DNA from: Syntrophobacteraceae bacterium
Lineage (GTDB): Bacteria; Desulfobacterota; Syntrophobacteria; Syntrophobacterales; Syntrophobacteraceae
NCBI GenBank assembly: GCA_031292195.1
Contig: JARLHP010000139.1
Coordinates: 1-32,538 of the forward strand
Length of the DNA: 32,538 nt
Reading direction: 5' to 3'
The notes below the pieces were generated by a model, which made no database searches, was not told where the DNA came from, and saw nothing but the letters and a program-made list of their open reading frames with translations. The translations under genes and the position numbers were made by a program. Below are positions 1-32,538 of this stretch, one piece after another; position 1 is the first letter of the stretch, and each line of letters opens with the position of its first letter.

Positions 1-110
1 CTCGCTCTAAAAGAACAGCACCGATTCCAGTTGAGTCGCTTATCTCAACAACATTGCCGCCCCCTCCCAGGTTCCGACAGCCCGGTTTGCGAATTTCTCT
101 TAAGACACAA
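1..110 (-). CDS. Possible partial minus-strand ORF at window edge
   Basis: The minus strand stays open from about position 110 to the window edge. It ends in a stretch reading NVVEISDSTGIGAVLLER. The pattern of a short beta strand, 'IS..GIG', then a hydrophobic strand resembles a PilZ-like or other small beta-barrel segment, but this is a weak resemblance only. No convincing start codon or ribosome binding site was found, and the upstream part lies in repeat-like sequence. It could be the 5' end of a gene continuing outside the window or chance. Confidence 0.25.
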
Positions 111-460
111 TCTCTTCGCTTAGCCCCGCTTAGCCCAACCTTGTAACTTAAAAGAAAAAAGATAAGGCATAGGACGTTATAGGACGTATGGGACGAATAA
201 AAAGCACCGACCGAACCCTCCCGACGCTTCGCGCCCCGGGGACGTGGGGAGCTGTTAAAATAATAAATAGCGGGGGGCACTGGCCCCCACACCCCCTCGC
301 CGCTTCGCGGGTCAGTTTGGCGTTTCGGCGGCGGCCCGCGGCCAGACGCCGAAACCCGGGGAGCGCGGAGGGGACGCTCCCCCGCTCTGAACAGTTCTTG
401 TTGGGCTGCGCTACGCTTAGCCCAACCTACAGGGCTTAGCCCAACGGCCATTTGAATAAA
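111..460. repeat. Intergenic stretch with dispersed palindromic repeats
   Basis: No convincing gene lies here; an 83-codon plus-strand reading frame at 188-439 consists of repeat sequence. Positions 223-241 carry the motif GACGCTTCGCGCCCCGGGG, which recurs near 6563 and 26508. Positions 322-357 form an inverted repeat with arms GTTTCGGCG and CGCCGAAAC. Positions 400-432 are a palindromic unit (GTTGGGCTGCGCT, then AGCCCAACCTACAG) that recurs at 6678-6710 and 6741-6773. Partial copies of the 'CTTAGCCCAACC' arm sit at about 119-146 and 433-446. Confidence 0.7.
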
Positions 461-462
461 GT

Positions 463-491
463 TTGCGTGTTCCAACCTGCGCTTGTATACT
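463..491 (+). promoter_or_regulatory. Putative promoter for the small membrane protein
   Basis: A TTGCGT at 463-468 and a TATACT at 486-491 are separated by 17 nt, which fits a sigma-70 promoter with a good -10 and a weak -35. It lies about 55 nt before the ATG at 546. A TTG in the same frame at 483 would fall inside the -10 box, which argues against that upstream start. Confidence 0.45.
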
Positions 492-545
492 TTGGGGGGT
501 CTTAAGAGGGATTATCAAGCCATTGATCATCGGGAGAGCAAAATA

Positions 546-983
546 ATGCACCGGATCAGACAATTCAACGATACTCCGTGGTATTTCAAAGTATTCGCAT
601 GTTTGGTCTTAGCCGATATTTTGCTTTCTTTCGCATCCCTGGTCCCGTTTCTTTACCAATGCGGATTTTCTCACCTGGGCAATATCTGGTGGGGAGTGAT
701 CTTTTTCAGTTTCTTCATTCCATTCCAAGACAATGACCGCGGCGTCAAGGTAATCAAACTGGCTGTTTTTGTCCTGGCGGCGATAAGAACGATCCAAACG
801 GTGTCGACCTATCGCCTCCTTCTAAAGGCTCATTCAGACTTCCCCTGGCATCCGAGTTTCTTCTTTTACTGGTATCACTGGGTGGATGGCGTAGTGGTTT
901 CCTGGATCATCGCTTTATTTTTCTATTTTTTGCCGACAGAGGCGTTGCCACTTCGGCGGTCGGAAAAAATAGCGAGCAGGTAG
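546..983 (+). CDS. Small multi-pass membrane protein, unknown function
   Basis: This 145-residue protein has three to four hydrophobic segments: the first after WYFKVFACLVLADILL, one around the WWGVIFFSFFIPF stretch, one around the KLAVFVLAAIRTI stretch, and one near the C-terminus (VVSWIIALFFYFL). It should be an inner-membrane protein. It is rich in Phe and Trp and ends in a basic tail, consistent with a cytoplasmic C-terminus. I do not recognise the family and assign no function. The ATG at 546 is preceded by GGGAGA about 8 nt upstream. A longer reading from a TTG at 483 overlaps the promoter and lacks a ribosome binding site. It stands alone, with repeats upstream and a gap of about 130 nt before the next gene. 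Confidence 0.65.
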   Translation: MHRIRQFNDTPWYFKVFACLVLADILLSFASLVPFLYQCGFSHLGNIWWGVIFFSFFIPFQDNDRGVKVIKLAVFVLAAIRTIQTVSTYRLLLKAHSDFPWHPSFFFYWYHWVDGVVVSWIIALFFYFLPTEALPLRRSEKIASR

Positions 984-1115
984 AGAGCGGATACACCCTG
1001 AAATATATCCGCCCAAAGGCGAAAAAGACTTTACTTAACCCGGTGGTCTGAAGCAAAATCAAGCAACATCAAGAAATCACATCCGCATTCAATCAAACAA
1101 TTAGGAGGAGTGGAA

Positions 1116-1325
1116 ATGAAACTGCTGTTTTTTGCTTTCTGCCTGGCTGTGTTATCTTTTCTTGCAACAGTCAATGTCAGCGCCCATCCTTATTGCGGAA
1201 GGGTATGGGTCCCGGGTCACTACGGGTGGCACCACAGATGGGTTCCGCCCCACTGGCATCATAGGCATTGGGTTCCGGGTCACCGCAACAGTTATGGCGA
1301 ATGGATTCCCGGGCACTGTCGCTGA
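1116..1325 (+). CDS. Tiny secreted WxPGH-repeat protein
   Basis: This 69-residue protein has a clear Sec signal peptide (MKLLFFAFCLAVLSF, likely cleavage after the VSA in 'VNVSA'). The mature part is about 45 residues built from repeats of the form (V/I)PGH: WVPGHYGW, WVPPHW, WVPGHR and WIPGH. It is rich in His, Trp, Pro and Gly. Similar short 'YxxWxPGH' repeat proteins are common in proteobacteria as exported proteins of unknown role. The His clusters could bind metal, which is an inference. The ATG at 1116 follows a perfect AGGAGG (1103-1108) with 7-nt spacing, better than the GTG at 1110. A terminator-like hairpin lies about 60 nt downstream, so it is probably monocistronic. Confidence 0.8.
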   Translation: MKLLFFAFCLAVLSFLATVNVSAHPYCGRVWVPGHYGWHHRWVPPHWHHRHWVPGHRNSYGEWIPGHCR

Positions 1326-1387
1326 TTTTGGCCTCACCCTTTCAGTGGTCGTTGCGAAATTGTTCCCCAGCACATCGGTATGTCTTC

Positions 1388-1435
1388 AAAGAGCCGTGAA
1401 CAGGGCCGTCGTGGTCCCTGCCTTCCCGGCTCTTT
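1388..1435. terminator. Hairpin terminator after the secreted small protein
   Basis: Perfect 9-bp arms AAAGAGCCG (1388-1396) and CGGCTCTTT (1427-1435) enclose a second nested stem (CAGGG and CCCTG). The A-rich start and T-rich end allow it to work in both directions. It follows the plus-strand gene ending at 1325. Confidence 0.6.
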
Positions 1436-1533
1436 GTGTTGGCGAACGCACATTAATTTAGGCCCGCGGCGCCGCAGGGCCTTCGAACGGCTTCACTTTT
1501 TTCTCGGCGGCCGCACTTTGGTCTCAGGACACG

Positions 1534-1916
1534 GGCACGGAAGCATTGAACTGCTCGGACATGCCGGAGCGCTCGAAACACTGCCGGGCCTTCTCCGCAT
1601 AGCCGCGCAGCTTGTAGACGGCGCCCAGACGGGCCCAGCTTATCGGTTCAAGCCCCCCGAAGCGCAGGGCGGCCTCGAAAGCGATGTGGGCCAGCCCCAG
1701 GTTCTGGAAGGTAAAAGCCTTGGTGCCCATCCACTCCCAGCTAGGAGTTGATCAGCTCCAGCGCCCCATTCTGATCGTTTAGGCAATCTGGTAGTTGTGC
1801 AGAGGGTTTGGGCCGACAAGGCTGCCCACGGTGGCAAGGTTGCGCAGGCTCTTGTCAAAGTCTCCCATCTCGAAGGAGACCTTGGCCCGGAAAAGATAAG
1901 CCTCCGGAATGAGATG
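1534..1916 (-). pseudogene. Truncated duplicate of the glycosyltransferase/TPR gene
   Basis: This stretch is a near-identical copy of the 3' part of the gene at 3978-5252, on the same strand. Homology to 3988-4540 starts at GGCACGGAAGCATTGA and stops at GAATGAGATG (1916). Two internal deletions are visible: 20 bp between 1742 and 1743 (4197-4216 in the intact gene) and 151 bp between 1787 and 1788 (4262-4412). Each shifts the frame. Between them the frame is wrong and a stop appears (ctcctag on the minus strand). The last 68 codons still encode the intact C-terminal TPR region (MGTKAF...ERSGMSE) with few changes. The N-terminal glycosyltransferase domain is absent. It is a dead partial duplication, probably recent. 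Confidence 0.85.
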
Positions 1917-2231
1917 CGGGACGCGGTTTTCCAGGGGCTTCGGATTTTCGCCGACTCCCGCACGGTTGGAAATGTGCCCGTGCGGGACAGCAACATCACT
2001 CTGGCCAGGTCGCTTTCCCGGCTGGTCGACCTGTCCGACAGCTTGCTCGAAAGCTGCCCTTTTCTTTCCCGAAGCGAGGGAATCTACGCCGCGTTCATAC
2101 CGGGAAAATACTGGATAGACGTGCGGCGGGCCCAGGAAATCCTGGATCGGTGTCTTTCCAAATGGCTCAGCATGGCAGACGGGAGCGCAGAGGAGGAGGC
2201 GTTAAGGGTAAAGGGTGGAATGAAACTTTGA
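1917..2231 (+). pseudogene. Orphan coding fragment, possible 3' end of an unknown gene
   Basis: Just where homology to the glycosyltransferase copy stops, the plus strand reads as a protein-like sequence of about 100 codons: RDAVFQGLRIFADSRTVG, later ARSLSRLVDLSDSLLES, FIPGKYWIDVRRAQEILD and a C-terminal EEEALRVKGGMKL. The composition is amphipathic and not repeat-like. No start codon or ribosome binding site belongs to it, since the open frame runs back into the duplicated antisense sequence. It looks like the 3' remnant of a gene cut by the rearrangement. The end overlaps the converging gene at 2202 by about 30 nt. I do not recognise the family. Confidence 0.35.
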
Positions 2232-3230
2232 TTTTTGGGTGAACTTCTTGTAACCGATGATGAGGTTGTCAACCACCTTAAAAACCGAGGTGTCCCAAGG
2301 GAAATCATCAGTTCTTCCAATCCATTGTTCAGCCTTGGAATAAAATATTGAATCGGAGGCGACCGGTACAAAAAATCGCGAGATTATCTCCTTCATCAAG
2401 TGCCATTCGGTCGTCGGGTCATTCTTGAGGCTTGTGTTTCCCCGTAAGAACCAAAGAGTGTATTCGCGGTCGATAGGAGGAACGATATTGGGGAGCAGGT
2501 GGTGCATGACCTTGGAGTTACCGACAAGTGTGGCGCCAGTTGCCATCGCCTTGACTTTGCGAAATATTTCCTCAAGGACGGTCCATCTGGCATCGGTCAT
2601 GTCACGAAAATCATAGGTCTGCGCTTCAACGATCCTGCCCTCCAGAGCCTTAATGCTCTGGGTCAGGATCTCGAAGCTTTGCATCTTAGGGCCACCTTCG
2701 CCCATTCTTTGCATGCCCCAAGAGGCAAGAGTCGCATAGACGTATTCCAGGTGAGTCAACGACATAGGCGCGCGTCGAGTCGCCAGGGCGCGTTGATGAA
2801 AGTAAAGACTTGGGCCACTAAATGTTTCAGCCCTATAATAGGCATCGTGGTACTCTTCGGTATTGGACAGTATTTCTCTAATTTTTTTATCATATTCGGC
2901 GCTATGTCCGGTATGAGTCGTGCAAACGGTCAAAATTTCGGGAGGTCTGAGCTGCGGATGTGGACGTTTCTCCCTGTCAGACAAGGATATTTTCATGGGT
3001 TTGGAACGCTTATCGCATATGCATGCCCGGCTTGTCCCCACGAATACGTAGATTTGCGCCAATAGCGCGTCATCTAAAGACCGGTAGTGCCCCCTCGCCA
3101 CGCACCTTTGGTGCGAAGGGGTCCCGTAGAGGTCAGGATGATTCCTTTTAATTTGATCGCGGATCTCTTGCGGGGTCATTGGACCAGGAGCAGAGGCCAA
3201 GGTATCCTTAACCGCGTCGCTTAATTTCAT
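2202..3230 (-). CDS. Unknown protein with possible winged-helix N-terminal domain
   Basis: This is a 342-residue protein. Residues 1-70 (start MKLSDAVKDTLASAPGPMTP, then EIRDQIKRNHPDLYG) resemble the HARE-HTH/DUF7669-type winged helix found at the N-terminus of some restriction- and chromatin-associated proteins. The rest is an uncharacterised domain with a conserved-looking LVGNSKVMHHLLPNIVPPID stretch (about residues 240-260), followed by an aromatic-rich C-terminus. No signal peptide or membrane segment is seen. The ATG at 3230 follows GAAGGGGCGGA. It sits between a rearranged fragment and a toxin-antitoxin pair, so it is likely accessory. A DNA-binding or defence-related role is possible from the N-terminal domain and the setting only; I cannot name a reaction. 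Confidence 0.6.
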   Translation of the reverse strand: MKLSDAVKDTLASAPGPMTPQEIRDQIKRNHPDLYGTPSHQRCVARGHYRSLDDALLAQIYVFVGTSRACICDKRSKPMKISLSDREKRPHPQLRPPEILTVCTTHTGHSAEYDKKIREILSNTEEYHDAYYRAETFSGPSLYFHQRALATRRAPMSLTHLEYVYATLASWGMQRMGEGGPKMQSFEILTQSIKALEGRIVEAQTYDFRDMTDARWTVLEEIFRKVKAMATGATLVGNSKVMHHLLPNIVPPIDREYTLWFLRGNTSLKNDPTTEWHLMKEIISRFFVPVASDSIFYSKAEQWIGRTDDFPWDTSVFKVVDNLIIGYKKFTQKSKFHSTLYP

Positions 3231-3309
3231 TCCGCCCCTTCGTCATGGATGCTGAGCTTTCAGCCCACAGGCAGACCGTGAGAAACGCGGCCACAAGTTG
3301 AGACCGGCC

Positions 3310-3576
3310 TCACGGAAAATACCTGTATATTTCTTTTCTGTGCAGGAACCTGACAAATGTTACCAAATCACCTTCCACGATCAAACCCATTCGATAATCG
3401 CCAAGCCGAATTCTGAAGCAGGGCCCCTCCGCCTGCAGCTTCCGCAAATGACTAATGCTATTGAGGGTCCCGGCGGCCTCCACTTCCTCGATCACCTGTC
3501 TCACTTCTTTGAGCAGCGATTTATCCTTGACCCCCTTGAGATCCCTTTCGAAGCTGGCCTTGAATTGGAGTCTCAC
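3310..3576 (-). CDS. relE-like: RelE/ParE-family toxin
   Basis: This 88-residue basic protein has the RelE/ParE fold signature: an N-terminal strand (MRLQFKASFERDL), two helices, then FRIRLGDYRMGLIVEGDLVTFVRF and a C-terminal LHRKEIYRYFP. The RIRLGDYR-type strand and the final H-R-K-E-I-Y-R-x-F match RelE-like mRNA interferases, which cleave ribosome-bound mRNA. Its start overlaps the stop of the antitoxin gene by 4 nt, so the two are translationally coupled, with the antitoxin first. The length is typical for the family. Whether the toxin inhibits translation or gyrase cannot be decided from sequence; RelE-type activity is more likely. Confidence 0.85.
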   Translation of the reverse strand: MRLQFKASFERDLKGVKDKSLLKEVRQVIEEVEAAGTLNSISHLRKLQAEGPCFRIRLGDYRMGLIVEGDLVTFVRFLHRKEIYRYFP

Positions 3577-3779
3577 GGCCGCCCATCAAGCACATCAAAT
3601 ATTCTCTCTTTATCAACGGTCCCCGTATTCTCACCTTCCTTGATCGCGCGCACCAGCGCCATATCTTCTACGACTTCGGCAAGGACATCATATATAAACT
3701 GCCGTTGGTCTTTAAGTGCTTCGAAGACGGCTTCTTTCACAAGCTGCTTGAGCCTGCCCTCGTCGATACATATTTCCAT
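3573..3779 (-). CDS. Antitoxin of the RelE-type pair
   Basis: This 68-residue acidic protein (MEICIDEGRLKQLVKEAVFE at the start) lies immediately before the RelE-like toxin and overlaps it by 4 nt (ATGA type). Such short proteins typically pair an N-terminal dimer/DNA-binding region with a C-terminal tail that wraps the toxin; here the tail is GENTGTVDKERIFDVLDGRP. The ATG at 3779 has GGAG 7 nt upstream; a GTG directly before it (3782) is the alternative. A promoter with a palindromic -10 region lies about 80 nt upstream, as expected if the antitoxin represses its own operon. Confidence 0.8.
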   Translation of the reverse strand: MEICIDEGRLKQLVKEAVFEALKDQRQFIYDVLAEVVEDMALVRAIKEGENTGTVDKERIFDVLDGRP

Positions 3780-3857
3780 CACCGATCTCCTGTATCACAT
3801 CCCACTGGCCCGCCCCCGCCCGCTCAAATCAAGTTGGCCGGCGGCAAACTGTGAGTC

Positions 3858-3885
3858 AGTATATACTACCCTCGGCTTCCGTCAA
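3858..3885 (-). promoter_or_regulatory. Promoter/operator of the RelE-type toxin-antitoxin operon
   Basis: On the minus strand TTGACG (3885-3880) and TATACT (3863-3858) are separated by 16 nt. The -10 box is part of a perfect 10-bp palindrome, AGTATATACT (3858-3867), a good candidate for the site bound by the antitoxin. The antitoxin ATG lies about 80 nt downstream. Confidence 0.6.
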
Positions 3886-3977
3886 CAGCCAAGGGTATGG
3901 AAGACTGAAATCAGGCGGGAAGGTAAAGAGTGGAAGGAGACTGTGATCTCGAACGGGCAGTGCTTCTGCGCGACGCT

Positions 3978-5252
3978 TCAGGCCGCAGGCACGGAAGCAT
4001 TGAGCGGCTCGGACATGCCGGAGCGCTCGAAACACTGCCGGGCCTTCTCCGCATAGCCGCGCAGCTTGTAGACGGCGCCCAGCCGGGCCCAGCTTATCGG
4101 TTCCAGCCCCCCGAAGCGCAGGGCGGCCTCGAAGGCGATGTGGGCCAGCCCCAGGTTCTGGAAGGCAAAAGCCTTGGTGCCCATCCACTCCCAGCTTCTG
4201 CCCCGCCCCGCCTCTGAGGAGTTGATCAGCTCCAGCGCCCCCTTCTGATCGTTTAGGCAATAGAGGCTGTAGGCTATGTGCAGGAGCAGTTCGGAGCCGT
4301 TTGGCAGTGGCTGGGAGGGATAGAGATCGGGAACATATTTTTTCCCGCCAACCTGCCGCAGGGCATCGACGGCCAGCCGATGCCGGCCCATCTGCTGGTA
4401 GAGTATGCCCATCTGGTAGTTGTGCCGAGGGTTTGAGCCGGCGAGGCTGCCCGCCGCGGCAAGGTTGCGCAGGCTCTTGTCATAATCTCCCATCTCGAAG
4501 GCGACCCTGGCCTGGAAAAGATAAGCCTCCGGAATGAGATGATGGTTATAGCCTTCTTTCTCGAAGCGCTCCAGGGCATCCGCCATGCACTCCAGGGCAT
4601 CCTTTTCGCGCCCCAGCGGCGCATAGGTCAAGGCAAGGCTGAAAAGCATTCCGCCGTCCCCGGCGCCCGCGGCTCTTTGCTTTTCCATCATGGTCATGTT
4701 GCGCATGGCCTTGGCCAGTCGAGCCTCATTGGTCATATACCCCAGGTGGACGATCACAATTTCTGTAAACACCACCTCAAGACCGGCCCTCAACACGGAT
4801 TCAAATGCCTGCTCATGTACCGGTCTTTCGAACTGGATATTTTCGGCGTTGGGGAAACACCTCAGCTGCCGGCAGGAGGTGGGCGTCAAATTCCCCTGAT
4901 CGTTTTGCAGGATGAACCAAAAGGCTTTTCTGGAGTCGAAATCCGATTTAAGAGATTCGATCAGGAGCTGATTTTGCGAATCGATCCTGTCGTCCGCGTC
5001 AACCCAGAGGTGATAACTCCTGGTGGCCTTGGACTTGGCGAAATTCCTGGCGGCGGAAAAATCGTCAATCCACTCGAAATCATAAACCAGGGGAGTGAAC
5101 CGGGCGGCAATTTCCTTGGTGTTATCGGCCGAGCCCGTGTCCACAACAATCAGTTCATCCGCAAAAGAGGTGAAACAGGCAAGTGAGTCGGCAAGGTTGG
5201 CCGATTCGTTCTTTACGATCATACAGACCGAAAGACCGGGGGATTTCGTCAT
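3978..5252 (-). CDS. Family 2 glycosyltransferase with C-terminal TPR repeats
   Basis: This 424-residue protein opens with a GT-A glycosyltransferase family 2 domain: LSVCMIVKNE at residues 7-16, ELIVVDTGSADNT at 33-45 and the metal-binding VDADD at 84-88. After about residue 200 it is made of TPR-like helical repeats (ALTYAPLGREKDALECMADA; ARVAFEMGDYDKSLRNLAAA; NYQMGILYQQMGRHRLAVDA). No membrane segment is seen, so it is cytoplasmic. Proteins of this build often transfer sugars onto proteins or onto polysaccharide precursors; the substrate here is unknown. The ATG at 5252 has GAAGGA 6 nt upstream; the open frame also reaches a TTG at 5294. It follows the TPR gene with about 60 nt between, probably in one operon. 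Its 3' half is duplicated at 1534-1916. Confidence 0.85.
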   Translation of the reverse strand: MTKSPGLSVCMIVKNESANLADSLACFTSFADELIVVDTGSADNTKEIAARFTPLVYDFEWIDDFSAARNFAKSKATRSYHLWVDADDRIDSQNQLLIESLKSDFDSRKAFWFILQNDQGNLTPTSCRQLRCFPNAENIQFERPVHEQAFESVLRAGLEVVFTEIVIVHLGYMTNEARLAKAMRNMTMMEKQRAAGAGDGGMLFSLALTYAPLGREKDALECMADALERFEKEGYNHHLIPEAYLFQARVAFEMGDYDKSLRNLAAAGSLAGSNPRHNYQMGILYQQMGRHRLAVDALRQVGGKKYVPDLYPSQPLPNGSELLLHIAYSLYCLNDQKGALELINSSEAGRGRSWEWMGTKAFAFQNLGLAHIAFEAALRFGGLEPISWARLGAVYKLRGYAEKARQCFERSGMSEPLNASVPAA

Positions 5253-5310
5253 GCTATGTCCTTCCGCCGTTTTCCCGGATTGGTGCGCGCTCAAAGCAAC
5301 CGGCCCGTTC

Positions 5311-6363
5311 CTATTTCCCGTCGCCCAGTTTTTTCAGCATCTCCAGGGATGGAGCGTGAGCGGGGTCGATGGCGAGCGCCAGGTCCAGGACCCTTCGCGC
5401 TTCGGCCATTTGGCCGACGGCCTGGTGCAGCGAGGCGAGCACATAAAGGGCGCCGGGTTCCTCGGGCTTTATTCTGAGAGCTTTTTCCACGGCTTCGGAG
5501 GCGCCTGTCAAATCGCCGGATTTACGCAACTCCTCAGCGGTGTGGCGGTATATGTCGGCAACCGCACCAGGCAGCCCGTCGGGTTTCCACGCCGGCCGCG
5601 CGCTCTGCCGGACCAGCCCCTCAAATTCCTCCCACGCCCGGGAGTCTTTGGGAAACCGGCGCAAATATTCACGGTAGACGTCAATGGCCGTATCGACCTG
5701 GGCCGCCAGCACCAGACCACGGGCGCTATTAATGAGAATCTCTCCATCCTCGGGCTTTAGTTCGAGGGCCTTGTGAAAATGCTCGAGCGCCTCGATGGTC
5801 TTTCCACCCTGCAGTTTTATCACGCCCAAATTGTTGTACGCATCGCCCATCAGGGGGTCTTCCTCGATGGCCATCTCAAAGCAGGCCGTGGCGTGCGCCA
5901 CGTTTCCCCGCCCGTAGCGAATTTCGCCATGCCGGTTGAAAAACTCCGCCGCCCGGGGCGAGCGCTCCTGTTCGGCGGGCCTGGAGAGAGCATCGAGCCT
6001 GGAGCGTACTTCCTCATCCTGAGGGTTCCTTTCCAGGTAGGCCTGGAAGACCTCCTTTGCAAACTCTTCCCTGCCCAGCGCGGAGAAAACACGCCCGCAC
6101 TCCAGTATGGTGTTCCTATCCCCGGGTTGGAGTTCGAGCGCCTTCAGCAGTGCATTGAGGCTATCCTCGTTTTTTCCCTGCGCCCAGTAAACACCGCTCA
6201 ACCGGGTGTAGGCCCCGGCGTCGAACGGGTCCTCCGCGAGCGCTCTACCAAAACAGCCTTCCGCCTCGACAAGTTTCCCATCGCGAAGCGCCGCCTCCCC
6301 CCTCTGCATCCAGTCCTGTTCAGACCGTGGTTCGAAACCCGTCTCCCACAAGGCCATTTCCAT
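5311..6363 (-). CDS. TPR-repeat protein
   Basis: This 350-residue protein consists almost wholly of tetratricopeptide repeats with the usual W/L-G-A/G-Y-A-F-A-P spacing, for example AEGCFGRALAEDPFDAGAYT, NALLKALELQPGD, ATACFEMAIEEDPLMGDAYN and ALEHFHKALELKPEDGEIL, and a C-terminal set near RRVLDLALAIDPAHAPS. It has no signal peptide or catalytic domain. TPR proteins act as protein-binding scaffolds. Its position directly upstream of a glycosyltransferase with its own TPRs suggests a shared glycosylation process, such as acting on a surface protein; this is an inference. The ATG at 6363 follows GGGGAG; a second ATG two codons later (6357) is equally possible. Confidence 0.8.
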   Translation of the reverse strand: MEMALWETGFEPRSEQDWMQRGEAALRDGKLVEAEGCFGRALAEDPFDAGAYTRLSGVYWAQGKNEDSLNALLKALELQPGDRNTILECGRVFSALGREEFAKEVFQAYLERNPQDEEVRSRLDALSRPAEQERSPRAAEFFNRHGEIRYGRGNVAHATACFEMAIEEDPLMGDAYNNLGVIKLQGGKTIEALEHFHKALELKPEDGEILINSARGLVLAAQVDTAIDVYREYLRRFPKDSRAWEEFEGLVRQSARPAWKPDGLPGAVADIYRHTAEELRKSGDLTGASEAVEKALRIKPEEPGALYVLASLHQAVGQMAEARRVLDLALAIDPAHAPSLEMLKKLGDGK

Positions 6364-7003
6364 CGGCTCCCCTTCTATTGCGCACTATTTCCTTCCGCCA
6401 CCCATCATCGGGAAATCCGGACATCCATTGATTCACCGTTGATTCACCGTCATTTTTTCGTCCGCCAGGTCAATAAGCCCTGGCACCAGCCAGTTTTTTG
6501 ACTTCACTATCAAACCGTTCCGCGGAGCGGCATTGCTTTGGAGAGTTTCCGGCAGTCCTCCAGGCGCTTCGCGCCCCGGACACCTTGTGTCCGGGCCACC
6601 CCCGGTCCGCCGCAGGTCCGGGTGGTGGGCCAACAGGTGGGCCGACAGCCTTTTAGGAGCTGTGTGGAAAATTGTTTGGTGGGCTGCGCTTTGCTTAGCC
6701 CACCCTACAGGCTTGGCCCGACCCTCGGAACTCTGTTCTTGTTGGGCTGCGCTTCGCTTAGCCCAACCTACAGCTACAACCTTAGCCCAGCCTACAGCCC
6801 GGGCCGCCCGCTCCACCGCCGCTTTGGAGGGTTTGCGGGTTTGTCGGAACGCTTTGCACAGGTACTTCGATGCAATATTTCGGCCAAAGGGCAAATACCG
6901 GTCGATGGGGCGAATTGGTACTTTTGCTACGGAATCAGACCAGGTTGCGTTCAGGATTTGCCTGATGGGTTGCGCTTCCGCGCGTCTTGAACGCCGCTCC
7001 GCA
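6364..7003. repeat. Gene-free stretch made of dispersed palindromic repeats
   Basis: Several ORFs cross this 640-nt gap but all follow repeat sequence, so I call no gene. Positions 6563-6602 carry GGCGCTTCGCGCCCCGGACA and a hairpin (CCGGACAC-CTT-GTGTCCGG); a close copy is at 26508-26547. Positions 6678-6710 and 6741-6773 are two copies of a hairpin-forming unit (TGGGCTGCGCTT...AGCCCAxCCTACAG) also found at 400-432. Positions 6939-6995 share flanks (TTGCCTGATGGGTTGCGCT and GCGTCTTGAACG) with an element at 14147-14280. Confidence 0.75.
6939..6995 (+). repeat. Short copy of a dispersed element (long copy at 14147)
   Basis: The order AATCAGACCAGGTTGCGTTCA, TTTGCCTGATGGGTTGCGCT, then GCGCGTCTTGAACGCC matches the left and right parts of 14147-14275. 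The long copy has about 75 additional nt between the two parts, which contain an inverted repeat. It lies just past the 3' end of rsmI. Confidence 0.6.
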
Positions 7004-7939
7004 TCAGTCGCCAGCCCCGCTTTTTTTCATCTCCAAAACGGCCCGATAGACGGTTCTGCGGGGCAGATCGAAACGGCGGGCGACCTGCTGGGCGGCATCC
7101 TTGGCGGACATAGCGGACGCAAGCAGTGCTTCGAGCTCTTGTTTCCAATCCGGGGATGGAGGAGCGGGACATCCGGCCCCGGGCAGGTCAGGACCGGGGG
7201 AGCCATGGCCGGATAGAGTCTTCCCAGCGGCGCCCGGCGCCGCCCCTTCCACCACCAGGGCCACTTCTCCTCTCACTTCGCCCCCAAAGTGCGTTAGAGC
7301 TTCCGAGATTTGCCCCCGGAAGACCTCCTCGTGCATCTTGGTAAGCTCGCGGGCAACCGCCGCCTTTCTATCTCCCCAGCTCTCCAAAATGTCATTGAGG
7401 GTCTTCAGGAGCCGATTGGGCGATTCGTAGAGTATCAGCGTCATTTCGATGCCGGCGTTATGTTGGAAAAACCGGCGTCTTTCCGCGCCCCGGGAGGGAG
7501 GGAAACCAAGAAAGACGAAAGGCTGGGCGGGCAGTCCGGAGACCACCAGGGCGGAAATGAGGGCCGTGGGACCGGGAATGGAAACCGGTTCGATCCCGCG
7601 CTCCAGCGCCGCTTCCACCAGGAGCCTCCCGGGGTCGGATATGCACGGGGTCCCGGCGTCGGTGACCAGCGCCACGTTTTTTCCCGAAGCGATCTTATCG
7701 AGCAGGTCGCCCCCACGGGTCCGGGCGTTATGTTCGTGATAGCTGACGGTGGGTTTATGGATGTCGAAGTAAGACAGAAGTTTTCGCGTCCGGCGTGTGT
7801 CCTCGGCGGCAATCAGGTCGGCGGCGCGAAGGGTTTCGAGCGCTCGAAGCGTAATGTCGGAAAGGTTTCCTATAGGCGTGGAGACAATGTAGAGCTTTCC
7901 TTCCTTCGCCTCTTTGGACTCATCGGGGTTCGAAGGCAT
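7004..7939 (-). CDS. rsmI: 16S rRNA 2'-O-methyltransferase RsmI
   Basis: The 311-residue product matches RsmI, which methylates the 2'-O of C1402 in 16S rRNA using S-adenosylmethionine. Visible family motifs are GKLYIVSTPIGNLSDITLRA (residues 14-33), AEDTRRTRKLLSYF, VSYHEHN, LVTDAGTPCISDPG and SIPGPTALISALVVSGLP. The tail carries a Pro/Gly-rich linker (about residues 245-268) and then the small RsmI-type HTH (AAQQVARRFDLPRRTVYRAV). The ATG at 7939 lies inside a remnant of the yraN 3' end (7920-7982), showing that yraN and rsmI once overlapped directly. In this window they are about 3.3 kb apart. No clear ribosome binding site precedes the ATG, consistent with former translational coupling. 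Confidence 0.95.
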   Translation of the reverse strand: MPSNPDESKEAKEGKLYIVSTPIGNLSDITLRALETLRAADLIAAEDTRRTRKLLSYFDIHKPTVSYHEHNARTRGGDLLDKIASGKNVALVTDAGTPCISDPGRLLVEAALERGIEPVSIPGPTALISALVVSGLPAQPFVFLGFPPSRGAERRRFFQHNAGIEMTLILYESPNRLLKTLNDILESWGDRKAAVARELTKMHEEVFRGQISEALTHFGGEVRGEVALVVEGAAPGAAGKTLSGHGSPGPDLPGAGCPAPPSPDWKQELEALLASAMSAKDAAQQVARRFDLPRRTVYRAVLEMKKSGAGD

Positions 7940-7982
7940 TGACTATCCAGTTTATTTCGGGTTCTCGGCCATTCCACCCGCC
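7920..7982 (-). pseudogene. Remnant of a yraN 3' end overlapping the rsmI start
   Basis: In the yraN frame the minus strand reads GWNGREPEINWIVNAFEPR and a TGA at 7922-7920. The intact yraN gene ends RWRDEKPEINWIVNAFQPPP. Of these, PEINWIVNAF is identical, and 28 bases (7936-7963) are identical to 11302-11329. The similarity fades in both directions while keeping reading frame. The TGA falls 18 nt inside rsmI, as in an ordinary yraN/rsmI overlap. Confidence 0.8.
7936..7963. repeat. 28-bp direct repeat, copy 1 (copy 2 at 11302-11329)
   Basis: The sequence starting GCATTGACTATCCAGTTTAT and ending TTTCGGGTT is identical at both places and in the same orientation. The two copies bracket the insert carrying the kinase gene. 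Confidence 0.95.
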
Positions 7983-8002
7983 CCCCTTTTGAAAAAGGGG
8001 GC
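7979..8002. repeat. C/G-rich hairpin next to the insert boundary
   Basis: CGCCCCCCTTTTGAAAAAGG followed by GGGC forms an inverted repeat (GCCCCCCTTTT against AAAAAGGGGGC). It sits exactly where yraN-like sequence stops. Such hairpins are common dispersed repeats and could also act as a terminator in both directions. Confidence 0.6.
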
Positions 8003-8189
8003 GAGCCAAATTTTCTTTTCCGCGATTGTTGCGATAATCCGTTTAGAAGAAACCGTATCATCTTGAAGCATTTTAAACCAGGCTTTTGGGTCACGAGTCA
8101 CCGGCTTTCAAGTCGAGAGAGACTTTCCGCTGTGCCGGAACGCTATCAGTTGATATTATCCCGTACAAAGGTGCGGACAAGCCGGGGGG

Positions 8190-8760
8190 AAGTCGGAGGA
8201 AGAGATGCCATTCACAGCGGAAAGCGGCGGCTGGAAGCGGAGGTCCAGAGCGTGGACCGCAGGTGGTACAGCATGCGCATCATGCCCTACCGGACCACGG
8301 ATAACCGGATCGACTGGGCCGTGCTCACTTTCTCCAACAGCGACGATCAAAAGGGCGCCCGGGAACTGCTCAAAGTGGGGAGCCTGGAAATGGAGCAGGC
8401 CCAGGCGCCGGCTCGCGGTGTCTTCAATATGAATCCCGCCCCCTGGCGGTGATCGATCCGCAGGGAAGAATCGTTATCGCCAACACCGCCTTTTGCCGAT
8501 TAATGTGTGTAGACGAGGATAAGGTCTTCGGCCGCAATGCGCTCGCCGCCGATAGCGGCACGCCGGACCAAAGCTTTATTAAAAAGGCCCTGGAAAAGGG
8601 CTGGGATTTCCACAATATGCCAATTCCAATCGACTTCCCGAAGGGAAAGAAATACTTTGTCGCCCGAGGACAAAGGATGCCGTTTCCGGAGGATCAACCG
8701 ATTCGGATACTGCTGCGTTTTGAACAAGAACCCGCGAAGGGGCATGACGATGTCCAGTGA
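8190..8760 (+). pseudogene. Decayed CheR/PAS-type sensor fragment
   Basis: The first part (frame open to 8452) reads LEAEVQSVDRRWYSMRIMPY then RTTDNRIDWAVLTFSN. This is the linker PAS typical of CheB-CheR fusion sensors (E.EV...DGRWY.MRI.PYRT.DN.I.G.V.TF). At about 8410-8440 the reading frame shifts; the sequence continues in another frame as ESRPLAVIDPQGRIVIANTA, the start of the next PAS domain, and runs to a TGA at 8758. Upstream of 8190 the methyltransferase part is missing. The fragment therefore lacks its catalytic domains, has a frameshift and is likely dead. Its last 11 nt overlap the start of the hybrid kinase gene, an arrangement normal for an intact sensor-kinase pair. A GTG at 8449 could still give a 103-residue PAS-only protein. 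Confidence 0.7.
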
Positions 8761-11272
8761 CAATAAGCACTCCGGTAAAACATCGCTTTTGCGTCGGCGC
8801 GCCGAAGAACTGCTCGCGCAGAGACCGGGTCCGGAAGCGCTGTCGGCCTCCGATCTGCTCGAACTGGTCCATGAACTGCAGGTCCACCAGGTAGAACTTG
8901 AAATTCAAAACGAAGAACTCCGGCGGGCGCAAGGGGAGATTTCCGCCTTGCACCGGGAGTATGAGGATCTCTACGAGTTTGCTCCCTGCGGATACCTGAC
9001 CCTCGACCCCGGGGGGATCATAACCCGGTGCAATCTTACCGGCGTGAGACTCCTGGGTGTTGAGAAAACAAGGCTCAACGGTCTGGGATTCAGCAGGTTT
9101 GTGGCTAAGGAGTATCGTGACGACTACTTAGCGGCCCTCAAGGCGGCGGGACAACTCGGTGAAAAGCAAAGCATCCCTCTTAGGCTTATAAGAGAAGACA
9201 ATACCCCGTCCTGGGCGGCGGCCGATATCCGGGCCGACCTGAGCGAAGCCGGGGAGGTGAGCCAGTGGCGTTTGGCGCTTGTGGATATCACCGAGCGAAG
9301 GCGGGCCGAGGAGGCGCTGCGGGATAATGAACTTCGCCTGAGAACCATTTTGCAAACGGTCAATGAAGGATTCTGGCTGATAGATAACAACACCGTAACC
9401 GTGGATCTTAACCCAAGAATGTGCGCCATCCTGGGCAGAAATCGGGAAGAGGTTTTCGGGAGAAAGATTTTTGATTTCGTAGATAGTGAAAACAGGGCCG
9501 TCTTCGAGCAGCAGATCAGAATGAGGACACAGGGAGAAGTGGGTACCTATGAGATCGTCCTCTCTCGACCCGATGGGGCAAATGTCTTCTGCCAGTTCAA
9601 TGCAACGCCCCTTTTTGACGTCTCAGGCAACAGGGTCGGCTCGTTTGCAATGGTGACCGATATCACAGAGCGCGAGCGGGCGAAACAGGAGGCAAATGTC
9701 CAGCGCGAGACACTGGCAAGAGTATTTGAAAGCGCCCCCTATATTATGATGCTCGTTAACAAAGAGGGCCGTGTAACGAATATCAACCGTAAGGGTGTAT
9801 CTTTTGCGGGCAAGACAAAGGACGAACTGTTGGGCCTCCTTGGTGGAGAGGTATTTAATTGTTTAAATTCTTTCGAAGGTCCGGGGTGTGGAAGGTTTGC
9901 GGAATGCGCCAACTGTCCAATCCGGACAAGAATTATGCACACTTTCGAGACCGGTCGGAACATCTTTGATGGGGAAGGCCGCTTAACACAGCGTTACGGC
10001 TCAACGAACCTTGCTTTTGATATCCTTGTGAGCACTACACTGGTGAAGGATACGGTTGACGACCAGGTGCTGGTCACTATCATCGACATCACGGATCGCA
10101 AGCGAGGCGAAGAGGAAAGACAGAAACTCGAGGAGCAATTGTTCCAGGCCCAGAAGATGGAATCAGTCGGACGGCTGGCGGGGGGAGTGGCTCACGACTT
10201 TAACAACATGCTGGGGGTGATTCTGGGGCATGCGGAAATGGGCATGGACCGAATTGATTCCACCCAACCGCTCTATTTCGACCTTCAGCAAATCCACCAG
10301 GCGGGTCTGCGCTCAGCCGACCTTGTCCGCCAGTTGCTGGCGTTTGCTCGCAAGCAGACCGTAAGGCCCAAGATATTGGATCTCAACGAAACCATTTCCA
10401 ACATGATCAGAATGCTCAAACGACTCATCGGGGAGGATATCGAATTGATCTGGAGACCGGGGCATGCGCTTTGGGATGTGAAAATCGATCCGTCCCAAAT
10501 CGATCAGATATTGGCCAACCTGGCGGTCAATGCCCGCGACGCCATTCCCGGCGCCGGCAGAGTCATTATCGAAACGGCTAACGTGGTGTTCTATGATGCA
10601 ACCTTGAACAAACGTCGTGATTGTGCTCCCGGAGAGTACGTTTCCATCACCTTCAGCGATGACGGCATCGGTATGAGCGGTGAGATTTTGGGTAAGATCT
10701 TCGAGCCGTTTTTCACCACCAAGGAAGTTGGAAAGGGTACCGGCCTGGGTCTGGCGACTTTATACGGTATCGTTAAACAGAACCAGGGTTGTGTGGATGT
10801 TTTCAGTGAACCGGATAGAGGGACGACATTTGAAATGTTTATTCCCCGGTTCCAGCGGGAAGCGGATGACAAAAAAACGGAACTCTCCGCTGCCAAGCCT
10901 CCGATGGGAACCGGAACAGTGCTGCTGGTCGAAGACGAGGAAGCTGTCAGGAACCTGGGCGAGAGGATCCTCGAAAAACTTGGCTACACAGTGCTGAGCG
11001 CCAGTACCCCGGGCACGGCGATAAGTCTCGTGAAGGAACACCCGGGAGATATACTGTTATTGATCACCGACGTGATCATGCCGGTGCTAAACGGAAGGGA
11101 ATTGGCCGAGCAGCTCACCGCGATCAAACCGGGCCTCAAGTGTTTGTTCATGTCCGGCTATCCCGCGGATGTCGTCGCCCATAGCGGCGTTCTCGACGAA
11201 GGCCTTCATTTCATACAGAAGCCGTTTTCCATTAGAGCCTTAGCTGAAAAAGTCCGCGACATTTTGGAATAA
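8750..11272 (+). CDS. PAS hybrid sensor histidine kinase with C-terminal receiver
   Basis: The 840-residue product has no membrane segment, so it should sense a cytoplasmic signal. After a short coiled region (to about residue 70) come three PAS domains: about 72-185, 192-310 and 322-452. The third carries a cysteine cluster (C371, C380, C386, C389). The kinase core follows: H-box AHDFNN with H482, N-box NLAVNARDA (N594), G1 DDGIGM (638) and G2 GKGTGLGL (661-668). A receiver domain ends the protein, with phospho-acceptor D774 in LITDVIMP and K824. It is a HisKA-type hybrid kinase; the output partner is not encoded nearby. The ATG at 8750 has GAAGGGG 7 nt upstream; ATG 8744 is the alternative. 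The open frame continues upstream into the sensor fragment but that part is out of the coding frame. The gene lies inside the insert that splits yraN from rsmI. Confidence 0.9.
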   Translation: MSSDNKHSGKTSLLRRRAEELLAQRPGPEALSASDLLELVHELQVHQVELEIQNEELRRAQGEISALHREYEDLYEFAPCGYLTLDPGGIITRCNLTGVRLLGVEKTRLNGLGFSRFVAKEYRDDYLAALKAAGQLGEKQSIPLRLIREDNTPSWAAADIRADLSEAGEVSQWRLALVDITERRRAEEALRDNELRLRTILQTVNEGFWLIDNNTVTVDLNPRMCAILGRNREEVFGRKIFDFVDSENRAVFEQQIRMRTQGEVGTYEIVLSRPDGANVFCQFNATPLFDVSGNRVGSFAMVTDITERERAKQEANVQRETLARVFESAPYIMMLVNKEGRVTNINRKGVSFAGKTKDELLGLLGGEVFNCLNSFEGPGCGRFAECANCPIRTRIMHTFETGRNIFDGEGRLTQRYGSTNLAFDILVSTTLVKDTVDDQVLVTIIDITDRKRGEEERQKLEEQLFQAQKMESVGRLAGGVAHDFNNMLGVILGHAEMGMDRIDSTQPLYFDLQQIHQAGLRSADLVRQLLAFARKQTVRPKILDLNETISNMIRMLKRLIGEDIELIWRPGHALWDVKIDPSQIDQILANLAVNARDAIPGAGRVIIETANVVFYDATLNKRRDCAPGEYVSITFSDDGIGMSGEILGKIFEPFFTTKEVGKGTGLGLATLYGIVKQNQGCVDVFSEPDRGTTFEMFIPRFQREADDKKTELSAAKPPMGTGTVLLVEDEEAVRNLGERILEKLGYTVLSASTPGTAISLVKEHPGDILLLITDVIMPVLNGRELAEQLTAIKPGLKCLFMSGYPADVVAHSGVLDEGLHFIQKPFSIRALAEKVRDILE

Positions 11273-11282
11273 GTTATCAGGC

Positions 11283-11654
11283 TCACGGTGGGGGTTGGAA
11301 AGCATTGACTATCCAGTTTATTTCGGGTTTTTCGTCCCTCCACCTGACCGCGACGACGTCAAAGCGCATGTACGAGTCCGCCGGCCCCCGCTCTTTCAAG
11401 TACCACAGGGCCGCTTTGGTCAAACGTCTGAATTTATGAACGGTGAGGGATTCCTCGGGGCTGCAAAGCTCGTCCGACAGCCTGGATCTCACTTCCACGA
11501 ACACAATGAACTTGCCGTCTCTTGCCACCAGGTCAATTTCACCAGCAGGACAGCGGAAGTTTCGTTCGAGGATTTTGAGCCCGCTTGTCGAAAGATATTC
11601 CGCAGCGGCCCTCTCGCCCTCTTTTCCTTTACTATACCGGCTCTTGGTCAGCAT
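11283..11654 (-). CDS. yraN: YraN/UPF0102 family putative endonuclease
   Basis: This 123-residue protein has the UPF0102 signature: GKEGERAAAEYL at the start, then CPAGEIDLVARDGKFIVFVE and VRSR, matching the E...D...(V/F)VEV(K/R) core of a PD-(D/E)XK nuclease fold. Its true role is not settled. The ATG at 11654 overlaps the end of rnhB by 23 nt; the open frame extends 40 codons further upstream inside rnhB but that part has no family similarity. The 3' end (PEINWIVNAFQPPP) is duplicated in decayed form ahead of rsmI at 7920-7982, and the last residues differ (FQPPP here, FEPR there). The duplication suggests that this end was re-formed when the gene pair was split. Confidence 0.9.
   Translation of the reverse strand: MLTKSRYSKGKEGERAAAEYLSTSGLKILERNFRCPAGEIDLVARDGKFIVFVEVRSRLSDELCSPEESLTVHKFRRLTKAALWYLKERGPADSYMRFDVVAVRWRDEKPEINWIVNAFQPPP
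11302..11329. repeat. 28-bp direct repeat, copy 2 (copy 1 at 7936-7963)
   Basis: Identical to 7936-7963 and in the same orientation; lies within the last codons of yraN. Flanks on both sides are similar but not identical (10 of 17 positions past one end). Confidence 0.95.
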
Positions 11655-12297
11655 CGCCCCGGCACTCCAGACACGGCAAAACGCCCTTGAAAGTGACCCT
11701 GTGCAGCGAACACGGCCCAAATTTACGCAGCGCCTCATAATGGCGCGCCGTGCCATAACCTTTGTGAGAATCAAATCCGTACTGGGGAAATTCCTGGTGC
11801 AACCGACACATCAACCGGTCGCGATGGACCTTGGCGATAATGGAAGCGGCCGCGATGGAAATGGAAAGAGCGTCCCCGTGAGGAATTCCCTTTTGACCGA
11901 TGGAAAGGGGAAGTTTGTAGGGCCCGTCGATCAGAAGAAAATCGGGGGGCACCGACAACTGGGAGACCGCCTCGGTCATGGCCCGAAAAGTAGCCTGCAG
12001 GATGTTTATCCGATCGATTTCGGCGTTGTCCACGACCCCGGTGCCGATGGCCAGGGCGCAGGCCCGGATTTTTTCGAACAGGTCCTCTCTTTGAGCGGGA
12101 GTGAGCTTTTTGGAATCGTCAATGCCCGTAATGCAAAGGCTGTTTGGCAGTATGACCGCGGCAGCCACCACCGGACCGGCCAGCGGCCCGCGACCGGCCT
12201 CGTCTATCCCGCAAATGTGACAAAACCCCTTCCGGCAGGCCGCCCTTTCATGAAGACGCATATCCACGGCTCGTGTTTCGAACATTTGCCTCTGCAT
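11632..12297 (-). CDS. rnhB: Ribonuclease HII
   Basis: The 221-residue product is RNase HII, which cuts the RNA strand of RNA-DNA hybrids and removes misincorporated ribonucleotides. The catalytic motifs are GIDEAGRGPLAGPVVAAAV near residue 28 (D and E), DDSKKLTPAQR, LLIDG with the third Asp, and DALSISIAAASIIAKVHRDR with the fourth. The active site looks complete. The ATG at 12297 follows AAAAGGA with 5-nt spacing; the frame stays open back to 12369 but that part lies in tandem-repeat sequence. A Cys pair at CHIC near the N-terminus and another at CLEC near the C-terminus are unusual extras. It overlaps yraN by 23 nt, and both are in the order rnhB-yraN. Confidence 0.95.
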   Translation of the reverse strand: MQRQMFETRAVDMRLHERAACRKGFCHICGIDEAGRGPLAGPVVAAAVILPNSLCITGIDDSKKLTPAQREDLFEKIRACALAIGTGVVDNAEIDRINILQATFRAMTEAVSQLSVPPDFLLIDGPYKLPLSIGQKGIPHGDALSISIAAASIIAKVHRDRLMCRLHQEFPQYGFDSHKGYGTARHYEALRKFGPCSLHRVTFKGVLPCLECRGDADQEPV

Positions 12298-12306
12298 CGG
12301 TTCCTT

Positions 12307-12521
12307 TTCACGCGAAGATTTGGGATTTAGCTTAAGGCGCCTCACGCGAAGACTTGGGCTTTGTCTCAAGGTGGCTCACGCGAAGACGCGGGATTTTTCG
12401 AAGCTGTCTCACGCGAAGACGCGAAAATATATACCGGTTTGGCTCGACTGAGCAAGGCGAGAATTGATCGACCGCCGGATGTCGAACCCGGACGGCAAGA
12501 TTTATCTTGTCTCACGCGAAG
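12307..12521 (+). repeat. Degenerate tandem array, ~34-nt period (CTCACGCGAAG unit)
   Basis: The core CTCACGCGAAG starts at about 12307 (first base changed), 12341, 12375, 12408 and 12511. The steps are 34, 34, 33 and 103 nt, the last being about three units, two of which are unrecognisable. The core is often followed by ACGCG or ACTTGGG. It fills the region directly upstream of rnhB on the opposite side from the yraN/rsmI set. Confidence 0.75.
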
Positions 12522-12540
12522 GCGCGAAGATAAACAAGAA

Positions 12541-12789
12541 CTACATTGGTTCTTTCACTCCTTTTCGTATCAGCCACCAGTTTACCGGGTAAGAAGTGAT
12601 AAATCCGCACCCCATGGCGATCTGCATCATAAACCAAAAAACGGGACCGGCCTTGTCCAACTCGCGGCCGAAGATGAGGAAAATCGCTATGGCCATCCAG
12701 CCATACACGCCTGCCTGCCAGGCGGTGAGCGACAACGTGTCCGCCTTTATTGCCTCAATGAGTCCCTGTCTAAACGAGTAGTTCCTCAT
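12541..12789 (-). CDS. DUF4396-like small membrane protein
   Basis: This is an 82-residue protein with two hydrophobic segments (GVYGWMAIAIFLIFG and FWFMMQIAMGCGFITSYPVN). The QIAMGCGFITSYPVNWWLIR stretch followed by KGVKEPM matches the conserved end of DUF4396 proteins, whose role is unknown; many full members are longer, so this may be a short form. It starts 4 nt after the MFS gene stop, with GAGGG about 8 nt before the ATG, so the two form an operon. Partnership with the transporter is inferred from the spacing only. Confidence 0.7.
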   Translation of the reverse strand: MRNYSFRQGLIEAIKADTLSLTAWQAGVYGWMAIAIFLIFGRELDKAGPVFWFMMQIAMGCGFITSYPVNWWLIRKGVKEPM

Positions 12790-12793
12790 CGGT

Positions 12794-14020
12794 TTAACCC
12801 TCGGGCTGGAGGCCAGGTTCCACGGACGTGCTTTTCACGGGAAGGAAAAAGACCTGATCTTTTAGCCGCGCCGGATGCACTTTCTCATGGTTTCTGAGGT
12901 ACAGGACGACCATGGCCAGTCCGCTGCCCGTTCCCCCCCAGAAAGCAAAAAGGCCCACCGGTGAATGGAACAGGTCCATCACCGCGGAGGCCAGCAGGGG
13001 ACTGAGGCTGGCGCCGATGCTGTAGGCGAAAAGCAGGCCGGCGCTGGCGGCCAGGATATCCTTTCCGCCAAATATATCGTGAGCACGTGCGACGGAAAGG
13101 GGGTAGACGGCGAAGGCCGGGGCGCCGAAAAGCCCCATCTCCACAGCCAGTTTCCCGAACGAGGTCACCCCGTTCAGGAGCATGACCCCGCTGACCGCGG
13201 CCAGGACGGCAGCTATGGCGGACAGGACGATGGAGCGGTCGAACCTGTCCGATAAAGCGCCCACCAGCCACTGGGCGGCCAGGCCCGAAAACAGGGTGAG
13301 CGACATTATCCAGCTCAGCTGGTGGGGCGAGAGGCCGATGTCCGTGCACAACACCGGCGTCATGGAATAAAAGGAGCTGTTGGCAAGACCGGCCGCCAGG
13401 CACCCGAACATCCCCAAGGGGGCTTTCCGGAAAATGGCCACCAACCGATAAGGTTTATTTTCCGGCAGGTTGGGATGCCCCCCCCTGGTTAGGGAGATCG
13501 GAACCAGGCAAAACGAAAACACGATAGCGGCCACGACGAACAGTTTCGGCCCCTCGATACTGCCCAGATTGAGCAGTTGCTGGCCAAGACCGGTGGCCAT
13601 ACAGGTTAAAATCATGTAGACAGCAAACACTTTTCCCCGGTAACGCACTGCACTGCACTCATTTAGCCAGCTCTCGACGACAACGAACAATCCAAAGGTG
13701 GCGATGCCGCCGGCAAACCGCAAAAGGCCCCAGAACCAGGGGGAGATGCTGAGCCCGTACAGAAGTGTAGCCGCCGTCATTATGGCGGCGAACGTGGTGA
13801 AGGCCCGGATATGGCCGATTCTTCCCACCAATCGGCGGCAGATGAAAGCTCCGGCCATGAGGCCGGTGTAGTAGCTGGACAGGACGATGCCCGTTGTGAT
13901 CACGGCATAACCTTCGCAAGCCATGCGGGCGCTCAAAAGAGTGTTGAGGAAACTGTTTGCGAGCACAAAGATAAAAACAGCGGTAAACAATGACCTGAAC
14001 ATCTTCAGGGAATTAAGCAT
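12794..14020 (-). CDS. MFS transporter, YcaD-like
   Basis: The 408-residue product has about 12 predicted membrane segments in two halves. The first half shows GLMAGAFICRRLVGRIGHIR, an MFS signature loop between segments 2 and 3, and FVVVESWLNECSAVRYRGKV, the ESWLN motif typical of the YcaD/YfkF branch of the major facilitator superfamily. The second half repeats the pattern at GALSDRFDRSIVL. The substrate is unknown. The ATG at 14020 follows AAGGGGG; a second ATG eight codons in is the alternative. A small DUF4396-type gene follows at once. No clear link to the neighbouring ergothioneine-type genes, which are on the other strand; the gap between them holds a repeat element. Confidence 0.85.
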   Translation of the reverse strand: MLNSLKMFRSLFTAVFIFVLANSFLNTLLSARMACEGYAVITTGIVLSSYYTGLMAGAFICRRLVGRIGHIRAFTTFAAIMTAATLLYGLSISPWFWGLLRFAGGIATFGLFVVVESWLNECSAVRYRGKVFAVYMILTCMATGLGQQLLNLGSIEGPKLFVVAAIVFSFCLVPISLTRGGHPNLPENKPYRLVAIFRKAPLGMFGCLAAGLANSSFYSMTPVLCTDIGLSPHQLSWIMSLTLFSGLAAQWLVGALSDRFDRSIVLSAIAAVLAAVSGVMLLNGVTSFGKLAVEMGLFGAPAFAVYPLSVARAHDIFGGKDILAASAGLLFAYSIGASLSPLLASAVMDLFHSPVGLFAFWGGTGSGLAMVVLYLRNHEKVHPARLKDQVFFLPVKSTSVEPGLQPEG

Positions 14021-14146
14021 GTGCCCCCTTCAAACGTTTTCCGGAAGCCCTCCACGAGATTGTGGCCTTCCTCGAAGGAGGTATAGACCCGTGCCGGGCA
14101 GGGATTTCCGCAGAATCCCGGTTGTCCCTGAGGGATTTCCCTGATT

Positions 14147-14280
14147 GAGACCGGTTTGCGTTCAAGGTTTGCCTGATGGGTTGCGCTCCGCTCCACCCAT
14201 CCTACGCCAGCCCGTCGAGAGCCGCTGTAGGATGGGTGAAACCCATCTGTTTGACGCGTCTTGAACGGTCGTATGAGACC
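14147..14280. repeat. Dispersed element with internal hairpin (short copy at 6939)
   Basis: Left part ATTGAGACCGGTTTGCGTTC, then TTTGCCTGATGGGTTGCGCT and right part ACGCGTCTTGAACGGTCG match 6939-6995. The insert between holds GATGGGTTGCGCTCCGCTCC, ACCCATCCTAC and, at 14227-14247, GTAGGATGGGTGAAACCCAT followed by C, which form a long hairpin. Near-copies TGAGACCGG (14149) and TGAGACCAG (14275) flank the element. Confidence 0.6.
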
Positions 14281-14728
14281 AGTCAGAGGCCCGATATGTA
14301 AGCTCGCCGGATTTGGATGCGGATACTAGCATGATTGCGGACCAGTAATCAATGATAGTCTTGGTATGATTGTGTTTGCCGTACGGAAGCGTATAGAAAT
14401 GATGATCCCCATAATTCATCTGCTACGTTATTAGTCATATATGGATTTATTACTCGCAAAGTTACACATATCGATATATTAACAGGCACGGTTACTCAGG
14501 CAATAAGTATCAGCACACTCTCGCGGGTGTTCCTGTCCGAATACACTACTTTGCGGTTCAAAATACATATTTCATGGTATTTGCCATTTCAGAGGCCGTT
14601 GATAGCTTGAAATCGCAGAGATAACGGCTTTTGTAATCGGAATCGATTTCGATCGCCACAGGCTACATCCATGTTCGGCAATTAATGATGCACAAAACGC
14701 GACCATTGACTGGAAAAGGCAGCCCGAT
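14281..14728. other. AT-richer gap upstream of the ergothioneine-type cluster
   Basis: About 450 nt without a credible gene. It is visibly more AT-rich than its neighbours and holds many TATATA-like stretches (for example CATATCGATATATTAACAG near 14468-14486). This is where the promoter for the following operon should lie, but no pair of -35/-10 boxes stands out. No riboswitch or terminator recognised. Confidence 0.5.
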
Positions 14729-17700
14729 ATGCAGTTGCAGAAAAATGAACGAAGGGCCTTGTGCGGCATTTGCCCGGCAGGTTGTTGGGTGATCGTCACT
14801 TGCGGCGCCGACGGGAAAATGAGTTCGGTCAGGGCCGACGAAGGCTCCCCCCTGGGCATAGTCTGCAAGCTCGGCCAGCATTCCGCCGAGATCGTCTATT
14901 CCGAAAACCGGCTTCAATATCCCTTGCGGAGGAAGGGGCCGAAGGGAACCTATGATTTTGAGAGGATAAGCTGGGAGGAAGCCTTTCAGACGATTGCAGG
15001 CAAACTCACTACCATCAAGGACCGGCACGGCCCGGAAGCGACGGCCATCTACACGGGCCGGGGAAGCTTCGAGCTGGCCCTGTGCGACGTGTTCCAGCCA
15101 AAGGACGTGGCGGTCTCGTCGGCTTCGAGCGTCCTTTTTCCCCTCGGGTCCCCGAATACCATGGGCGTGGGGGCCCTCTGCTATGTCTCCTTCGCCATGA
15201 TCGCTCCCCATGTGACGATGGGCGGGATGCTCATCAACATGTTTTCGGAGATTGAGAACTCGGAGCTGATAGTGGTCTGGGGGGCCAATCCGGCGACGGA
15301 CAGCCCTCCGCTGGAGCTCAACAGGATCCTGGAGGCGGTGGGGCGAGGGGCGAAGGTGGTGGTGATCGATCCGAGACGCACCCAGACGGCAAGGCTGACC
15401 GAGGCGGAATGGGTGCCCATCCGGCCGGGAACCGACGGCGCCCTGGCCCTGGGCCTGAGCCAGGTTTTAATCGAGGAAGAGCTGTATGACGAGCCTTTCG
15501 TGAAGCAATGGACACTGGGATTTCCGGAGTTTGCCCGATATGTGCAGCACTTCAGGCCGGAGGTGGTGGAATCGATCACCGGAGTTCCCCGGGAGACGGT
15601 GCGCAGCCTGGCTCGAAGGATAGCCGGGGCGCGCGGGGCTTCCCCGGTCATGTATTCGGGCCTGGAGTACAGCGACAGCGGGGTCCAGGCCATCCGGGCC
15701 ACCCTGGTGCTGTGGGCCCTGGCGGGACAGCTCGATATGCCCGGGGGGCGATGTTTTACGATGAAGCAGAATATATTCCCGATCAACCGGGAAGGGCATA
15801 TCCCCAATCCGAACCCCAAAAAAGCCCTGGGAGTCGAACGATTCCCCGTATACAGCGCCTACCGGGGAGAATCGCACGCCAGTTGTCTGCCGGACTCCGT
15901 TTTGCAGGGGAAACCGTACCGGATTCGGTCGCTGATGATCCTGGGGGCGTCGATGATCACGGCCTGGCCCCGGCCTGAAGTCTGGCGAAAGACCCTGGGG
16001 GCTCTCGACTTCCTGGTCTGTATCGATGTGAATCTCACGGCCGACTGCGCCTATGCCGATATTGTCCTGCCCGCGGCGACTTCCTACGAAATCGACTCCT
16101 ACATGACCTATGGCCCGCTCTTCCGGCTCCGGGAGAAGGTGATCGAACCTGTCGGCGAAGCACGCAATTCGTTTTTCATCCTGACCGAACTGGCGGAGCG
16201 GCTGGGATACGGCCATCTTTACCCGCGGACCGAAGAGGAGCTTTTACGGCACGTGCTGAAGGGGTCCCCCTTCACCCTGGAAGAGGTTCGCGCGGCCGGG
16301 GGCCAGGTCCAACTCGACACCGTCATGATGGAATACCGGAAATGGGAAAAGGGGTTGCTGCGGGCTGATGGGCAGCCGGGATTCGAGACCCCGACAGGAA
16401 AGTTCGAAATTTCCTCGACTATACTTGAAGAACACGGCTACGACCCTCTGCCCGTTTATACCGAACCTGCGGAAAGCCCCTTGAGCCGGCCAGAGCTTGC
16501 CGGAGAGTTCCCGCTGGTCTTCAATTCCGGTTCGCGGGTGACCACAGACTTCCGGAGCCAGTTCCACGGGGTCGTGGGGCTGGCAAAAGAACGGCCGGAG
16601 CCAACCGTTACGATCAACACCCGGGATGCCTCGGCCAGAAACATTGGTCAGGGAGACAGGGTGATTCTTCGGAGCCCCCGGGGTTCGGTCCGACTGCGGG
16701 CGCTTGTGAGCGACGACATCGTACAGGGCGCGGTCGATGCCAACATGGGAGGTGGAGGTCCCCTTGGTCCGAGAGCGTGGCAGGAATGCAACATCAACGA
16801 TCTCACGGACTTGAAATTCGACCCGATCTCCGGGTTTCCGATCTACAAGGCGCTGCTGTGCGAAGTCGAAAGGGCCAAGGAGCCGGGGCAAGCCATCGAA
16901 ATTGATTCCGGGGAGTCGGGTGTCGTTACCTTTAAAGCAACGCAGGCCGGGGTGGAAGCCTTGGAGAGCATCTACCTCGATCATAACGCCACCACCCATC
17001 CGGACCCGGAAGTGCGGGCCCTCATGGACGACTACCTGGAGAGCCGTTATGGGAACCCTTCGGCCATTTACCGGGAAGGCAGGGAGGCGAAGGCGGCGAT
17101 CGAGGAAGCCCGCAAGAAAGTGGCCAGACTGCTGGGATGCACGGCCCGCAGGATCGTTTTCACCGGAGGGGGCAGCGAGGCCAACAACCAGGTGATCAAG
17201 AGCCTGGCCCTGGCCGACTGGAACGGCAAAAAGAGGTTGATCACCTCGTCTATCGAGCACCCTTCCATCCTGAAGGTCTGCGACTGGCTGGAAAAATACG
17301 GGTTCAACGTGACCTGCCTGCAGGTGGATTCCTACGGGCGGGTCAGTCCCGAAGACCTCGAAAAGGCGATAACCGAGGATACCTTCCTGGTGAGTATCAT
17401 GGCCGCGAATAACGAGACGGGGTCACTTCAGCCCATCGCGGAACTTGCCGGGATCGCTCAGCGCCGGGGGGTGCTTTTCCATACCGACGCCGTCCAGGCC
17501 GCCGGAAAGGTCCCTCTCGATGTGGAAACGCTGGGCGTCGATTTTTTAACTCTTTCCGGCCACAAGTTTCACGGGCCCAAGGGTGTGGGCGCCCTGTATA
17601 TCCGGAAAGGGATCGAACTGGAGCCCCTGCTTCATGGCGGCGGGCAGGAAGGGGGGCTGCGGGCCGGAACGGAGAACACGGCGGGCATCGCCGGAGTGGG

Positions 17701-18124
17701 GAAAGCGGCGGAGCTGGCCGAGGAGCGTATCCCCGACATGAACCAGCGGGTTCGCCTCCTGAGGGACCGGCTGTGGGAAGGCATTCGGCGTCTAATTCCG
17801 GAGGCAAAGCTAAACGGACACCCGGAATACAGGCTCCCCAACACTCTTAACGTCTCCCTGCCGGGGATCCGGGGAGAGGCGATGGTGCTGGCCCTGGACC
17901 GGAAATCCGTTTTCCTCTCCTCGGGGTCCGCCTGCCGGGCGGGTTCTCCCAAACCTTCCCATGCCCTCTTGAACATGGGCTTATCGGAGGAAGAGGCTCA
18001 CTGCGCCCTGCGTATCTCCCTTGGCGCAGGCACCACGGAAACGCAGATCGACCAGACGCTCGCGCGGATGGAGGAAGTGATCCGCGAGTCGATGACAACC
18101 GTTCGTTTCGTGCCCTGCAGATAG
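14729..18124 (+). CDS. Molybdopterin oxidoreductase-cysteine desulfurase fusion (ergothioneine synthase type)
   Basis: This 1131-residue fusion has two complete enzymes. Residues 1-730 are a DMSO-reductase-family molybdopterin enzyme: a [4Fe-4S] site at C12, C15, C19 and C46, a likely metal ligand C151 in GALCYVSF, cofactor-binding VVWGANPAT (182-190) and DPRRTQT, and the molydopterin dinucleotide domain from about 590. Residues 748-1131 are a class V, NifS/IscS-type cysteine desulfurase: YLDHNATT (749), H844, PLP lysine K946 in SGHKFHGPKG and persulfide cysteine C1069 in SSGSACRAG. A published family of this exact build, the metallopterin-dependent ergothioneine synthase first described from Caldithrix abyssi, transfers sulfur to hercynine. 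The egtD gene directly downstream supports that role here. The ATG at 14729 has AAAAGG 9 nt upstream. The desulfurase domain is fused, so persulfide can pass inside one protein. No twin-arginine signal is seen; it should be cytoplasmic. Confidence 0.88.
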   Translation: MQLQKNERRALCGICPAGCWVIVTCGADGKMSSVRADEGSPLGIVCKLGQHSAEIVYSENRLQYPLRRKGPKGTYDFERISWEEAFQTIAGKLTTIKDRHGPEATAIYTGRGSFELALCDVFQPKDVAVSSASSVLFPLGSPNTMGVGALCYVSFAMIAPHVTMGGMLINMFSEIENSELIVVWGANPATDSPPLELNRILEAVGRGAKVVVIDPRRTQTARLTEAEWVPIRPGTDGALALGLSQVLIEEELYDEPFVKQWTLGFPEFARYVQHFRPEVVESITGVPRETVRSLARRIAGARGASPVMYSGLEYSDSGVQAIRATLVLWALAGQLDMPGGRCFTMKQNIFPINREGHIPNPNPKKALGVERFPVYSAYRGESHASCLPDSVLQGKPYRIRSLMILGASMITAWPRPEVWRKTLGALDFLVCIDVNLTADCAYADIVLPAATSYEIDSYMTYGPLFRLREKVIEPVGEARNSFFILTELAERLGYGHLYPRTEEELLRHVLKGSPFTLEEVRAAGGQVQLDTVMMEYRKWEKGLLRADGQPGFETPTGKFEISSTILEEHGYDPLPVYTEPAESPLSRPELAGEFPLVFNSGSRVTTDFRSQFHGVVGLAKERPEPTVTINTRDASARNIGQGDRVILRSPRGSVRLRALVSDDIVQGAVDANMGGGGPLGPRAWQECNINDLTDLKFDPISGFPIYKALLCEVERAKEPGQAIEIDSGESGVVTFKATQAGVEALESIYLDHNATTHPDPEVRALMDDYLESRYGNPSAIYREGREAKAAIEEARKKVARLLGCTARRIVFTGGGSEANNQVIKSLALADWNGKKRLITSSIEHPSILKVCDWLEKYGFNVTCLQVDSYGRVSPEDLEKAITEDTFLVSIMAANNETGSLQPIAELAGIAQRRGVLFHTDAVQAAGKVPLDVETLGVDFLTLSGHKFHGPKGVGALYIRKGIELEPLLHGGGQEGGLRAGTENTAGIAGVGKAAELAEERIPDMNQRVRLLRDRLWEGIRRLIPEAKLNGHPEYRLPNTLNVSLPGIRGEAMVLALDRKSVFLSSGSACRAGSPKPSHALLNMGLSEEEAHCALRISLGAGTTETQIDQTLARMEEVIRESMTTVRFVPCR

Positions 18125-18152
18125 GTCGGGCCGCCCTTGTTGCGAAAGGAAA

Positions 18153-19256
18153 ATGAAAGGACACCCTATGAATGGACCCGTTTCGAACCGGTGTGAAATC
18201 GGACCCGCGAGTATGGGTAAGAGTTCCGTCCGGAAGGCAAACCTGCAGATAGTGAATTACCTGAACGGAGATCACCGGGAGAAGATGCGCGAGGATATCC
18301 GGGAGGGAATGACCAAAAGACAGAAGCGCATTCCGGCCAAGTACTTCTACGACGCTCGCGGTTCCCGGCTTTTCGATCGGATTTGCATGACTCCCGAGTA
18401 CTATCCCACCAGGACCGAGTTGTCGATCCTGGAGAGTTCGGCCGCCGAGATCGTGCAATTTTTCCTGGAGGAAGGCGGAGACCTGATAGAGCTGGGCAGC
18501 GGCTCCAATCAGAAGATCCGAAAACTGCTCGACGGGATGCTTCATCCCCGGCTGGGGCCCGTCCGGTATGTTCCGGTCGAAATCAGCCGGAGCTGCCTGC
18601 TCGAATCCGCCCGGGAACTTCTAGACGACTATGAAAATCTCACCATCCTGGGGCTTTTGGCCGATTTCACGCAGCATCTGGGGGTTTTGCCCCGCGGCAA
18701 AAAGCTTCTCGCTTTTTTCGGCAGCACCATCGGCAATTTTACGGACGGGGAGGCGCTCAATTTTTTGAGAAGCGTCCGGGCGATCATGAATGGCGACGAC
18801 CGCTTTCTGCTCGGGCTGGATATGCTCAAACCCATCGAGATCATCGAGGCGGCCTACAACGACAGGCAAGGCATCACCTGCGATTTCAACCGGAACATCC
18901 TGGTGCACATCGACCGGGAGTTGGGGGCGGACTTCGACCCGGAAGATTTCGAACACCTGGCGTTCTTCAACACGGAAAACGAATGCGTGGAGATGCACCT
19001 TCGGGCCAGGCGCAACATCAAGGCCCGCATCGAAGAGTTGGGGCTGTGTGTGGAAATGAACAAAGGGGAAACCATTCACACCGAGATCAGTACGAAGTTC
19101 AGCCGCCAGAGGGCCCAAAGCCTTTTCCAGCGGGCCGGGTTGTCGGTCTCCAGGTGGATTACAGATCCAAGGGGCTGGTTTTCCCTGGTTGAACTGGAAG
19201 CCGGGGACATCCAACGAAACGAGCAACAGAGGGCGCCCGGAAGGAGGTGCAGGTGA
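18153..19256 (+). CDS. egtD: L-histidine N-alpha-methyltransferase (hercynine synthase)
   Basis: EgtD uses three S-adenosylmethionine to trimethylate the amino group of histidine, giving hercynine. The 367-residue product shows the family motifs in order: FYDARGSRLFDRICMTPEYY (about residues 65-84), the SAM site ELGSGSNQK (113-121), YVPVEISRSCL, FFGSTIGNF (188-196) and GLDMLKP (221-227). The length fits. Two starts are possible: the ATG at 18153 (AAAGGA 4 nt before) and the ATG at 18168 (GAAAGGA 6 nt before), which may be the better one. It follows the fusion enzyme by 28 nt and its stop overlaps the next start by 4 nt, so all are in one operon. No EgtB (oxygen-using sulfoxide synthase) or EgtC gene is present nearby, consistent with the oxygen-independent route. 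Confidence 0.95.
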   Translation: MKGHPMNGPVSNRCEIGPASMGKSSVRKANLQIVNYLNGDHREKMREDIREGMTKRQKRIPAKYFYDARGSRLFDRICMTPEYYPTRTELSILESSAAEIVQFFLEEGGDLIELGSGSNQKIRKLLDGMLHPRLGPVRYVPVEISRSCLLESARELLDDYENLTILGLLADFTQHLGVLPRGKKLLAFFGSTIGNFTDGEALNFLRSVRAIMNGDDRFLLGLDMLKPIEIIEAAYNDRQGITCDFNRNILVHIDRELGADFDPEDFEHLAFFNTENECVEMHLRARRNIKARIEELGLCVEMNKGETIHTEISTKFSRQRAQSLFQRAGLSVSRWITDPRGWFSLVELEAGDIQRNEQQRAPGRRCR

Positions 19257-20623
19257 AATACGATGCCATCATCATTGGCTCGGGGCAAGCCGGGAATCCG
19301 CTGTCCCGTGAACTGGCCGACCTCGGTTGGACCGTGGCCCTGCTCGAAAGAGCCCACCTCGGCGGCACCTGCATCAACACGGGGTGTACGCCCACGAAAA
19401 CCATGGTCCACAGAGCGCAGGTGGCTCACTATGCACGCCACGCCGCACGATGGGGCGTGCGCTCCGGACAGATCGACGTAGACCTGGAAAGCATCGTCCG
19501 GCAAAAGGATCACATCGTCCAGAGCTTTCGTGACGGCCTGCAAAGACAAGTCGACAGGCGTCCCAACCTGCGTCTATATCGCGGACAGGCCCGATTCGTG
19601 AGCCCGCACCGGCTTGAAGTGGGAGAGCATCTGCTGGAGAGCGAAAAAATCTTCATCGACACCGGCGCCCGTCCCCTCATTCCAACCATTCCGGGCCTGG
19701 ACAGGGTCGACTACCTGACCAACGAAAGCATTATGGGATTAACCCGGCTCCCGGCCCACCTGGTTGTTCTTGGAGGCGGTTACGTGGGGTTGGAGTTTGG
19801 CCAGATGTTCCGCCGCTTCGGCAGCCGGGTTACGGTAATCCACAACAGTGAGCAGATCCTGCCGAGGGAAGACCCGGAGGTGGCGGCCGAGCTTCAGAAA
19901 GCTCTTGCGACGGAGGGAGTGGACTTTCTGCTGGGCGCCCGGACAACGGCCATAGAAAAGAAGGAGGGCTCGATCATACTGACCGTCGAAGGAAATCAAG
20001 GCCTGTCCACTGTTACCGGGTCGAACATCCTGGTCGCCACGGGCCGGTTGCCCAACAGCGACGATCTGGGTGTAGACAAGGCGGGAATTGAAATCGATAA
20101 AAAGGGCTTCATCAAGGTCAATGGCCGCCTGGAGACGAATGTGCCCGGCATCTGGGCACTGGGGGACGTAAAGGGCGGGCCTGCCTTCACCCACATCTCC
20201 TATAACGATTTCCAGATCGTTTACGGCAACCTGGTCAAAGGCCGGGGGCTTTCGGTGGACAATCGGATTGTTCCTTATTGCGTGTTCACCGATCCCCAGC
20301 TTGGCTGCACAGGCATGACGGAAAAAGAAGCAAGAGCTAAAGGCTACCAGCTCAAGATCGGCAAAATTCCGATGACCGGCGTGGCTCGAGCTCTCGAACG
20401 CGACGAGACCGCCGGGCTTATGAAGATTGTGGTGGATGCGACGAACGATCATATCCTGGGCGCCTCCCTTCTATGCCCGGAAGCGGGTGAACTGGTCCAG
20501 ATACTGGTTGCGCTCATGCTCGCCAACCAGCCTTACACACTCCTTAAGGAGGCGATCTACATTCACCCGACGCTGGCCGAAGGATTTTTCTCCCTCATGG
20601 AAGATGTGAAGCCGGTGAAGTGA
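19253..20623 (+). CDS. FAD-dependent pyridine nucleotide-disulfide oxidoreductase
   Basis: The 456-residue product is a mercuric-reductase/lipoamide-dehydrogenase-like flavoprotein. It has FAD site GSGQAG (residues 9-14), redox disulfide C40-x4-C45 (TCINTGC), NAD(P) site VVLGGGYVGLEFG, FAD-binding GIWALGDV and the C-terminal catalytic pair H438/E443 (HPTLAE). It lacks both the N-terminal metal-binding domain and the C-terminal Cys pair of true mercuric reductases, so mercury reduction is unlikely. The operon suggests reduction of an ergothioneine-related disulfide, or electron transfer to the fusion enzyme; neither is shown. The GTG at 19253 has a perfect AAGGAGG 5 nt upstream and overlaps the egtD stop (GTGA), which points to translational coupling. 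The frame also opens at a GTG at 19247, inside the ribosome binding site. Confidence 0.9.
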   Translation: MKYDAIIIGSGQAGNPLSRELADLGWTVALLERAHLGGTCINTGCTPTKTMVHRAQVAHYARHAARWGVRSGQIDVDLESIVRQKDHIVQSFRDGLQRQVDRRPNLRLYRGQARFVSPHRLEVGEHLLESEKIFIDTGARPLIPTIPGLDRVDYLTNESIMGLTRLPAHLVVLGGGYVGLEFGQMFRRFGSRVTVIHNSEQILPREDPEVAAELQKALATEGVDFLLGARTTAIEKKEGSIILTVEGNQGLSTVTGSNILVATGRLPNSDDLGVDKAGIEIDKKGFIKVNGRLETNVPGIWALGDVKGGPAFTHISYNDFQIVYGNLVKGRGLSVDNRIVPYCVFTDPQLGCTGMTEKEARAKGYQLKIGKIPMTGVARALERDETAGLMKIVVDATNDHILGASLLCPEAGELVQILVALMLANQPYTLLKEAIYIHPTLAEGFFSLMEDVKPVK

Positions 20624-20649
20624 AAGCAGTGGACGAAAGGAAAAGGACG

Positions 20650-21045
20650 ATGGAAGATCAAAATATCCGGAGCGCGATTGAGCGCCACTGGGCCGCGTCC
20701 GCAGCCGCGGACCTGGAAGAGGAACACAATATTTATGACGACGACGCCCTGCTCGACTACCCTCAATCGGGCGAGCACATCCGTGGACGTCGCAATATCC
20801 AGGGGCTTCGCGCCCATCATCCTGACAAACCTTCCGGTTTTGGCGTGATTCGGATTCTGGGACGGGGCGATCTTTGGGTCTCCGAGTTCACCATCACGTA
20901 CCGGGACCGCTCGTTTTTCACCGTAAGCATCATGGAATTTAGAAACGGCAAGGTGGTTCATGAGACGCAGTACTTCGGCGAACCCTTTCAGGCCCCGCAA
21001 TGGCGGGCCGAGTGGGTGGAACGGGTGGGACCGCACTCGGAATGA
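20650..21045 (+). CDS. NTF2/SnoaL-like protein
   Basis: This 131-residue protein matches the SnoaL-like/NTF2 fold: a first helix with AIERHWAASAAADLEEEHNI, then DDDALLDYPQSGEHIRGRRN, GRGDLWVSEFTITYRD and a final FRNGKVVHETQYFGEPF before WRAEWV. This fold holds ketosteroid isomerases, dehydratases and many non-enzymatic binding proteins, so a reaction cannot be named. It starts 27 nt after the flavoprotein gene and probably ends the operon. The ATG at 20650 follows AAAGGAAAAGGACG; an upstream GTG at 20620 would overlap the preceding gene by 4 nt. Confidence 0.75.
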   Translation: MEDQNIRSAIERHWAASAAADLEEEHNIYDDDALLDYPQSGEHIRGRRNIQGLRAHHPDKPSGFGVIRILGRGDLWVSEFTITYRDRSFFTVSIMEFRNGKVVHETQYFGEPFQAPQWRAEWVERVGPHSE

Positions 21046-21089
21046 ACCGAAGGCCGTCCCGCGCCTCGCCCGTCGGCTGTTTTCTCCCT

Positions 21090-22604
21090 TCACCTTGTCG
21101 CCTTGAGCCTCAGGCCCTTGGGGATTAGGAGAAACTCCGCCAGGCCGAACAGGGCCTGCACCAGGAGGGCCAGAAACGCGGCGGGCACCGCGCCCTGGAG
21201 GATCAGTCCCAGGTCGTCCAGGCGGATTCCGGTAAGAATGGGCTGTCCGTAGCCGCCCGCTCCGATCAGTGCGCCCAAGGTGGCCGTTCCCACGTTGATC
21301 ACGGCCGAGGTCTTAATCCCGTTCAAAATAATTCCGGAGGCCATGGGGAGTTCGACCAGCATGAGTCTTGCTCCCGGTGGCAGACCAAGGGCTTCGGCCG
21401 ATTCCCGAATATCCCGTGGAACTTCATGAAGTCCCGCGTAGGTGTTTCTAACAATCGGAAGGAGGCTGTAGAGAAACAGCGCGGCAATGGCCGGCAGACC
21501 GCCGATTCCCAGAAGCGGGATCATAAAGACCAGAAGGGCCATGGCGGGAATGGTCTGGATGATGCCGACCACGGCCAAAATCACCTGTCCCGGGTACCGC
21601 CATTTTTCGGCTATGATGCCCAGGGGTAAAGACACCAGGATGGCGGCGCACAGGGAAATCGAAACCAGGTAGAGATGCTCTTTTGTATACTTCCAAACCC
21701 GTTGGGCCACGGTCTCCACGCGCACGCGGGATTCAATGGAGAGACGTTTGGCCAGAAAACGGGCCGCGATGCCGATTTCCGGCGCTTTTTTGAACTTGGC
21801 AAGTTCGTTTAGCTCGATCATTTCGGGTGCGGAAATTTTGCCATCGAGACTTTCCAGTGCGGCAATAAACCGGGGCGCACGCTTTTCCAGCTCCCTTCGA
21901 TAGAGAAAGACCGCCTTGTAGGCAGGAAAATAATGGAGGTCATCTTCGAGGGTACACAGGTCGTAATAGGCAATCTCGGCATCCGTGGTATAAACATCCG
22001 TGGCGTCGATAGAACCGGACGCGAGTCCCCGATAGGCGAGGTCGTGTTCCATGCCGAACACATTTTTCTGCGGGAGGTCGTAGCGGTCGCGCAGTCCGGG
22101 CCAGCCGTCCTCCCGGTTCATGAATTCGCTGCTGAACCCGAAAATCAACCCGGGATGGCCGCGCAGGTCCGAGATTCGAAAGAGTCCGAGTTTTTTGCAG
22201 GTTTGCCTCTTCATCCCCAGGGCATAGTTATCCGTAAAACCCAGGGAGGGAGTCATTCGGATGCCCAATCGGCCCAGGGCCGCCCGTATGGCTTTTTCGC
22301 CGTGGATTCCTTTACCGGCAAAGATCTCCTGGCTTATCGTGCCGGTATATTCCGGATAGAGGTCGATATCGCCCTTCAACAGCGCATCCCAGAGTACGCG
22401 CGTGCCTCCCAGCCCCTTGCGGTCGACGACCCTGGCCCCCGCACTCCGGGCGATCAGCGCGGCCATCTCTGCCAGCAGTACCGATTCGATAAACGTTTTG
22501 GAACCTATTACGACCTCGGGGGATGAGCCCAATGCCGGCGGCGGCGCTCCCATCTCCACGGCGAGAAGGGATAGAAGCGCTAGTAGAGGAAGGGCGTATT
22601 TCAC
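21090..22604 (-). CDS. Betaine/EgtU-type ABC transporter, binding protein fused to permease
   Basis: This 504-residue protein joins a substrate-binding domain and a permease. A signal-peptide-like segment (MKYALPLLALLSLLAVE) leads into an OpuAC-type binding domain (VVIGSKTFIESVLLAEM; DIDLYPEYTGT; TDAEIAYYDL). From about residue 310 there are five to six membrane segments with the inner-membrane permease EAA loop (SAEALGLPPGARLMLVELPM). The family imports glycine betaine, carnitine, choline or, in the EgtUV branch, ergothioneine. In EgtU the permease comes first; here the binding domain is first. The neighbouring cluster makes the betaine hercynine, so uptake of ergothioneine or hercynine is plausible but unproven. 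Its ATPase gene lies just upstream, with 6 nt between them. It converges with the cluster across 44 nt. Confidence 0.85.
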   Translation of the reverse strand: MKYALPLLALLSLLAVEMGAPPPALGSSPEVVIGSKTFIESVLLAEMAALIARSAGARVVDRKGLGGTRVLWDALLKGDIDLYPEYTGTISQEIFAGKGIHGEKAIRAALGRLGIRMTPSLGFTDNYALGMKRQTCKKLGLFRISDLRGHPGLIFGFSSEFMNREDGWPGLRDRYDLPQKNVFGMEHDLAYRGLASGSIDATDVYTTDAEIAYYDLCTLEDDLHYFPAYKAVFLYRRELEKRAPRFIAALESLDGKISAPEMIELNELAKFKKAPEIGIAARFLAKRLSIESRVRVETVAQRVWKYTKEHLYLVSISLCAAILVSLPLGIIAEKWRYPGQVILAVVGIIQTIPAMALLVFMIPLLGIGGLPAIAALFLYSLLPIVRNTYAGLHEVPRDIRESAEALGLPPGARLMLVELPMASGIILNGIKTSAVINVGTATLGALIGAGGYGQPILTGIRLDDLGLILQGAVPAAFLALLVQALFGLAEFLLIPKGLRLKATR

Positions 22605-22610
22605 CGTGTT

Positions 22611-23357
22611 TTATCCCATCACGTCAAAGAGGAGAGTGCGACGAGCGTTTATAAAGTGCGAGACAAAAGGTTCCGCCGGGCTTTGCAGAAGTTCCTTGAG
22701 AGTACCTGTTTGTATGATCCGCCCCTTGTGGAGAAGGACGATCAACTCCCCGAAGAAGGCCGCCTCCCCCATGTCATGGGTGACCAAGATAACGGTTTTG
22801 TTCAGTGTTTGAAAGATTCGCTTCAAGTCCTCCTGCAGTTCCGCACGGATCATCGGGTCGAGCGCCCCGAGCGGCTCATCGAGCAGGAGCACATGGGGGT
22901 CCAGCATCAGGGCGCGCATCAGCCCGACCCGCTGTCGCTGCCCGCCCGAGAGTTGCGCGGGAAAGCGGTCGAGTCCATCGAGAGGAAATCGTGTAATGTC
23001 CGCCAACTCATGGAGCCTCTTATCCACCTTCGCGCCCTCCCATTTATGATAGCGAGCCATGAGCGTCACATTACCGCGAACGCTAAGATGCGGGAAAAGC
23101 CCTCCTTCCTGAATCACGTATCCCATTTTTTTTCGGAGCGAAAGAGCGGTGTGAGGCAGTACTTCGGTACCGTAAAAATAGACGTGGCCTCTTTCCGGAC
23201 GAACAAGGCCGATAATGAGCCGCAGAAGGGTAGACTTTCCGCTGCCGCTCGGGCCGATCAGCACGGTCGTTTGACCTGGTTCGATCTTCAGATTGAAGGA
23301 CTGAACGGCTTCGACCGTGGAAGAGTAAGTCTTGGAGACGCCTCTTAACTCAATCAT
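22611..23357 (-). CDS. Betaine-type ABC transporter ATP-binding protein
   Basis: The 248-residue product has all ABC ATPase motifs: Walker A GPSGSGKST, Q-loop VIQEGGLFPHLSV, signature LSGGQRQR, Walker B VLLLDEPLGALDP and the switch histidine in ILVTHD. The closest resemblance is to the OpuCA/ProV group, but the protein ends soon after the core and lacks the C-terminal CBS domains that many of those have, as in EgtV-like short forms. It drives the fused binding protein-permease encoded just downstream. The ATG at 23357 fits the usual family start (MIELRGVSKTY). The open frame also reaches a TTG at 23396 without a clear ribosome binding site, so the start is uncertain. Confidence 0.9.
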   Translation of the reverse strand: MIELRGVSKTYSSTVEAVQSFNLKIEPGQTTVLIGPSGSGKSTLLRLIIGLVRPERGHVYFYGTEVLPHTALSLRKKMGYVIQEGGLFPHLSVRGNVTLMARYHKWEGAKVDKRLHELADITRFPLDGLDRFPAQLSGGQRQRVGLMRALMLDPHVLLLDEPLGALDPMIRAELQEDLKRIFQTLNKTVILVTHDMGEAAFFGELIVLLHKGRIIQTGTLKELLQSPAEPFVSHFINARRTLLFDVMG

Positions 23358-23402
23358 GGATGGCCTGTTTTCCTGAACCCCTTTTATTCGTGACAAGTCC
23401 GG

Positions 23403-24359
23403 TCAAGGACCGGAGCGCTCCAGTCCATTCCGGTCCCAGAGCGCCAGCTTTGCCGCCGCTTCATAGGTGCTTTGGAGAAAGGCCAGGAGCACTTCGTCCG
23501 GATTCTTGGCGGTACGCACCACATCATAGGGGAGCAGGAATTCCCGTAGCTGTTCGTCATAGTAAGCTTCACCGGGTTTCACACGACAGGTGCGGAAGGC
23601 CTCCGGCTCCGGGTAGGCATAGGAATAAAAGGCCGGCATTCCCAGGCCGGCTCCCGGCCAGAACCCGCAACTGCTGACTTCATGCGAGTAGGCCTCGACC
23701 ATAACGGAATGGCCGACATTGGGAACTCCGGGATGCTCCGGGGCCTTTCGCCCGGAGAATCGGGTTACGGCTATATCAAAAGCTCCCCAGAAGAGGTGCA
23801 CCGGACTCGCTTTCCCGATAAATCGGGAACGAAAATCCTTAAAAACTCTGTCCACCTGCACGAGGGCGCGCCACCACCTGTTGGCATACTCCGGATCATA
23901 AGAAGCGTGCGTGTGGTCCTGCTCGAAAGGGATTCTCTCCTCCACTTCCACCGGCTTTGTCCAGATGACCAGCCCAATACCCAGAGATCGGAGAGCACCA
24001 AGGGTTTCGGTGTAAAAATCAGCTACCGGGCGGGGCTTTAAATCGATGGAGCGCTTTTGTCCGTCATTAGTCTCAAGGTGCATACGGTGATCTACAAAAT
24101 CAAAGTTCATCTCGAATGTGCGCATTTGGTAAGGGATTGGCGAAGTGGTAAGACCGCGAGATGTGACATAGAAGGGCACCTGCCACCAGTGATTGGTCAT
24201 GGGGGAGAGCTTGAGCCGGATTTTACCCACTACCTGCATCCACAGGTGGAGGGTGGTGCAGGTATCTTGCCATTCCTCGATCGGAAGAGGCGGCCACGGC
24301 GGCGTGCCGCCGCTGCCGGGCCCACCATGCCCGGGCCGCGGGCTTTTCGTGGTTTCCAA
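23403..24359 (-). CDS. DUF5996 family protein
   Basis: The 318-residue product matches DUF5996: LPIEEWQDTCTTLHLWMQVV, GKIRLKLSPMTNHWWQVPFY, then VTSRGLTTSPIPY and FEMNFDFVDHRMHL, with AFDIAVTRFSGRKAP and HEVSSCGFWPGAG later. The function of this family is unknown; the sequence shows no membrane segment. The only ATG before the conserved start (PPWPPLPIEEW) is at 24359, inside a dispersed repeat (24294-24361), so the first ~22 residues (METTKSPRPGHGGPGSGG) are repeat-derived. Its start thus differs from the normal family start, unless a non-ATG start closer to the domain is used. It precedes the ABC transporter gene on the same strand. Confidence 0.85.
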   Translation of the reverse strand: METTKSPRPGHGGPGSGGTPPWPPLPIEEWQDTCTTLHLWMQVVGKIRLKLSPMTNHWWQVPFYVTSRGLTTSPIPYQMRTFEMNFDFVDHRMHLETNDGQKRSIDLKPRPVADFYTETLGALRSLGIGLVIWTKPVEVEERIPFEQDHTHASYDPEYANRWWRALVQVDRVFKDFRSRFIGKASPVHLFWGAFDIAVTRFSGRKAPEHPGVPNVGHSVMVEAYSHEVSSCGFWPGAGLGMPAFYSYAYPEPEAFRTCRVKPGEAYYDEQLREFLLPYDVVRTAKNPDEVLLAFLQSTYEAAAKLALWDRNGLERSGP

Positions 24360-24361
24360 TG
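24294..24361. repeat. Dispersed repeat copy forming the DUF5996 gene start
   Basis: GCGGCGTGCCGCCGCTGCCG, then a GGGCTTTTCGTGGTTTCC end, are close to the repeat at 26371-26457 (GCGACGTGCCGCCGCAGCCG ... ACTTTTTTTGGTTTCC). It contains a further palindrome (GGGCCCACCATGCCCGGGCC). Confidence 0.65.
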
Positions 24362-24500
24362 TACACTCGTTTCCGAAAGCACTTCGCTTTCAGTCTGAAG
24401 GTTAATTTTTGTGTTTGTATCCGGCGCAGCCGAGACCGGATCTTTCACCCGGAACCAGACATCATCCGCGGGCAGAGGCCGGACAAAAGAGCTTGCAAAA

Positions 24501-24944
24501 TTATTTTACTTCCACCTTGATCTCTTTGACCCTGGCTTCCGCTGTCTTTGCAAGAGTCACTGTCAGGATGCCTTTATCAAAAGATGCCTCAATCTTATCC
24601 GGCTGAATCTCAGCAGGCATACGGAAAGAGCGTTCAAAAGAACCACGATACCTTTCGGTATAATGATACTTCTCGATTTTTTTCTCTTCCTCTTTTTCCT
24701 TCTCGCCCTTGATGGTCAGGATATCTCCCGATATCGTGACGTCAATGTCTTTAGGTTCCATGCCGGGGAGTTCCGCTTTGACCACAATGGCATCCTTGGT
24801 CTCTGTTATGTCCGCCTTGGGTTGCCATTCTTCGAGAAAGGGGTTGGCAAGGTGTGTTTCACTAAAGAACCGGTCCCAAAGTCTCTCCATTTCCCTTCGC
24901 ATGGAAGTCAGTTCTCGAGTTGATTTCCAGGGAACTAAGTTCAT
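24501..24944 (-). CDS. Hsp20/alpha-crystallin small heat shock protein
   Basis: This 147-residue protein is a small heat shock protein that holds unfolding proteins until ATP-dependent chaperones act. The alpha-crystallin domain runs from about residue 45 to 140: KADITETKDAIVVKAELPGM, then VTISGDILTIKGEKE, the loop RYRGSFERSFRMP and the I-x-V-type end (GILTVTLAKTA; IKVEV). The N-terminus is MNLVPWKSTRELTSMRREME. The ATG at 24944 has a perfect AGGAGG 7 nt upstream, suggesting strong translation. It is transcribed alone. No CIRCE element or clear heat-shock promoter was found upstream. Confidence 0.95.
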   Translation of the reverse strand: MNLVPWKSTRELTSMRREMERLWDRFFSETHLANPFLEEWQPKADITETKDAIVVKAELPGMEPKDIDVTISGDILTIKGEKEKEEEKKIEKYHYTERYRGSFERSFRMPAEIQPDKIEASFDKGILTVTLAKTAEARVKEIKVEVK

Positions 24945-24959
24945 CACAAAACCTCCTTT

Positions 24960-25573
24960 CAGTCTTCAAGCTCTCCCGAGGTATTCTCCAATCACAAACA
25001 GATATATCGATAGTCTATTGATTCCTCATCGCTGGAAGGATTCGCAAAGACCCATATTAACGGTCCTATACGGTAAGATAGCGGAAAGACATAAAGAAGG
25101 TAAGAGTGACCCGCACCCTTTGCAATATTATGGCGGACGTTTTGTGGGGCTCCGCCCTACCCCAGCGATCCCGGCACTTTCCCAATCCGGGATGTGACAT
25201 TGAGTAATGGAATCCCAAAATGGGATCCGGAAAGGGGCGGCGTCTGGTGGGTCAATCTCGTTCCAACGCAAGGCTCAGAAATCAAGAAGGCAGGTTCTCC
25301 TGTGTCCTGGTGGCCGCCCCTCCTGTCGAGCAAGCTCGAAGAACTGAGCGGCGTTAGCGGGCGCTGGACCGCGGCCGGTTAAACTCCACGCAGATATCCC
25401 TTGCGTATTGGATGGAGCAATCGTATCGTTTTGCGGATTTTGGGACCAAACAGGAAAGCTTTTCGTGATAAAATTGAATCTCGACATGGACATCGCGGAA
25501 GCTGGTCTGTTACTTTGGCCGGCGACCAAGCTTACGGGCGTCTTCAAAAGTCTCAAGAATACTGGAGCAGGCA
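24960..25573. other. Gap with hairpins and a MazF remnant
   Basis: About 610 nt lie between hsp20 and the crotonase gene. Two hairpins are visible: ATCCCGG (25168) with CCGGGAT (25187), and AATCCC (25211) with GGGATCC (25221). Apart from the MazF fragment at 25223-25290, no gene is supported; ORFs on both strands at 25194-25574 look like non-coding reading frames. Confidence 0.55.
25223..25290 (+). pseudogene. MazF/PemK toxin N-terminal remnant
   Basis: The plus strand reads DPERGGVWWVNLVPTQGSEI KKA, in the middle of a longer open frame. This is the conserved start of MazF/PemK-type toxins (RGE(V/I)WWVNLDPxxGSEIxKTRP). The expected continuation (PAVIVS...) is missing; the following residues match nothing. 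No antitoxin gene or ribosome binding site is present. It is the 5' stub of a lost toxin gene. Confidence 0.6.
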
Positions 25574-26368
25574 ATGAAAACTCACAACGTGCTCACTACG
25601 GACAACGAACAGTTTTCATCTTCTCTTGAGAATGGAATCCTGGTGATTCGCGAGAAGCAACATATCCTCCATGTAACTCGCAACCTCGACGACATTTTCT
25701 CGTTGTACGATTATATGAATTCCGTTCTCGCGAGCAAGGCTTGCAAAGCTTTGGTGATGTTTGCCCGTTCCGAGCAAAGTGCGTGCGCCGAGCACAGCCG
25801 TTTTCTTTCGGAAGTACTTTCGGGCGGCCGGGAAAGCTTTGATCTGGACCGCTTTTTGAATGTGGTTAACCAATTCATCCTGACATTATCGACGCTCAAT
25901 TGCATGATGGTTTTCGCCGGGCAGGGGACCATCTCCCTGTTCTATTTGAATACCGGATTGGCTTATGACTACCGTATCGTTGCGGAAGACACCGTATTTG
26001 AGAACCTCAACCTGGATATCGGACTGATCACCAAAGGAAGCGGCTATTTTTTGCCGCGCCTTCTCGGGGTTCGGAAAGCCACTGAAGTGCTCCAGTGGAA
26101 GAGTTTTTCCGCCGAAGACGCCCTGCGATTGGGGGTGGTGGACAAAATCGTTCCCGCCTCGAAGCTGGAGGAAGAGACGATGGAGTTCGTGTCCGGAAAA
26201 CAGCCTCATCTCTCCTCCACCCTGCTTGGCCTCCGCAAGTTGTTCAAGTGCGACGTCAAGGAGCTAAAGCGCAGTTTGGCGCTGGAAGACGATCTCATCA
26301 GGGAGCGCCTCAGGTCGGCGGAGTTCAGGCGGACATTTGCCGAGAAGCGTAAGGACTTTCTAGCCTGA
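25574..26368 (+). CDS. Enoyl-CoA hydratase/isomerase (crotonase-like) protein
   Basis: The 264-residue product has a crotonase-like fold: LEHG-like N-terminal part (SSSLENGILVIREKQHILHV), the oxyanion-hole region AGQGTISLFYLNTGLAYDYR and then IVAEDTVFENLNLDIGLITK, GSGYFLPRLLG and the ALRLGVVDKIV motif near residue 190, all usual in the family. Catalytic glutamates of true hydratases are not clearly conserved, so the reaction (hydration, isomerisation, hydrolysis) is open. It acts on acyl-CoA thioesters in the cytoplasm. The N-terminus is less conserved than usual. The ATG at 25574 has GGAG 7 nt upstream. It is followed by a repeat-filled gap and seems monocistronic. Confidence 0.85.
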   Translation: MKTHNVLTTDNEQFSSSLENGILVIREKQHILHVTRNLDDIFSLYDYMNSVLASKACKALVMFARSEQSACAEHSRFLSEVLSGGRESFDLDRFLNVVNQFILTLSTLNCMMVFAGQGTISLFYLNTGLAYDYRIVAEDTVFENLNLDIGLITKGSGYFLPRLLGVRKATEVLQWKSFSAEDALRLGVVDKIVPASKLEEETMEFVSGKQPHLSSTLLGLRKLFKCDVKELKRSLALEDDLIRERLRSAEFRRTFAEKRKDFLA

Positions 26369-26370
26369 TG

Positions 26371-26547
26371 GCGGCGTGCCGCCGCAGTCGGGGCGACGTG
26401 CCGCCGCAGCCGGGATTGCCAAGCCCAAACCACGGACTTTTTTTGGTTTCCGGGTGTCCCGGGGCGACGTGAGAAACTGATTTAAAGAGCTCCCGACTGC
26501 CCCTCCCGGCGCTTCGCGCCCCGGACACTGTGTGTCCTGGCCACCCC
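26371..26547. repeat. Dispersed repeats in the gap after the crotonase gene
   Basis: Two kinds of repeat fill this stretch. Positions 26371-26457 have two GCGGCGTGCCGCCGCAG-like units and the GGTTTCCGGGTGTCCCGGGG end; they resemble 24294-24361. Positions 26508-26547 have GGCGCTTCGCGCCCCGGACA plus a hairpin (GGACAC-TGT-GTGTCC) like 6563-6602. Confidence 0.7.
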
Positions 26548-26782
26548 GGTCGGGTAAATCCATGCCACGGGACGGTGTAATCCACACCGCGGCTCAAAAA
26601 CCGAACAATGATGAATACATTACTAGGGAAACACATGCGCAGGGCTTCGTGGATTTCCAGAAGAGATAGGTGAATCGGCGAAATCCGGGGGGCATCCCAT
26701 GCTCATGCGTCTCACGCTTCCAACGGCATGGAGAGTCATTGGGGAAGCGGCAATACCCGGTTTGGCGGGGAGGAAAAATCCC
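26548..26782. other. Gap before the drug exporter gene
   Basis: I see no gene or clear promoter in this stretch. The open frame of the exporter extends back to 26699, but the first 28 codons have no family similarity. Together with the repeats before it, the gene-free stretch runs from 26369 to 26782. Confidence 0.45.
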
Positions 26783-28372
26783 ATGATCGGCCCAACCGTA
26801 CCAGCCTGTGATGAAGGGGTAATCCGGGCCGCTGCCCGGCCCCTCAGGTGCCCGGAAGGCTCAAAGCGGTGGGTCCTGGCCGCGGCCATTCTCGGCTCAA
26901 GCATGGCCTTTATCGACACCTCGGTGGTCAATGTGGCACTGCCGGCAATACAGGCCGATCTGGCCCTGCCCCTTTCGCGTGCCCAATGGATCGTGAATGC
27001 GTACATGCTCATGCTGGGGTCCCTGGTTCTGCTGGGGGGCTCCGCCGGCGATCGTTTCGGCCGAAGGCGCGTGTTCGCCGCCGGAGCGGTCCTGTTCACC
27101 GCGGCCTCCATCGCCTGCGGTCTGGCCCCCGGGGCGACAGCACTCATTACGGCTCGCGCGATCCAGGGCGTTGGGGGCGCACTGCTTATCCCGAGCAGTC
27201 TGGCCATCGTGAGTGGGGCCTTTCCCGAGCGGGAGCGCGGCCGGGCAATCGGCTCCTGGGCCGGCGCTTCCGCGCTAACCACCGCGCTTGGCCCGGTGCT
27301 TGGCGGCTGGCTGGTCGACACATGGTCGTGGCGCGCCATTTTCTTCGTCAACGTGCCGATCGCTTCGGTTCTCCTTTTTCTGACTTTCCGGCATGTTCCG
27401 GAAGGCCGGAGTGAATCTGAAAAGGCGGCTTTAGACTGGCCGGGCGCTCTTCTGGCGACTGCGGGGCTGGGGGCGATCGCTTATGGATTGACCTCCGCAT
27501 CCGGCGCCGGCTGGATGTACCCGCTGGTGTCGGTCTGCCTTCTTGCCGGAGTGTCGCTGCTGGGCATATTCCTGTGGTGGGAAGCGCACACAGTCTCGCC
27601 CATGATGCCGCTTGGTCTCTTCAGGTCCGGGACCTTCAGCGGGGCCAATACCATGACGATTCTTCTATACTTCGCGCTTGGCGGCGCGCTGTTCTTCGTG
27701 CCTTTCGACCTGGTTCGGATTCAACACTATCCCGCCACTCTTGCCGGCGCGGCCTTCTTACCGTTCAGCCTGATCATGGGCGGGCTGTCCCGCTGGTCCG
27801 GTGCTCTGATCGATCGCTACGGGGCACGTCGCCCCCTGATCATCGGTCCTCTCATCGCCTCAGCCGGGTTCGCCCTGTTGGCCGTGCCCGGAATCGGCGG
27901 CTCTTACTGGACCACCTTCTTTCCAGCAATGGTGGTGCTTGGTTTTGGCATGGCGGTGAGTGTGGCGCCCCTGACCACTACCGTCATGGGCGCCGTGGAG
28001 GATAGTCACGCCGGTATAGCCTCCGGCACCAACAACGCCGCCGCTCGCATCGCGGGGATGTTGGCGGTCGCCGTCCTGGGGACGCTTGCGGTTGGCGTGT
28101 TCGCCAGGACGCTCGACCAGCGCCTCACTCAACTGGGGACCCCGCCCGAAATCCGACAGGCCCTGCAAGCCGAAGCGCCAAAGCTCGCCGAAGCCGAAGT
28201 ACCGGCACGAGTCGGTGCTCAGAGGCGGAGTCTACAACTCGCCCTGGCCGAGTCTTTCGTGTCGAGTTTTCGCGCAATAACACTGGTGGCGGCAAGCCTG
28301 GCGCTCCTGAGCGCTCTTTGTGCCTGGCTCACGATCCACCCGTCCGACAAGGCAGGGCAATCAAGGCCATAA
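26783..28372 (+). CDS. DHA2-family (EmrB/QacA-like) multidrug MFS transporter
   Basis: The 529-residue product has about 14 membrane segments, typical of the DHA2 drug:proton antiporters. Signatures are FIDTSVVNVALPAIQ (motif D1), GGSAGDRFGRRRVF (motif A), ARAIQGVGGALLIPSS (motif B), GPVLGGWLVDTWSWRAIFFV (motif C) and NVPIA. It should export hydrophobic or cationic compounds across the inner membrane; the substrate is unknown. The ATG at 26783 has GGGGAGG 9 nt upstream; the open frame continues back to 26699, but those residues look non-conserved. It stands alone with no outer-membrane or membrane-fusion partner next to it. Confidence 0.9.
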   Translation: MIGPTVPACDEGVIRAAARPLRCPEGSKRWVLAAAILGSSMAFIDTSVVNVALPAIQADLALPLSRAQWIVNAYMLMLGSLVLLGGSAGDRFGRRRVFAAGAVLFTAASIACGLAPGATALITARAIQGVGGALLIPSSLAIVSGAFPERERGRAIGSWAGASALTTALGPVLGGWLVDTWSWRAIFFVNVPIASVLLFLTFRHVPEGRSESEKAALDWPGALLATAGLGAIAYGLTSASGAGWMYPLVSVCLLAGVSLLGIFLWWEAHTVSPMMPLGLFRSGTFSGANTMTILLYFALGGALFFVPFDLVRIQHYPATLAGAAFLPFSLIMGGLSRWSGALIDRYGARRPLIIGPLIASAGFALLAVPGIGGSYWTTFFPAMVVLGFGMAVSVAPLTTTVMGAVEDSHAGIASGTNNAAARIAGMLAVAVLGTLAVGVFARTLDQRLTQLGTPPEIRQALQAEAPKLAEAEVPARVGAQRRSLQLALAESFVSSFRAITLVAASLALLSALCAWLTIHPSDKAGQSRP

Positions 28373-28494
28373 CCTGAGCCGGCAACCTCACTAGCAGCGG
28401 AAGCTGCACTACTCTGGAAAACGGCAAAGAGTCCAGCGCATTCGGATCGGCCAATGCGACCCGGTCCGCGCGGAAATACCCCTAAGCGCATTTG

Positions 28495-30300
28495 TCATTT
28501 ACCGGCATTTCCCTTTAGCAGATTGGAGGACCGGTCCCTTATGAGTGCGCGCTTCACCATTTCCTGCCGGTACGCATTCATAAGTTGGCTTCGGGTGATC
28601 ACTCCCAAAACTTCACGCTTGCCATTGACGTTTTGCACTACGGGAAGCTGCTCTATATCGATGAAACTGAATTTATTGAGGCACGAGGCCAGAGATTCAT
28701 CCGGAGAGACGGTGACGACATCATTATTGGCGAGATCCTTGGCAATTACCAGGCCGTTCAGCCCATCCTCCAAAAGAGACTCTCTCAAGTCTGAAAATGA
28801 TATGACTCCTTCCAATCCATTCGTCTTGTCGACCAGGTAGAGATAGTTGCATGCTCCGGTGAGACACCGGCGGACAACATCCTCATAGGGGGTCGCTTCG
28901 CCAACCACCGCGGCGTGGCGATCCATGACTTCACTGACCTTGAGGTTCGTGAGTATGCCCATCTCGCGTCCCGCGTTGATGTCCACACCTCTGCGAGCCA
29001 GACTGAGCGTGTAGATGGAACCGGAAATCAGGCTTTTCTGGACCAGGGAAGCCATGATGCACGCGGCCATCAGCGGCAGGATCACCGTGTAGGTGCTGGT
29101 CAATTCGAAGATCATTATGATAGCCGTCATGGGGGACTGAACGACCGCTCCGAGCACAGCACCCATCCCGACCACACCATAGCCTCCCGGATCGGCCGTA
29201 ATATGGGGGAAGAAATGCTTGAAGACGATGCCGCAACCACTGCCGAGCACGGCGCCAACAAAAAGGGAGGGGCAAAGAACGCCGCCCGAACCTCCCGAGC
29301 CCAATGTAAAGGCCGTGGCGGCGATCTTTAATACCAAAAGGAGCAGCAGGGTTGCAAATACGAATTTACCGGCGATGGCGGCGGTTATGGGCGCATAGGA
29401 AAAGCCGAATATCTGGGGGCAGAAGGATCCGAGCACCCCGACGACCAATGCCCCGCATGCGGGTTTCAAGGCTGCAGGCAGGCGGACACGGTGGGAGAAG
29501 AAATGCTCGCTTGCCTGCATGGCCCGGATGAGCCCGGCCGACACCACTCCCGCCATTGCCCCCATGAGGGCATACAACCCGATTTCCCACGGGGAAAACA
29601 AGGTGTAGGGCAGCACCCGCATAGCCACCCCATGCCTTAAGAAAGCTCGGGAAAACGCCGTGGCAATGACCGAGGAAATGACGATGGGGCTAAAAGACTG
29701 CACATTGAACTCGCCCATCACCACCTCCAGGGCGAAAAGCACCCCGGCTATGGGAGCGTTGAAAATGGATGCCAGCCCCGCGGCGGCCCCGCACGCGGTG
29801 ATCACCCGGAGGCGGTTTCCCGACACCCTCAGAAATTGTCCCACACCCGAGGCCAGAGCGGACCCGATCAGTATGATGGGGCCTTCGCTGCCCGCCGACC
29901 CTCCCGAACCCAGCGTGATGGCCGACATGGCCATGCAGAGAAGTGAATTGGACCAGCGTATACGGCCGTTGTCCAGCGCCACGGCCTCCATGGCGGCCGG
30001 CACTCCGTCCCTCGCCGCATCTTTGGGAAAAAGCTTTATGAAAGGATAGAGCAGAAGCGCCCCGGCAAATGGGGTTAGAATGACCAAAGCCTTATGGTGA
30101 CCGATCCAGCCGGGAAGGATTTCCCAAAAAAATGCATGGGAAAACTCCAGCATATTTGCGTACAGAAAGGTGCCCGAGCCGACGACAACCCCCACTATGA
30201 CGGCCACCATCAACAAAAAGGTCTGATCGCTCACCCTGAAGCGGCGCAGAAAGGACAAATAACCCCGTTGGAAGGCTTCGATAATTGGGCGGAGTGTCAA
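28495..30300 (-). CDS. CLC-family chloride channel/antiporter with CBS domains
   Basis: The 601-residue product has a CLC core with the ion-pathway motifs GSGGSAGSEGP (with the gating glutamate), GAAAGLASIFNAPIAGVLFA and GSGGSGGVLCP. About residues 450-580 are two CBS domains (VSEVMDRHAAVVGEATPYED; DLANNDVVTVSPDESLASCL), which often bind nucleotides and control the channel. The protein moves chloride or fluoride across the inner membrane; without the tyrosine context I cannot say whether it is a channel or an H+-coupled antiporter. The TTG at 30300 is the only start that includes the whole core; AAGAGA lies about 8 nt upstream. A later start seems unlikely. Confidence 0.9.
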   Translation of the reverse strand: MTLRPIIEAFQRGYLSFLRRFRVSDQTFLLMVAVIVGVVVGSGTFLYANMLEFSHAFFWEILPGWIGHHKALVILTPFAGALLLYPFIKLFPKDAARDGVPAAMEAVALDNGRIRWSNSLLCMAMSAITLGSGGSAGSEGPIILIGSALASGVGQFLRVSGNRLRVITACGAAAGLASIFNAPIAGVLFALEVVMGEFNVQSFSPIVISSVIATAFSRAFLRHGVAMRVLPYTLFSPWEIGLYALMGAMAGVVSAGLIRAMQASEHFFSHRVRLPAALKPACGALVVGVLGSFCPQIFGFSYAPITAAIAGKFVFATLLLLLVLKIAATAFTLGSGGSGGVLCPSLFVGAVLGSGCGIVFKHFFPHITADPGGYGVVGMGAVLGAVVQSPMTAIIMIFELTSTYTVILPLMAACIMASLVQKSLISGSIYTLSLARRGVDINAGREMGILTNLKVSEVMDRHAAVVGEATPYEDVVRRCLTGACNYLYLVDKTNGLEGVISFSDLRESLLEDGLNGLVIAKDLANNDVVTVSPDESLASCLNKFSFIDIEQLPVVQNVNGKREVLGVITRSQLMNAYRQEMVKRALIRDRSSNLLKGNAGK

Positions 30301-30710
30301 TTACATCTCTTTTCAAAGTGTCTACGTTTACATTATCGGGCGTTACCCTGCCCGCAGTTACCGTTATTACGCTCAAATCTTAATAATAGCAGAAAATGTC
30401 CCGTTTAGCCATCTCACCACACTTTGGTACTGTTCAGGTCTGGCCGGGAGGCGTGTATGTCAGAAGACTAACGGAATGAGCTTGCAGCAACGGCGGGGGT
30501 TTGCGGGTGTCCGCAACCCCGAACACTGCATAAAAGGCCGGAGGTATTCAAATTCAGTTTTATGTAAACCAAGGGCGGCGGAGGCCTGCCCGCCCCGCTC
30601 TTCGAAGGCGCGGACAACGCGGCTGAATCGTTCAACGTGTTGCGGCGAACGATTTACAGGGCTTTAAGGATTTTTGTTGACCGTTATATAAAAATATGTA
30701 TATTCAAATA
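30301..30710. repeat. Gap with repeat units before the toxin-antitoxin module
   Basis: No gene is supported. Positions 30510-30543 carry TCCGCAACCCCGAACACTGC followed by ATAAAAGGCCGGAG, matching 31719-31752. Positions 30550-30576 carry CAGTTTTATGTAAACCAAGG, matching 32220-32243 (CGGTTTTATGTAAACTGATG). GTTT-N5-AAAC in that motif is palindromic. The repeats flank the toxin-antitoxin genes. Confidence 0.6.
30677..30704 (+). promoter_or_regulatory. Promoter of the HigBA-type module, close to leaderless
   Basis: TTGACC at 30677-30682 and TATATT at 30699-30704 are separated by 16 nt. The ATG of the toxin gene lies at 30711, seven bases after the -10 box, so transcription should begin at or near the start codon and give a leaderless mRNA. 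No ribosome binding site is visible, which fits. The region is rich in TATA-type near-palindromes that could serve as operator. Confidence 0.55.
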
Positions 30711-31077
30711 ATGGGCGGAGATGAAATCATAAAAGAGCTTGTGTGGATCGCATCAAGCCGAAAGGACATGAAAGCTTTGCCGCGTCCGGTTCAACGCGTG
30801 TTCGGTTATGCCCTTAGCGCCGTCCAGATGGGCGAAACGCCCCCCCGAAGCGAAGCCACTTAAAGGCTTTGGCGGCATGGGTGTGCTGGAACTGATCGAG
30901 GACTACAGGGGCGACGCCTACCGCGCCGTTTATACCGTTCGGTTCGCCACGAGGGATTATGTGTTGCATGTGTTTCAGAAGAAATCGAGGCACGGGATTG
31001 TGACACCCAAGCAGGACATGGATTTAATCCGCGAGCGATTGAAACGAGCTGAAAACCTTTATATGGGCAAGAACTAG
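30711..31077 (+). pseudogene. higB-like: HigB-like (RelE superfamily) toxin with frameshift
   Basis: The first frame reads MGGDEIIKELVWIASSRKDM, then VQRVFGYALSAVQMGET and stops at 30862. From 30843 a second frame continues it: EAKPLKGFGGMGVLELIEDY then YRAVYTVRFATRDYVLHVFQ and KKSRHGIVTP. Together they give the normal HigB/Gp49-like toxin of about 120 residues (mRNA interferase family). The two frames meet in a run of seven C (30840-30846); six C would restore one frame as MGETPPEAKPLKGF. The change is one inserted base. The toxin may be inactive, phase-variable, or the base may be a sequencing error. The antitoxin follows 12 nt after the toxin. Confidence 0.8.
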
Positions 31078-31089
31078 AAAGATCGAGCC

Positions 31090-31425
31090 ATGACGACGGA
31101 TCACGAAAAGAGCAGCGGCAACGTTTTTGCCGATCTCGGATTCCCCAACTCTGAGCAAGAGCTTGTGAAAGCCCAGCTCACGGTAGAGATTTACCGGCTT
31201 TTACAAGACCTTGGGGTGACCCAAGCCGAGGCCGCAAAACTGCTTGGCACCACACAGGCGCAAGTGTCGGCGCTTATGCGCTGCCGCCCCGTGTCGGTGT
31301 CTGTAGGCCGCTTGATGGATTTTTTAACGACGCTTGGTCGGGACGTGGAAGTTTCTGTTAAACCGGCCTCACACTGCCGTAAGGGGGAGCACGGGCATAT
31401 GTCCGTAACCGTGCAGCCTACCTGA
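31090..31425 (+). CDS. higA-like: HigA-like XRE-family antitoxin
   Basis: This 111-residue protein has a helix-turn-helix of the XRE type: LLQDLGVTQAEAAKLLGTTQ followed by AQVSALMRCR, preceded by ELVKAQLTVEIYRLL. Proteins like this follow the HigB/Gp49-like toxin, neutralise it and repress the shared promoter. The length and order (toxin first, antitoxin second) match. The gap to the toxin reading frame is 12 nt. The frame is intact, so the antitoxin can still be made even though the toxin gene carries a frameshift. The start at the ATG 31090 is without a strong ribosome binding site, so coupling to the toxin is likely. Confidence 0.85.
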   Translation: MTTDHEKSSGNVFADLGFPNSEQELVKAQLTVEIYRLLQDLGVTQAEAAKLLGTTQAQVSALMRCRPVSVSVGRLMDFLTTLGRDVEVSVKPASHCRKGEHGHMSVTVQPT

Positions 31426-31493
31426 GTCGGATCAAGGCACGGCTGGGCGTGAGCCCGTAGCGCCTCTTTCATTGCTTCCGCAATTGTTTATTG

Positions 31494-31620
31494 TTTCGCG
31501 CTTAAAGCCCTGTGAAGCGTTCGCTGCGAGATGCTGAGTGATTGAGCCACATTGTCCGCAGCCTCCCCTTGACCTGCCGGGAGACGATGGCCGATCAAAA
31601 GGGCAGGCCTTCGGCGGATA
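31494..31620 (-). pseudogene. Decayed helix-turn-helix fragment
   Basis: On the minus strand one frame reads ALLIGHRLPAGQGEAADNVA then QSLSISQRTLHRALSAKQ and a stop at about 31494. The AADNVAQSLSISQRTLHRAL pattern is a helix-turn-helix as found in resolvases and phage or plasmid regulators. The frame is open further upstream without a start or family match. It looks like the 3' end of a lost DNA-binding gene. Confidence 0.4.
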
Positions 31621-31718
31621 GGCGGCAGGCACACCGAACCACGGCGGAAGGGGCCATCGGACCGGAATGAGTCTTAACCTTGCGCGCTCACAATAAATTT
31701 CCGTTGGAACAGAATGCC

Positions 31719-31752
31719 CCTGGTCCGCAACCCCGAACACTGGACAAAAGGC
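31719..31752 (+). repeat. Second copy of the repeat at 30510-30543
   Basis: TCCGCAACCCCGAACACTGG followed by ACAAAAGGCCGGAAG differs from the first copy by a few bases. The two copies are 1.2 kb apart and enclose the HigBA-like module and the HTH fragment. In this copy the repeat provides the -35 box of the next gene. Confidence 0.7.
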
Positions 31753-31768
31753 CGGAAGTGTGTAGAAT
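31741..31768 (+). promoter_or_regulatory. Promoter of the small orphan protein, close to leaderless
   Basis: TGGACA (31741-31746) and TAGAAT (31763-31768) are separated by 16 nt. The ATG lies eight bases after the -10 box and there is no ribosome binding site, as in the toxin gene upstream. Confidence 0.5.
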
Positions 31769-31776
31769 CGTTGATT

Positions 31777-31995
31777 ATGGAAACGAAACAAACAACCCGA
31801 CCGGACGATTTTGTGAGCCTCTACCGCTACGCATTCAAGGAGTTCGGCGCATCCGCCTTGTGGAGCAGCCGCCCCGTGCCCGATCCGACGTGCGAGGACG
31901 CCCTTGCCATCACCCGGAGCTTGCGCGTCGAAGGTGACCTAAGAGCGCGGAAGCTGGCCGAGCAGATCGAGAAGGCTTGCCATACCGCTGTCTAA
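31777..31995 (+). CDS. Small conserved-looking protein of unknown function
   Basis: This 72-residue protein reads METKQTTRPDDFVSLYRYAF, then KEFGASALWSSRPVPDPTCE, DALAITRSLRVEGDLRARKL and a final AEQIEKACHTAV. It is helical and without membrane segment. Very similar small proteins (LYRxAFxEFGxxALWxxRPVxxPTxxDALAxTRxLRxEGDLRARxLAExIE) occur in proteobacterial genomes, often by nucleotidyltransferase genes. The role is not known to me. The ATG at 31777 is supported by the promoter just before it; a longer reading from 31714 would run through the repeat. A gene for an MNT-type nucleotidyltransferase begins 367 nt downstream, but that gap makes direct coupling unsure. It is not HepT: the RX4HXY motif is absent. 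Confidence 0.65.
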   Translation: METKQTTRPDDFVSLYRYAFKEFGASALWSSRPVPDPTCEDALAITRSLRVEGDLRARKLAEQIEKACHTAV

Positions 31996-32362
31996 ACTCC
32001 AATCACCTATTTTGCGTGTCGGCGGCGCACAGCGACCCGGAAAGCTATGTAGCGGACAGCACGCCTTGGAACTCCATAATTACTTAGTGCTCCAATGAGA
32101 TTGGACAGTGGGAACTTCCTTGTGCTCTGTTTTCGTTGGCGAATTGCTGTCGCGAACTGACTATGACCCCGCACATAAATCCCGGCATTCTATCCAGTTT
32201 GTACCGCAGGTCATGTATTCGGTTTTATGTAAACTGATGGCGGTCTGAATTTTTCCCGTCGCGATCAAGTCGAAACGAATGATCTCCTTTCATTAGGGAC
32301 GACAGTTTTCGTTCGTGTTTCGGCTTCAAACAGGGTAAACTGGATGGAAGGGGGAGAAGTGC
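31996..32362. other. Gap with promoter-like repeat upstream of the nucleotidyltransferase
   Basis: No gene seen. Positions 32220-32243 (CGGTTTTATGTAAACTGATG followed by GCGG) repeat the motif at 30552-30576, here about 120 nt before the next gene. GTTT-N5-AAAC inside it is palindromic. Confidence 0.5.
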
Positions 32363-32538
32363 ATGGACAGAAAAACACCAGACCCGATCCTTGTACGCTT
32401 TCGCGCGGCGCTCGATGAACTTTACGGTGATCGCCTTGCTCGCGTCGTGTTGTTCGGCTCCCGCGCACGCGGTGATGAACGAGCGGATTCTGATTACGAT
32501 GTTGCCGTATTCTTGAAGTCGCTTACGGACAGGTGGGC
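32363..32538 (+). CDS. MNT-type minimal nucleotidyltransferase (partial)
   Basis: The ATG at 32363 opens a frame that leaves the window after about 58 codons. It reads MDRKTPDPILVRFRAALDEL, then ARVVLFGSRARGDERADSDY and DVAVFL. The GSRARG and the DYD triad, spaced about ten residues apart, are the active-site motif of the MNT-domain/DNA polymerase beta superfamily. In MntA-HepT modules such proteins AMPylate the HepT toxin; others act on tRNA or nucleotides. The partner gene, if any, lies outside the window. GGGGGAG is about 8 nt upstream. The 3' end is missing. Confidence 0.85.
   Translation, partial: MDRKTPDPILVRFRAALDELYGDRLARVVLFGSRARGDERADSDYDVAVFLKSLTDRW

Follow-up and report, generated by a model that had tools for sequence, protein, structure and literature searches.

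The oxygen-dependent EgtB–EgtD route to ergothioneine and the route of the metallopterin-dependent ergothioneine synthase, MES, have EgtD and the product in common. They differ in the making of the carbon–sulfur bond, which is the work of a non-haem iron enzyme with O2 in the former and of a Mo/W enzyme in the latter. The closest described MES is that of Caldithrix abyssi, CaMES, in which the last-but-one residue, C1135, is an essential cysteine (PMC9516567). C. abyssi has egtD in its genome and lacks EgtB. For transport, the closest described system is EgtU of Firmicutes, a single fused chain of permease and binding domain; in the pneumococcus, the EgtU operon has a SnoaL2-family gene (PMC9732360).

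The window analysed here is a stretch of 32,538 nucleotides, contig JARLHP010000139.1, from a Syntrophobacteraceae bacterium. The host belongs to a group that is mostly oxygen-avoiding. In the window, an MES gene and egtD are followed by two further genes, which are not found in the C. abyssi system, and by a convergent importer operon.

Layout of the Locus

The features of the locus are as follows.

14729..18124, plus strand: mes, 1131 aa, metallopterin-dependent ergothioneine synthase (from residues, Pfam, NCBIfam and tree)
mes residues 1 to ~718: Mo/W-bisMGD domain, with the [4Fe-4S] site C12, C15, C19 and C46 and the metal ligand C151
mes residues ~746 to 1120: cysteine desulfurase domain, with PLP lysine K946 and persulfide cysteine C1069
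mes residue 1130 of 1131: C-terminal tail cysteine C1130, the last-but-one residue
18153..19256, plus strand: egtD, 367 aa, histidine N-alpha-trimethyltransferase (TIGR03438, Methyltransf_33, solved EgtD)
19247..20623, plus strand: putative class I flavoprotein disulfide reductase, 458 aa (Pyr_redox_2 and dimerisation domain)
20620..21045, plus strand: SnoaL_2/NTF2-like small protein, 141 aa (PF12680)
21090..22604, minus strand: ABC importer, fused substrate-binding domain and permease, putatively for a quaternary ammonium compound (OpuAC, BPD_transp_1)
22611..23396, minus strand: ATPase of the same importer (ABC_tran)
23403..24359, minus strand: DUF5996 protein, first gene of the importer operon (PF19459, 465 bits)

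The four plus-strand open reading frames agree in coordinates and strand with the initial annotation. There is a 28 bp gap between the first and the second, while the second and third share 10 bp and the third and fourth 4 bp; spacing this tight makes it likely that they form an operon. The NTF2-like gene may start at an ATG at 20650 rather than at 20620, which would leave a gap of 26 bp behind the flavoprotein gene; the later start matches the beginning of the relative in a congener, genome G007. The second operon, 21090–24359 on the minus strand, lies 44 bp downstream of the four-gene run and converges on it. The initial annotation had passed over this operon, as it had the relay cysteine C1130.

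MES and EgtD

The mes product contains the Pfam domains Molybdopterin (PF00384), Molydop_binding (PF01568) and Aminotran_5, and it matches CaMES in domain order, iron–sulfur cysteines, metal-ligand cysteine, PLP lysine, persulfide cysteine and penultimate cysteine, C1130 being the counterpart of C1135. In the comparison, 80 of 245 relatives were kept, and the window protein was aligned with those of 80 named MES loci. C12, C15, C19, C46, C151, K946 and C1069 are invariant in all 81 sequences, and the column of C1130 is gapped in two of the 81 rows and holds cysteine in all the other 79. The initial annotation had given the seven invariant residues correctly and had missed C1130; C1092, kept in 79 of the 81 sequences, was also unlisted.

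Among PDB matches to mes, the top Mo/W enzyme is acetylene hydratase 2e7z (232.5 bits). The desulfurase half scores 319.7 bits with NF002806, above the cut-off of 304, and 481.6 bits with TIGR03402, under the equivalog cut-off of 530.75. In the thiosulfate, formate, DMSO and nitrate families, mes falls under every cut-off among the matches listed (25 of 54). Trees were made from 32 of the 81 MES rows with distant paralogues included, and from 20 of the 81 with these paralogues and the stand-alone protein L101 left out. The Mo domain of mes lies inside a supported clade of fused MES proteins (99/96), and a protein whose genome is labelled Caldithrix abyssi belongs to this clade; support is 100/100 once the nearest stand-alone relatives are included. 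A single clade of all fused proteins that excludes the ovothiol-linked ones described below is not rejected (p-AU 0.103), and the ovothiol-linked clade may be nested inside MES or lie beside it. A thiosulfate, polysulfide or formate enzyme was thus rejected as the identity of mes, the cut-offs being missed and the tree placing it elsewhere. With its Caldithrix-type domain order, conserved residues and place in the tree, open reading frame 14729–18124 is confirmed, at the level of sequence, as a member of the MES clade. The fusion had been read in this way at the outset, with grouping by the Mo domain as the suggested check.

The next gene, earlier called a full egtD, is borne out as such by 352.9 bits with TIGR03438 against an equivalog cut-off of 290.9, by 356.5 bits with Methyltransf_33 and by 242.6 bits with a solved EgtD. 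It is the only EgtD match in the host genome. EgtB, previously noted as missing from the window, is also absent over the TIGR03440 cut-off from the whole host genome (94.9% complete), where the top match reaches 54.3 bits against 360. The host in this respect differs from bearers of the EgtB–EgtD route, and a copy of EgtB elsewhere in its genome was rejected on this search.

Proposed Pathway

We propose that the four-gene operon serves the oxygen-free synthesis of ergothioneine from histidine and cysteine, with EgtD and MES as the core of the route, a proposal that we hold with high confidence. EgtD would convert histidine to trimethylhistidine. The desulfurase half of MES would transfer the sulfur of cysteine to C1069. 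C1130, near the C terminus, would relay it from there to the Mo/W centre bound by C151, and the centre would then attach it to the imidazole of trimethylhistidine at C2. That these residues are needed was shown in CaMES, and the Mo chemistry of that enzyme is a proposal (PMC9516567). The same residue roles are assigned to the window's mes because its residues and its phylogeny match those of MES. We infer in this way that the host produces ergothioneine. As far as its genes can tell, the locus confirms that one more genus has an O2-independent ergothioneine operon, complete with all sulfur-relay residues.

Instead, the fusion might consist of a desulfurase and another DMSO-reductase-family enzyme (of thiosulfate, polysulfide or formate type), with egtD as a chance neighbour. 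The Mo half does match formate dehydrogenase and PhsA models, but far under their curated cut-offs, and this reading is highly improbable given the MES clade, the conservation in mes of every residue proven essential in CaMES, and the presence of EgtD next to MES at most loci in many phyla. A different question is where the substrate comes from. MES might mainly use imported trimethylhistidine, or swap sulfur with imported ergothioneine, so that the importer and not EgtD would be the main supply, an arrangement compatible with the core route. In E. coli, ergothioneine production by CaMES was higher when trimethylhistidine was supplied than when EgtD was co-expressed, and the sulfur exchange of the enzyme is reversible (PMC9516567). 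The importer, moreover, adjoins MES in several phyla, and the MES cluster of G007 is without egtD. However, EgtD is found in 46 of 50 MES genomes (43 over the cut-off), and G007 has EgtD elsewhere in its genome, while its importer gene has internal stops and no ATPase match was found on that contig. We therefore consider import as the main supply unlikely, and synthesis by EgtD and MES is retained as the core.

The Flavoprotein, the NTF2-like Protein and the Importer

The flavoprotein has a redox pair, C42/C47, and His440 within an HPT motif. It scores under the cut-off of its closest named family, NF004992 (557.2 against 629 bits), and likewise of TIGR02053 (MerA; 375.7 against 454.45) and NF040477 (RclA; 393.1 against 740). 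Our guess, from its fold, active-site cysteines and operon position, is that it reduces the disulfide of ergothioneine or of a related thiol, and so would keep the thiol reduced; the phrase "ergothioneine disulfide" was not found in a literature search. The NTF2-like protein gives 32.8 bits with PF12680 (SnoaL_2), the family type also present in the pneumococcal operon, and 192.5 bits with the solved relative 3en8.

Directly behind MES in G007 are a flavoprotein of 82% and an NTF2-like protein of 71% identity. This congener is the only one of the 80 named loci with close relatives of both; the other 79, many with short flanks, lacked any NTF2-like match, and their flavoprotein matches were weak at best, and none of the 14 other MES stretches of the phylum had an NTF2-like match. 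The pair was accordingly rejected as a general MES module. The earlier suggestion of an extended operon is upheld by the pair in G007 and weakened by the other 79 loci and by the lack of egtD in the G007 cluster; of the co-occurrence it envisaged, egtD beside MES is widespread, while the close flavoprotein/NTF2 pair was seen, beyond the window, only in the congener. Close NTF2-like relatives on seven plasmids have diverse neighbours, none of them annotated as an ergothioneine gene in a gene table that is incomplete; hence, the NTF2-like protein may be unrelated to ergothioneine. One flavoprotein neighbourhood likewise had no gene with such an annotation.

In the fused importer chain, the binding domain (residues 30–286) precedes the permease (326–486), whereas in EgtU it comes last. 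The best solved match is EgtUC (131 bits), and the Tyr residues of the betaine cage and the Lys, Thr, Glu and Arg of EgtU are kept. In contrast, N339 is Asp, and G244, F293 and Y337 of EgtU are replaced by F38, Y86 and F123. These are the switch positions at which EgtU differs from the glycine-betaine protein AfProX, with its F, Y and F (PMC9732360), and the window protein equals AfProX at all three. A strict EgtU identity was rejected, since these signature residues fail and the pocket is glycine-betaine-like. The most likely substrate of the importer would be ergothioneine or trimethylhistidine, both histidine betaines, or else a different betaine.

At 8 of the 80 named loci, no more than 6.5 kb separates the importer from MES. 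The importer adjoins MES in Brocadiales, in one genome each of Gemmatimonadota and the Thiorhodococcus order, and in an unclassified bacterium, and the ATPase is 57–67% identical across the binding-domain-first importers that do so. At two Zixiibacteriota MES loci, this position is taken by a permease-first importer. Genome G109, a member of the Desulfobacterota without an MES match, has the importer next to an EgtB/SenA-like gene and egtD close by. The close form (>70% identity) is confined, among 59 relatives, to the two genomes with fused MES, and a search at E 1e-70 found no importer in any further MES genome of the phylum sample. Genome G055 has a more distant fused relative (38–47% identity), with no ergothioneine gene within the 15 kb read. 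In the Thiorhodococcus order, the family occurs in 37 of 210 genomes; the neighbourhoods of 20 of 38 importer matches were read, with MES in one of the 20 stretches and EgtB or EgtD in none. The pocket is alike in ergothioneine-linked members and most unlinked ones. Ten representatives of importer neighbours were scanned, and eight of them, all but the Mo enzyme and the EgtB-like protein, gave general families or none.

Two readings would take these genes out of ergothioneine metabolism. The flavoprotein and NTF2-like protein could be a general pair for detoxification of electrophiles or oxidants that was inserted into the operon, which is compatible with the core route. The kin of the flavoprotein include RclA-, MerA- and hypothiocyanous-acid-reductase-type enzymes, and some plasmid-borne NTF2-like relatives are near reductase, cupin or efflux genes; against this, the pair stays directly behind MES in the window's host and in G007, at two different places in the genome. 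We put this reading just short of an even chance. The importer, in turn, could be an ordinary glycine-betaine osmoprotectant system and a mere neighbour, as suggested by its AfProX-like pocket, by the G055 relative and by a family that is common and mostly unlinked to ergothioneine genes in the Thiorhodococcus order. The recurrence beside MES in distant groups, the G109 arrangement, the restriction of the close form to fused-MES genomes and the Zixiibacteriota loci speak against it, and we regard a mere neighbour as plausible, at somewhat less than even. Import of a histidine betaine or another betaine is preferred, and an importer family that recurs at several ergothioneine clusters offers a new way into the physiology of ergothioneine under anaerobic conditions.

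It is uncertain whether the DUF5996 protein is connected to ergothioneine. In a second congener, G008, a 62% identical relative overlaps the end of an egtD open reading frame. Literature searches on DUF5996, on ergothioneine with anammox and on ergothioneine with Chromatiaceae found no papers.

MES across Genomes and Coexistence with EgtB

The wider survey outweighs the single operon in importance. EgtD is within 2 kb of MES in 42 of the 57 named loci whose flanks reach 1.3 kb on either side, or in 55 when all 80 are counted, and adjoins MES in all 14 other MES loci from the phylum scan. Genome counts were made for 50 of the 80 named loci, hand-picked and mostly on longer contigs; four of these genomes have no EgtD match, and six, one of them a cultured purple sulfur bacterium, have EgtB. 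In five of the six, the sole EgtD found adjoins EgtB. Thiorhodococcus mannitoliphagus DSM 18266 combines EgtB, EgtD and MES. G007 carries its EgtB–EgtD genes away from the MES cluster, so that the window's genus, unlike C. abyssi, includes a bearer of both MES and EgtB. The two chemistries probably share one EgtD in a genome. Both in one genome was unexpected, given the published statement that MES is confined to anaerobes, and why cells keep both is now directly testable. A scan of viral contigs and a search for MES on plasmids gave nothing useful.

Stand-Alone MES-like Enzymes

Six Desulfobacterota genomes have a stand-alone MES-like enzyme with its own Cys tail and no fused desulfurase. In all six loci read, it is paired with an OvoM/OvoA-like 5-thiohistidine methyltransferase. 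It is tempting to propose that the pair is a candidate O2-independent ovothiol-type route, to judge from gene content, and the pairing renders an anaerobic ovothiol route testable.

Taken with the coexistence above, this leads to a tentative joint proposal, one that we think possible yet somewhat doubtful. MES would be a branch of a wider Mo/W family that sulfurates histidine-derived imidazoles; the stand-alone Desulfobacterota enzymes, as a sister or inner branch, would give, independently of oxygen, a thiol (or selenol) of the ovothiol type; and MES and EgtB would be interchangeable, or coexist, around one EgtD in other hosts, the window's genus included, spanning the oxic–anoxic boundary.

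The best solved-structure matches of the partner methyltransferase (one of the six tested) are the OvoA C-terminal domain, OvoM and OvsM. It differs from these in falling under the TIGR04345 cut-off, in an extra Trm112-like segment and in having as its partner a Mo-type enzyme, not a sulfoxide synthase.

Operon and Assignment of the Fusion

The feature is a known enzyme, correctly called in the initial annotation, in a new host and with a small lineage-bound extension. It heads a tightly spaced operon.

14729–21045, + strand: four genes, encoding the fusion of 1131 residues, EgtD, a flavoprotein and a SnoaL/NTF2-like protein

Among the best 60 of 156 matches to solved structures, the N-terminal part of the fusion finds acetylene hydratase (2e7z, 232.5 bits) as its best Mo/W relative, cysteine desulfurases reach 329 bits against the C-terminal part, and no full-length relative is present. 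For the Caldithrix abyssi metallopterin-dependent ergothioneine synthase (CaMES), the accessible portion of the MES study (PMC9516567) infers the [4Fe-4S] site from Cys14/17/21/48 and reports that production is abolished by mutating Cys153, Lys952, Cys1074 or Cys1135, with little effect at Cys1097. The counterparts in the window fusion are C12/15/19/46, C151, K946, C1069, C1130 and C1092, and C1130 is the last-but-one residue, the same place as in CaMES. The seven residues listed at first sight (C12, C15, C19, C46, C151, K946 and C1069) are invariant in all 81 MES sequences aligned; C1130 is cysteine in 79/79 rows with a letter at that column, and C1092 is kept in 79 of the 81.

In the tree, the Mo domain groups with that of congener G007, inside a supported clade that unites fused MES proteins of many phyla and includes L127, labelled Caldithrix abyssi HyVt-577. 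A comparison with thiosulfate and formate enzymes had been proposed; these identities, together with DMSO and nitrate enzymes, were rejected, model scores lying far under the cut-offs among the best 25 of 54 families. The next gene, described as a full egtD, exceeds its equivalog cut-off and is the only EgtD match in the genome. EgtB, reported missing from the window, has no match over cut-off in the whole genome either. Because of the clade placement, the low scores of the rival enzyme models, the EgtD score and the lack of EgtB, the fusion is assigned as MES with high confidence, in agreement with the initial annotation, and we infer that it forms ergothioneine.

Distribution of MES

At E 1e-150, matches occur in 27 of 395 genomes sampled from the phylum. 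Of these, 15 have the desulfurase half: the window's genome, 13 more with a full protein and one with a split protein. The other 12 have the Mo half only; egtD adjoins MES at all 14 other phylum loci read. A scan of named genomes, from which the best 80 of 245 relatives were kept, gave record titles of anammox bacteria (Scalindua, Kuenenia, Jettenia, Brocadiaceae), Gemmatimonadota, Zixiibacteriota, methanogens, Chromatiaceae, Electronema, Actinomycetes and Nitrospira. At 55 of these 80 loci, and at 42 of the 57 where the flank suffices, egtD lies within 2 kb of MES.

In congener G005 (L033 374–2536), a Mo domain of MES type shares 85% identity with that of the window fusion; it breaks off after 720 residues, and its contig shows no trace of the desulfurase.

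The Flavoprotein and NTF2-like Genes

The proposal that the operon is an extended version holds insofar as both genes also stand directly behind MES in G007 (82% and 71% identity), but the extension is small. The NTF2-like gene has matches in only the window's genome and G007 among 59 relatives, and any flavoprotein match occurs at 6 of the 80 named loci, all weak (29–38% identity) except L112, taken to be the G007 record. The pair therefore looks like a genus-level addition. The flavoprotein, over no family cut-off among the best 25 of 55 matches, retains the family's redox cysteines, C42/C47, and His440. As a guess, it would reduce ergothioneine disulfide. A possible parallel to the NTF2-like gene is the SnoaL2-family gene of the pneumococcal egtU operon, as described in the available part of PMC9732360.

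MES and EgtB in One Genome

The G007 cluster is MES-flavoprotein-NTF2 without egtD (L112 9001–14252). Another G007 contig, C4, carries EgtB (490 bits against a cut-off of 360) and EgtD (L083 4307–6970); the two contigs have similar base composition, with a tetranucleotide correlation of 0.94. Congeners G004, G008 and G009 have EgtB-EgtD without full-length MES, and G005 has EgtB-EgtD with the Mo domain alone. Over the 50 named MES genomes, EgtB exceeds its cut-off in six.

L112: G007
L154: Chromatiaceae
L158: Gammaproteobacteria
L159 (also L258): Thiorhodococcus mannitoliphagus DSM 18266, a cultured strain
L179: Myxococcales
L184: sixth genome

In none of these six does egtD lie within 2 kb of MES, as it does in 33 of the 44 genomes that lack EgtB (Fisher p 0.0008). 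For two of the six, the contig ends less than 1 kb from MES; at flank-sufficient loci the counts are 0/4 versus 30/37 (p 0.003). In five of the six, the sole EgtD found adjoins EgtB; in the L179 genome the two are on separate contigs. Since egtD is not near MES and the only EgtD is next to EgtB in five of six, a single EgtD probably supplies two sulfur-inserting enzymes.

According to the accessible text of the MES study (PMC9516567), only anaerobes encode MES, and the study's cases were genomes with the methyltransferase and no discernible EgtB or EanB, so that dual genomes could have been missed by that selection. Among the titles listed in literature searches, none concerned genomes with both enzymes. 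Whether oxic and anoxic routes to ergothioneine coexist is one testable question that this context raises.

A Stand-Alone MES-like Enzyme with a Methyltransferase

Six of the 12 genomes with the Mo half only encode a MES-like protein of 735–741 residues, adjoining a methyltransferase gene.

L089 6686–9861
L090 4049–7225
L091 6591–9772
L092 7023–10198
L093 2490–5673
L094 5723–8908

These six proteins cluster with fused MES (100/100), apart from eight other stand-alone proteins; the topology test (p-AU 0.103) is compatible with a position within the fused clade and with one next to it. All six conserve a C-terminal L-G-C-V-G tail, which recalls the essential C-terminal Cys of MES and is missing in the eight others and in the G005 protein. 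Directly upstream in each case, at a gap of 9–26 bp, is the methyltransferase gene, whose product (313–318 residues) has a Trm112-like N-terminus and, in 6/6, the OvoA C-terminal methyltransferase as best NCBIfam match (89–113 bits, cut-off 170). The one compared with solved structures, that of L089, finds OvsM, OvoA and OvoM first (E 6e-20 to 2e-16), and the structure ranked after them lies at 2e-6.

The simplest reading, drawn from sequence, is that enzyme and methyltransferase form a candidate O2-independent ovothiol-type route. The Mo-type enzyme, loaded by an external persulfide donor, would insert sulfur into histidine, and imidazole N-methylation by the OvoM/OvoA-like methyltransferase would follow. 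Among the papers listed in a broad literature search, and in the accessible portions of a review (PMC10903977) and a 2025 paper (PMC12631010), the sole ovothiol route is that of the OvoA sulfoxide synthase. An anaerobic ovothiol route is a second testable question raised by the context, and this side finding may weigh more than the main one.

The Convergent Importer

A convergent operon faces the mes operon.

44 bp from the operon, convergent: ABC importer, fused binding domain and permease, binding domain first
23403–24359: DUF5996 protein, at the head of the importer operon

The best solved match of the importer is EgtUC. At the positions of EgtU G244, F293 and Y337, however, its pocket has F, Y and F, as in AfProX, by the available part of PMC9732360, which rules out its being EgtU. 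It possibly takes up histidine betaine, the chances being about even.

Such importers occur no more than 6.5 kb from MES at 8 of the 80 named loci (best 80 of 245). Six are binding-domain-first (four Scalindua/Brocadiaceae records, two of them from one genome, one Gemmatimonadota and one unclassified) and two, both Zixiibacteriota, permease-first. It also adjoins MES in L303, one genome of the order of Thiorhodococcus, which we take to be Chromatiales. In the desulfobacterotal genome G109 (L272 6721–12247), with no MES match in the phylum scan (E 1e-150), a 45% relative is next to an EgtB/SenA-like gene (335 bits, under both cut-offs), with a true egtD nearby. Evidence against a link comes from the Thiorhodococcus order, where 37 of 210 genomes have the importer, mostly distant from ergothioneine genes in the 20 stretches read. 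Of the 50 MES genomes, 14 have it at E 1e-50, counting the broken copy in the L112 genome, and of the 395 phylum genomes 2 have it at E 1e-70.

Matches occur in 5 of 59 relatives (E 1e-40), the window included. The G007 copy (L205 3576–4907, contig C82; 73% identity) has internal stops and retains its DUF5996 and MFS neighbours, with no match to the importer ATPase on that contig. G055 has a distant fused form (38–47% identity), with no ergothioneine gene in the 15 kb read, and the other two have the permease as a separate gene.

At three loci of the Thiorhodococcus order (L312 6243–8342, L313 11572–13725 and L314 5991–8240), the importer is back to back with a different Mo enzyme, 33–35% identical to the MES Mo half. 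The DUF5996 gene is possibly a further ergothioneine-linked gene; congener G008 has a relative at 62% identity whose gene overlaps the end of an egtD ORF (L085 9000–10010).
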